Part shown: positions 1 through 64,000 of the stretch, in pieces | How positions within the stretch are numbered: the first letter of the stretch is position 1 | Layout of the letters: each line of letters starts with the position of its first letter | Assembly (NCBI GenBank): GCA_017163975.1 | Contig: JAFFSR010000136.1 | Location: 6,693,501 to 6,757,500 of the forward strand | Length of the DNA: 64,000 nucleotides | Reading direction: 5' to 3' | From: Anastatus disparis | Lineage: Eukaryota > Arthropoda > Insecta > Hymenoptera > Eupelmidae | Notes under the pieces: generated by a model | Databases searched by the model: none | Told to the model about the DNA's origin: nothing | What the model saw: the letters and a program-made list of their open reading frames with translations, nothing else | Translations under genes and position numbers: made by a program

Positions 1-1590
1 TTAAATTTTTAGTTATTGAAATGGAATTATAATTTAGTTCTTAAAAATTTGTGCATATTTATTAAAATAAACAGAAATTTTTTTAAGTGAATCATAAGAA
101 TAGCATTTTTTTAAATTTATTTCATTTTAATAGAAAATTGAGAAATTATAGTTTGAGATTTTATAAAATTCAACACCAAACATAAAAAAATAAAATAAGA
201 ATCATTGAAGTAGCTATAATAACAATAATTTAATCATGAATACCAAAGAAATCGTCCTGGATTTTCAAAGAAAAAAAAGGTTTAGTTACAGCTGGTTGGT
301 CACTAATTTCTTTTTCACTTTTGTGGGCGTGTGAAAAAACAGTAGCAGTTGAAAAAAAAGGAAAATAATAATAAAAAACCAGCATTGTAGAAAAAAGAAG
401 ATTGAGAATGCTCAATGAAATTTCTGTCATTAAGAACGCCAGTTTAAAAGTCGTGATTTTAAGAGCTAATTACTGCAATTCACACGGACATTTGGATGAG
501 CGACTTTGACCCATTTACAACAGCTGTAACTTTTAATCACCATTCAGAAATTTTAATTATACACCTAATTTATTCAAATAAATTGCAACTTATTGGTTTA
601 GACAATATCAACCCGTTATATTGATTTTAATTTTTAAAACATCATTGTCCAACTTTTTTGTATGCTGAATTTCTTTATGATAAATAAGTTCTAACCATTA
701 CAATATTAACTATTATGGTTCAAAAGTATATTGCATGTGCGCACTAAAATTGTGTAATAAATATATAATAAATTCAAAATTTATAAATGTATGAATTACA
801 AAAGTAAAGATAGGAAATGCAGTTCTACGTCCCCTCGTATACCTATAATGTAACCTTACTATTTTACATTTGTATGCGATGTCATAAAATTTAATGTTTT
901 ACAATACAAAAATCAAAATTGAACAAACTCCTTTGGAAAAATTTACCGGTTTAACGGGTTATCATATTGTGCACTAGTTAACTTTGGTTTTGCCGTTAAG
1001 GTTTTTGACGTTAGCCAAATTGCTTAACTCGAATAAACGTTTCTAATGTTATCTTTGAAATCGCATTGAGTCTGATATTACCTATTGATAAAATTAACTT
1101 AAAATTTCAAAATTATTTTATTTGAATCGTTTTTTTATGTATACAGGTTTATTAAAAGATTTTTTTTAAACTACTTTATTTTTTGATTATTTAAAATCTA
1201 ACTAAATCATTTAATTATTTATGAATAACGTAAATAATTTTTAATTTATTTTTATTGTGAACATGATACTTTTATCAATATTTATTAATTAAACTATTAC
1301 ATCTATTTTATTATAAATGCTTATTGAGTTCATAGTAAATGCGTTTTTCTAATTTAATGAAAAGAAATATATAAATAATGTTAAAAATTAATAAAAATAA
1401 ATTTTTTTATAAACTCGACACTGAAAAAAAACAAAAAGCTTTAACATCATGAGATTTTTTTTGAAATTCCACCAATTCAACTAGAAACACCAAACCACTA
1501 GACAAAGTAAACTTTCGCATAGTTTCATCTGTGCTCAACTAACCCACTTGGCAATATATGTAAAATCAATTGCCTATAGTATTATATGAG
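1..1590. other. AT-rich intergenic DNA
   Basis: No coding region, RNA gene or recognisable element is seen. The sequence is mostly A/T runs, and the short ORFs inside it are low-complexity and carry no recognisable domain. Confidence 0.6.
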
Positions 1591-1597
1591 ATTATAA

Positions 1598-1690
1598 GCG
1601 CCAATAATAATTGGCGCCGATCGATTGCTATATAAAATCGCCTAGTTTTCTCTCTTTCTCGTCTCTCGTCTTCATTGAGGCGTGAGATTT
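1598..1690 (+). promoter_or_regulatory. Candidate TATA promoter with upstream inverted repeat
   Basis: An 8-bp perfect inverted repeat (GCGCCAAT, 4-base spacer, ATTGGCGC) spans 1598-1617. Its arms contain CCAAT/ATTGG cores. A TATATAAAA box lies at about 1629-1637, followed by a pyrimidine-rich stretch and a TCATTG initiator-like site near 1671. No ORF follows within 1 kb, so if this is a promoter it would serve a non-coding first exon. The call rests on motif spacing alone. Confidence 0.3.
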
Positions 1691-4200
1691 ATATAGATTT
1701 TACAAGCAAGTATAACATAAAATAACCTAAACAACTAAAGTATGTGGACCATAGAAAAAGAATAAAAAAGAAGATTTAAATAACTATAGCTTGTACGATA
1801 GATGATTATTTGTAAAATAGAGAAAAGAAATTCCACAAGAAACAAGTTCTTATTATCGCTTTGAGATTATAATGCTCAAAGCATTATCTGCAGGCTACTG
1901 CAAGAGTAAAACGTTTCTTAGTTCATTTGTTTTCAAGTGCTTTCTATTTTTTTGCTTCTTCTTTTCTTAAAAAAAAAACGTTTTCAGATAGATAAAAGAG
2001 AGTGGCTATTACTTTGTTCAGTATTAGTTCTTGATTTACACTTAACTGATAAAGCTGATGTTTGTAACAAATTCTTTTTTTAAGTAGCTTGTAATTTATA
2101 GTTTTCAAGTATTTTAATTTCATGTTAACATTTTTCAGATAAAATCATTTTTTTAATGTATAAGAGTAACAAAAAAATATTTTTTCATAAAAAGTACTAT
2201 ATACATACAAATATTAGTCACCATCAACCTAACTAACTAAAGCACACCAAAAGTAAAATTACTTTGACCGCAGGATCCTTTGAAAAAAGAAAGACTAACA
2301 CCCACTCGCTCAAATTACCGTCTAATTAAATTAAAAGCATCAAAAGAAACGCGAATTGCATTCATAAAGCAAAAAAAAAAGAAAAGAAAAAGAAGTTCTT
2401 TTCTCCTATCATCAACTTATCTCTTTTTTTTCTCTCTATCCTTTTGGCACTGTATAACTAAAGTTTGCAACGCGTTAGTTTGATTTAATGTTTTAGCTTT
2501 TTCTGGCTCGTTAACCGAGGAGAGCAGCCACACTATTATATAGCCACATGCTCTGACTTATCAACTCTCTATACATTGCACCTTGTGTGACTTGGGGAAG
2601 AAGACTTTTAATACGTTATATAGTTGTATGTACTAGAGAAAATAATCTTTTTTTTTTGCTTTCATTGTCTTTCTGCTCGCTCGCAAATCTTATGATTCAG
2701 CATCCTGCTGCTTTAGTTGCTGTGTTGAAGAGAAAGAGAGGAAGAAAGACCGAGCAGAAGAAGGAAAAGTTTAACGGGCAAATCGTGCGGGTTAGAATGA
2801 ATAACGGATTTCTAGTAAAGTGTTAAATGTTTTTTTCCTTTTTTTACTATCGTATGTGAAACATTCTTTTTATATTATGACGAATAGGTATTTAAAAAAT
2901 TAATAAAATTAATTATTTTGAATTAAAAAAAAATTCAATTTCAAGCGGCAAATGACAGAATTATTAATTCATTTTTTTATACATTTTTTTAACAACATTT
3001 TTATCATTAACCGAAGAGAAAAATGTTGAATGAACATCATTTCTCTTCGTATAACACAATCTTTGTTCGAAAAATTAAAATTAAATGACTTCATTATTAT
3101 AGCCGCAGTTAAATTTTCGTTTCTTATACGGCAATGCTAATTAAGAAGCCATAAAAAAAAAAGGAAAAAAATAAAAAAAGACAGAATATTTCTCAATCTT
3201 TTATCACGTTGGTCTTTTAAAAAAGTTATGTCCGGCACTTTTAAATTGGTTTCTCATCACCTCGCACTTCTTACATATACCCAAAGTCATCAACCTTCTT
3301 TAACACATCTTCTTCTTTTCATCCCCCTTCAATTTCTTCAACCTTTATTTATCGTTATTTTTTTCTTTTCTCTTCTTTCTCTTCATGCCTTTCTCTTCCT
3401 CTCCTCTTTAAAAAGCATCAAACGTACATCTCATAATTTCAAGTTACATTATTGAGGTTTATTAATAATAAATTTATTTAAACTCACGCGATTTCAATAA
3501 GAAATCGAAGCTTCGATTAAGTACGCCACGTTGTATAATACATGTGGGCTCCGTTAAAAAAAAACTAATAAAATGCAACCATTATAACGTATACACAAAA
3601 GGGAATGTAATTAAATATTTATTCATCTGCTCGGTGTACGTAAGTGTACGTGTACGTGTGTGTGTATTTGTATGTGTAATGTTAGCTGATCTTGAAGTAT
3701 TATACGGGCACGTTTTCATCATCAGGAAACTATGATGTATTCCCATCCCCCTACCTCCATGTATATATGTGTGTATATATACATATACAATTAAGACACG
3801 AAGTCTGCTTGCTTTGTTACAAACGTTTTAATAGTATGGAGTGAAACATGCATTTTTCAAATGTTTTAGAAGTGTTGGGTTAACGCTTTAATTAATAAAT
3901 TTGAATATTACGATGGATTTTCAAATATTTTCATTGAATATTTGCTATTTGAGATTTTAATTTTAATGATTTCATTATGCTTCTAGCGCTACGTTGTACA
4001 AATAAAAAATTTAATGAAATGCAAATTTTATGAATTTAACCAGCAAATTGACTGTCAGAATGAAGTGTTAAAATTGAAAATTTATTATTTGTTAGTTAAT
4101 GATAATACTTTGAATAGCAATAATAAGTATGTTTAACATTGAAAATTGTATACTGAAAATTCTTTTCCATTAGTTAATAAAACTACACTGAGAATTCTTT
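1691..4200. other. Intergenic DNA with low-complexity islands
   Basis: AT-rich background with purine/pyrimidine-biased patches at 2350-2450, 2640-2770 and 3290-3410. A basic frame at 2587-2826 opens without an ATG and has its first Met at about 2692; I cannot support it as a gene. Alternating TATA/GTGT repeats occur at 3635-3790. Confidence 0.5.
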
Positions 4201-4216
4201 CGCTCAGCTATTACCC

Positions 4217-4405
4217 TCACCCAAGACCAGTAACACGCCCGTGAAAAGGCGGCGCTTCTAGCCTTTCGGGCTCCCTGACGAACTCTTTCGAGTTCGACGA
4301 CTGTGCCCATGCGGGAATCTTTCCTTTACACTCGTCTATGGCGCTGCTATCGAGCTCTCGGGCCTTCTCAGTGCGCTGGAGGGCCTTCTCAGTGCGCTGG
4401 AGGGA
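4217..4405 (-). pseudogene. GC-rich coding-like remnant, unrecognised
   Basis: In a desert of roughly 75% A+T, this block is GC-rich and one minus frame stays open for about 62 codons between stops at 4406-4408 and 4217-4219. It begins with a directly repeated 7-residue unit, LQRTEKA, because a 21-bp sequence is perfectly duplicated at 4360-4380 and 4381-4401. The rest is hydrophilic and charged. No ATG is present and I recognise no family. The base composition suggests a fragment of a transposon or of a transferred gene rather than local sequence; a chance frame in GC-rich DNA is the alternative. Confidence 0.3.
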
Positions 4406-4419
4406 CTAGCTATTAATCC

Positions 4420-6299
4420 CTTTTACGGCGCGCATACTATAGTGCGTTTAGGCGCTCTGGCTAAACTTCAAGTCTAGTAGCTAGTCCTTTTAGTTTTCAG
4501 TGTACAAATATCGCTTTGATGTAAATTTAATTAATCTTTCGAATTGCTATGTACTTAAAAAAAAGGAAAAAATTTCTCATAAGTATAGACGATAAGTATA
4601 AAAGTATTCTACACTAAAAGGGTGTGTTACCACTAAAATAAAATTGAATTCTCGCAAGTGTAAATACTTATTAAATAACTAGGTACTAAGTAACAAAAAA
4701 AGAAGAAAAATTAAAAAAAAAAGAATAATGAAAAGCAAAAAAAATTAATTGCATTTTGAAACTGTACGCGATTGGCATTTACACCAAATGAAAATGAAAT
4801 TTAACCGCGCCTCATTAATAATGGTTATTAGCAAACGTTTTTCCAAATGAGAAAATCATACGGATTTTATATGCATATAATAGGGATGAAAACAGAAACA
4901 AGACAGGTTTTGATAGAAACACGTGTAATTTGCACGTTATAAACAATCTTTAATGCTTTCTTTTTGTATTTTAACGAGTGAAAAGAAAAAAATTTTTTTA
5001 CTTTTTTTTTAAAATTTTTTTCTTCTCAAGTCAATGCAGTTTATATGTGTAGCACGGTACAAACAAAGGGAAGAAGAAAAGAAGTTGACGTGCGCTCGAG
5101 TTTGAGACGAGCGATTAAAGTCGCATTATAATAGCCGAGTTAAGAAAACGGCGCGCATGGAAGCGAAAGGGAGTTTTACGCTATGTGTATACGTATATAC
5201 GTAGACATAAACGTTCGTGATGCGGCATTTGAAAAGTAAAGAGAGACCTCCTTTTTTTTACCGAAATCAACGCGCGAAAGTAAACTACTTCCTGGCTATA
5301 AAGCTTTTCAACATATATACGTGTATATAGGTATACTGATAATAAGTAATATCCTCCAAGTAGTTTAAGAAAATTATGCTTTTTCTTTTATAATTTTACA
5401 AAATAGCTTGTTTAGACTGTTATGCACATCGTTTTACAAGAATTTTGATTAATGATGGATAAAACAAAGAACAGTACTTTGTTTCTTATGAACAACAAAA
5501 AATTCCTTTTTAAATTACCATTATGATTGCTATTACCGATATTAGACTTTTATTTTAATAGCTAATATTTATTTAAATAAAAAAAATTTATAATATTAAA
5601 TTTATAAACGGATATTTGATAAAGTTGGTAGCTTCGAGTAAAATACGAAATTAAGCTTTTTTTCTTAATTTTATAAGAATAAAATATTTTTTTTATTTTT
5701 TAAATTATTATTTATAATTAATATTTGTATATAAAGATAACAAAGTTGTTATTTTCATAAAGACAATCGGAAATTTACAAATAAAATTTTTAATTATGCT
5801 TATTTTTTAATTTTTTAAAAATTCATATGTACTTTTTGATTCTGATAAATTGCTTATAAAAGTCTTAAAAATTTTAGAATTAAAATTGTAAAGTGAATTT
5901 AAAAAAAAAAAACATTAATATCCTACAACTATTAAAAAAATTAAAAAAAGAACTAAAAACTCACCTTGTATGCAGCATAACACCAAAATTCCAAGCAACA
6001 GATAGTTTTGCATCCTTATATCTTGTTTTTAATTTCTTATCCAACAAAACAGGAAGAAAGAAAAAAATTTTTTTACAAGCAACCGAAAAGTTTTAAACAG
6101 CAAAAAGTGAGCGTATTAAATGCACCCTTCAGTTTTTTTAACTTGTGTTCCTCAATAAATTTAAATAAAAAGAACAAAATCACCAAAAAAAATTTGTGTA
6201 TAACGCGGAAACGATTTATTCGCGCGAACTTTTAAATTTCGTTCACTTGTTTTTGTTGAGTTCGCGCGAAATAAAAATAATAAATCGGCAGCAATAGCC
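4420..6299. other. AT-rich intergenic DNA
   Basis: No gene is seen. A slightly CG-richer island at 5085-5350 has TATA/GTAC alternations. The ORFs at 5893-6235 are poly-lysine artefacts of A-runs. Confidence 0.5.
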
Positions 6300-6300
6300 C

Positions 6301-6352
6301 AGCAGCAGTAGCAACAACAGCAATTGCAGCAGCAGCAGCAGCAGCAACAGTG
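6301..6352 (+). repeat. (CAG/CAA)n trinucleotide repeat
   Basis: An interrupted run of CAG/CAA triplets about 52 bases long. Read on the minus strand it gives a poly-cysteine frame that is an artefact. No polyglutamine-encoding gene frame extends from it. Confidence 0.8.
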
Positions 6353-6419
6353 CTTCTTATAATAAAATGTTTTGCGGCCGCGAGAGAGCCAGTCAGATCT
6401 ACGACTGAAGAGGTTGAAG

Positions 6420-7070
6420 CTTAACAGAGAGCAGCGGAACCCCTCGGAACGCGCGCGCGCTTCTCTCTTTTGACACAAACGCACACGACAGAGATAGAAT
6501 TCAGAGAGAGTGAGAGAGTAAGAGGAAGGGAGGAAGAAGAAAAGAGAAAAGAGGAAGGCTTTCTTTCTCTTTTAACCAAAGACTCTATATATATATATGT
6601 ATATATACAAGTTTTTCTTCTCTCCGTATATATATACATATAACACCAGAGAGAGATTATATGTTCAAAAAAAAAAGGTCGAGTAGTAAGGCGGAGGAGG
6701 AAGTAATATGTATATGTGTACAATGTGCCCTCTTCTCTTGGTCGACCTCTTTCGTCCTTCGAGGTCCACGAACGACTGAGACCGGGAGGCCGACTATATG
6801 CCGGCCTATAGTTGCCCTCCCCCTTCCTACTTTCTATGGGTGCCGTGCTCTCATTTCCACTCTCTTTATCTTTCTTTCTCTTGCTTTTTTTTTCTCTTCA
6901 TTTATATATGATGGGCCCGGTATTAAACTTAGGTGATCACTCGCAATATCACAGATACTCTCTTTCTATATATAGACCATTGCTACTGGTTTAGATTTAT
7001 CTTTCTCTATCCTATACCTTTTGTTTTGTATATTATATGCATGATGTTAACCAAAAGAGAGTAGTAACAA
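6420..7070. repeat. Purine/pyrimidine-rich island with GA and TA tracts
   Basis: GCGCGC, (GA)n, (TATA)n and CT-rich tracts follow one another. A TATATATA run lies at 6585-6607 and CT tracts at 6860-6900. Such islands recur about every 3-6 kb through the first 34 kb. ORFs here on both strands are compositional shadows. Confidence 0.5.
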
Positions 7071-7098
7071 TTTAATAAAATATATTGATAGATACAGA

Positions 7099-7296
7099 GA
7101 TCGCCAGTGGCTCAGTTGGTAGAGCGATGGATTTGTAATCTCGAGGTTCCGAGTTCAAATCCCGCTTTCGGCCGATTTTATAAAAGCACCACTGTATGTT
7201 ACACGTGCTGCAGTTCATAAACACGCTGAAACGATCTCCGTCGCTAATAAGCATTGCATTATTAGCATAAGTACAGCGACATTAAATAAAATTTTA
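7099..7296 (+). mobile_element. tRNA-Thr-derived SINE, copy 1
   Basis: The tRNA-like head is 7099-7174. It has a box A (TGGCTCAGTTGG, 7108-7119) and a box B (GTTCAAATC, 7153-7161), and the anticodon loop TTTGTAA gives anticodon TGT (Thr). The anticodon stem no longer pairs fully, and the head runs straight into a body shared with the copies at 12.9 and 18.4 kb. The body includes a GCACCACTGT block, an AGCATTGCATTATTAGCAT block and a terminal AGCGACATTAAATAAAATTT. It is therefore a SINE with internal Pol III promoter elements and not a working tRNA gene. Confidence 0.8.
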
Positions 7297-10200
7297 AAAA
7301 CATTTAATATAATTTTATGAATCTATTAATAATTCGGATAAAAAGCAAATTTATGTGAATACAAAAATTCCCATCAATTTTTTTCTATAGTTATATTTTA
7401 ATGAACTATATGGAAGTGGATTGAATGATTTTACTTTTGAATTATTGAGTTTTGGAAAGGTTGCTAGTTGTCGATACTGATTTAATGAATATGAAGCATT
7501 TTTTTAATTATACAATATTTAAAATTACGAAAATTTTAAAATTTTATTAATTTATATAGTTTGAATAGAAAATCAAAACAATTTTAGAAGTAAATAGGAC
7601 ATCATGAAATTTTAAATTGAAAATTAAATCAGATTTTACTATGAAATTAATTAAAATGAAATTAAAAAAAAAAATTTATTTCAAAATAACAATAAAAATA
7701 TTTCGATGGGAATAGTTTTAACTTATACTAAAATTTTTGCTAATCAAATTTATATTGAACTAATTACATATTAAAATATTGCATACGTTTGATACCATTT
7801 TTTACGGTAGTTTTGAATTGGAACATTTTTCATCGATCACAAATGATTAATCCGCTTAGACCTATGGTAATGTGGTTACTTTAAATGAGTAAAAATTAAT
7901 TTAATTGAATACAATTTTTAAAATTGATTTCGTATTGGAAAGGTTTATTAATTCGAGACTTGTCATCTTATAATCGAATAACAAATTTTGATATTTAATT
8001 AAATGACATATACATTTATTATAACTTTTTATTTTTTTCTAAATTTTCTTTAAAAAATGTAGATATTTTAATTATTATTTTATTTTTTTTAGATTAATGG
8101 TGCTTATTAAGACGATAAAAAATTGTCAAAAATCTAATAGGAAAGTAGTCAAATATATTTTTTTTAAAACGGTTTTTGAAAAAATTAAATTTAGGATACC
8201 CCAATATATGGTAGTATGAAAAAAATTCTTTAATTTCCATCCAGAAATTTTATTTCTCTGTTCAATAGGAAACTACGTTAACTTAGAAACGAAAGAAATA
8301 AAAAGTAAAGAAAAGAACGTAATCATAGATTTTCTCGATGATCACATAAAATTTCATCTAAACTGCCTTTAATTGCATCCAAAACAAACTTCCAATAGAA
8401 ACGCATGATCGAACAAAATCATCACAGAACATTAATTTCAACAAGAGAAGCCGAGATATACATCTAATCCACAATAAATAAAAATAGAAAACAGAAGCAC
8501 ACCGTCTACTTAAAGAAATGTTCAAAGTCGTTATCGTGACCACGTTGTATAGGATAAGAAGAAAAAAAAAAGAATAATATTAAGCCTATATAATACAGAG
8601 CAAAAGTAGCAAAAAAAAGTAATAAAACTAAGAGAAACTATTATTACGACAACTATCGGAGCGATTAGCGCTCTTGGCATTTTATATATACTATCGATAT
8701 ATAGAGCTTAGCCTCTTTCAAATCTAGGTTAACTAAGAGAGATATAAAATATTCGTCCTAGTGTTTTTTTATTCTTTTGTTATCATTCTTTAGAAAACTT
8801 ACAAACTTTTCACAAGTGTTTTTTTAATTTTTATTTGTCAAAGATTCATATTGAAATTTTGTTGATTTTAAAATTGCTCATAAAATTTCATGTTAAAAGG
8901 CTTATAATTGAAAATTTCGGTAAACGACGATCGTAGACAAGATTCTCTATTTTAGTTTTTTTTTTCTTCTTTTAATGAAAGAAGGAGAATAAAAAAGAGA
9001 AAGGGATACGTGAAGCGCTATACGTGCGTTGTGTATTTGATACGTGACTTTTAATGTCATGCGTCTGTAAGGGAACAGTTGATGAGATACATGTGCTGCT
9101 GAGTGCACTTATTGATTCTAGGACACCTTTTTTTTAGCCGAAGAAAAAAAAATTTTTATTTACTTAAAATAAGTACTTAGCATATCAATTAGTCTACTTA
9201 CAAGAGATTAATAAACACGGACAATAATTCTTATCATAATAATTATCCAATATGATGAGTCACGTTGAAATTGAAATTAGGCAGGGAAAGTAAAGCTTGT
9301 TTTTTAATAAAATTTTAATGAAATTCGAGAAGAAAAAAACAGGAACGGAATTTAAATAAGTGATCATATTTTATATTTTACGAAACTGCGATGCTGAAAA
9401 CTCGTTATAAATTATATTCATAAATAATTAAAGTCTATAAAAAACAGCATTTAAATCAAATTAAAAGATCGTAAAATTTGATTAAGGATCCCTCGCTATT
9501 TTATCGAAAAAACTCAAATAATTTATAAAGTTTGAAAAATTCAATCTTCCTGTTAATTCAAGCAATACAATAACTTTCTATAAATAAACGCAAACGATGA
9601 AAATTTCAAAATATTTCATAGAAAATACTATTTACGGCTATTGATAATTACATTATTTTTTTAATAGAACGTTATAGCATAGGTACTGCAGTAAGAAATA
9701 ACTCGTTCTATGAAATTAATTAAAAACCTCTAAGACGATCTTTCGTAAACAAGAACTTCTTCTTTTTGTATTTTGTTGCTTTTTTTTGTTTAAATATATC
9801 GTTTCTTTCTTTCCTCAGTGTTCATAGGAATCGAGTGTTTGTGTACGGATTGCAAGATATCTCGTTAATAACGATTTGTGAGAGAAATTTTAATTAAACG
9901 CTTAGGTTTGAGCTACATTCCTTTATTTAATGCCGACTCGTTTTGTTTTACCTTTGGTTTCTTAAATGGCCTATTGGTTATTTATCAATTTCAACAATAA
10001 AAACTTGCCGCTAAAAGTATGACATTGATGATCATTGTCAAAAATTTATTTGTGAAAGTTGCGCACTCGGATATAATAAGAGACTGGTAGAGCGATGATT
10101 TTTATCTACTGTACTGAACTAATTTAGGTTTTTATCTTCTTTTGTCTAACTTTTTTTTATACCATATGACGAAAAACTTTTTTATGCAAAACAGAATTAT

Positions 10201-12858
10201 TAAAAAATATATATATAATTCTCAGTTACTTATGATTTTAATAAATTTTCCAATATTTAATAATTGATTTAAAACTTTCACTTATAACTGTATTAAAATA
10301 ATATCCAAATGTTTAATTAATTAACGCAGCATTATGATCCATTAGAAATAAGATAAAATCTCGCGCGTAAGTATAATAATGGTAATGGTCTATCAATTTG
10401 AGAATAAAATAACTATAAAGCAATAACTTAATCATGAAAATGCAATTAATCAAACCTGTCAGTGTATAGTAATATACATTAAAAAGCCGATGTTTATAAG
10501 ATAATATCCAGGAGCGTTAAAAGCTCATTATAGATAGACTTATCAAAATTAAAATGTTTTTTTCCATTTTTAGAGTAGCCATAAGAAAGTATTGTCCGTT
10601 GTTGAGATATCTATATAACTTTTGTTCCCGTTATAAAGTAAATAAATTGTTTTTCATGTTTTTTAAATTAATTATTGAACCCAAGTTTGATTAGGTAATC
10701 ATTAAATTGCAGTATAATATCTTTCAATTATTTCTTTTTTTTCAATTTGGATTAAAATTCAATTTATAATAATAAAAAAATAGTTTTTATGAATTTTTCA
10801 ATAAAAAGTTAAAAATACAAGAGTTTAAACGAAACGTACATTAGAATGTTAGGTGAGTCAATAAGTTACAAGCGGAGAATAAAATATTATCTACAACAGT
10901 TGTAATGATCATAGGACGCGACCTTGTCTATACAATAATTCATCGTATGACAGGGCGATGTCTCGATATTATTACCCGCGGCTACTTCTCAAGTGCAGCA
11001 CAAAGCCCCAACGTCGTCTCTACAACGTCCTCGTTATTCAATATACATGGGGCACATATAGTTTCAGAATCGTTTTATATATATACATATAGATAGTACA
11101 ACTCACGCGTGCTTTCTTCAAGACGATGCATCCTCAATGGGAGCGATCGAGACTTTTTAAATGGACGATTATATTTGCCAACGGTTTCTCTTCTATTCTT
11201 TTTTTTTTCTTCATTCTCTTTTTGTTTGTTCTTACAGCGTCGTTTTTATTCTGTTATGGCTGTATAAGAGCTTTGGAAAAATACATTGATGACTGTATTA
11301 TATTGTACAGAATGTTTCAATCATATGTATTTAATATTCTGAATATTTTTTATTTATTAAAAATTAAAAAATAATTAAAAACAACTAGATTAAAACATTT
11401 AATCTTTTTCTCAGTTATAAGTATTTTGTTTGGTTAAAAAAAAAACGTGCAAAATCTTGAGACTTAACGAAATTTTTGTTTTAACTCGTAATCGTATATC
11501 AACTAAATGGTCGAACCGTTATTTTCTAAGAAAAACAAAGAGTTGTATAATATAATTAGATAAGAATCAATCGTACTGTTCTCAAGGTATAAATGTTAAT
11601 ATGCTTATGCTTATACCCTTTTCATCCTCACTATACACATATGAACGCCCATACACAATAATATATTTTTTAATTCTTCAAAATACCATAACGTAAGTTG
11701 TGAGAAAATTTTTAATATTCAGAAATACTAAATTTAAATTCCATAAAAATCATAAAAATATTAAATATGAAGGTGATCAATTGTTATGAATAGCATAATT
11801 CATTCATGACATTTGATCACATTGATATTCTTCAAGAACTTTCGATTAAATGTTCATTTTACACAAAATATTTTTTTAAATAAACAAATGAATTTCAGAT
11901 AAATCATCGATGATGTGAGTCTATTGAAAACCATTAATCTTGCAAAATTCAAATTGATCAAGTTCTATCAAAATAAATAATTTTATTGATTTAAATCTGT
12001 TATGTGACCAAAATAAAATAATAATGAATAAAAAAACAATTTTCGAGAATTTTATGTTTAATGTCTTATAAAGACTGATAAAATACGATACAAATTTAAA
12101 GAATCAATATTCATAGTCATTTATTTACTAGTTTCATATCCTTTTACAGCCTAAAAAACTGTATTAAAATATAACTCAATAATAATAATATATATAATTT
12201 TTCTACTAAAACACTTACTTCACTTTTCACTTTAACACCTATATTATAACTGTTTATCATTAAAACCTTAATAAATTTTCATTTGAATTTTATAAGATAA
12301 AGTAGTTAGAAATTGAAACATTTTTACTTATTTGTAATTAAATCTGACACTCTAATCAGCTGATTTTCAATTTCATTTTACATCCAATATAAATGCATAA
12401 AAAATATTGACACTTTAATAAGCCCATTTCTCGAATACTTTTTTTTTCTCACTCCTTATCACAACTTTCAAAAACTACGTAGTGGCCTAATTTCAGTGCG
12501 GTTGCTTACTTGAATCTGCTCGACCAACATGTATACGAGATCGGTTAAAAAGAAACAGATCGCTTCTGACGTCTGAAACGAAGATTACGATAAACGATAT
12601 TTTGGCACGCGTCAATTTCTTTTGAAAAATGTCTCATTAAAATATTATTAAAAAAAAGAGAAATTATTTTAACCACATATTATTAAACGTTTTACTTAAA
12701 TACAGTAATTTCACATTTAAATTATCATTATTATCATAAATAAGTCAGGAAAGTGTTATTTCTTGCGTTTGATTTAGTCAAAAAATTTTTCGTTTTATAT
12801 ATTTTTAATATTTTAAAAATGAATATATAAATTTTTATCTTGCCATTAACATTTTTTT
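7297..12858. other. AT-rich intergenic DNA
   Basis: No gene is found in 5.5 kb. Mixed-composition islands lie at 8640-9120 and 10900-11170. A near-perfect hairpin at 11773-11820 has 19-base arms beginning GTGATCAA. The ORFs at 8358, 10905 and 11126 look like chance frames. Confidence 0.5.
11773..11820. repeat. Inverted repeat (hairpin)
   Basis: GTGATCAA at the left end is matched by TTGATCAC at the right, and about 17 of 19 bases in each arm are complementary around a short loop. It may be a decayed terminal piece of a foldback element. Confidence 0.45.
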
Positions 12859-13056
12859 AAATTTTATTTAATGTCGCTATATTTATGCTATCATTGCGAT
12901 GCTAATTAACGACGGAGGTTTTCAGTATATACTTGTGAAAAAAGCACATGTATCGTACAGTGGTGCTTGTATATAAAAATCGGCTGAGAGCGGGATTCGA
13001 ACTCGGGACCTCGTGTTTACGGATCCATCGCTCTACCGACTGAGCCACTGAAGACC
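12859..13056 (-). mobile_element. tRNA-Thr-derived SINE, copy 2
   Basis: Reverse-strand copy of the same SINE. The tRNA-like head occupies about 12982-13056, with anticodon loop TCCGTAA (anticodon CGT, Thr), intact box A and box B, and a non-pairing anticodon stem. The body and the AGCGACATTAAATAAAATTT tail align over their full length with copy 1. Divergence between copies looks moderate. Confidence 0.85.
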
Positions 13057-16000
13057 TAATATAGTTTAAATTTTTACAACTTTATTTTCAGTGCGTAAAA
13101 ATTTCTTAGAAATCGTTTCATTTATGGCTAATATTTGTTTAGAACTAACATTTTATTTTTAAGCTAATGATGTTAGATAAACTCCTATCTAAAATCTTAC
13201 GATAAAAAAATGTAGTAGAATATATTAATTTTGCTTCAAATTTATAACAAAATTGAAAAAATAACAGAATTTTATTTGGAATTTGATAGTCATTCAAAAA
13301 AAAGTTTTTTGTATTAGATAAAACAAATAATTTAAAAATTGGAAAAATATTTTTTTTAAATCACGAACATAATACACATTTCTTTATTCCTATTTTATAC
13401 ATATAAATTTAAAACAAAATATGTTCAAAAAAATTCACGTTCCAAACTTCAATAATTCATATGATAAAATAAGGTCAAAATTTAAAAGAAATAGTTTTGG
13501 TGATTTTTTTAAACAGATAACAAATACGAATTTTCCCATGGTTATTTGGTAATAAATCAATTAACAACTCGTAAGTTGTATATGAAGTAAACATAGAACC
13601 TCTATATGACTAAGTCCTTAAAATAATAATTGTTTAAATAAATTATGTGAAATTTTTTTTTATAATCTTAAAGTAAAAATGGAAAAATTACTGATTAAAA
13701 ATTAAGAAATCAAAATATATACGTTAAATTAAAATATGAAAAAGATAAAAAATTTGTTATATTAATTGTTTCAACTTTTAATGTTTATTTTTAACTTCTA
13801 TTATTATGCAAAAAATACTTTTAATTATGATAAATGAGTTTAAAGGAATGATCGAAGATCAGTGTTAAATAAATCATCTCAAAATTGTAAATGTGTCCCA
13901 AATTGCTTAGCTAACAATTTTTTGCTTTATTAGCATCAAGAAATATAATTTTAATAATTTTGTTTTTTGAATTTCAATCGTTTTTTAAAAATTTATGACT
14001 GGTAAGATAATTCCTAAAATTTATTTGATAATATCATTGAGATAATCATTCAACTTACTTATATAATTTTCTCCATATTACTGGTTATGGATACCATTAC
14101 AATATTTTGATTATCATAATAAATTAGAAAGCTATTAATAAACATTCGAACAAAAAATTATCGGAATTCTGGATACACAGATCTACGATATTAATTAATA
14201 AATTTAAATATATTTCACATACAAAATATTTATTATGTTCTATTAATAACGTCAAGTTTAAAAGAAAAAACTAAATTACGTAAGTTAATTATTTATGCGC
14301 TTGAAAAGAAATACTAAAAATAAGATAAACTAAATTATTTGAGATTATTTTCAAAGCACATTAATCTAAAATTGTAAAAAAAGCTATAGTACAAAGTAAA
14401 AACAAGCCTATAATTGTATTACGATTAATATATTGATTAATTCATCAAAAGAGAAAATTAATTATTATTATCAATTCAATTATAAATTAATTGTATCGAT
14501 TACCGTATCAAATACATTCTAAAAAAATGTAAATTCAAAGTCAAACAAAGTAATATCTTTGATAATTTATTTATTTATAAACAAAAAATTAGGTTACAGT
14601 TAGGCTAATTAAACGCTATAAATGAAAATACATTTTATACATAAAAAATAATTTTATTCAATTATATATTTCATATGTATTTATCACGGAGGTAATCAGC
14701 GTTCGTTAATAAAAAGAATTGATTTACCAAAAAAAAAAATATTAACTACATAACCAGTTCCGTTAAAGAGAGTCTTCTCTGCTTAAATATTCCAGGCAGT
14801 GCATGAAAAATTACAGCTATAGGTCAAAAATTGATAATTAAATCCAAAAAATCTTTCCATGCTCAATTCATTAACGAACTTGTAACAAATTTCTTCCTCC
14901 TTAATGGCCAACCGAACGAAAATATATCATTTTGCGCGCACATCTCCAAAAAAAAGTCTTGCGCCTAAGAAAAAGAAGAAAATAAAAAAGAAGAAAAAGT
15001 TGAAAAGGAGAATAAGCACTTGCTCTTGGCGAAATCTCACTTGCGAGGCTACGTAAAAAAAAAGTAAAAAAGAAAAAAAAAAGGTTAAAATCTTGCGTGC
15101 GTGCGTGTGTGTTTGTAACGAGAAACTTGAATGTGTATCCTCCTTCGATTTCCAATGGGTGCAAGGGAAAATCTCCTTTCTCCTTTCTAAGAGCTTTTAT
15201 AAAAATCTGCTTAGAAAGTGCGCTCGCGTTCGCTTTAACTCGACCTGCAATCGGATGCAGGTGCTTATGAACGCCTGTCGCCCCCGATTGAAACCCCTTT
15301 TTTTCTCTCTCTTTATTTTTCTCTCTTTCTCTCTCTCTCTCTCTTTGATCATCTGTTGGTCAAAATGAAAAGCAAAGGGGAAAAGAGAGGGGCCATGGAA
15401 ATACATATATCGTTTGTTATAAACTCTCGGTGAAGATCGAAAAGAGAGGCTTCTATATGCTGCATGGGGAGAGGCTACCTAACTATATACTCGCCATTAA
15501 CCCACTTGCGTTATTATATATGCGACTTTACGAGCTCGTTTTAAAACTTTAAAACAACGCGAACGCTTATTGTGCGTCAACTTATATACACGCGTGCTAT
15601 TTTGCATTTAATTTATGAACATAAGAAAGAGAGAGAGTGAGCAATTGATTTTATTGTTTTTCTTTTGAATTTTTATACATATGAATACAAGTAATATAAT
15701 AAGAATGATAATGCAAGTTGTTTGCGTGAACTTAATGATGGTTAGACAAATATCGAAGGAGGACGTATTTCTTTATTAATTTATGTACGTAAGATTGATT
15801 TGTGTCAATAGGTTTGTCATGTTACTGCAGAAAATTTTATTATAAATTAGATTTCTCCTTTTTCTGTTAATTAAATTTCTATAGATTTTTATTGTTTACT
15901 TATTTAAGTTCAATAAACTTGAGAGGTGAATAAACTATCTTCCGCTTTGATGACTTCATCGGGTTCTTCAATTTTTAAATAAAAATTTTTTATGCGCATA

Positions 16001-16338
16001 CTAAATAGCCCAAGTTCTTTCTTAATTTGATCTATATGACTAATTTCGATGTAAAAATAGAAACTAGCTTGTTGAATTAATTTTTGGAATTTATGATTTC
16101 GAATTAGTTATTTTTATTTTTTTTTTCAAGGACTATAAATGGCTTAAAAAAATAAAAAATAAGTACCAATTAAACGTTGTTTTAGAATCAGCTATTTAAT
16201 GGATTAAAAAATTGAATGAAATATACTAACAAAGAAATTCAAAATATTTCTTCCGCATATTAAATTATATTACGGGTGATAAGATTAACAAAACGTTTTA
16301 AATTTTAGCTTATTGTTATAAAAATATTAAATCATTTG
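13057..16338. other. Intergenic DNA
   Basis: AT-rich to 14750, then a mixed island at 14890-15620 with GTGC/GCGT alternation, a (CT)n tract at 15303-15348 and TATA motifs. The opposing ORFs at 14901-15406 share this island and show no domain. Confidence 0.5.
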
Positions 16339-16919
16339 ATATATGGGGATATCCGTGGAACTTTTTAATTTTGAGAGTTCGACTTGACAACAATTCAAAA
16401 GTCCATAATACAAGTTTCTGGAGTGGCACGCACTTCAATAAGGGCTTAAATTACTCGTTTCTGTGAATATAATATAAAATTAAATTTTGGTATTGATTTA
16501 AAAATCGGTCATCACGGTACATAATTTCACCTAAAAATCTCACCTACATTAAAAATAGTCAAACAGCTACCTAAAGAGGGGCACATGTACCAGGGTAGGC
16601 TTAAACTGTTGTTTTTACTATATTCATTATGCTCAGAAAATTTGAGAATGATCGAAAGTACGGTCATTTTTTATAGCTCAAGAAACACTACACGTAGAAA
16701 AATATAAAAAAGTATCATTTTCGGCGTATAAAATTATGTACATTGATGACCGATTTTTCAATTAATACCAAAATTTAATTACATATTCTACTAACAGAAA
16801 CGAGTAATTTAAGCCCTTATTGAAGTGTGTGCCACTCCAGAAACTTGTATTATAGACTTTTGAATTATTGTGAAGTCGACTTCTCAAAATTAAAAAGTTT
16901 CACGGATATCCCCATATAT
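16339..16919. mobile_element. Long-arm foldback element A
   Basis: Two imperfect inverted arms of about 190 bp (16339-16529 and 16731-16919) flank a spacer of about 200 bp. Termini are ATATATGGGGATATCC and its complement. The arms keep GAGTGGCACGCACTT-type blocks in both copies with scattered mismatches. No transposase frame lies between them, so it is non-autonomous. A clear target duplication cannot be assigned because the ends sit in TA-rich sequence. Confidence 0.8.
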
Positions 16920-18398
16920 TGCCTTTAAAATAAATTTTTCCAACAACAAATAATTTAATAATCATCACTACTTTTATTTTAAAAAATTACTATTATTGTA
17001 TTTTTTGTATTTATTTTATTTAAAAATATATGATGCAAATATTCTAGATCGGAGAAATGACTATTGCTGTAATTCGAAAGATTTCATAAACGATCAATAA
17101 TAACAAGTAGCTTATCCTCGTTACTTTATAACTAACCATTTCTGAAAGAAAAAATGAAAGAACTTGGTATATATAAACACACAACACTCAATTTAAAGTA
17201 AAATGATAACCTTCTCTCTCTTTCTCTCTGTTTCTCTTTCTCTGGCAAATAATTAGCGACATCGTTATCGGTGGTATGGTAAAACGGGCTTAAAGTAAAA
17301 GTAGAGCATCAACTTGTTCAGTTACTCGCAGTTGCAATCCGTTTGAAATTTAAGTATAGAATATACCATATACATACACTCGCACGTATATACATATAAG
17401 AGAAGAAAAAAAAAAGAAGTTGTACAATTCAACTAATGAAGAATAGCAATGAGTACAAAGCCAAAGTCAAACTCTTAAGAGTAAGAAGAAAAAGAAAGAA
17501 AGGATGCGAAAGCCATATTAAGCACTTCTTCCTTGGGTGCTTAGTCGTGCGAGAGAGTTTTAGCATGAATCTAATTAAGCTTATGCAAATCGAGAGCGTC
17601 TCACACATACACACACGCACACCCGTGCATACACGTAAAGAGAATAGCAGCAAGAGTATATAGTATATATAATGTACTCTTCTCTAAAATTAGATCGCTC
17701 AAGTACTTGTACTAAAGCAAGTTATGTATGTTAACCCTATCAATGTACATATACAAAGCTTTTATATTGAAGTATTATAATATTGGAAAACTGTTCTATA
17801 TATGCACATACAAGCGTGTTCCATTATTGTGAAATTGATATCACGAGTAAACAATCAAACTTCATTATATTGTTAGCATATATAGCTTTACATTTTGTAA
17901 ATAGGACTATTAATGCGTTTAGTTTAAAACGCCTCTTTGTGGCTTTCTGTATATGCATGATTTATACGCGATGCTTTAGTGGGCTATTAAATATTTAAAT
18001 GAGAAATAGACAAAGGATTATGTCAGTATTGTTGTTTAATGTTAATGTTTAATATTTTTCTTTTTATATTATAGGAGGACTGTTTTTATTTGAAAAACTT
18101 ATTTTTTTAGGATAATTAATTTTTAATATACGTTACATATGTGGGAATCTTTTTTTTCACTCTGAATTAATAATGTTCAAAAAGTAATTGAAAGCATGAG
18201 AGTTTCTATTGTGTCGTGTTGTTGCACCTACATGTGTTTATTTTTGCTTCATTATTTTGAGTTCAAAATCCTAAAATTATATTAAGATTTAATTTATGTT
18301 ATATTAAGTATACGATTTACATATTTTTATTGCAATTCGTATGAAAAAATTTTTTATAAAAAAACTAGTAATATAGCAGAGATATATTTTGCTTTTTT
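16920..18398. other. Intergenic DNA with CT/CA microsatellites
   Basis: A (CT)n tract lies at 17213-17243 and CA-type repeats at 17605-17632. Opposing frames at 17429-17663 come from the same purine-rich island and are not supported as genes. Confidence 0.5.
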
Positions 18399-18592
18399 TT
18401 AAATATTATTTAACGTCGCTGTATTTATGCTATCCTTGTAATGCTAATAAGCGATGGAGATCGTCAGTGTGTTTATGAAGAAAGCACATGTAAAGTACAG
18501 TGATGCTTGTATAAATTGGCCGAGAGCGGGATTCGAACTCGGGACCTCGAGATTACGAATTCATTGCTTTACCGACTGAGCCACTGACGACC
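18399..18592 (-). mobile_element. tRNA-Thr-derived SINE, copy 3
   Basis: The head is about 18517-18592, with anticodon loop TTCGTAA (anticodon CGT) and both Pol III boxes. The body matches copy 2 closely (GAAAGCACATGTA, CAGTGATGCTTGTAT). The tail at 18400-18420 carries the family terminal block with a few changes. Confidence 0.85.
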
Positions 18593-21500
18593 TCGCAATT
18601 TCATAAATTCTGTTTAAAAAAAATAAGTGCATATAATGGTATTTATGGTCTTCTTTCTATATCCCTCTCAGATCCATTGTACATTACAATGTACATTGAT
18701 GATTTTTGTTTTTTTTTAAATTGTTTTTAAATATCTTTTTTAAATAAACATATGGACTAGCTTAAAATAGGCTGTTTCCGATCTCAAAGTCTAAGTTATT
18801 ATACTCATAACAGAAATTGAGAAAATTTAGAAAAAAATCTATTTAAAAAATTGTTTAAATGAACACTAATTATCTTAAAATGGTTATCAAAAAATTTTTA
18901 ATGAAATGAAAATTTAGATCTGTAAGAGATATAGCAAAATTTCAAATGTACTATTTAAAACTATTGACACTACTTTGAATGATTAATTTTAATATTTAAA
19001 TTTTTGTACATTACTTCACGTTATGCATACTGCTATACATTGTTGAAATTACGTACTTTTTCTTTTAGAAACAATTATTTAAACACTTAAGTTTGATAAT
19101 AATATTTTTAGATATTTCTTTGAAAATCAAAATTTGAATTTGATGCATTCAAACATTGATATTTAATGTCTCTATATATTTGCACAATAGCATAACATGT
19201 ATGACCATTTTGAAGTTTATGGAGCAGAAAAGCACATGCAATAATGATGAGCGTTAGTTAGTATATAATACGTTTTCGTATACTATATGATGTATAACGA
19301 CAATTTAGGACATTTAAAAGATTAATCAGTTGTACATAATTTAACATCCTCATATTTCCGCATATATATGATGTGAAATTTAATGAAAGTTTAATTTTTT
19401 CTGTATGTAAGCTCTTTAAGGTTTTTAAGCCTGGTGAAAAATGTATTTATTTCCTTTTCAACGCTTCTCTCACTCATATGATACATAAATGGTTTTCATA
19501 AGTATATGTACTTGAACCATTTTAACTGGTTTTACATAGTCTTTGTAACGCACTTGTCATCTTATAAATACCATATTTTAAACCACAAAAGTTAATTGAA
19601 AATTTTTTAAACGCGTTTTATCATTATTTGCATATTGGCTCTATTAAGTGTCTAAAGTATAGTGAAACGTACACGTTTATATATACGACGTTATTAAGAA
19701 ACAAAAAAAAAATAAAATTTATCTTAATAGACACGGCTGTTAAAGTTATACACGTATATGTGCAATCATCTCTGGACAAGATGAAATAGAAATTACAATT
19801 TTACCATCGTCAATCTATATAGGTATGAAGTGAAAATTGCCAACTTTTCTATATTCAATATTACGTACTACTTTCTATAAAGTAAAATTAATTCAGGTGA
19901 CGTAAATATATATATATTCTTGTACCATTCGAATGTAGACTTTTTAAAGATTTCTTTTAAACTCAGTTATATATAAATATATTTTTTAAATTTTAGATTT
20001 TCACTTGTAGTTTTTTAGTCTGTTTGATTGTAATAAAACTATTTTGACGTATAAACAAGTTTCTTTCTAAGTGAAATCATTAAAATTTGTATTTATAATA
20101 AGATTATTACGTATTTAGGTCATGGATTCTCTTGTAATTTAAAAATTTTTTACTCTTCTATGTATAATTACCAAAGAAATTATGTATTTTAAGAGATTGT
20201 TAAAGAAAAGTATTGCAAATTTACGAGCACACATTATAACTTTAAGATAAATAATTTTTCTTTTTATTCTCCATAATTATACATAAGAGTTATAAATGAA
20301 ATTGTCATGAAAGGAAAATTCATGACCTACATACCTTAAACTTTCTTTGCGAATACATATTTAGAAATTCAAAGTAATTACAATTAAGTTATTCCAAGTG
20401 AATTTTAAATTATACTGCATAAATCTATTAAATTTAAAAATGACATTCCAATAATTTTACTTTACATCTAACGAAACAGTTATTATTCATATATAAACAT
20501 TCGTATGTAATTATACCTTATGAGCTCAACGGACCTCATTGATTTGTTGAAAGTTTTTTTTTAATGTATCAAATTCATATATAAAATTTTTCCATAGATG
20601 ATATCTTAGGTGATGTACATTAAATCATGAACTCTGCAGGTGTCAGTTAATATCTTACGTTTGAAATACGAATATTCAATTCTGTACAACTTAATATATT
20701 ACATTCTAGATATTAATTGTACGAGTTTTTACTTAGTCAATTATTTATAAAAATCACCTAATTTGATTGTTTTAACTTATCAAATTTACAACTTTATAAA
20801 TTTAAACTTATTATTTTTAATTACGGGATCATAAATATTTAGTATAATCATTTGTATAAATTAGTAGAAAAATTTAGTTTTAAAAATCTTAATATCTAAA
20901 TAACAATGTGATAACAGTTATTACATTTTCTGTAACATAATTTTTAAATAAGTTAAAATGCTTTTTGAATATTGCAGATAAAATATTTCTCTTATTTTTT
21001 TTTACATGTGAATATTCAAGAATAATTCTGCACAATAATTCCAACGGTATGTTAATAAACGAATCATACTTTTGCGTTTTATAAAAAAATCATATCGATA
21101 TGCATCGCAAATTTTAAAGCAACAGTAGCATCTCCTGAATCGGCAATATACTAATACTTATATAAGTATCTAAAGTGTGATTATCAAATAGCCATAAGCG
21201 TTAATCAATAAATTTTTTATCTTTTTCCTTCATATTTATGGTATTACTATATATACACATAAGTACAAGTTCACGGAAGTAAAATGGGCAATGACCTGTA
21301 TATATACGCGCGATAGTATCGTTTGAAACACCAGCTTCAAATATCATTACGAAAACTCCTTTTTCCTCTATATTGCGATTACATTTATACATATAGCTCG
21401 TGAGAATAAGTTACCTAGTGTTACCGAGTCTTAATCTTTCTTAACTCTTTTCTCTTTTCCAAGCTGTACGTCGACTTATTTTCTTTAAAAGTAACTTAGT

Positions 21501-22974
21501 CGCGTTTGGTTTAAAGGATTAAAAGAGAAAGAGAATTATCACTTCTTTTGTTTGTCTCTCGATACGATGCTGGTGCGTGCAGTTGCATCGTAAATATTAC
21601 AAGGGAAGACCCTTTTTAAGCATGGGATTTATGAGTAGAACTATTGCATATAGTAAAGTTTTTATTTTTATTTACCTTAACTTTTCTCTTTTTAGTTTTC
21701 TTTAGCTTCTTTTTTTTCTTACTGTTTGCATCTTGCATAATTCGCTTATAGAGTTGTTGGATTATATCAGTATAAAGTCAAGAAAATAAAAGATCGTTTT
21801 ATTGAATGTTAAAATTGAAAAATTACCGACAATTAGTTTTCTTTTTAAGCGTATAGAATAGACAAGAATGTTTATTATGTGCGTATTCTTTTATTGGTAG
21901 ACATAAGTTGTTAATGGAAGTATTGCTTTAAAATTAACATATCTATTGATGAGAATTAAAAGATTCATTGGCTAATAATTTTCAGGTTCGGCCTTGACAA
22001 ATTATTAATTAATAAATTTTAATTTCGAAAAACTTCTATCTCTGCTTGCAACAGTAATTGGTTTTGTTAAAGATATCCTGTAAGAAGTATATAGGTAGCT
22101 CCGCTTCGCTCGCTTGCGTAGCAAACTCCACCATAGGTGGAAATATGTGACTTTTCTCTCTAGTTCCATAATGTATATGTTGGAATATATACAACGAAAT
22201 GCACATATTTATTTTAAAGTATCCTATATGGGACAAACTTTGGGTTTTTCCCGATCATTTTTATTGCACCTAAACGTACCTAAGGAAAGACGAGCGTTAG
22301 CTTTACCGCGTCACTTCTCATCAAGGAACCGAGCAGTGCGGTATACGTACAAAGAACAGTTTAAAAAGTTTAAGTTAATTTTCATTCAAGTGTATATTAT
22401 ATTCCTTTTCTGTGTTAAAGTATTTCTTTATATTACCACTTAACTTCTACTACTTTGTTTTATGTAATAAGTTTGTGATTGTATTTGTATTAATAAAGTT
22501 CATTCTAATATAAATTGATCCCATTTATTCCATACACGAATAATAAATCCAACAGTATAATTATTTTGAGTATACATATTTTTAGGACCATATTCGTAAA
22601 GCACGTTAATTTTTATCATACTTTACTTTATTATATTTTATTTAAATTTATCGTCTTATTTTCTTCTTGATTTTTATTTGTTTTTTTTACTAATGCTATT
22701 CCTTGGAGACCTTCAACTCATTGTGCCTCTCGTGCAACCGAATACTCGTGGACCGAGAAAAATCAGTCCTGATAATTGTGTGATTTTATTTCTTTTTAAA
22801 TTATGGTATTATATCGTTTGTAATAGGTAGAGTCTCAGGTTTATTTTAATGGCTGAATGTTAAAAAGTGAAAATAATAAAATATTAGAAATATGACAAAA
22901 TGAAAAGTTGTATTGATTTCAGATGAACATCAAAATTTTTATTTTATTCAAATTGTTCAATAAAAAAAAAGAAA
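18593..22974. other. Intergenic DNA
   Basis: No supported gene. A frame at 22114-22443 (109 codons) and its reverse at 22036-22236 sit in a slightly GC-richer patch (AGCTCCGCTTCGCTCGC near 22097). They may be a decayed coding fragment, but I recognise nothing in them. Confidence 0.45.
19162..19260 (-). mobile_element. Possible degenerate SINE body fragment
   Basis: ATTTAATGTCTCTATATATTTGC, split by small changes, followed at the right spacing by GAAAAGCACATGCA and GATGAGCG resembles the SINE tail and body, but no tRNA head is seen. Similarity is short, so chance is possible. Confidence 0.3.
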
Positions 22975-24690
22975 AAAATTCAATTTTTCGTTTTTTGGTT
23001 TTTTTTTTGTTTACTACTCGATGAATTTGCTTCAAAATTTGCATGGAATTTATTTCTGATTGCCCAGATAAAATAAATTTTTAAAAACTGATTTTCTTAG
23101 CTCAGTTTTAATTTTAGAGCATTTTGAAATTTTTGAAAAAAATGTTTCTATTTATTAAGCCAATAAAATCTTAAAAACTACTCGATGGATTTACTTCAAA
23201 TTTTCCATACAATTCAATTTTTTGATGAACTGGTGCGGAAGCTATTGGGAATTGGTTTTCTAAGCGCAGTTTTTTTTTTTAGAATCATTTTAAGAATTTT
23301 TAAAAAATTTCGATTTTTCATTTTTTTTGTATTTTACGTAAACTACTCGAAGAATTTGTTCGAAAATTTGTATGGAACTTTATTTCGACTGCCAAAATTA
23401 TTAAAAATTTTGTAAACTAATTTTCTTAGCGCACTTTTAATTTTAGAGCATTTTTAAAATTTTTTAAAAAATTTTTATTTTTAATTTTTTTCTATTTTAC
23501 GAAAACCTATCGATTGATTTACTCCAAAATTTGTATGCAATTAATTCGCTACTATCTGAAGAAAACAAGCTTTGGAATACTAATTTTCTCAGCGCAGTTT
23601 TAATTTTAGAGCACTTTGAAAATTTTCTAAAAAATTTTTATTTTTCATTTATTTTCTTTTTTGCGTTAACCATACTATAAATTTTCTCCAAAATTTTCAT
23701 ACAATTAATTCGCTATTGTCTGAAAAAAATAAGCTTTTGGAAACTAATTTTCTTAGCGTGGTTACAATTTTAGAGAATTTTAAAGATTTAAAAAAAAATA
23801 TCGATTCTTCTTTTCTTATTTTTTTTTTATTCTACGTAAAGTACTCGATAGATTTGTTCTAAAAATTACAGGGAAATTATTTGCGACTGCCAAAAGAAGG
23901 GAAATTTTCAAAAATTGATTTTCATAGCGTAGTTTTAATTTTAGAGCATTTTTAAAATTTTAAAAAAGAAATTTTGAAAAGAAAATGTTATTTTTGCCAT
24001 CCCCTGCCCAAAAGTACCACTTCTCCTCCCGGCTCAAAATCGACGAAGTGGTATTTTTGGTCTGGGTATGACAAAAAATAGCATATTCACCACGGGAGTT
24101 AATGAAAAATACCTTAAATCGTATGTTTGTCACCCTCGCCTTCGGCTCGGGTGACAATTACATACGATTTAAGACATTTTTCAAATTAACTCCCTAGGTG
24201 AATAATATACTATTATTTAACCAGTTAGATCTCGAAAATTACTCTATGGATTTGCTTCAAATTTTGTATACCATCTATGTTTTTGTATAACTAGGCGGGA
24301 AGCTATAGAAAATTTGTATTCATAGTGTATTTTTTTTATTATAGAGCCATTTTAAGAATTTGAAAAAATTTTCGATTTTTAATTTTTTTTTTTGTATTTT
24401 ACGTAAGTTAATTGATGAGTTTGCTTTGAGATTTCCATGGGAATAATTTGCATCTGCCAAAAGAAGGATAACTTTTATAAACCGATCTTTTTAGCGTAGT
24501 TTTCTTTTTAGAAAATTTTAAAAATTTTCTTAAAAAATTTTCATATTTCAGTATTTTTCCATTTTACGTAAAGTACTTGATAGAATTACTCTAAAATTTG
24601 TATACAAGTTATTTGCTACTGTCTTTATAAACCAAGTTTTAAATAAATAATTTTATTAGCGTAGCTTTTTGATCACTTCTTTTGTTTTCT
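22975..24690 (+). repeat. Degenerate tandem array of ~165-bp units
   Basis: About nine diverged units start near 23017, 23178, 23341, 23507, 23668, 23839, 24233, 24404 and 24568. Each has the order ACTCGATGGATTTGCTTC, AAAATTTGTATGG, TTTTCTTAGCG-AGTTTTAATTTTAGAGC, then an A/T-run segment ending TTTTACGTAAA. The larger gap between the sixth and seventh units is filled by the paired hairpins at 23988-24205. A frame at 23185-23415 is a by-product. Confidence 0.75.
23988..24205. mobile_element. Two adjacent hairpins inserted in the tandem array
   Basis: Hairpin 1 (23988-24080) pairs about 37-base arms around a CCTCCCGGCTC loop, with arm ends TACCACTTC/GAAGTGGTA. Hairpin 2 (24084-24205) pairs about 55-base arms, TATTCACC outermost, around TCGCCTTCGGC. 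Both break the ~165-bp unit pattern, so they were inserted after the array formed. They may be one MITE with a compound foldback. Confidence 0.65.
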
Positions 24691-25432
24691 GAGTTACTCT
24701 TGAAAATTTATAATAGTACTACTGAATTTAATTACCGTTACTAAAATTGACTACTTGGATTTACCAAGCTTAGTCGTGATAAAAAGATATCCACAAGATA
24801 ACAAAAATAATAAATTCGAACCTATGTATAAGGCTAGCTAAAGTCAACAAAATTAAACACTTTAAAAGCTAACATTTAACCCAAACAAAATGTTGAAAAG
24901 GCAATCAACTAGCATATATATTCAAAATTTATAAAGTACAAAATGAATAAATATTAATGATGGACAATTTTTTTATATTAAAATCACATTTAAATAAATA
25001 TAAAAAAATAATGAAACTCAAAGAGCTCTATGAGAAAGCATTCCGCCAAAGCACTTGGCAGCGTTTTTGAAATTATTAAAATTACAACGAAAAATTCTGT
25101 TCACAATAAATACGTAAACTTATTGAAATCATACATCAAAATTCAAAAACAAATTTTAAATATTCTTCTTCTTTATATATATATATATATATTCGCTAAG
25201 AAAATAATAAATTTACGTAATTACTTTTAGTATGAGAAAAAAATAATATATGACTAATTATTCATGCCCAAAGAAGTCTTTTTAGCATTTTAAAAAATAA
25301 TTAGATTCAGCATATTTCTTAACAACATACAAGGCGATAACAGAAAATGATACGTATAACATAAAAGTTTCACAACCAACAAAGTTGAAAAAACTTTATT
25401 TTTACTGAATTATATCCCACTTTGTTTAAGGT
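24691..25432. other. AT-rich intergenic DNA
   Basis: Nothing recognisable except a (TA)n run at 25177-25192. The ORF at 25030-25230 lacks support. Confidence 0.5.
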
Positions 25433-26181
25433 TGTTCTGGCTATACAGTCTGTGTCAAAAGTTAGTATTTTCGATAATGGTTTATATTTTTGGGTAGAGA
25501 GGGTTTATTCAATTTTTCACATAGTAATTTATTAGATAATATTAAAACAGTCATTTTAAACCTTGTTTCATTTAAATATAACAATTTATTAAAGAGTTAT
25601 AGCATTTTAAAGTTTATAACTTTTACCGAAATTTAATGTAATCATAAACAAAGGTGCCAAAGTTTCAAAAATGATTTTATTCGACGGCAACAAAGTTTAT
25701 TTTGTTCAGTTTAAAATTTGTAATCTATTGACAAGGATAGAATTTCAATTTTTATTTTTTACTTAAATTCATTGTCGATTTTCTACAATAAAACAGTGAG
25801 TACCATCTGAGACATATACATTTTTTTGTAAACAATTAGCAATAAATTTGATTAAAAAATAAAAATTGAATCTCCATCCTTGTCAATAGATTCTAAATTT
25901 TAAAATGAACAAAATAAACTTTGTTGCTGTCGAATAAAATCATTTTTGAAACTTTGGCACCTTTGTTTATGATTACATTAGATTTCGGTAAAAGTTATAA
26001 ACTTTAAAATGCTATAACTTTTTAAAAAATTGTTATATTTAAGTCAAACAAGGTTTAAAATGATTGTTTTAATATTATCTAATAAATTACTTTGTGAAAA
26101 ATTGAATAAACCCTCCCTACCCAAAAATATAAACCATTATCGAAAATACTAACTTTTGACACAGACTGTATAGCCAGAACA
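25433..26181. mobile_element. Mariner-like long foldback element B
   Basis: Arms of about 340 bp (25433-25774 and 25840-26181) are near-perfect inverted copies around a spacer of about 65 bp. Inside the arms is TACAGTCTGTGTCAAAAG, resembling Tc1/mariner ends flanked by TA, but the symmetry continues outward through GTTCTGGCTA, so the true end may be TGTTCTGG. No transposase is encoded. Arm identity is much higher than in element A, so it is younger or its arms have been homogenised. Confidence 0.85.
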
Positions 26182-27767
26182 TCCTCAAGATGAAAATTGA
26201 ATTTGAATGTCGTGATTTGTGGAAAAGTTAACGAACTCCTTTATGATGAGTATTTATCATTATTATTATTATAAGGCACTCCGGTGTCAAAGCGTGAAAA
26301 AAAATTATTTTCAATTTGAATGTTGAACATCGTTTCTGTAGTATTTACGTAATTCTTATCATTTTTTATTAAACAAATTATTATTATTTATTAAATAAAT
26401 GATACATAAATTCAATCAACATAAAAAATAATATTTCTGATAGATTTTTAGAAAATTAATTGCTATATCTTACAATTTTACTTCTACAAATTACAGATTT
26501 TCAATAAAATTCATCTATAATTCAAAATGTGAATTCAAATTGAATTTTGACGAATTGGTATCAAATGCTGCTATTTGAGTAAAAATCGACAAATACTATA
26601 TGATGCTTAAAATATTTGTGTTTCAATTTTTATGATCAAGATACACAATAATAATACATACATGACTAAACACAATAATAAAATTATTAAATTATTAAAA
26701 AAACTACATTATTTTCTTACTTTTATTTGTCCTACAAACTGTTACTTCATATATTACTTAAAAAAACATTGGAAACCTCCTTTACAATACTATAAAAAAA
26801 CTGTAGTTTCTTTTTACTCCATTTCACACCACCACATTATCTCTAAAGCAACTAATTCAACTTCATAAATCCAAGTTAACAAGTGCCCATATAACCTCAT
26901 ATTCAAATCGAGCAATCATAAGAAGAAAAAATTGCACGACGATCCGATAATCCATAAGCTTCAGAATCAACAAGCGAATCCTCTTTAATAGATTCCTTAA
27001 ACTTAAAGTACACTCCATATACTTGAGCTATATAACGTTTCAAATAACAGTAGAAGCAACAGCAGCAGGTTATAGGCAATGAATTTTTTTCGAAAACATA
27101 ATGCTTCCGTTTATAATAAGATGAAAGCTACCGAGATAAAGTTCATATTATACTATTAAACAGATATTGTTTATATATATAAAAGTAAATGAATCAATGC
27201 ACATTATAAACGTCTTTCGCGTGTATACACATAAGCGTTATAGAGAGAATTTAATGCTTTATGAGTAATCCTCTTTCAAAGTCTCACCGATAAGATATGT
27301 TTATTTAAATGCGGAAAAGGTTTTTATTGAATCGAGATCGCGCAATCAGATTAAAGGTATATACCAGAGGCTAAATCTTTATATTATGCATTGGAAAAAG
27401 AAAGAAATAAATAAACTTTGTCACGGGTGTGGCACATTTGTATAATGTTACTTTTTATTGCATATAGGGTTAATTTTAGATTTTAATGATCTTGTATTTA
27501 TATGTTATATTTAAACTTTTAAAATATTGTCATTTGGATGGTTAAGCCTTTGACAAAGTTGTTTCTTTTATTCTATGGTTGTTGGTAAAGATTATTAATT
27601 AAAGATAATATAGAACTTGAAGTTCTTGTGCGGTATCTTTTGAACTTAGAATCACATTTTATAAATTCAAGTTATTTAAATTACAATGATACTTATTTTT
27701 TTTATTTTATCAATTGAAAGATTTAAGGAATTAAAAAATTATAACTCACGGAACCAGTCTAATTTTA
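26182..27767. other. AT-rich intergenic DNA
   Basis: No gene. A mixed island at 26880-27300 contains short CAG-type triplets. The ORF at 26632-26868 starts ATGATCAAG but is low-complexity. Confidence 0.5.
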
Positions 27768-27949
27768 ATCAAATTACTGTATCTGCATTTATGTTAGCAT
27801 TGCAATGCTAATTAGAAATGAAAGTTTTCAGCATTATTTTGAATAAAACAGATGTAACGAAATGTGGTGATTATAAAAATCAGTCAAGAACGGCATTCGA
27901 ACTTGGAACTTCAAAGTTCATTATTCTATCAAGTGAGGACTGAAGACTT
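27768..27949 (-). mobile_element. tRNA-derived SINE, copy 4 (decayed)
   Basis: Same order as copies 1-3 (TTTATGTTAGCATTGCAATGCTAATTAG split by changes, then GTGGTGATTATAAAAATC, then the tRNA-like head), but the head is heavily mutated and box A is damaged. It is immediately followed by an 86-bp tandem duplication. Confidence 0.6.
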
Positions 27950-27954
27950 TTATT

Positions 27955-28122
27955 AAAAATTGTAAAGATGAGTTGATTTTTTAATTAAGTATATTTAAAT
28001 AAAATTAATAATATCAAATACAAAGACAATACGTATAATTAAAAATTGTAAAGATGAGTTGATTTTTTAATTAAGTATATTTAAATAAAATTAATAATAT
28101 CAAATACAAAGACAATACGTAT
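27955..28122 (+). repeat. Two tandem 86-bp units
   Basis: The segment starting AAAAATTGTAAAGATGAG at 27955 is repeated from 28041 with no visible difference through ACGTAT. The identity implies a recent duplication, or a possible assembly duplication. Confidence 0.85.
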
Positions 28123-31100
28123 CGATGTGTAATTTTTGGTTTAAGCTATAAAAACTATAAGAATGACATTATAAGTTAAATTAGTACTACTTTAATAAAA
28201 GTAAAAACGTAAAAGAAACTAAAGTAAAATAATAAATTTCTTCGAAAACATTTCGACAAAATGCCAATACCATTCATAAATAAGTCAAATGCAACAACAA
28301 GTACTGAAAGGAGCATTAAAAACTCTCTATCATTACAAAAGCCTCAATTTATGAAAATTCAAAGTTACACCAACAATCAACTCTTCGATCTTCACACCAA
28401 TAATTTTAAAGATACGTCATACAGTAGCACCTCCGGGCTACTATAACCATTACCTTTGAAAAGAAGAAAAAGGGAATACACCACATACAAAAATGAATCA
28501 TTAAAATCAGACAGAACAGATGCTTACGGAAGTAGGTGACTCGTAACGTGATGTAATACCGTTCGTTTACAAAAGCTTGTAGCTCCATTAAAAACATTTT
28601 AAAAGGCCTACTGTTATATTATGTTTTCGATAAAAGTATATGGTTTCAGAGAAAAATCGAATACATCGCTTAACCAATTAAAAATCATTAATAAAAGATT
28701 TAACTTTATTTTTTTATTACATGCTTACACGATTATTTTACGAGAGTATAAAAACATTTTTTTCTTCTTATTCTTCACAATTACAAGTTTACTGCGACTT
28801 GTTTTCGATTAATGATTTTTCTTTCTTTTTAAGGATTACTAAAATAATTGTTCTTGTTTTTACTAAAGGAGATCCTTTGGTCATCCTTCTTTTTTTGGGT
28901 ATGTAAAGCATATACGTTTACAAAATGTAAGTATATATGGGGATATCGTGGAATTTAAAAGTGTTACACGAACGATTTTACGCTTGGATATGTATAACGG
29001 GCATGAATTACAACTTGATTACAATCGAAGTTGAATGTCACTTGGTTAATTTTACAGTTGAAATAAATTTATAAGATAACACGCAAGATACGCTTTTTTC
29101 CTTCTTTATACGCGTTAAAGCCGTTATATATTATCTTTGTGATTTATTTTTTTTAAATATTTGTTACTCCAAAATTTTTTTGTTTTTATTTTAAATATTT
29201 CAGATATTCGAAAATAAATACAGTGAATTGTATATTCACATCTGTATCGAAATAATATAATGAACGCATTAAAGGTCGTTCTTGTATTTCCAACAATATT
29301 GTTAATGAATTTATAAAAAAAGATTTAGAATAAAAGGTTTTTAATAAACTGCATAATTTTTTTAAATCGTATCATTTAGAAAATGTTAAGTACATAAAAA
29401 AAAAACGAGCTAGTAAAATTTGCGTCTTACTAAACCTTGCATATGTCTACTTAAACATCGGAATGTAAATTAAATGTTTACTAATGTTAACTTACATATT
29501 TACATATGCTGTTAACTTACATATTTACATTTTCTTTTTTAAATATTTTTCTAATAAATATATTCCTTATAGCATATAAAAGTTTTATTACATCTTAAAG
29601 AATTTTTTATTTGACATTTTTGCATGTCAAGTATTTTGTTAAATCGAATAACAAATATATAATTTAATATTATTTCCTTTTTTTTCAAACATTAATATTA
29701 AATTTATCAGTATTAAATAAACATTATCTTTATAAATGCATCAAAAAAAATTTTTTTGTACTATAACTAGCTTATTTTTACTAAACGAAATCTTCTCAAA
29801 TCCATAAAACCAAAGCCAATCTATTTAACATTTATAAAATGAATACATATAATTCTTTCAATCATCAATCTTACCCTCGGGCAATAAATTTATAATAAGC
29901 CGTAGCACACATATAAATATACGTTAGAAATACCTGCGACATTCCTATAACTAAAGTACAGTTTATACCTAATAAGTACAAGATGAAAAAAAAGAAGCAA
30001 ACCAAGAGAATCTTAACGATTGACCACGAAACGAGAAAATACAGGCGATACATACGGAGGCGAGAGTGAGCAAGAGAAAGAGAGAACGAACGAGTGGAGA
30101 AGTTGCTCTTAATCTGATTGACACCTCAAGAAAATAGAGTAAAATATACTGCGTGCTTGTACGCGTAGAGCAATACAAAATAATTTGATATTCTTGGTAG
30201 TTAATACTTGATGAGAAAATTATAGTCTTAGTTAATTTTTATTAGTTGAACTTTTATTAATTTCTGTTTAATGATACTTCTCGGTAATTTATATTTAAAT
30301 AAATGCTAATATATAAAAGTATTAACTATTTTTATTAGATTATTAAATTATCGCATGTGAATTCAGGTTTTTAAAAATTTTTTATTCCAATCACCAAAGT
30401 CAATATAAAGCAAACTATTCTACAATTGTAATAATAAAGTAATAATAATTCAAAACTTACAAAATTAAATTAAATAAGCAAAAAAAACCATCCAAAAAAT
30501 TATTAATGATTAACTTAATTTAAGCAAATTTAATCAGTAGACAAACTAAAAAATCTAATCTTTATCTCTTCTCAAATCGTCTCAGTAAAAACACAATCTC
30601 ATTGACCTATTTAATCTTTAATAAACGTACAACATATTTACTTAAACAGACAAGAGATGACATATATGTCAAATGAGATAAACTTGTCTTTTATGCACAT
30701 TATAGGTAATTCGTCAAGCCTAAGTTATAGAAAGGAGGAGAAAACTTTGTAAATCTTTGTATATACATCATTTTGAATATCCTTAGGGTAGGCATTATGT
30801 GTCAGTGGTGCATTAAAAAGTATATAGCAGGCAATATAAGTTTTACTTTGTTCTCTTTATATCATTGAGCAAGTTAGCATTGAAAATTTACTACTAAACA
30901 ACCTCTCATATAACTTTTACATTGTACTCTCTCTGTCTTTCGAAAAAAAATATATTTTTTTCTCTCATGTTTATTACTCACGTGAAAATGCGTCTATAAA
31001 TTGTTAAAAAAATAAAAATAAAAGGAAAAAATTTTGCCGAGAGTTAGAAAGTATGATTTTTATTGTTTTCGAGAAATGATTGTTGTAACAGTGACATAGA

Positions 31101-34100
31101 TTGCGCGTCAATTGGTTTGTCAAAAAAAATTTATTGAGTTTATGGCTTATACTAAATAATCATTGATATTTTAGAGAAATAATGTTGTAATTTTAATCAC
31201 GATGATTTGTTATATGATTCATTATTTAATTACCAGGAATGTTATGAAGTATAAGAAACAAATTAATTTATAGTAATTTATCATTTTTTCCTATTTTTTC
31301 TTTTGAAATTTGATTGGAAGTGAATTTATCTTTAAATGGTTTTAAATAATAATAACAACATATTTGTGGTATATAAAGTAAAAGTAAGTTTATAAATTTA
31401 TTATTTACTTGTTCATTAATATTGAAAATTATTATGTCTAATTTTAAATATTTAATCTTAACTATTTTCTTGCTTTTAAATATACAATTTTAAATATTTT
31501 ACTATCTAAAATTCAATTTTAGCCTTTGATATGAATTGAAAATGTATTTTTATTGTAAAAAAAGCATTAAATTAACAATTAAACGATTGTATATATTTGT
31601 TACTCACAAGCACTTAATTTTCTTAACATTAAGTTTGGCAAGCAATTTAAAGCATTTTGCAAACTAAACATTAACTTAACGTTTTTTATCTTATTCTTTT
31701 TTTATACAACTTCTCACTTTGGTGCAATTAGTGTATTCACGTCAAGGTCGTGCAACTTAAACGAGATAGTAGTTTTAACGACGATTACCGGAGATGTGTA
31801 AAGGATGTTTCATTTTTTATTTTTTTCTCCGTTGTATATGTGTGTACGTGGCCTAATGATCTTGTAATGTACTCTTGGGTAGCAAATCAATTTGTATGAT
31901 GCTTAAAGTACTGGAAAACTTAAGAATTAAAACAAGTAAAAGTGAGTAAAGGTGTAAGTACCAATCTTTTTATTTTCATTTGACATTGGTATAAATCAAG
32001 GTCGTTGAGATATTTAAATTATTAACGATTCTGATGGTCGAATAATATTTTTAGCACATAATTAATCTAACATTATTAAACTAATTCATTAAATATTATT
32101 TTTTAAATAAAAAACTATTTTTTACTATCGATGCTACTTAGATAAAAGAAAAAATTTCTTAGATCAATCTAAATTACCATATTTTATATTTTGCTAATAC
32201 TCTAGAAAAAATTTTAAGATTCATATTTTCAATAAGAATAAAAAAATTCACAAAAAATGAAATAAAATTAGAAAAATCATGTTGTATACTGATACGATGA
32301 ATAGATGCATCAAAACAATCTAAATACTTTAACATATCAAAAGTTGATAAACTATAAAAATTTAACTAAAAATTAAGTAACAGTTTATGAATCAATAACT
32401 CACAGTTATCGTCGAAAAGGATTTCAAGAAATTCAACAAATATTCGAGATTCCTCGAACATTTTAAAATAGACATTGGTTGTCAAGTAAAATTTAATCGT
32501 ATACACGTATTATACGAATTGATTTAAATTTTCGCTTGTTGCTAGCCGTGTACATACATAGAGTATATACATATATTTATATAAAAGAACCGATTGAAAT
32601 CTCGGTCGCGCGTATATATACATATATATACAGTGCGCATTTCGCATTGCTAAGTCACACAAACCTGCGAGCAAAACAGAGCAAGTAACAGCCCAGCTGT
32701 GCGTTCGCTTCAAGTCAGGACCGTTAATGCAGCCTCCTTTAAAAGTATATACGCGTTATATATCTTAACGTATTTCTTCTTTTTTTTTATTTTTATTTTA
32801 GCTTTTTTGCAGTCGTTTTCTTTTGCTGTTTGTTTCTTTATCGCTTTCTATCAATTCTCGTTCTGATTCTTGGATTCGTATTTTTTTTTATTCTTTTAGT
32901 TTCATGGTTTTTTCATGAATGCTATGATTGTTGATTTATACTTGCTTTAGCGGAATCTTCTAGTGTGCATCGATTTTTATCTGGAAAAAAGTTTTTAGAT
33001 AAATATTGATTGAAATTAAATGTAATTATAAGTATTATAAAGCATTTAATTTTAAAAGTTCAGTATAAAAAGTAAAAATAATATCGTTCACTTGATATTT
33101 ACTACTACATTAATAGATTCGTTTTTAAATTTATTTGAAACTAGAGAACATTTATTAATTTACCTATAAAAAAATAAAACGAAAAATAAATAGTTAAATA
33201 CAAACTTAAAATTACATAATGATCAAATCGTTTTACATTTTAATTTTTCGCTATTCTAAATCTGAAAATTATAATTATAAATTTTAGGTTTATATATTTT
33301 ATTAAACTTTTTCCAATAAAATGATTTATTTCGTTGAAAAAAATCCTTTTTTATTTATTAATTTAAAAAATTTACTTTATAAATTTATCTTTATTTCATC
33401 TTGCAAATAAATCTTATAATTTCTTATCGCAATTTCATTTTCTTCCTCATTTCTTTTTTTCCTCCTTCTTTCCTACTTTCGCACACTATTCTTATTCACT
33501 AGTAACTCACGCAGCTTTCTCTTCAAATAGCCATATCCTTTCGTTTACCAACCGTCTCCAATTGTTTTCTTCTTGCTCAAGAATAAAGACACACACGCTT
33601 TTACCATTACGCGACACAAGCCAAACCCAGAGAAGCAATCTTCATTATTCACTCATGGCTAATTTACGGCTTCGTTTTCTTTTTCAGCTTCTTCGCTGTT
33701 GTCGTTATTGTCTCTGCCGTGCGATTACGTTTTGTGCGCATCGTGATTCGGATACGATCGGTTTACGTTGAGCGATGCTTCGTATATACTCTAACGGTAT
33801 ATGTGCTTCTCTAATTTCTTTTATTTTTTTCTTTCACTTTTTTCTTTAGCCTGACAGCCAATGCATCATTAAAGTGCGAAATATCGACGTTTATTCGCAC
33901 ATAGCTTTCTTTTTATTATGCAGCATTGAAGAGATACAAGTAATTTGTTTCATTTGCTTGATTTATGCCTTAAGTGATGTGCAAAGTTGTAATAAGGTAC
34001 TTTTCGCGTTTCAAGAATCTTTGATGAATGACTTTTTTTATTGCTGCATTTTTCCCTTTGAATATTTCACATTTGTTTCAGTGATACAATATTTTATTTT

Positions 34101-34260
34101 CTAATAAAATGTAACGGTAATCAATTATGAAAAAAATTTTTTTCATAAGATTTGAAAACTATCGGCCTATTATTATTCCATCATAGCTATGCTCTTTATT
34201 ATTAAAAAAATGACGAGAAAAAATTTTTTTCTATTTTTTCATTAATTTGTACATATTTGG
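28123..34260. other. Intergenic DNA with purine-rich islands
   Basis: Six kilobases without a supported gene. A 61-codon ATG frame at 28261-28446 is polar and could be a small ORF, but it has no domain. Islands lie at 29860-30180 (GAGA-rich), 32500-32740 (TATA/GCGC) and 33430-33800 (CT-rich). A 20-base direct repeat GTTAACTTACATATTTACAT occurs near 29487 and 29511. Confidence 0.5.
28931..28955 (+). repeat. Solo end of foldback element A
   Basis: GTATATATGGGGATATC followed by GTGGAATTT repeats the terminal sequence of element A with one base missing, but no matching inverted arm is found nearby. It may be a truncated copy. Confidence 0.45.
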
Positions 34261-34612
34261 ACTCAGGGAGTCGAAAAAAGTGATTTCCAGAAAATGTCTG
34301 TATGTATGTGTGTGCATGTGTTCGTTACGCCAATTTTATCTCGAAAACTACTTGATGGATTTGCTTCTAATTTTGCATACAATTTAGTTTTTTATCTAAC
34401 TGGGAGGGGAGGGGGGGGGGGGGGAGTTATTGAAAATTGGTTTTCTTAACGTAGTTCTTTTTTTAGAGCCATTTTAAGAATTTTAAAAATATTTTCGATT
34501 TTTCATTTTTTTTGTATTTTACGTAAACTACTAGAAGAATTTGCTTAAAAATTTATTTGGAAATTATTTGCAGCTGCCAAAAGAAGAAAAACTTTTAAAA
34601 ATATTACAATTA
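34261..34612 (+). repeat. Second locus of the ~165-bp repeat with G-run
   Basis: Roughly two units of the 23-24.7 kb array family recur here (CTCGAAAACTACTTGATGG, TTAGAGCCATTTTAAG). The usual GGCGGGAAG segment is expanded to a long G-tract at 34402-34424. It is preceded by GTCTGTATGTATGTGTG and TTCGTTACGCC, which look like the true 5' boundary of the repeat family. Confidence 0.65.
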
Positions 34613-34828
34613 TTTGACGACATTTTTTATCAACAGGCAGCAGTAATCATAAAAATAATTAAGATTGTTAAAATAATTACTATTCGGATAGAATTTTAAT
34701 TTTCATTGGTTTTTCACTAATTTTATAAAATTAATATACTAAAGAAGTTTTCGTTTTCTTATTGCTTATCATTTTGTGCCATTTGATGACGATGTTGACG
34801 TTTATTTTATCGAGCTCGCATAAATAAT

Positions 34829-37320
34829 TTAACATTGAATTTTTTTCGTTTTTTCCTTAGAACTTGTGTTTTTGGTCATGCTTACATCAGGCAAAGTTTT
34901 GACTTTGCTATCACCACTATTTTTTGTCTTTTCTTTAACTTTGAATTTCTTCAAATTAATTTTCTTTTATCAACAATCTACAATATTATATAAATAGTGT
35001 TATGATATTATTTTGACTGTGAAATACAATGTAATACAATAAATAAGTGCAATTTACCTGTAGTTGGAATTGTCTGAGACTCATCAATTTTAAAATTTCT
35101 GGATTTCACAATGTCTTACGGATTTGGATTGCGAATTTCGTACCATTGGTAACTTTTGTACGCTTTACTAAATAAAGCAAGAGGGAACACTTCAATGTAT
35201 GATTTTATAAATTCCTAAAAGAAAAAAAACATGATATTAATATTGAATGCATTTAATAATTTTAATTTAGTACAACTGTTAATTAACCTGTAATGGTCGT
35301 TGGATTCAATATAAATTTAACCAGAGTCGAGATAGGAATAGCACCTTTGATGCATATCCTTGAATGTCTTCGATTTTTATTGATTAAATTAGTTATTGTT
35401 CGTTTTGTAAAGGCTTTCGTAATGTTACGAAAAGAACATTCAGGAAACCCCTGGAACAAACGTGAGAAGCCCACGAATCTAGTCATAAGATATTTGATTA
35501 TGACTATGTTCATATCTTTCTTGATCGAATTCGCTTTCGTCATGAGGGTAATACTGAACCAAGTCCACTATGATAAATTAAACAAAGGGTAAAAGGTAAT
35601 ACTCTATCGGACTGGAACGATGGTTGCTTTAATCATTGTCTGTCAGAATAAGATGCGACGAGTTTTTATATATCCTCACGCAAATCAAATATACCGCCTA
35701 ACAGCTGAGCCGTAGTTCCGATCTCAGCCGCTATACGCCGCTGCTCCCGCAAGAGGAACAGCGAGCTCCAGAGCATATAAAGAGCTAAGGCTCAACGAAG
35801 AGGCCAAGCTTTGCAGACTAAGCTCTCCCTCACTCTTCACCTAGTGGACACTCACTGAGAGACTTTTTGGGGCGAGAGACCTCTGGTAGTGTAGGGCCCG
35901 GCGCCTCTAAAATACATGTTGCTAACCAGATTTTTGTACTCTATAACTTCATTTTCATTTCCGCCAGTTACCTCTATCAAATGCTCTACTGAAATTTTCT
36001 GCACTGATCTTCTCGTCCTTTTTCGACACAATAAGTTTTTATTTTCTAACTTAAAAAAATTGTTTGTCTCCAGAAAATTAGAGTAACTTATATTAATTAG
36101 CTGAGTGATTTTAAGGGATGTGAAGCGATTCTATAATAGTACAATGTTTTGATTAAATAAATGATACAAAAACAATTAATTCATGGCATTCATATGCACA
36201 TACATTACTCACGGCTGGCGATGGTAAATCAGATTGGTGTGTGGATTGAAGTGGAAGCTGCTCTACAACTCCGTCTTTCTATTGATTTTCAGTGATGTCA
36301 TCATCATTGCCGCTATTAGTTGCATTTTCTTGATGTGATTGTCGATACTGTTCAGTCCTTCTATAACGACTTGCTGATTGGTAATTCTTATCAGAAGATG
36401 AACAAGTTATCATTACATAAAAAAATGTTGATGATCAAGATCACTTACAATGGTCAATTGCTGTTCTTGCTGTTAACGATAAACAATCTCATCGTCGTCG
36501 TCGTCAAAAGCTGGTGGAGAGTCTACCTACATTTCTTGCCGATTCTGAGCAACTGTAGCAGGATTATATGCGAGAGGTACATGAAGAAGCTGCTGTGCAA
36601 CATTATCAGCAGAAAGTGCTTGACGACGAGATGCTGGAGGACCTGTTGAATTCGCAGTAAAACGAGGAGTACACGTATCATACGGGCGACTCGTTGATGT
36701 CGAAGCTCCATAATGGTGTTCTGGTTGAGTATTCGATGAGCGAGGATTCAACATTTACGACGGTGTTAGACCAGCGACTATTTTTCGATCCTCGTCGTCG
36801 TCATAATCATCATCAGAAATATGAATTGCAAGAGAAAAATTTCCTCTTCTTTGTTTATTAACCGATGACACAGATGTCTATACAGAAAAAATTTTAGAAT
36901 TCAATAACAAAGTAAAATATAAACAATTTGATAATCATAGTGATTTACCATTGGCCAATATTTATTAGTTTGGTATATCAACTCGCTGGATAATGCTTTT
37001 TTTGTTTTTGTAACAGCGACATCACGACGTCGATAGAAGAAATTTTACGACGTAATTCCTCGTCACTAGTAGCATCTTCTTTTTGGCGAGTTTATATAGA
37101 TTTAGAATATGAAGAATCAACAGGAAATGACCTGAAGGCATCTTTATCATCTTCTTCTTGAAGACGATATTTTTGACGAGAATAATAATTATCTTTCGGA
37201 CGGCGGTAGATATTCTCAAACGAAGCACCTTCTTCCGGTCGATGAGGAGGATGACTGAGAATCTGGCTATAAAAGCCAGGATCAGAGAGCATTTGCCAGA
37301 CAGTCTCGTCTTGGCAGCCC
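34829..37320 (-). pseudogene. Multi-exon protein gene with in-frame stops, unrecognised
   Basis: About seven exons read leftward: 37320-36948, 36877-36449, 36386-36213, 36049 to about 35933, 35567-35288, 35214-35058 and a last exon ending at the stop 34829-34831. The introns are short with GT...AG ends (GTAAAT, GTAAGT, GTGAGT, GTTAAT donors), and joins between the first five exons are all phase 0. Encoded features are an N-terminal charged segment, an acidic run (SDDDYDDDED), a Pro/Gln/Ser-rich stretch, a second acidic run (DDDDDE), a basic segment and a Lys-rich C-terminus. Exon 1 has a TAA and a frame change, exon 2 has TAA, TAG and TAA, exon 3 a TAG, and exon 6 a TAA and a phase mismatch. 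Exons 4 and 5 are open. I do not recognise the family. It is most likely a decayed duplicate of a nuclear or regulatory-type protein gene. Confidence 0.5.
35650..35915 (+). mobile_element. GC-rich block with TATA, solo-LTR candidate
   Basis: A sharply GC-richer block inside an intron of the broken minus-strand gene. It holds CCGCCTAACAGCTGAGCCG, CGCCGCTGCTCCCGCAAG, a CATATAAAG box (35773-35781), a downstream stretch like a transcribed leader, and GGGCCCGGCGCC near the right edge. No frame is open on either strand. The layout of U3-like, TATA and R-like parts suggests a solo LTR, but I could not find matched TG...CA ends with a target duplication. Confidence 0.35.
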
Positions 37321-37382
37321 AGTGAAAAGGATCTTCTATTTAAATTTCTTCATTCCACAGTTCACCTTTGTTCCTAGTTAAG

Positions 37383-37830
37383 ATGTCACTGTTGGAGATC
37401 AATGCTACGTTAGAATGCCATCAAATAATTTTTCAGGATGACGAAGAAACTATCGCAAAATGTATAACACGATATCTATGCTGGCGAGCACAGAATCTTG
37501 ACTATCCAGAAAAATAGGAAAAAACTTATGTTTGGTATCAAATACTTACAGAAAAAAATTAGAATCGAAACAGCATAAAAAAATGATTAGCATTGAAATT
37601 GGAGAAATCATACAATCCCGTGATAGGAAAGAAAACGCCGAAGATGGTAAAGATGGAGAAAAAACCAAAAACGACCCAAGACACAAGATAAGAAAAATGA
37701 TATAGATTCAGAAAATGGAGTTCCAATAAATCTGTACAGACTTATGCCTTCCAGCTCTTCGGAGATTCCAGTAAAACTTGGAAGAATCTTTCGATTTACG
37801 CAAAGGAGTTCAATCGGTTCAGCACGAACC
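37383..37830 (+). pseudogene. Broken frame diverging from the minus-strand locus
   Basis: From ATG at 37383 one frame encodes 39 sensible residues (MSLLEINATLECHQII...), then TAG. The same frame continues with coding-like stretches, including KSVQTYAFQLFGDSSKTWKN, interrupted by several TAG, TAA and TGA codons up to a palindrome at 37799. A splice-acceptor-like TTCATTCCACAG lies just upstream. It may be a decayed exon of another gene transcribed away from the minus-strand locus. No family is recognised, and persistent coding-like sequence across stops is the only support. Confidence 0.25.
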
Positions 37831-37847
37831 GATTGAACTCCTTTGCG
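37799..37847. repeat. Perfect 22-bp inverted repeat
   Basis: Arms CGCAAAGGAGTTCAATCGG... (37799-37820) and their exact complement (37826-37847) flank a 5-base loop. It sits exactly where the LINE reverse-transcriptase frame loses similarity, so it marks the truncation or rearrangement point. Confidence 0.8.
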
Positions 37848-37849
37848 TT

Positions 37850-39700
37850 CGGACGAAACAGAAAAAAATACAAAAAATCAGAATAATCAAATGCCTTGCT
37901 GAAATCAAATAACAACAGCAACGTCACGTAGCGTCTGTCCATATTGCGTCTAATGTCCTCAGTTATGTCCAGTTCGAAATCCAGTCTGATAAGGGTCCAG
38001 TAGCTGTCGCATAGACAAGTAATTGTAGAATTGATCATAGACTAGACGTTCAAGAACCTTGGACATAAAAGATGATAAAGAAATTGGCCTAATGTCACCA
38101 AAAGCTTGAGGAGAGGAGATTTTGTTTATTGTAGTAATCAGCGAGATCTTCCAGCATGAAGGAAATAAAGACTCACGCAATGAGTCGTTATGAATGCGAC
38201 ATAGGCTCAATGACCGGAAATGCCGCACGGACGAAAGATTGAGGAACAGCATCAAACCCTCTGGCCTGTGAAGCTGAATGACAAACAGCCATCCATACCT
38301 CTTCCAAAGTAACTGCATTAAACTTAAACATGGGTTTAAGTGGTTCATCCAGAGCAAGTGTATTCATGTAATCAGAAATGGAGGGGACCAGAGTATCAAA
38401 CGCAATGCCACCAAAATACCGATTCAAATCATTAATTGAAAAAGAATGTCGAGAGTCACTACTGCTGGAACATACGCCAAGGTTCTAGAGTTCTTTCCAG
38501 ATCTGTCTTGCGTCAGTAATCTTAGATAGTCTGTCGTGGTAATACAGTAATTTAGCTGATTCGATGCATGAATGAGCCCGATCTCTAGCATCTCTATAAC
38601 ATATAAGATCAGCACGCAGTCTAGTACGTTTGAAGCGTCTGTAAAGCCTATCTCTCTCAGAGATTAAGCGGTGATGCTCAGAGGTAAACCACGGACGATG
38701 ACTCTTGCTCTGTCGAACACGCCTAACAGGCACAAACCGTAAGATAGCCTCATTAAGATGAGTGTATAGACACCCAAGGCGAGCCAAAAGAGAAGAGTCA
38801 CCGCTACACATTGCATAATTTAGCGATCGAAAATAATCGAGCAGAGCAGTTTCATCAACCGCTTTATAATCACGATAAGTAAAATTATTAAGTTTAGGCC
38901 TAGAGAGAGACGACTTTACAGTCACAGCAATAAAGTCATGTCCGTCAATAAATGGTACATCAGTCTTCCAATAGTGAAGCAGTAAGTCATTGGCATCGAC
39001 AAGACACAAGTCGAGCCACGTATCAGAGGAATAAGTATGATGCGTAGGTCCATACGGCACAGAAAAAAGTGCATTTTCCTTAATAAGGCTCTTAAAGAAC
39101 ACAGAATCATCAGATTCAGAACACAAATTAGTGTTGAAATCTCCCAAAACTACCTTAGTACTATAATTGTGAATATGAGTGGTCAAATCAGGAATAAAGT
39201 CTGTGTTAGCCAAAAATGGAGCGAGAGGTGGTCTATAAACAACACCAACGAAAATGGGTGAAGCCAAGTCAGATGAGTTGACCTCACAGAAGAAATACTC
39301 AGGTAAACCAGGCTTACCACTCCAGCTTCCAGAGGATGAACAAAGACGCACAGAAGTGAGAGAGCAGTGTACAAATAAAGCAATACCACCTCCCCTGGTG
39401 TTACGATCCTGTCTATGAAGCACATACCCATCAAAAGCAATCAAAGAATCACAAACTATCTGGCCCAGTTTGGTCTTAGTAACAGCTATTACGTGGAAAT
39501 AAGGGCGAGAAGCCAAAAAGAGTCTAATCATCTCAATGAGCGCTCTAATAAAGTTGGCATTGAAATGACAAACTCCGAGACCATCTTTAGTAGTGAAATG
39601 ATCATGAATGACCGATGAAATAGTATTGTTTGAAGGAAGAAGTGTGTTAGAGTGAGAAGGAAGAGAGAATGAGCTTACACCAGTGTCAGATGTTAAGTGG
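37850..39700 (-). pseudogene. LINE ORF2: APE endonuclease plus truncated reverse transcriptase
   Basis: Non-LTR retrotransposon ORF2 in reverse orientation. The endonuclease domain is visible in order: TKTKL, GGGIALFV, VVYRPPL, LGDFNTNL, TWLDLCLVD and DGHDFIAV, the layout of apurinic-type endonucleases of CR1/Jockey-like LINEs. The longest intact piece is 348 codons (39531-38485); coding sequence continues in frame upstream to about 39700 without an obvious ATG. A TAG interrupts at 38485-38487. A frame change near 38190 leads into RT motifs (WKISLITTINK, DIRPISLSSFMSKVLERL, then LFDFSKAFD after another shift). Similarity ends near 37860, before the catalytic YxDD box. This is a dead copy. Confidence 0.85.
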
Positions 39701-40888
39701 CTGCATCGCTGTTGGCTGATACCAATGAGAGTTTCACTAAAAAAGCATCCAAGTCGTCATCCGATGCAATACGAATGGCTGCATCCTCCTTCTTCCTTCT
39801 GACGAAGATCTTACCATCACGTACAAATGTGAGAAAGTTGTACCTCTTATCTTTGGCCTTTCTGAGCACTCTCAACTTCAGTTGGTGCGATGAGTGTGGC
39901 AGATATTCATTGATGTTGATCAAGAAAGGAGTAAGTGTTTCCACAGATATAATTCCATGCAGAAGGCCATTCCTGATCTTTGAGGTATGAAGGCTACCCA
40001 TCTTGATTTTTGCTCCAATAACAGATCTCGCCAACGAGGCACTCTTCATGGTGACGAGCAACGGCGTTGTAAGCAGCGGAGGATTGAGATGTTGTTGCAG
40101 GAGCAGTACTATCATCAGTACTACGAGCTGTACCAGGTCGCGACAAAGGTCGAACCGAAACAATGTCGTTGAGAGCAAAACCAGAATTAAGAGAAGCCAA
40201 TACAGCAAAGAAACCGCTCTTCAGGTCATTAAATTCATTAGGAATCAAGCCTCCAAACACCAAGTCTGATGCACGCTCAAGACGCTGCTGGCCAGCTGCT
40301 AAAACATCACATTGTTGCCGTAAAGATTTATTGAGCTTGTCTAATTCCTGTAGTTTAGCAGCCATGGGGTCAGATAATGCCTGATCAGGCACAACAGAGC
40401 GAGATTCCTCCACCTTCGCCTTAAGCTCCTGATAATCCTGACAAACCTTGTCAAGTCTTGCCTCAATTGCTCCACAACGTTCCTCACATGCCACAGCAAT
40501 ACCATCCACTCGTGTCTCCAAACTTGTAAATCTCCCATCCAGTGTTAATAGTGAATGCTAATATTGTTGATCTTAGTATCCATAGCATCCAGCTTATCTA
40601 ATTTCTCCATCTTCTTCAATATAGAAGACAAAAGTTCATTTGTTTGTAGCGCCGGTAGTGTCGGAGTTGGAGTACGCGACACAGACAGAAAAGCTGAGAC
40701 ATCACTTATAGAACCCACAGAACTAGAACGTGATCGATTGCAATCAGGATTTGCAGCTGCTATGCAAAAATTACATACCTTCATTTGTTGGTCGTTATTA
40801 TCTCTGACTATGAGCAGTTTAGTACAAGAGCTGTGATAGGTCTTACCACAGCGACCACAAAGCTGAGGCTTAGATGCAGCACTAAAGT

Positions 40889-40893
<5 letters not shown>
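39693..40893 (-). pseudogene. LINE ORF1 with PHD-type zinc finger
   Basis: ORF1 lies just upstream of ORF2. It begins with a Cys/His cluster (CGRCGKTYHSSC then CNFC) of PHD-finger type, as in ORF1 of CR1-like elements. This is followed by a Ser/Pro linker, a coiled-coil-like stretch (DKVCQDYQELKAKVEESRS) and a C-terminal basic domain (RYNFLTFVRDGKIFVRRK) of the sort found in nucleic-acid-binding ORF1 proteins. The frame breaks near 40530 and again near 40045. The 5' end abuts a (GA)n tract with no start codon or 5' UTR, so the element is 5'-truncated. ORF1 ends TAA at 39693, overlapping the upstream part of ORF2 in another frame. Confidence 0.75.
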
Positions 40894-40920
<27 letters not shown>

Positions 40921-40921
40921 T
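40892..40921. repeat. (GA)n microsatellite at LINE-LINE junction
   Basis: Pure GA dinucleotide run of about 28 bases, forming the 3' tail of the upstream LINE and the edge of the downstream one. Confidence 0.9.
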
Positions 40922-41600
40922 TGATTGATAAAATTTATTGGGTCTTGGGGTTAAAACCCTGTTTGGCACTAATATGAGCATACAACGCCATGTACAATAT
41001 ATAAATATTTTTATAATGTAACAATATATGAAAAGTACATAATAGAATGTGTATTAAAAATAAACAAAAAACATAATAGTTAATTAAATTGACAATATTT
41101 CCAAAAGAAAAATAAGTAAGTAAGTAGGTAAGTACGTAAATCGTCTGCATATGGCTGATTTTTTATTCTTGTTACATACTATAATATGCTAATGAAAAAT
41201 CCGGCCAGCTACATGGTCATATATAGTGACTGCAATAGTTTTCAGCCAGCATTCAACTCACGCTGCCACGATTCACATTCATTCGATAAAAGCCTTTCAT
41301 ACAAGTTCCTTTTGAAGGAAACGGAGTTCTCTGAAAAGAAACCCTCCAATGAAAAAAGCTCCTTATTAAAATAAGTAGCTGATGAATAAGCAAAGGAGTT
41401 CTGAAGCGCAGCAGTACGAACATTGGGACATGTAAAAAGTATAGGTGAAAGCCTAGAGGATGAACGAACTGATAGATTGATATGCTGCCTAAGAAGTATG
41501 ATGCTAAGTATTGAGGGCTACCATGTGCAACAATGTTATAAGCCAACGAAATCTTTAAGTAGAGTCGTCTGTTTTGAACAGAGAGCCAACGATAATTCAG
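40894..41600 (-). mobile_element. 3' end of a second LINE
   Basis: Read leftward, the C-terminal tail of a LINE ORF2 is seen at about 41480-41190 (SVRSSSRLSPILFTCPNVRT, then QNSFAYSSATYFNKELFSLE), resembling the region after the RT domain where WNSLP-like motifs occur. A 3' UTR follows ending CCCAATAAATTTTATCAATC and a (TC)n tail at 40894-40920. The tail touches the truncated ORF1 of the next element, giving a head-to-tail pair in the same orientation. Several stops break the frame. Confidence 0.65.
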
Positions 41601-42622
41601 TCGAAATGGCGTTACTCTACTATATTATATTATATTATTATAAATTTTAGAAGATAATTCTGGATACATAAACATGAATATAGCCCAAATTTTAAACTCC
41701 AACTTTTAAGCTCAATATTTCCCTTTTTACCGGTAATTAATAAAATTCACTAAATAAGTTATGAGATTTTCAAACACTTATTGTTCTTTAGTAATAAAAG
41801 CTAGGAACTTAAAACTTTTTTTGAATGAAAGCTGGAACTGTAAATTCAATTTAAAACTTCACATTCTTTTAGTACTTTTATTAGTTAAAAAAAAAATTTA
41901 TTATTTTTTTCTTTGTCTATTTTCTTAGAATAGCAAAAAAAAAACAAAAATTTACGATGTTCTAATTTTTTACATGCAATTTTCTGACGTGATTAATTCT
42001 TTTTATTCAATTTAGATTATTTTCTTTTAAGATTTAATAGATCAAACATCCTGCAAGTAGGATTAAAGTATTTAGCTCTAATCTGCATGTTGCAAAGATT
42101 GAGATTTATAATAATATAATATAATATAATATAATATAAATTTATATAATAGTAACCAAGTTGACAAATTATATAAATTTAGCCAAAAGCTGCGAATATT
42201 CACTCTTACACTGGTAGTCGAACAGTAGTATATCTCTTGAATCAAGTTCAAATTGTAAGTTTTTTTCATGATGACTATAGTAAAAGCTTATTAGATATTG
42301 AGACTACAATAAGTGCTAAAAAAAATTTTAAAAGCATGATATGTAACAACGAACATTTTAAAAATTACTTATCTATCCATCAGCTGTAAGAAAGTAATTT
42401 TTATAATTCACGAAACGAGACAGGTAAATGTTATTTCGCTGTTTTTATATTTGTATTTTTATATTTTTATGAAAAATATAAAAAAAATCTATACAAATAA
42501 AAATTTTAAATCGTATATTTTCAATAAATATAACATCATAAAAATGACCAATAGAGTATTTTTAAATTATATTCTAATTTAAAAAGAAAATAAATCTAAT
42601 GAATAATTCACTTTTATTGCAG
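41601..42622. other. AT-rich intergenic DNA
   Basis: No gene. (TATTA)n-type runs occur at 41623-41640 and 42108-42137. If the homeobox remnant ever had upstream exons here, I cannot see them. Confidence 0.5.
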
Positions 42623-43380
42623 GAACTAAAAAAATTAAAATTCGACAGCCCCGAATTACTTTTACAAACGAACAGTTAGTGAAACTAGAAAATGCATTTA
42701 AGAATTGAATATATCCTTGCAAACTCGAATGTTTACGACTAGCAGAGGAACTTAATCTTCCAGCAGGTAAATTTATGTTTGGTTTAGTAATCGTCGAGCA
42801 AAAATTAGAAACCAAAAAAAATTATTCCATATTTTACCAACAAATCAAACTACCTCGTCGAATCATTCATACAGCCAAGGTAACTACGCGAATACGCAGC
42901 ATACTTCATCACTGCAGCAGCAACTTCATTTCCGTAGTCAAGATTTGGTGATTTTAGAACGATTAACTTTTGAGCTTCTAAATAACGATCAAAATGAGCC
43001 ATCAAATAACGGCTATAATAATCGAAAAAATACTCAAATGTCTAATCAAATATTACATGAAGGACCTAACAGGTAAATATTAATCTATTTCATATGCATT
43101 TTTTTAATTAAAATAAATATTCAAGACTCATAACTATAGAACCGTAAAATTAACGTATTATTAAATTTTCTTTTACAGTATTGTAGAGCCGAGAACTATA
43201 GGCAGTTATGAAGTCACAACACTGACCAACCAACAAGACAATTACAATGCGCAAACAATTCAACAATATGAGCTGCAACAGCCGCAATACCATAACAATA
43301 GCAATAATTACTTTGACAATTGCATCGACAATGGTATCGACATTAATATGAGCAGCAACAATTTTCCAAATACATGTTAA
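42623..43380 (+). pseudogene. Paired-class homeobox gene remnant (two exons)
   Basis: Exon 42623-43072 follows a good acceptor (TTTTATTGCAG) and encodes a homeodomain: RITFTNEQLVKLENAFKN, then IYPCKLECLRLAEELNLP, then WFSNRRAKIRNQ of the recognition helix. Ser at position 50 of helix 3 is typical of Pax-type paired homeodomains. A TGA at 42706-42708 replaces the residue before IYP. A one-base loss near 42768-42779 shifts the frame just before WFSNRR and exposes a TAA. Downstream comes a Gln/Asn-rich tail, a GTAAAT donor at 43073, a 106-base intron, and exon 43179-43380 ending TAA. The frame after the shift splices in phase into exon 2. No paired domain is found in the window. A transcription-factor pseudogene is likely. 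Confidence 0.65.
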
Positions 43381-43445
43381 CATTGTATTAAAAGTTAAGA
43401 CGAGACTTTTTATTGAAATGAAATTTTTTTGATGAAATTTTTTCT

Positions 43446-43752
43446 ACACGTATTTTAAATAACTCCTCGAAGATCGAAGAGCTCCTACGACCTCGAGTGT
43501 CTGGCTTCTTATATCTAATGTCTTCGAAATTGGTGTAAGGTATGACAAAACTTAGAAGAACGCCACCTAGTGATTTAAAATCGCTTTTGATGATCGATTA
43601 TGTTGGTTTGACTTTAAGTCACTAGGTGGCGTTTTTCATCCCTTAGTTTGTCATCCCTTATACAAATTTCGAAGACACATTAGATATAAGAAGCCAGACC
43701 CTCTGGGTTATAGAAGCTCTTCGATCTTCGAGGAGTTATTAAAAATACGTGT
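43446..43752. mobile_element. Foldback element C
   Basis: Arms of about 130 bp, outermost ACACGTATTTT and complement, include AACTCCTCGAAGATCGAAGAG, TCTGGCTTCTTATATCTAAT and a conserved CGCCACCTAGTGA block near the centre. It has no coding content and is non-autonomous. Confidence 0.8.
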
Positions 43753-43842
43753 GAAATAAACGTATTTTTGTCAATAGAGTCGGAATAAAGTATTATAAAT
43801 ACTCCTTATAAGACATTTTTATTGTAATAAAAATAAAAACCA

Positions 43843-43889
43843 GGTGTGGCAGTCGTCGAGACTGGCCGACAGAAGTTAATACTTCTTTT
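43843..43889 (+). ncRNA. Two-hairpin motif, copy 1
   Basis: GGCAGTC-GTCGA-GACTG(G)CC forms a 7-bp stem with one bulged G. After GACAG the sequence GAAGT-TAAT-ACTTC forms a second 5-bp stem. The same two stems, with different loops, recur at 45131. It may be the 3' recognition end of a retroposon or a small structured RNA; the class is not recognised. Confidence 0.4.
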
Positions 43890-43959
43890 GGTTTAGTGAC
43901 AGTCTTGCTTCTCATAGAATGAACAATTTTCCGTCACGCTTTGTTTAATGTATTTTGTA

Positions 43960-44266
43960 TTAAGGAGATATAAAACGGACACTACACCTGTACTTATAGA
44001 TATTAGCTTCCTTTCCATTTTATTTCCATTTCATTATCTTTTAAGATATTTGGATTCCTGTACAAAATTGAAAAATTTTAATAAATAATTTTGGAACCCA
44101 AAATTCTTAATAAGTAATGAATGAATTTATTTAAAAATTTAACCGAATAATCTTCATGGTACATACTACAAACTAATGCATTTTTTTATTGAAAATTTTA
44201 CAATAAAATGTAAAGATAGTGAATATTTATGAGTACAGGCGTCGTGTCCATTTTACATCCCCTTAA
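43960..44266. mobile_element. Foldback element D
   Basis: Arms of about 38 bp (43960-43999, 44229-44266) include GGACACTACACCTGTACTTA and its imperfect complement. The interior is AT-rich and non-coding. Confidence 0.65.
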
Positions 44267-45130
44267 ATAAATATGAATACACACAACAAATTATCAACTC
44301 ATGATGTAGAATAATGGTAGTTCTGGGTAAAGAGAAGGCCCATTAAAAACATTTGCAACTTACTTAGCTACTCAGAAGCATACAGAAATTCTTGAAATAA
44401 TAAGCATATAATGATAATAAATATAAAAACAATTAATTTATTAAAATTTTTTAATGATTTATGATAATTATTATATTCAATATGGGAATTACATATTATA
44501 ATAATCTTTTTTATGCAAATTTAAAACTTAACTCAATAATAGCCAAAAATATAATTAATATTTTTTTTCATAGCTCTTTAAAAATATTAAAAAAATGCGC
44601 AGTGCGTATGTGAATTATAATTGCAGTTCTAAACTACAGTTAAGTCGATGTTTTTCTTGAAACTTTAAATCGAGCACTGAATATAAATCATTTGAAAATT
44701 AATAATTTTACTGTAAGCATGTTAAAATATTAGAATTTAGCTTTTTAGTATATCTACCAGCAATTCCAATTAATCAATGACGGAAAATATTCGTAAGACT
44801 ATTCTACACTTTAAGTCTAAGCAGCGTGATGACATGGCTTTTATTTGTAAACTTATTCGAGATTTGCCTACGTTTCCCTACAGACAACTAACCTCAGACC
44901 GTCAAAAATTCAGAAAAAAAAATTTAGATGAAAAGCGCTTATTCAAATAGTATTATCTCTGGTTCTACTTGACATACAAAATAAATAAAAAAAAGTAATA
45001 AAATTTTATTCTATTAATATCCTAATTTAAAATTTGTGAGAATTTCAAATTAAAAAAACATTTTTTAATTGTATATTTTTTAATAATTACTAAAAAATTT
45101 AAACGGAAATGGATAGAAATTAAAAAAACT
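44267..45130 (+). other. Intergenic DNA with a 57-codon ORF
   Basis: Mostly AT-rich. An ATG frame at 44777-44950 encodes a 57-residue basic peptide (MTENIRKTILHFKSKQRDD...) in locally coding-like composition. It has no recognised domain and could be a remnant of the element carrying the flanking two-hairpin motifs. Confidence 0.3.
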
Positions 45131-45175
45131 GGTGTGGCAGTCTTTGGGACTGGCCGACAGAAGTGAAACTTCTTT
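45131..45175 (+). ncRNA. Two-hairpin motif, copy 2
   Basis: The stems of the 43843 copy are conserved exactly (GGCAGTC/GACTGGCC and GAAGT/ACTTC), while the loops differ (TTTGG for GTCGA; GAA for TAAT). Keeping stems while loops change points to a folded RNA. Confidence 0.4.
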
Positions 45176-46615
45176 ACGAAATCATAGAACTCGTAAATGT
45201 TTATTTAAGTTTTATCACTGTTTCATTTAATTTTAAAATAATTTTAAAATTAAATAATTATAAAATTAAATAAAACTAAATTAAAATAATTTAGTTTATT
45301 CAAAGAATTAATTTTTTTTAATTTCAAATCAGATAGTGTATGAAATTTTTGTTAATAATATTTATTTTACAAAAATACAATAATAGTTTAATTTTCTTCA
45401 CAATTATCAAAACTATTATCATTTGTAGCAAGAGTAATGTTTGAAATGTTTGGTTTATGATAACGTAAATAAGAAACGTTTGCTTGCACGTGCACGTTTA
45501 AACAATGTAGGGAAGAGAGGGGTTTACCATCGAACATTATAGAGAAAGAAAGAAAAAGAGAAAACGCGCGCTATTGCTTTCTTTATTTATTCAGATTCAG
45601 ATATTTGTATCGCACATATAGTATGCATACTATATCTGTGCGTTTGACATCAAGTCAGTCCCGAGAATTTTTTTTTATACGTATTTAATACCTTGATTTG
45701 CATATAGGAAGCGCGGACGCTCCACCTATATATATACACTTCCGTTTCATTAGTTCCGTTGCATGTACCGTCATGAAATCAATTCACTCCCGTATAATTT
45801 TTTTTATATGTCTCTTATGGGAAGTGTATACCGTCGGTAAAGAAGTTTCACTTCAAAAATAAAAAATTCAACTATGATTTTTTTTTTGTTGTGATGCTTT
45901 TTAATAAAGTTATAAACAATTGAAACATCAAAAGTGAAAATTTGATTAACAATTACGTTTGACATATTATTATATATGTGATCATCATTTTCCTAGAAAT
46001 AAATTTTAGTTTGTTAAAGAAATTTGAAAAAAAAAATATTTGAATTATTTGAATAATTTTGATTTGAATTTGATTGTTTACATGCTTAACAATATATACA
46101 ATCACTTGTAACTTTATTAAAAGTCTCGAAAACAGAAAAAACATCTGTAATGAATATTAGATTTTGAAGATTCTTTCGGTTACCGTTTGAATTTTTACCT
46201 AATCATTAATTTAAAAAAATAAATAAAAACTTAGTATTTTGTATCTAATTTAATTTGTTTTTATTGTGCGTATTTGCTTGCTATAGTCTCTCTCTCTCTT
46301 TCTCAAATCAGGCTTGAATATACATTGTTTGGTATAGTATAGTGTTCCCTCTCTCTTTTATTCTTATAACTAAGTCGTATGTGCGCGCACAGATAGGGTT
46401 ACACGTACACAACACATTAAAATGTAACGTGACGGCAACTTAGATTTTTATCCCCAGCAAATTTTCGAGGCGTGCCAAAAGAAGTATTAACTTTAAAAAT
46501 TAATTTCAAGAAAAAGTATTATATATAATAATAATATTTGTATCATAGTAAGTTTAATAAAAATGATTTCATAAATATTAAATATACTTCTCTTCTTTAT
46601 CAAAGAACTCGAAAT
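45176..46615. other. Intergenic DNA
   Basis: No gene. A near-perfect palindrome at 45611-45644 is centred on TATAGTATGCATACTATA. GA-rich and CT-rich tracts occur at 45540-45570 and 46290-46360. Confidence 0.5.
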
Positions 46616-47031
46616 TGTTGTGAATATGTAGAAATACACATACACGTTAAAAACGTTATTAGGGCTAATAGCGCCACCTAACCTTTTTATATAAACTAAT
46701 AACTTATAACTAAAGTTCAGTTGTCGTTAGACTGTCGTCTGAGTTGCGTTCTCGTAGCAACAACTCGTACTTTTCACACTGTAGTTACTATAATAATAAA
46801 CTTATAATAAAAACAATATTGTTTGAACTGTGTGTCCACCTTCTTTATTTGTTCAATAAACACTTCATAATAAGAGGTTATGAACCAAAACTCGTGTTAA
46901 ATAAATAAAAGAAAAAATTAAGTGTTTAAAATTGAGACTTATAACGGAACAAAGATGGAAAGTGAAATTATAAAAATTTGCTTAAACTGTTAGTCCACCT
47001 TCTTTATTTGTTCAATAAACACATCATAACA
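46616..47031 (+). mobile_element. Copia-like LTR element, internally deleted
   Basis: The LTR probably begins TGTTGTG at 46616. It has TTTTTATATAAAC near 46685, a CAGTTGTCGTTAGACTG start-site region, AATAAA signals, and ends at about 46873. GGTTATGAACC at 46876-46886 resembles the Copia primer-binding site that pairs with the interior of initiator tRNA-Met. A gag-like start (ATG 46955, MESEIIKICLNC) stops after 12 codons at TAG, where the LTR end recurs: 30 bases at 46834 are repeated exactly at 46993, ending CATAACA. So almost the whole interior and most of the 3' LTR are lost. Confidence 0.55.
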
Positions 47032-47036
47032 ACATA

Positions 47037-47063
47037 AGTTGTGGTTTGGTATCCCAAACCACA
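47037..47063. repeat. Perfect 11-bp hairpin
   Basis: TTGTGGTTTGG-TATCC-AAACCACAA-type fold with an 11-bp stem, between the Copia-like tail and the Helitron C-terminus. Helitron 3' ends often carry a hairpin, but no CTRR terminus follows in the expected place. Confidence 0.55.
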
Positions 47064-47094
47064 ATTCACACGGTCGAAATCCGAAAAAAACCTT

Positions 47095-50000
47095 CTAACA
47101 CTTCATAACGTACAATTGTCCGTGATTAAAAACGTCTCTTCGTAAATCAATAATTATACTATCAAATGTTTGTCCTTGAGATTTATTAATCGTCATAGCA
47201 AAAGCTAATTTAATTGGGAATTGTCTTCTTTTAAATGTAAAAGGATATTCATTTTCACAGTATAATGTAATACGGTTTAGAAAAACAATATCTCCTGCCT
47301 TATCACCTGTTAATATTTTACATTTTAACAAATGATTAGAAAATTCTAGAATTTGCAATCTTGTGCCATTGCATAATCCTTCATTAATACTTATATTTCT
47401 TATAAGCATTACAATACAATTCTCTCTTAAACGTAATTTATATGGTGCTAAACTGGAAGGATTCAAAGAATTTAAATATTCTGGAAGAAGTATGTCATCT
47501 AATTCATCGTTATTGCAATTTTCAGTACTATCAATAGCTGTATATACGTGTTCACTGGATAAGTTTAATAAATTAGTTACTTGTTCATTTATTTCATCTA
47601 CATCGATATTTCGAGCAGAGAGGATTGCACATTTGCTCATATCGTTAAATCGTTCTTCTTTAATTAAATTTCCGAAAATATGCTGTGCTATGTTAATATT
47701 TGGTTCAAGTATACAATGTTCAGGAAGAGTTAAATTGTCATGTTGATCATTTAATGTTCCATCTCCAACTTTTAATAAAAAGTTTGCAAAATCAATTTCA
47801 TTTGTTAAAACTCTCATATTAATTGTAAGATAATATTTGTTAAAATATTTCCATAATTCACTATATTTAATACAAAGATTTAATGTTTCACTTCGCGTTC
47901 CACGAATTTTTATAGGCAGAAGTTGCCTAAAATCTCCTCCTAATACAATAATTTTTCCCCCGAATGGTAAATCGTTATTCATAATATGTTGCAGTGTCTT
48001 ATTCACTATTTCTAATGCATATCTTGGAGCCATGGGAGCTTCATCCCAAATAAAAACTTTTACTTTTTTTAAGAAAAGACCTTCCTTAGATTGTATTTTG
48101 ATATTTGATGATGAATCGTGAAACATAGGTACTGGTAAACCAAACGTCTTATGTACGGTTTTTCCTTTTGAAAGTAAAGTTGCTGCGATTCCAGTGAATG
48201 CCATTGAACATATTTCAATATTTTTCGAAATTAATAAACAATACAGCGTTTTATAAATAAAAGTTTTTCCAGATCCTCCTGGACCATCGATATATACACA
48301 ATTATTTCCTTTATATTGGTCAGTAGTAACTACATCAATAACTGAATCAACTATTACTTTTTGTTGTTGATTTAATCGATTGTACATTTGCTCGCCAAGT
48401 TCTGTCATTTGCTCAACTGGTAAACTTTCACTTTCTAACACAGCATAGTCTTGAACACGTTGCTCCATATTTGGAAAATCAGCCAATGATCTTCTTTCAT
48501 TATTTAACAAACTACTTATATGTGAATAAGCGATTTGATTACTTACATTTATATCATGTGTTCTTGCAAAATCTTCAGACATTGCATCTTTAAATTTATC
48601 CCATAATTCTTCAGGATGAAGTGGTTGACAATGTATTAAAATTCGAACGAATAATTGACGAAGTCGTATAGGCATCATCCATACCGTTGCTTCTTGCATA
48701 GCAGCAATCCATTCTTGATCATCTGCTATAAGTCCTAATGCTAAACATGCAGCAGAAAAAGTTGGTTGTATTTCACCATCCACTGTTTTTAATGAATCAA
48801 AATCAATAGCACCTTTTACATGCAATAACAACAATCGTAAATGAAAAAGTTCGTATTGAGTTGGACTAACAGAATACATCCGACCAATGCAATTAAAATG
48901 TTTTTTTCGAACTGTCCATTCTGAAACTGTAACACCATCAATTTTTTTTTTTTTTTATATACATAATGAAGTGGAATATCTTTGTAAAAATATCTCCTTG
49001 CTTCTTCATTATTTAGATTTAATTTAAAATAATCAATTAACATGCTGCTTGATTGATTTAAATTTTCTGTGTTAATTATTACATCGTTTGAAATTATTAC
49101 AGATTGTTCATTTGGTAAATGTATTGGTAATCGTATAATAGAATGGCTTTTATCTTGTAACGGCTTACTTAAAATTCGATAACAGGCTTCAACAGGTCCA
49201 ACATATCGAGTTTCTATGAAATCCTTAATTTCATCATGATTTATACTCCTTTCACTTGATTCTCCTATTGTTACTGTCGCAGCATCATGTCCTTTATAAA
49301 TGTACTTATATATATACTTAACGGATCGAATAGATGAAACTGTCTCTACATTTATATGACAATTAAAAATTTGTATTAAGGTTGGACAATATGGTACAAC
49401 CCATTGATTATCCACTACATAACCATTTGGTAACTTATAAGTTACTCCAGTCTCTTTTCTGCGGTATTCAGGATAACCATTTTCATCCATTTTTGTTTCA
49501 CGTTGAAATAGTTTAGGAAAATTTTTAGAGCATTTACCATTTTTCATACACCAATCTCCACATGGTCCATGTATCATATTTTTCAAAACAATATCTTGTA
49601 ATTGAGAGTTCTCAGCACCGGGAATTTCAGCTGAAATAAATTTGTCTACGATTTCAGGTGTTGTCATTTTATATCCGTGTGCTAAAGTAACTAACAAATG
49701 CATATGAGGTAAACCTCTTTTTTGAAATTCTATAACGTAAACATAAGCAGCAACCGCTCCAAAAAAGTTTTTTTTAACAATCAAATCAAGTAACCGATCT
49801 TTTTTTAAATGAAATATTCGTGCTACGATATCAGGTCTATCAGAAGGTTGCTGATTAGCTAGCAAATTTTCTTGAATTTCTGGCCATTTTGGGTTACATG
49901 TCATAGTAAGAAAAATATCTGGCTTTCCTTTATTATTGATTAAAGCCATTGCATCCTGATAGCATTGCTGCATATGACGCGGTGAACCAATAAAAGTAGA

Positions 50001-51182
50001 TGGAAGAATTATTGTTTTTGCAATTTGACCATTAATATCGTTAGCCGAATTCTGTAGATAATCGTGTAATAATAAAAAAGGATTAAACTCATCTGATCGA
50101 ATCGCAATTTGATATTTAATATAAGCCATACGTGTTACACGTCGATGATCATTTCTGTTATCATTAATGTGTCTTAAATCTCGGTGCCATCCTTGTGTAC
50201 CATAAGGATAAAACAATGGATAAATCCATGGTTCTACATTAGGGTCCATTGTGCTTACACATTGTAAATTTTTAGTATTTTTATTTCTAATTGTCACATA
50301 AGATTCTGGAATTTCGCCATCCGCCGTAGTTGAAAAAATAGCAGCTACTTCATTAGTTCGTTGAAAATTATATCTTCGTGTATCTGTACCTGGTTTCAAG
50401 GAAAACAATAATTGCAATTCAGGGAGATCATGCCCAGTATTTAATAATAATTGTTGATTTTGTATTTCTTGATTCATCATTTCATACGATTTCGCAAATA
50501 TGTTATTTTCTCGAATTACTTTATCTAATATTTCTAATGTTTGATAGTCAAGTCTTGAGGAGTTTCTAATTCTAATATCAATTGCCTCTTGTGGGTCAAT
50601 AATAAATAACTGTCCATAAGAAGGGCTATCATTTTCATATGGATACAAAGCCGTATTAATTTGATAATATATTTGTCCTTGAATTTTAAAACAATATGGC
50701 CCTGGTCGTATTGATTGAAAATTAATCAAATTTGCATTAAAAGAAGCAAATGATAATGAATTATTATAACAACGGATATGTCGATAAAAATCATCCGACA
50801 TTACATGAGAACCATTAAACATATCAAGAAGATCTTTAGGAAAAATAGGAATGGGTTGTAATTTAACTGTTCCGTGACTACAACAATCATTAAAAGATAA
50901 TCCTTTATTTGAAATTTTTTCTGAAATAAAATGCTTTGCATTACAATGCATACATAAAATATTCATTTCGCCTAAATAATCTTGTTCAATAATTAATGAA
51001 TGATTAATATTATCTGTTCAGTTTTGTAAATTTATTGATTCAGTGAGTTGCCTAAATTTTTCATGAGTAGTTTTGCGCGCAGCCTGGCGTCTCAATCTTT
51101 GATTTTCAGCAATTCTCAATCGTCGATCTTGTTGGTAAATATTTTCTTCCTCTTCTGAACGTATTATTTTTTTACGCGGCAT
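47095..51182 (-). CDS. Helitron Rep/helicase transposase, lightly damaged
   Basis: A rolling-circle transposase of about 1,350 codons in two main frames. It starts at ATG 51182 with a basic segment. A TGA breaks it at 51018-51020, and an internal Met at 50966 opens a 716-codon frame: an N-terminal CxxC cluster (CMHCNAKHF), the Helitron-like N domain, the HUH endonuclease motif (RGLPHMHLLV, near residue 425) and the paired Tyr region (YIYKYIYKGHD). A poly(A) run at about 48940-48957 shifts the frame. The second part (594 codons from 48879) is a PIF1-type helicase with GPGGSGKT, IWDEAPM, LGGDFRQLLPI and INKSQGQTF. It ends GQLYV then a small deletion before the usual ALSRVR motif and TAG. The protein would nick and unwind DNA for transposition; this copy needs at least three repairs to be active. 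Confidence 0.9.
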
Positions 51183-52700
51183 TTTTGTTAATAATATGAA
51201 TATATCAAATTGAAAATAATTTATAAACTTTAAACTTATAAAATAAATAAATTGATTATTTAATTTATAAAAAGGTTAATAAAAGATTATTAAATATATA
51301 ATAATCACAATAAAAATGTATAAAAATAAATAAAATAATACAAATGTCAAAATTTGAGGAAAAAAATCTACTTATACTTAGTTTGCTAATTTTTATTTTT
51401 TTTTAAATGTAAACATGCCTTCCATTTCAAATGTCAATGAAGTTTGAAGATTGTTCTTTATTTTAATTTTAATTTTAAGTTAATTAAATACAGATATTAG
51501 GTCAAATTTCGGTATTAGGTTAAATTTCGGTTTTAGGTTAAATTTCAGTTTTAGGTTAAATTTCGGTTTTAAGTTCTATTTCGTTTATAGGTTTTATTTC
51601 GTTAAATCAAGATGAATGTTAGGTAAAAATTTATTATAATAAAAATAGTAATTATAATCATATATATTTATAATATGTGTATTTATTTAAATTTCTCAAA
51701 AAATATACTAATATACATAAAATTTAAGAAAAATACAATAAAAGTTTATAAATTTGAAAAATTAAAAATAAAATTCTGGTATTTTTGGTTAATTTATTGA
51801 AATTACTAATAATTTTCTTGATCCTATTTCACAATCGCTGAAAACTTTTTTTGTTGAATGAATGGACGACCTGAAATAAAAAAACAAATTATTAATTTTC
51901 ACTTCATAAAATATATTTCATAAAATATATAATATATATAGTATAAATATAGTAAATATTTTAAAATAATTGAATGAAACGTAAAATGTACATTTAAATA
52001 TTTAATGTTTTTCTGAAAAATTTTGTTTTCTTTTTAAACAAAAACGTTTTTATATTAATATTTGAAACTGTAAAAATATGTTATAATAATATTTTTTAGA
52101 AATAAAATAATAATCATTTTTTCTGAATGAATCAAAAAATAAAATTAATGAATTTGGTAATCAACTTAATGAAAACATGAAATGTAAATAAATAGTAATT
52201 TTAAATATTCTAAAGAAAATTAAGTCCTCTGTAAACAGTCGATTCAATTTTCACATAGAAAACTGGAGATCATCGCATGTAATATCTACTTGACAACTGA
52301 ATGTTTATAGTGAATATCTTTTTGATATATAAAGCAAATTATGAAATTTTAATTATTTATACAATTCAAAATTCATTTATTTGTCATATTGACTTTATTA
52401 TATTAATATTTTTATTTATAATTATAATATTATATATTATAATATAATATAATATTATAATTAATTAAAAAATTCATTCTATAAAACGGTAGTAAATTAT
52501 ATACCAGATTTTACAAAAAATTTACTGTTTAAAAGGAGAATTTTTAAATTTTATAAAAAGACAATTTGAATTATTAAATTTTATAAAATAAAAAGACAAT
52601 TTTAATTTTAAGGTATCAAGAACTGTTCAAAACTTGAAAAAAATAAAATCTAAGTATAATGATGAAATTTTTTCTTATAAATAAATATTAATCAATAAAA
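51183..52700. other. AT-rich DNA upstream of the Helitron gene
   Basis: Probably includes the Helitron 5' part, but no terminal motif could be fixed. A short exon-like segment (minus strand, about 51872-51827) follows TTTATTTCAG and reads RPFIQQKKFSAIVK then TAG. Confidence 0.4.
51496..51602 (+). repeat. Minisatellite of ~18-bp units
   Basis: Five to six tandem copies of a unit close to TTAGGTTAAATTTCGGTT, diverging toward both ends. Confidence 0.8.
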
Positions 52701-52721
52701 CTATTTTTACTTTAAATATTT

Positions 52722-53310
52722 CAGCAGAGGTTTCTTTTTAAATAATAATAATAACATTGAATAACTTACTCAGTTAAAGACTTCAATAATATTTGGTATG
52801 GAAGACTTTCTACTTATGATATTCAACGTAGAATGTTCTGAGCTCACTTCCAATAAGATTTCTATAAATAAAAATATGAATCTGGTTAAAATAAATATAT
52901 GCAAATAATTTTTAATTTTTTAAATAAAAAAATGATTTTTCAATACAGTGTTTTTTTAATATAAATGTAAAAGTATAAAACCTTTACCATAATAGAAGTT
53001 TTACATATTAAGATAAAATGGAACAAAATATGAAAACTTATTTTTTTATGACAAAATTTGATACCTAAATTAAAAACTCTAATAATTGTAATAATAATTA
53101 TTAAATGTTGTTTTGTTTTTGAAATATATTTTACTTTCAGCAGAGGTTTTTTTTAAATAAAAATAAAAATATTGAATAACTTACTTAGTTGAAGATTTGA
53201 ATTATATTTTATCTGGAAGACTTTCTGTTCATGATACTTAACATCAAATAAAAAATATGCTAAGCTCGCTTCCAGCAAGATTTTCTGTAAATCTGTAAAT
53301 AAAAATATGA
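52722..53310 (-). repeat. Two direct repeats with exon-like structure
   Basis: A block of about 170 bp at 52722-52890 recurs at 53132-53305 (TTTCAGCAGAGG, GAATAACTTAC, GGAAGACTTTCT, AAATATGAATCT). On the minus strand each copy looks like an exon: a TTTATAG or TTTACAG acceptor, an open stretch (ILLEVSSEHSTLNIISRK in one, KILLEASLAYFLFDVKYHEQ in the other), then AGTAAGT as donor. With the segment at 51827-51872 this could be a small three-exon gene whose first two exons arose by duplication. No family is recognised. Confidence 0.3.
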
Positions 53311-53404
53311 ATCTAATTATAGGTTATGTGCAAGTAATTAATGATAAATTTTTATTCTATTTTAAAATCTTACCTTGGTAAAAGCCGTTCTTCAATGATG
53401 TTAC

Positions 53405-53475
53405 ATGCTACACGTAACTCGTTACACTTTACACGTTACACGTAACTCGTTACACTTTACACGTAACTCGTTATA
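53405..53475 (+). repeat. Short tandem repeat (ACACGTAACTCGTT)
   Basis: Three to four imperfect copies of ACACGTAACTCGTTACACTT. The ORF beginning here owes its repeated N-terminus (LHVTRYT) to it. Confidence 0.8.
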
Positions 53476-54603
53476 CGTTTTAAAATTTTGTTGTCTGATG
53501 TTTACTGAATTCATCATCTATGGATTCTACACCTTTGTAATCATAGTGGTGGAGCGAAGAAAACACAAAAAACGGAAGGATATTAGTACTTTAATAAAAC
53601 ATCTGCAGCAAGATAAGTATCTAATACTTTAATGTGTTATATTGAGTAAAATACAGCGAGCGCATAACAACTGTCAAAACTTTCCAAGTAGACTCTATTA
53701 CCAAAGAAGATAAACGCTTATAGAAGGATTCTTCTGAGTTACATTTTTCGTCCGAAACGCTGGGTAACACTTTAACATTGTTTGTATATCTATACATATG
53801 AAAAATTTGATATATATAGATATATAGATAATATAGATATAAAAATACATAGGATCTAGTGGCGCCCTCAGTAGCTGCAGCTACCCATGGGTAACTCATT
53901 TTTGACAGAAATTTTCCATTTAAGAGTACGCTTCTATAAGCGTCTATATATACATTATTATATACATTCCTTATGTTGTTACATTCAATAATATTAATAC
54001 CTTGAACTTGGCTTTTAATATTTTTTCACCCTCTCTTTTATCTCTTCAACAAACAGTTATACACATACAGTAAGAAGAGTTCTTTTTTGCCGGTTGTCGT
54101 AACTAAGTTCCAGAGTTTTCTGCTATTACGAGTCCATTATTTTCTAGCTACTTTACTTCTATGTCTGCATGATTCAAGATAGATACTATGTACAATATGC
54201 TCGAGTATGATTTTTATTTATTTTTTTTATCTCACTTAAATAGGTTGAAGACCAATGACAAATTTTAATAGATCTGCTTATAATTATTAAATGAAAAATA
54301 TTTATACTTATCTATTTAATTATGCTATTATGTGATTATTTATCAGAATGTTGATGATTTTTTTATCAATACTTAAATGTATTGCCACATTTAACTCGTA
54401 GAGATTATTAGGTTAAAAAAAAACAATTTTTTAAAAAGAAATTAATACATTTTTTTAATAATGATATAATATTTAAAAATTATTTATTCTGAATTAGAAA
54501 TTTTTAAATAATAAGTAACAAAATTTTATTTATGATTTATCATGTATATTATGTATATACAAATGACTTTAATTTTTTATTATTATTAAAATGATATTTA
54601 CAG
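53476..54603. other. AT-rich intergenic DNA
   Basis: No supported gene. Small frames on both strands at 53405-53899 have no recognisable domain. Confidence 0.5.
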
Positions 54604-54880
54604 GATGGATTTGAAGGTCCAGTTGTTGCTAATAAACCATCTAAAGAAAAAAACGCTGTAGCTAAATGGATTCGTAACAATGTCCTGTCCAAAAAGACTA
54701 AATTTGATAGAAATCACATTGTTGAATACATCACAGGAACAAGAGCAGTCGATGCTCTTCTAAAGAGATCACCATGGAATAAAATGATATTTGAATCAAG
54801 ACAATATGTTATTAATTTCTTAGAGACTATTGTGATGTCAAGTACATCCAATGAGTTCTTTTTTTTGAAAATTATTTTAT
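54604..54880 (+). pseudogene. Sec62-like exon fragment
   Basis: After an acceptor (GATATTTACAG) a frame reads NKPSKEKNAVAKWIRNNV, then TKFDRNHIVEYITGTRAVDA and LLKRSPWNKMIFESRQYVIN, ending at a TAA near 54880. This order (PSKE-K-AVAK, H-VEY--G--AVD-LL-S-W, then a -SR--V--- helix) matches the N-terminal cytosolic domain of Sec62, the post-translational protein-translocation subunit of the ER membrane. Only this domain is present: no upstream start exon and none of the downstream transmembrane exons is seen. The end diverges into Phe-rich chance sequence. It is probably a duplicated or captured exon rather than a live gene. Confidence 0.6.
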
Positions 54881-54889
54881 AAATTATTT

Positions 54890-56420
54890 TTTAAGTCACG
54901 TTTTTGTACTCTTATACAGAATAAAATAATATCTATCTATCTAATTAGAAATAATACTAGTACAAGGGAAAACCCCAAAAAGAAAACAACGGCAATAAAA
55001 AACTAAGGAGCCGAAGCTCTTGAGCGTGTATGCACCGTAGGCGGGCCAGCTCGGCAAGTGTATATGCACTTATATACACCCATATATATGTGTATATACG
55101 CACGGTCATAACTATATATGAATGGATATACCCAATTATGTAAACAAGGTATACATCCATTTATATATAGTAATCGGATTAAACAATTAAAATTTTTATA
55201 TTTTACATTCACGCAAAATTTAATTTTTATTACTCATGTTCAATAATAATAGGAAATCACTCGGGCCGTCTACGGTAAAAACCGAACAATCACTGTATCT
55301 GTTTATGCGTAAAAGGAATAATAAAAATCTCTATTAAATAAAACATTTCTGAATTTTATCAAAATACAAAATATTTAAAAATTATTTTCTCATAGTTCTC
55401 ATCTTATTTTTCCAAAGATGAAGAAAAAAACGAACATGCGCTTAGTTATCGGTACAGCTGAAAACTATAAAAATTCCTAAACCGAACAGATACGAAGACC
55501 GTTCAATATATATATATATATGTATGTATGTATACACATGTCACATAGAAACGAAAACCAAACTTTTCTCTTCTATGCGACGAAAATTTTATAATTTTTA
55601 TTTCCAAATATTTACAAAATAATTTACTTTTAATCATAATCATAAGGAAATAGATTTAATAATAATTAAGATTAATTAATTAATATACGCGCATTATAGC
55701 GAATTTCAATATTAAAAAAAAAAATTAGATGCATAAAAGGTTTTTAACAAATAATGTTTATTTGTTTTTAATCATTATTTTTATATAAAGATAAAGAAAA
55801 AATATACAATATTAAGTAAATAAAGGGAAACAATTCTAGCCTAAAATATTTCTGTTTTAACTTCTTTCCTTGATTTCTTAAAGGATGCATGCACTTATAA
55901 CAACGCACATCTGTAAGCTATAAAACCTCGCTTCTTTAGATGTACGGTCCTGCAAGCATTCTTTTATTTTCAAATTTTATTTTAACTTTTTAAACAAAAC
56001 GATTTTCCTTTTTAATCTTATTATTATTCGGTCATAATTGTTCCCCTTTTTTTTTAAATAAGCAATAGAAATAATTACAATTAAGCTAAGAGAAAATGTC
56101 AAGAAAAAACAAAAAGCACAAGAAGAAAAATTTAAAAAAAAAAAAAATATATTTAAAATAAATAAAAATAAAAACTATTAGCAAAGTGCGATTCATAAGA
56201 AACTGCAATTTTACGTATATGTCAAATAATATTGCAAGTAAAATTAAATAACAAAGAAATATTACATCAACTTCTCTTTTATTTTACGTTAAATTCTAGC
56301 AAAAATAGGCATATTTTATATCGTTCTAAAGAGAATTTTAATTGCAATATTATAGAGACATTTAATTTAGACCGTAGTTAGTTAATAACAAATTATAATG
56401 ATTTTTAATAATTTAAGAAA
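54890..56420. other. AT-rich intergenic DNA
   Basis: No gene. An imperfect palindromic stretch at 55060-55100 (GTGTATATGCAC...TATATACAC) and TA/TG runs near 55505-55530 are the only structure noted. Confidence 0.5.
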
Positions 56421-56729
56421 AATTGTTAAAGATCAAGAGACAAAATAGGGCTTCTCTAAGGGAGAGGGCATATCTTTCCAGATATACCCCCCTCTGTTGC
56501 AAGAAAAACTTCTATACCCTAGTTTCTCTCTTCGTCTTACACGTTACTTAAGGCCAAAGTTCAAATTTTGGGAGGGCTTAAGGTCCCTCTCTGACCTCTT
56601 AAGAAAAGCAAAGGCCAATAGAAATTATGTAAAAAAGCGTTAAGAGAAAACAATTTTCTCTAATTGGAGAAAATTACTAGATAGTTTCGAAGATTATCTT
56701 ATAGTATGCTACAACGTTAGTTGTTTAGG

Positions 56730-56736
56730 TATATAA
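56730..56736 (+). promoter_or_regulatory. Retroelement TATA box
   Basis: TATATAA followed by a GC-richer stretch, with a likely start about 30 bases on (GATGCACACTGACT, near 56758-56762). The R region then opens with a divergent copy of the leader hairpin at 56784-56808. Confidence 0.55.
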
Positions 56737-56783
56737 GGGGCCTGACAGATCGATGCACACTGACTCCTTAATTTTTCTTGCTC

Positions 56784-56808
56784 GAGTTCACTTCTCGAGA
56801 TCAAACTC
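56784..56808 (+). repeat. Divergent hairpin copy in R region
   Basis: GAGTT and AACTC pair around TCACTT-CTC-GAGATC, keeping the CACTT-NNN-GAGA apex of the array copies but with a CTC triloop. It lies just after the predicted transcription start. An alternative fold pairs the two CTCGAG boxes at 56781-56786 and 56794-56799. Confidence 0.5.
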
Positions 56809-57199
56809 AGATTTTTGCTCTAAAAAAACTTAACGTTTAAAATTCAACTTAGAATTTTTTTTTTTGTTTCATTTTTACTTTTCTCAAAAAATAACCTAGA
56901 AGTTTTTCTCATTTTTTTTGATTTACTGTTTGAGTTTCCTCTCAGAACAGAGTCTTACTTATTGCAACCTAAAAGATACTCAAAAAAAATTTTTACTTTT
57001 CTTTCGATTTAGATTTTAAAATTTTAAATACTAAGTAAAATAAAAAAAAACTACTTCATTAATTTTGTATCAGTTTTTATTGAATAAATAACTTTAAATT
57101 TAATTAACATCTTCTTATTTTTAAAAAAAGAGTTCCCTTCATTTCCTTTAAAAGTAAGTAATTTTTATAACGTAAATAATTGTACAATCAAATAAAAAA

Positions 57200-58690
57200 A
57201 CTCAAAGAAAACATAAACTAACCAAACAAGTTAATACTACGGTCACTTCACGAGAGACCATAATATTTCCTTGTTGGTTAGCACTTAAATTTTTATGCCA
57301 AAAGGGCAATCTAGTTAATAATTTTGAACTTTTTTTTCTAAATAGTATTCTTTCACCTTTAAATAAAATCGTCATTTATTTGACTTCGCATATAATTTTA
57401 TCTTTTTGATTTCTTGAAAGGGAAGAGATACAAGGTTTAAAAATATTTTTGGTCACTTCACGAGAGACCGAGTATTTTTGAACCTCACAGAAACTTTATG
57501 TCAGCTGAACATTGGTCACTTCGGGAGAGACTTTTGTTTGGTTGTTATAAATTTCTCTCTTCTTTAAAATAGAAATTAAAAAAGAAGACGTAGACTTTTT
57601 CATTTATTTAAAATAAATTTAGAGAATTTTGATTAATAAAAGGAAAAAATTCCTTCCTAAGGGGTTTGTACATTAATTTGTTTAATAAATAATAAAAATT
57701 TTCATGAAATAAAAGAAAACATAAACTAACCAATGAGTCAATATTACGGTCACTTCATGAGAGACCATAATATTCCTTGTTGGCTAGTAGTAAATTTTAT
57801 TGCCAAAAGCGCAACTAATTTTGTAGTTTATATCTAAAAATAAAATTGTTTATTCATTTTTGTGAACTTTTGGATTTCTTGAAGAATTACAAGGTTTAAA
57901 AATATTTTTGGTCACTTCACGAGAGACCGAGTATTTTTAAACTTCACAGAAACTTTATATCAGCTGAACATTGGTCACTTCGGGAGAGACTTTTGTTTGG
58001 TTGCTATAATTTTCTCTTTTCTTTAAAATAGAAAATTAGAAAGCAAACGCAGATCTTTGTTTTTCATTTATTTATAATAATTTTAAGGAAGTTGATTGAT
58101 AAAAAAAAAATAAATTTTCCTCTTAAAGGATATCTGTATATTAATTTTTTTGATAAGAAATAATTTCACACAAATTAAAAATATATGAATAGAATAAGAG
58201 AAAAATAAGCAACGACTAACTAGCACAACGGACATCTCAATAATATTTCTAATACATTTGGGACGGGCGTACCCAAGAAAAGTAATAATAAAATTAAAGG
58301 TAGTTTTATAATTTCGATTTATTCTGGTCACTTAAGGAGAGACCTTTATGAATTCAAATTATAACGCGTAGGGTAGTTACAAAATAAAAACAAATAGGTG
58401 AGTCATTCAAAAATAACTCGGTCACTTCACGAGAGACTAAGTTATTATTGACTCAATAGTGTCGAAAAGAGTTACTTTTATTTAATTCTATCTATTAAAA
58501 TTTTCATATCACATTTTCATAAATCTTGTTACACTTTTGTTTGCTCTGGTCACTTAAGGAGAGACCTTTGCGAATAAAATTAGTAACGCGCGATAGGTAG
58601 CACACAAAAATCTAATTAGGAAAGCCATTCTAAAATAGCCCGGTCACTTCACGAGAGACTCGGTTATTAATGACTTTTTAGAACGAAATG
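57200..58690 (+). repeat. Array of ten constant-apex hairpins
   Basis: Copies of GGTC-A-CTT-NNN-GAG-A-GACC start at 57241, 57451, 57514, 57748, 57910, 57973, 58326, 58420, 58548 and 58642. GGTC/GAC(C/T) closes every copy; the second stem CTT/GAG surrounds a variable triplet: CAC in five (57241, 57451, 57910, 58420, 58642), CAT in one (57748), CGG in two (57514, 57973) and AAG in two (58326, 58548). Each copy sits on a longer lower stem of 7-20 pairs that differs between copies. The copies at 58326 and 58548 share a 3x3 internal loop and differ by pair-preserving changes (T-A to C-G, A-T to G-C). The array grew by duplication: about 510 bp (57205 and 57716) and about 222 bp (58326 and 58548). 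There are no long ORFs in it. It is presumably transcribed as part of the retroelement leader. Confidence 0.85.
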
Positions 58691-59001
58691 TAATTTTATC
58701 GATTAAATATGAAAGCTAAAGAATTAACACATTTATTCATAAAATAAATTCGCATAATTTCAAATCTACAAAATATTAGAAATATCTTTCTTTTGCGTTT
58801 TTTATAAATTAATTATTAATAACTGAATAAATAAATAAAAGTAACTGCAACAAGAAATATCATAATAAAATTTGATTAGTTTTCCTAAAATAAAAAAAAA
58901 ACGGAATTAATATATGCGTCCTAAATAATCAAAATACAGAATACGTTGACTGACGGGAACTTGATACCGAGTTTTACTGCTAGGCAGTGACTCAAAAACT
59001 A

Positions 59002-59024
59002 GGATAACATTGCGCCAGTTATCC
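59002..59024 (+). repeat. Hairpin before the primer-binding site
   Basis: GGATAAC and GTTATCC form a 7-bp perfect stem around ATTGCGCCA. A second small stem, ACTGC-TAG-GCAGT, lies just upstream at about 58976-58988. Confidence 0.6.
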
Positions 59025-59121
59025 ACCCAAAAAAATAACATCATTTTGTAGTTACGAAAGTTACTATAAAATTAGATGTTCCAATATCGAAATTAAAACC
59101 TTCGATTGCGGTTATCACATT

Positions 59122-59139
59122 TGGAGGCCAAACCGGAGA
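59122..59139 (+). other. Candidate primer-binding site
   Basis: TGGAGGCCAAACCGGAGA follows a CA (59118-59119) and TT spacer, the position expected for a tRNA primer site at the end of a 5' LTR. The complement ends in CCA as a tRNA 3' end would. The tRNA was not identified. Confidence 0.4.
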
Positions 59140-59288
59140 GATGGTTAAGGGCCCGAAAAAGTCAATGTAGAAATTTAAAATTATTATAATATAAAAAAAT
59201 ATACTATTTAATTACACATATAGAAAAAATAATATTAATAAAGCGACCGCTAAAATATTTAACTTTTCTTTTCTTTTTTTGTTTTTAG

Positions 59289-60061
59289 TGGAATACCGTG
59301 CGCGTAATAATCAAGGTAATAGGAAGAGTAGCGCGAAGAGAAAGCGACAATTCAATCGCGACGCGTTGTACATCCAGCAGGAGCTGGCAAAAAGAGGAAT
59401 CTTTCTAGAGTTATCTGATATAACGCCTCAAAATATTGAGTATTGGCGTTGTAACGTTCAGCGCGGGCTAGAAAAGGGCGAACAGAGCCCTGAAGCCGAT
59501 ACATCTGATCGCGTCGATAATGCATTAAAAGACACGGCAAATATACAGGTCAATCAGCCGGGAAAATCATTGAAAATAAAAAATATCGAAAAAATAAATA
59601 AAAACATAGCCGTGATTAAAAACGGCGAAATTATAAGGAAATTCAATAAATTAAAAACGCGTGAGAACCTAAGATGCTCAAAGTGCAAAATTAGAACAAA
59701 GAAAGGTTGTTTTAATTGCTTTGAGAAGAGGTTTTATCACACCGAAAAATCAGTTGATAACAAATATAATTTCCAAGTGAGAAACAAACCATCCAAAAGT
59801 GACGAGTTCTACGCCTTACACTGTAAAGAGATCCAGCGGTTTAGTCTTAGACAATACGATTATCGCTATTTAATTGACGGGAAAGCGTTAGAAGGAATTT
59901 ATTTCTTCAATAATAAGAAAAAACGTGAGCCCCGAGAATGCGTAAAAAAAGAGCATAATCTAAGGTTAATCGAATTACGCGAAAAATTCAACATCAAAAA
60001 CTTTATTAAAAAAATAACAAACAAAAGGAATAAAAAAATCGCACTTATATTGTATGATTAA
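59289..60061 (+). CDS. ORF0 of the retroelement, no ATG, unrecognised
   Basis: An open frame of about 257 codons with no methionine codon anywhere in it. It follows a strong acceptor-like tract (TTTTCTTTTTTTGTTTTTAG) ending at 59288, so it is best read as a downstream exon; an upstream exon ending in A would create an ATG at the junction (A + TG). The protein is very basic, with a central Cys cluster (CSKCKIRTKKGCFNC, a CxxC-x6-CxxC pattern) around residues 140-155 and Lys/Arg-rich ends, which suggests nucleic-acid binding. No family is recognised. It lies between the candidate primer-binding site and gag, where such elements usually have no gene. Its intact frame over 770 bases argues for recent selection or recent insertion. 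Confidence 0.55.
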
Positions 60062-60822
60062 ATAATGCTTTTGTAATTTTTTTTTAAATTTTAATAAAGC
60101 ATCTTCTGCATTATAAAAATAAAATTTCATATAGTTTTGTTAATTAAAAAAACCTAATACCATTAACCCTATTCCCAAAATTTTCTATTATAAAAAGAGT
60201 GGAAATACGCTCTGTCATTTTTTTTTTATTTTTATTTAGTATTAAATTCACTTTTTATAGATATACATAATCATTTTAATTAATATCTTTCTTATAATTT
60301 CAAAGTTATTGATCTTTTCAAGTTTCTATTTTACAGACGTAGTATGTCAGTTGTTTTTTTTACCTATCATTAATTCTTTGAATTACTATAACCACTAACG
60401 TAAATATTTATATTTTTATTATTAATTTTTTTTTATTTATTTTAAAAATACACTTTCCTACTTTAATCTTTAATAATAAACAAATAACAGGATTAAAATA
60501 TAATTCTTTTCACTTTTATATTTTTGTTTAATTTACTAATTTACTATATTTTAACTTACAGGTATCTAACTCTTACCTACACGTTTTTGCGCCAAGGTAT
60601 CTAAAAGCTTTAGCAAAAACAAGGTATTAGTTATTATTAATTAAAATTAATTTAAAACATAAATTAATGATGAAAAGATAATAGATTATGTAAAAACGAA
60701 ATAAAATAATGATTTTACATTGATTTAAACCTTACTCATATAATGAATTGAGCGGTTAACAAAGCAAGTCATTAACCTGTCATTAAGAAAACAGTAAATT
60801 GATTACTGTAGTGTTTAGCTCA
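60062..60822. other. AT-rich gap within the retroelement
   Basis: No ORF. A possible mini-exon at 60562-60595 is bounded by TTAACTTACAG and GTATCT, and the GGTATCTAA sequence is repeated on either side of it. Confidence 0.35.
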
Positions 60823-61272
60823 ATGAGGCTAGAAGATTTAGCATTCGAAGTATTTTTAGAAAATCATTTCGTAGCAACCGTTAACATAGTAAATATTTTT
60901 GAAAAATCAGGTTTAAAAAATTTTAAAATTTATTTTAATCACAATTCCGGTTTAAATAAAGGATTATTAAAAACGATAACAGTAGATAACCTAAAATACG
61001 AGTATTTGGTTGCCGAAAACGATTGCATTAGTGCTTCAACATTCTTCGAAGCTAATTCAAAATACTTGGACGGTATAAACGCTTATATCGAGCAAATTAA
61101 ACGCGGCTGGTGCACTGCGTCCTATCTTGAAAAAGATAGTAACGGATATTACATTGACGCAGGAATCGCCGATTATATTAAATCTTGCGGAAAGATTTTT
61201 AAAACAATTAAACCTATTGAAATAATAAAAATTCAGAACTCGGGCGCATATATAAGCGTTGCGTGGAGTTAA
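60823..61272 (+). CDS. Small ORF ahead of gag, unrecognised
   Basis: 149 codons from ATG 60823; the frame is open a further 8 codons upstream without ATG. It encodes MRLEDLAFEVFLENHF... with mixed alpha/beta composition and C-terminal IKTIKPIEIIKIQNSGAY. No transmembrane segment, zinc cluster or catalytic motif was identified. The stop is 18 bases before the gag ATG, so gag could be reached by reinitiation or a separate transcript. Codon composition is less AT-extreme than the surrounding DNA, like gag. It may be an accessory protein of the element or an N-terminal Gag-like part; its function is unknown. Confidence 0.55.
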   Translation: MRLEDLAFEVFLENHFVATVNIVNIFEKSGLKNFKIYFNHNSGLNKGLLKTITVDNLKYEYLVAENDCISASTFFEANSKYLDGINAYIEQIKRGWCTASYLEKDSNGYYIDAGIADYIKSCGKIFKTIKPIEIIKIQNSGAYISVAWS

Positions 61273-61290
61273 TCGCACCGTCACACATAT

Positions 61291-62724
61291 ATGTCACATC
61301 AAAGGGTTACGCGAAATAAAACAAAAACGGACCCTGATTTAAAGATTAATCCTGAGGGTTTAACATTCCCCATAAAACCAAGAAGATCGCATAGCACTCC
61401 AGCTGAACGAGACAGATTAAATATAAAAAGAGAAAGGGTTCCAAGTGAAACACTTAATTATTCACTTAGCCACTCTTCTATTAGCTCGGACGACAATAAA
61501 ACTTTAACTAATAAAACTATAATAAATAAAACTATAATAAATAAAACCCAAATAAAGCCGCGTGATAGCAAAGAAATCAAAATGGTTGGAAGTGACTTAG
61601 GACTGCAAGCTGCTGCGTTGCCAGCTAACCAAACAGTATCTATAAAAGACGCTGTTAAGGTCGTGCCAGAGTTCGATGGCAGCAATATTCTTTTTAGCCA
61701 GTTTTTAGAAGGCTGTAGCGAAGCTAAATTGATGATAGATCCTGCAGCCGAAGGAAATCTTGCTAGATTAATACGTAGTCGATTGTTAGGAGAAGCAAGA
61801 CAAGCACTGCTTGGGCAAACCTTCAATACGATCGACGAATTAAAAGATTTTCTAAAAAAAATATATGCGCCAGCCAAAACTGAAACACAGTTATTGGGAG
61901 ATTTAGGGAATGAATATCAAAAAGACGACGAAAGTGTAATATCTTTCGCCAATAGAATTCGTGATATAGGCAGCAAAATCATCGAAGCCCATAAAATAAA
62001 TAATAATGGGGTAGCCGATGCTCCATATAGGACTAGAATAGAAACAACTATTATAGATTGTTTTAAACGCGGGTTAAAGTTTGAAATAGAACAGCGTTTG
62101 CAAGATGCCGATAATGTCAATGATATAGTCACGAACGCCATTACTGCCGAGCGCAAGCTCGCAGCGCAGAAAGCTTTAAGAAAAGAAAATGAACTTAAGA
62201 GCTTACCCAAAAGAAGGATATTCGCATGTCAAATATGCCGTGAAGAAGGTCACGAAGCCAATAAATGCGAACAAATAAAAAAATCTAGTCCGGTGTGCCA
62301 ATACTGTAAAATTCCCGGGCATAATATAGAAACTTGCTTTCAACACAGCAAGGACTTACTCAAACCAAAATTAATATGCCAATTGTGCAATAGAGAGGGG
62401 CATGCCGCGAAGCAATGCAACTTAAACAAGGACATAACGTCTGTTAATGTTATTTGCCAACTATGTTCTCGACCAGGGCATAGCGCAAGTACGTGCTACA
62501 TACGTAGAGGTGCAATTAATCAATTTCACGAACAAATTGACGCGAGAAATAGATTAACGTGTCAAATATGTCAAAGAAACGGGCATACTGCCGCTACTTG
62601 CAGAATACAACAAGGCGAAATGCTAGAAAGATGTCAAATCTGTCAAAGATCTGGCCATGCGGCAATAAATTGCCGAAGTCAACCTTTAGGTAATACTAAA
62701 GAATGCCGTTATTGCAAAGATTAG
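61291..62724 (+). CDS. Gag polyprotein with six CCHC zinc knuckles
   Basis: 477 codons starting MSHQRVTRNK. The N-terminal 90 residues are basic and Ser/Thr-rich, with a short coded repeat of NKTII units. The capsid-like domain follows (VVPEFDGSNILFSQFLEGCS, LLGEARQALLG, DELKDFLKKIYAP, ISFANRIRDIGSKI). Next is a nucleocapsid part with six C-x2-C-x4-H-x4-C knuckles (CQICREEGHEANKC, CQYCKIPGHNIETC, CQLCNREGHAAKQC, CQLCSRPGHSASTC, CQICQRNGHTAATC, CQICQRSGHAAINC). A seventh begins (CRYCK) but TAG cuts it at 62722-62724, and the remainder (RLGHSIEEC) is in the -1 frame. It would package element RNA into particles. Most elements have one to three knuckles, so this is unusually many. Confidence 0.85.
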   Translation: MSHQRVTRNKTKTDPDLKINPEGLTFPIKPRRSHSTPAERDRLNIKRERVPSETLNYSLSHSSISSDDNKTLTNKTIINKTIINKTQIKPRDSKEIKMVGSDLGLQAAALPANQTVSIKDAVKVVPEFDGSNILFSQFLEGCSEAKLMIDPAAEGNLARLIRSRLLGEARQALLGQTFNTIDELKDFLKKIYAPAKTETQLLGDLGNEYQKDDESVISFANRIRDIGSKIIEAHKINNNGVADAPYRTRIETTIIDCFKRGLKFEIEQRLQDADNVNDIVTNAITAERKLAAQKALRKENELKSLPKRRIFACQICREEGHEANKCEQIKKSSPVCQYCKIPGHNIETCFQHSKDLLKPKLICQLCNREGHAAKQCNLNKDITSVNVICQLCSRPGHSASTCYIRRGAINQFHEQIDARNRLTCQICQRNGHTAATCRIQQGEMLERCQICQRSGHAAINCRSQPLGNTKECRYCKD

Positions 62725-62897
62725 GACATTCTATAGAAGAATGTCGAAAAAGAATGACAAATGAAAGACTGCGTGCGGAAAACCACCAGAGTCTTCCTGG
62801 CAAGAGTGCGACAGGAGAGACTCCGAAGAAAGAAACGCGCTCAGCACACCTAACGCAAGTAGACGGGCTACTGTCCGAATTAATACCGTTGAACTAA
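62703..62897 (+). CDS. Continuation of Gag in the -1 frame
   Basis: This frame completes the seventh zinc knuckle (C-x2-C-x4-H-x4-C across the junction) and continues with a Lys/Arg-rich linker until TAA at 62895-62897. It could be reached by a -1 shift near TGCAAAGATTAG, or the gag frame may simply have lost one A in this copy. No classic X-XXY-YYZ heptamer is present, which favours mutation. Confidence 0.5.
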   Translation: MPLLQRLGHSIEECRKRMTNERLRAENHQSLPGKSATGETPKKETRSAHLTQVDGLLSELIPLN

Positions 62898-63256
62898 AAA
62901 GTTTAGAGAGAGTAATACCATATATATCCTTCGTGATACCTGGAGTCGAAGCCATAACTAATTTTATGCTAGATACAGGATCTGAAGTTAATATAATTAA
63001 GAAGGGAATGCTATCTGAAAATGATAAAATTGATACAAGTATCATAACAATCATATCTGGAATCTGTGCAACAGCTATAACCTCACTGGGTACAGTTAAA
63101 TTAAGGTTATTAGGACATATAGTGTCATTCATAGTTGTAGAAAACAGCTTTCAAATACCATTTAGTGGATTACTAGGCTCTCAATTATTTTATGAAACGG
63201 GAGCAATAATTGACTTCGAATCGAAACAATTTTTTTATGGGCGAGCACGTTATTAA
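62765..63256 (+). CDS. Retropepsin-like aspartic protease 1
   Basis: This frame is open from 62765. The domain starts near 62918 with ISFVIPGVEAITNFMLDTGS; the catalytic Asp is in the DTGSE motif at 62972. It then has VNIIKKG, the IISGICAT flap-like region, TSLGTVKLRLLG, VSFIVVENSF and SGLLGSQLFYETGAIIDF, the normal order for a retroviral-type protease of about 100 residues. It is entered from the Gag frames by a shift in the overlap 62765-62897. It ends TAA at 63254-63256, overlapping the start of the next frame by about 20 bases. Confidence 0.7.
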   Translation, partial: KTACGKPPESSWQECDRRDSEERNALSTPNASRRATVRINTVELKSLERVIPYISFVIPGVEAITNFMLDTGSEVNIIKKGMLSENDKIDTSIITIISGICATAITSLGTVKLRLLGHIVSFIVVENSFQIPFSGLLGSQLFYETGAIIDFESKQFFYGRARY

Positions 63257-64000
63257 TTTTAAACAAAACGGAAACCCATTTTTTAATAATAAAATTGGGA
63301 GTATCATAAATATAGGTAGTTCAGACAAAGAAAATTATCTACCATACATAGATATTTTAAATCCCCCAACTTCAACGCGTGGGAGGATGATGATTGATAG
63401 CGGTTCTGAAGCTAATATTATTAAGCTCTACCTGCTACCTGAAGAGTGCATAATAGATCAAGACAAGGCAGTATATCTCAAGGGGATTGGTAATCGTATG
63501 ATTACAACCCTTGGGACAACTGAAATAACATTGTATGGCGAAAGCGCAATTTTTCATGTGGTACCTAACGACTTCGCAGTCCCATGCGAAGGAGTTTTAG
63601 GCGCCTCATACCTCTCTCAGACAGGTGCAATCGTAGATTACAAAAATAAAACTATAAGAATTGCAGATAAGAGTGCAGTATTAAGGTTTAACCAAATACA
63701 ATCAGTCACAGAAACATTGATGAAAGATGAAGAAAATTTAAAAATCTTGGTAAATAAACAATTTCTAAATCCTCAGGGTACTTTATCCAGTATTACGAAT
63801 AAAAGTAACCTGTTGCATACTGAATCTAATTCTAGAGACAGTTTAAGTACGAATTACAGTACTCAAACGAACACAAGCATGAAATCAAATAATGAAACAT
63901 CTAATCTTGATGATGAAAATCAGTTACCTTCACCGGAAACTGACGATTTTAGTACTTTAAAGGAATATTACGCGAGTTTTAATACTGCGGTAATTCCCGT
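63237..64000 (+). CDS. Pol N-terminus with a second retropepsin-like domain (partial)
   Basis: The frame opens at ATG 63237 and is uninterrupted to the window edge (254 codons). It carries a second protease-like domain: MMIDSGSEANIIKLYLL with catalytic Asp at 63396, YLKGIGNRMIT, TTLGTTEITLYG, FHVVPNDFAVPCEGVLGASY and GAIVDYKNKTIRI. Motif by motif it parallels the first protease, so the two are tandem homologues. A Ser/Thr/Asn-rich spacer follows (QTNTSMKSNNETSN). Reverse transcriptase should follow beyond the window. It is in the +1 frame relative to protease 1; the T7 run before ATGG could allow slippage, or the ATG could be a restart. Confidence 0.75.
   Translation, partial: MGEHVINFKQNGNPFFNNKIGSIINIGSSDKENYLPYIDILNPPTSTRGRMMIDSGSEANIIKLYLLPEECIIDQDKAVYLKGIGNRMITTLGTTEITLYGESAIFHVVPNDFAVPCEGVLGASYLSQTGAIVDYKNKTIRIADKSAVLRFNQIQSVTETLMKDEENLKILVNKQFLNPQGTLSSITNKSNLLHTESNSRDSLSTNYSTQTNTSMKSNNETSNLDDENQLPSPETDDFSTLKEYYASFNTAVIP

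Follow-up and report, generated by a model that had tools for sequence, protein, structure and literature searches.

Packaging and export signals are usually found in unspliced RNA. The psi packaging signals of HIV-1 and MLV are structured RNAs upstream of gag that are absent from spliced RNA, and they consist of a few unlike stem-loops. The RRE/Rev, RxRE/Rex and MPMV CTE systems rely on stems that contain purine mismatches and lie in unspliced RNA, each a single compact structure, and in the first two a basic protein is made from a spliced message. The coat-protein hairpins of MS2 and PP7 are small, contain an unpaired A and are read by a structural protein. For the insect element gypsy, two reports describe an insulator in the 5′ UTR that consists of 12 Su(Hw) sites (PMC4276936, PMC7168160), and the first of these, a 2014 review, gives both the export signal of the unspliced RNA and the psi packaging element as unknown (PMC4276936). 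Two further reports describe a springer env exon that is joined to an upstream AU dinucleotide, so that splicing completes the start codon (PMC12992720), and a tRNA-like element in the HIV-1 leader, a hairpin that resembles an anticodon arm (PMC11181671).

The hairpin array described here and the gag gene that follows it 2.6 kb downstream are on the same strand, within the 64-kb stretch of DNA that was analysed (the window). As with psi, the placement is upstream of gag and removal by splicing is predicted, but the array presents one tip ten times with a free triplet, whereas psi is built of a few dissimilar stem-loops. Like the RRE, RxRE and CTE, the array has purine-mismatch stems on a predicted unspliced RNA; its ten hairpins are separate and stand before gag, in contrast to those structures, which are single and lie elsewhere in the genome. 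The MS2 and PP7 hairpins are likewise small, but the array has a symmetric A/A mismatch and a free triplet, and no sequence relation is claimed. The gypsy insulator, like the array, brings about a dozen sites together in the 5′ UTR of a Ty3/gypsy element from an insect, but its sites are degenerate DNA, whereas the array has a constant tip on co-varying stems; the HIV-1 tRNA-like element has a single U-rich loop, whereas the array has ten loops with varied triplets; and in springer env, as is predicted here, an upstream exon provides part of the AUG, although there AU is joined to env and here A is joined to a basic ORF before gag. The coordinates of all features are listed in Table 1.

Table 1. 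Features of the hairpin array and of the element that carries it, in window coordinates
Feature	Position	Strand	Detail
TATA-like box	56730..56738	+	putative, from sequence
Predicted 5′ untranslated exon	56762..57153	+	0 ATG in 392 nt; start assumed
Predicted intron enclosing the whole array	57154..59288	+	donor GTAAGT, acceptor 19/20 pyrimidines; consensus only
Module A1, 3 hairpins	57204..57695	+	self-comparison and pairwise alignment
Hairpin tip A1-1	57241..57259	+	triplet CAC
Hairpin tip A1-2	57451..57469	+	triplet CAC
Hairpin tip A1-3	57514..57532	+	triplet CGG
Module A2, 3 hairpins	57712..58163	+	self-comparison and pairwise alignment
Hairpin tip A2-1	57748..57766	+	triplet CAT
Hairpin tip A2-2	57910..57928	+	triplet CAC
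Hairpin tip A2-3	57973..57991	+	triplet CGG
Module B1, 2 hairpins	58323..58453	+	self-comparison and pairwise alignment
Hairpin tip B1-1	58326..58344	+	triplet AAG
Hairpin tip B1-2	58420..58438	+	triplet CAC
Module B2, 2 hairpins	58545..58675	+	self-comparison and pairwise alignment
Hairpin tip B2-1	58548..58566	+	triplet AAG
Hairpin tip B2-2	58642..58660	+	triplet CAC
ORF-A, predicted second exon, basic, Cys-containing	59289..60061	+	256 aa plus junction Met
ORF-B, 149 aa	60823..61272	+	18 nt separate its end from the gag ATG
gag	61291..62724	+	six CCHC knuckles intact; by comparison with relatives, frame interrupted inside a seventh
Two overlapping ORFs	62765..63998	+	each with a retropepsin-like domain

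An exact-match scan of the 64-kb window found ten copies of GGTCACTTNNNGAGAGAC, all on the + strand and spanning 57241-58660, where about 0.02 would be expected by chance; when up to two mismatches were allowed, a single extra match appeared, at 35846. The ten exact copies follow the formula GGTC-A-CTT-NNN-GAG-A-GAC(C/T), the constant part of which is a 15-base motif. Apart from GACT in place of GACC in 4 of the 10 tips, neither the short stems nor the A/A mismatch vary, and the triplet takes the forms CAC (five tips), CGG (two), AAG (two) and CAT (one). These results bear out the initial annotation, which had described ten tips within 1.4 kb with constant stems, an A/A mismatch, four triplets and GACT in some copies. 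The copies are not independent, however, and in this respect that description is corrected. Self-comparison of the window showed two tandem duplications, with the starts of A1 and A2 about 508 bases apart and those of B1 and B2 222 apart, and the hairpin spacing is the same in both duplicates (63 for the last two hairpins of A, 94 for the two of B). At the sensitivity of the self-comparison, the A and B modules have only the hairpin tips in common. Because the ten hairpins form tandem modules of 3, 3, 2 and 2, they represent at most five lineages.

In pairwise alignments, 384 of the 466 positions aligned are identical between A1 and A2, and 145 of 226 between B1 and B2. Outside the tips and triplets, 19.8% of positions differ in A and 43.1% in B. 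With independent sites and one rate per module, 23.3 changes would be expected in the duplicate tips compared, and 0 of 80 bases had changed; the probability of this outcome is about 4e-13 if sites are independent and equal. The triplet had changed at 1 of 15 positions between duplicate hairpins. By this computation the tip is under selection. Gene conversion confined to the tips could also explain their lack of change, but it is not likely.

The lower stems were compared with shuffled sequence. Copy-specific lower stems, as had been claimed from copies folded by hand, were predicted in 10 of 10 copies, with 17-21 pairs within 30-nt flanks. Against dinucleotide-shuffled flanks, the folding energy gave z values of -3.2 to -5.8 in all ten copies, and for each copy at most 2 of 200 shuffled flanks matched the real energy. 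The summed energy was -206, whereas 200 shuffles averaged -106 and went no lower than -124. Energy is the better measure, since the pair count alone was equalled by some shuffles in most copies. In the ten-copy alignment, 128 of 139 cells were paired (92.1%), compared with 75.2% after shuffling and 39-54% in slid registers. The covariation check that the initial annotation had proposed, applied here to the window's ten copies only, gave a score of 0.471 against 0.172 for shuffled alignments, with 0 of 500 shuffles as high and slid registers at 0.05-0.18. Two other measures in this alignment are weaker because shuffles reached them: there were 7 pairs with double changes, compared with 5.5 after shuffling, and 78 of 500 shuffles had as many; for the number of pair types, 14 of 500 did.

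Since the ten-copy alignment contains duplicates and its structure comes from the same sequences, a fairer test was made within duplicates, in which the structure was taken from one copy and scored on its duplicate, in both directions. In the first direction 81 of 92 pairs were kept (null mean 74.2, p 0.0024), and in the other 85 of 99 (null mean 76.6, p 0.0016). Among the pairs that had changed, 14 of 25 and 15 of 29, respectively, still paired, while 11 and 14 were broken; in the first direction, 7 of 11 double changes preserved a pair. Breaks and double changes alike fall mostly in the B duplicates. The lower stems have therefore changed but tend to stay paired, and conserved structure with compensating changes, as in packaging signals, was found here in comparisons confined to paralogous copies. 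Taken together, the unchanged tip, the flank energies, the pairing kept in duplicates and the covariation score agree with the earlier proposal of selection on RNA structure, for which the computational support is good.

Both strands of the stems were folded, and 263 pairs formed on the + strand compared with 203 on the - strand. More pairs formed on the + strand in 7 of 10 copies and on the - strand in two (57241 and 57748), with one copy equal; by energy, the - strand was better in three copies. The + fold contains 39 G-U pairs, which the choice of strand itself favours, and 6 A/C mismatches. The first hairpins of A1 and A2 fold better on the - strand, and a covariance model of the hairpin gave weak matches of 17-21 bits on that strand, at 57225-57281, 57729-57787 and 58401-58461. 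The + strand is thus favoured, but not uniformly.

The array had been assigned to the leader of a retroelement, and the gag with CCHC knuckles downstream on the same strand agrees with this. Its start at 61291 is the one common to the 38 gag relatives found, of which the two with species names are both from the wasp genus Leptopilina. In the seventh knuckle the frame is interrupted, whereas that of the relatives continues, so that this copy is probably dead; its hairpins are intact. The two RVP-like domains that follow (E 0.0058 and 0.024, both under the Pfam cut-off) are 39% identical over 107 aa. A CCHC gag followed by protease is the arrangement of a Ty3/gypsy-type carrier, and the RT/integrase region lies beyond the end of the window. 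The tandem retropepsin-like domains in overlapping frames may reflect a protease duplication in the retroelement. No repeat of 55500-57200 was found within the window, beyond which the 3′ end of the element lies, and none of the TGG sites inspected by eye was judged to fit a tRNA primer site; the 5′ LTR is accordingly putative. On the basis of the TATA-like box, transcription was assumed to start near 56762; an ATG occurs at 56753, just upstream of that point.

Two GTRAGT sites occur in 56401-61300, one of which, at 57154, precedes the array. Three pyrimidine-rich acceptors (at least 16/20) occur in 57001-61300, and the best of these ends at 59288. Joining these sites would place A (57153) before TG (59289) and create the start of ORF-A (ATG GAA TAC). 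The array is thus predicted to lie within an intron whose removal would create the AUG of a basic 257-aa protein. The predicted intron enclosing the array and the putative splice-started basic protein, like the module duplications, are new relative to the initial annotation. The 392 nt that precede the donor are free of ATG, a count as low as in 0.27% of 2254 overlapping controls, and the predicted intron has 14 ATGs on the + strand where the mean is 36, with none of 2184 overlapping controls that low. A further 7 ATGs in the 761 nt of 60062-60822 is below average. The scarcity is therefore not confined to the exon, and its extension through the predicted intron fits a ribosome-scanned leader at least as well.

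ORF-A has no ATG of its own. It contains 62 K+R and 31 D+E in 256 aa, with 9 K/R among the first 24 residues, and it is open over 256 codons, a length reached by 0 of 20000 shuffles; the length of ORF-B was likewise reached by 0 of 20000. The homology search found no homologs of either ORF, their sequence relatives in the PDB were no better than E 0.13, and the predicted folds were poor (mean pLDDT 36.9 for ORF-A and 34.8 for ORF-B). A cysteine cluster is present in ORF-A, which directly follows a strong splice-acceptor-like tract. AATAAA occurs near 60095 and 60121, after ORF-A, which could instead be the last exon of a separate gene.

The explanation that we favour, with moderate confidence, is that the array is a multivalent cis-acting signal in the unspliced RNA of a Ty3/gypsy-like insect retroelement, for packaging or export. 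It is probably a repeated docking site that marks the full-length RNA of the element. Each hairpin would present one short surface made of GGUC, the A/A mismatch, CUU/GAG and the free triplet, and the lower stem would mainly have to pair. Because the triplet varies and there is no constant unpaired G, recognition is more likely to occur through the A/A mismatch and the short stems, and the reader may be one kind of protein that binds the mismatch-widened upper stem. The tenfold repetition of a single site points to a protein whose binding gains avidity. Since the array lies between the predicted donor and acceptor, it would be absent from spliced mRNA and present in full-length RNA, as would be expected of a signal that singles out full-length RNA for packaging or nuclear export. 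Candidate readers are the multi-knuckle Gag, the basic protein of ORF-A and an export factor of the host. A sharply defined, repeated hairpin in the expected place would provide a concrete insect candidate for such a signal, with a minimal site of 19 nt.

As a special case of the docking-site explanation, a Rev/RRE-like circuit may sort the RNA of this insect retroelement, with the array as target and the protein made by removal of the array's own intron as reader; we consider this tenable but rather doubtful. The ORF-A protein would bind the hairpins and export or protect the unspliced RNA, and if the circuit is true, splicing makes the ORF-A protein while the full-length RNA retains the sites. 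In position and charge ORF-A fits such a reader, as a candidate by sequence alone, and both its long open frame and the AUG that would arise at the A|TG junction favour the circuit; start codons completed by splicing are known from springer env (PMC12992720). On the other hand, ORF-A has neither a homolog nor a PDB relative in the searches, and its fold model is poor (pLDDT 37). It is unlikely that the array instead brings ribosomes to ORF-B or gag across the 4.5-kb leader, by an IRES or a shunt. The predicted intron still holds its 14 ATGs, the array ends 2.6 kb short of gag, and an IRES does not typically show one identical tip many times over. The scarcity of ATG along the leader is strand-specific, which would suit such a translation element, and two IRES have been reported for gypsy (PMC4276936).

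A DNA-level array of protein sites would resemble the gypsy insulator in place and in number of sites (PMC4276936, PMC7168160), and the constant 15-base motif is in keeping with it. A duplex site, however, needs neither the flank complementarity seen in 10 of 10 copies nor co-varying stems, and this explanation is quite improbable. Drawn as a 7-nt loop UU-NNN-GA whose triplet occupies the anticodon positions, the tip fits the canonical anticodon loop pattern Y32 U33 N34-36 R37 A38, and the hairpins might therefore capture a tRNA-handling enzyme by mimicry of an anticodon arm. The HIV-1 leader offers a precedent (PMC11181671). A fit of this kind arises by chance in about 1 of 64 cases, though, the triplets differ (CAC, CAT, CGG, AAG), the stem contains an A/A mismatch, and ARAGORN found 0 tRNA genes in the window, so that mimicry is very improbable. 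That the array has no function and consists of inverted repeats multiplied by tandem duplication is hardly credible: the modules are duplicated and foldbacks are common in the AT-rich window, but the absence of any tip change and the retained pairing already disfavour this reading.

Searches for relatives of the hairpin covered RNA families, viral and genome contigs, and the literature. In 56000-60500, Rfam gave one match at E up to 10, with 21.3 bits against a gathering threshold of 50. The bare tip was found in 10 viral contigs and 36 genome contigs, and these occurrences were taken as chance because each contig had a single match and the best reached only 28 bits with the covariance model. 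The ten copies, from which the model was built, scored 49-61 bits, compared with at most 28 in the 46 bare-tip loci, 36 of which matched it at E up to 1. The covariance-model search found no further convincing hairpin copy in the window, and none of 60 stretches examined among viral contigs was confirmed as a gag relative. In the literature search, the motif strings appeared in no paper found and no title concerned such a hairpin array. A miRNA cluster was set aside, since the constant part is the tip and not a stem arm, and the Roquin and Smaug hairpin consensus, compared by eye, did not fit all of the triplets together.

Other elements are also present in the window. Two overlapping ORFs of a Helitron, at 47095-50966 on the - strand, encode Helitron_like_N and PIF1 helicase domains, and a LINE-like element endonuclease (Exo_endo_phos_2, E 6e-5) lies at 38485-39531 on the same strand. 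Long self-complementary foldbacks occur at 25426-26188 (91%) and 43438-43760 (80%).
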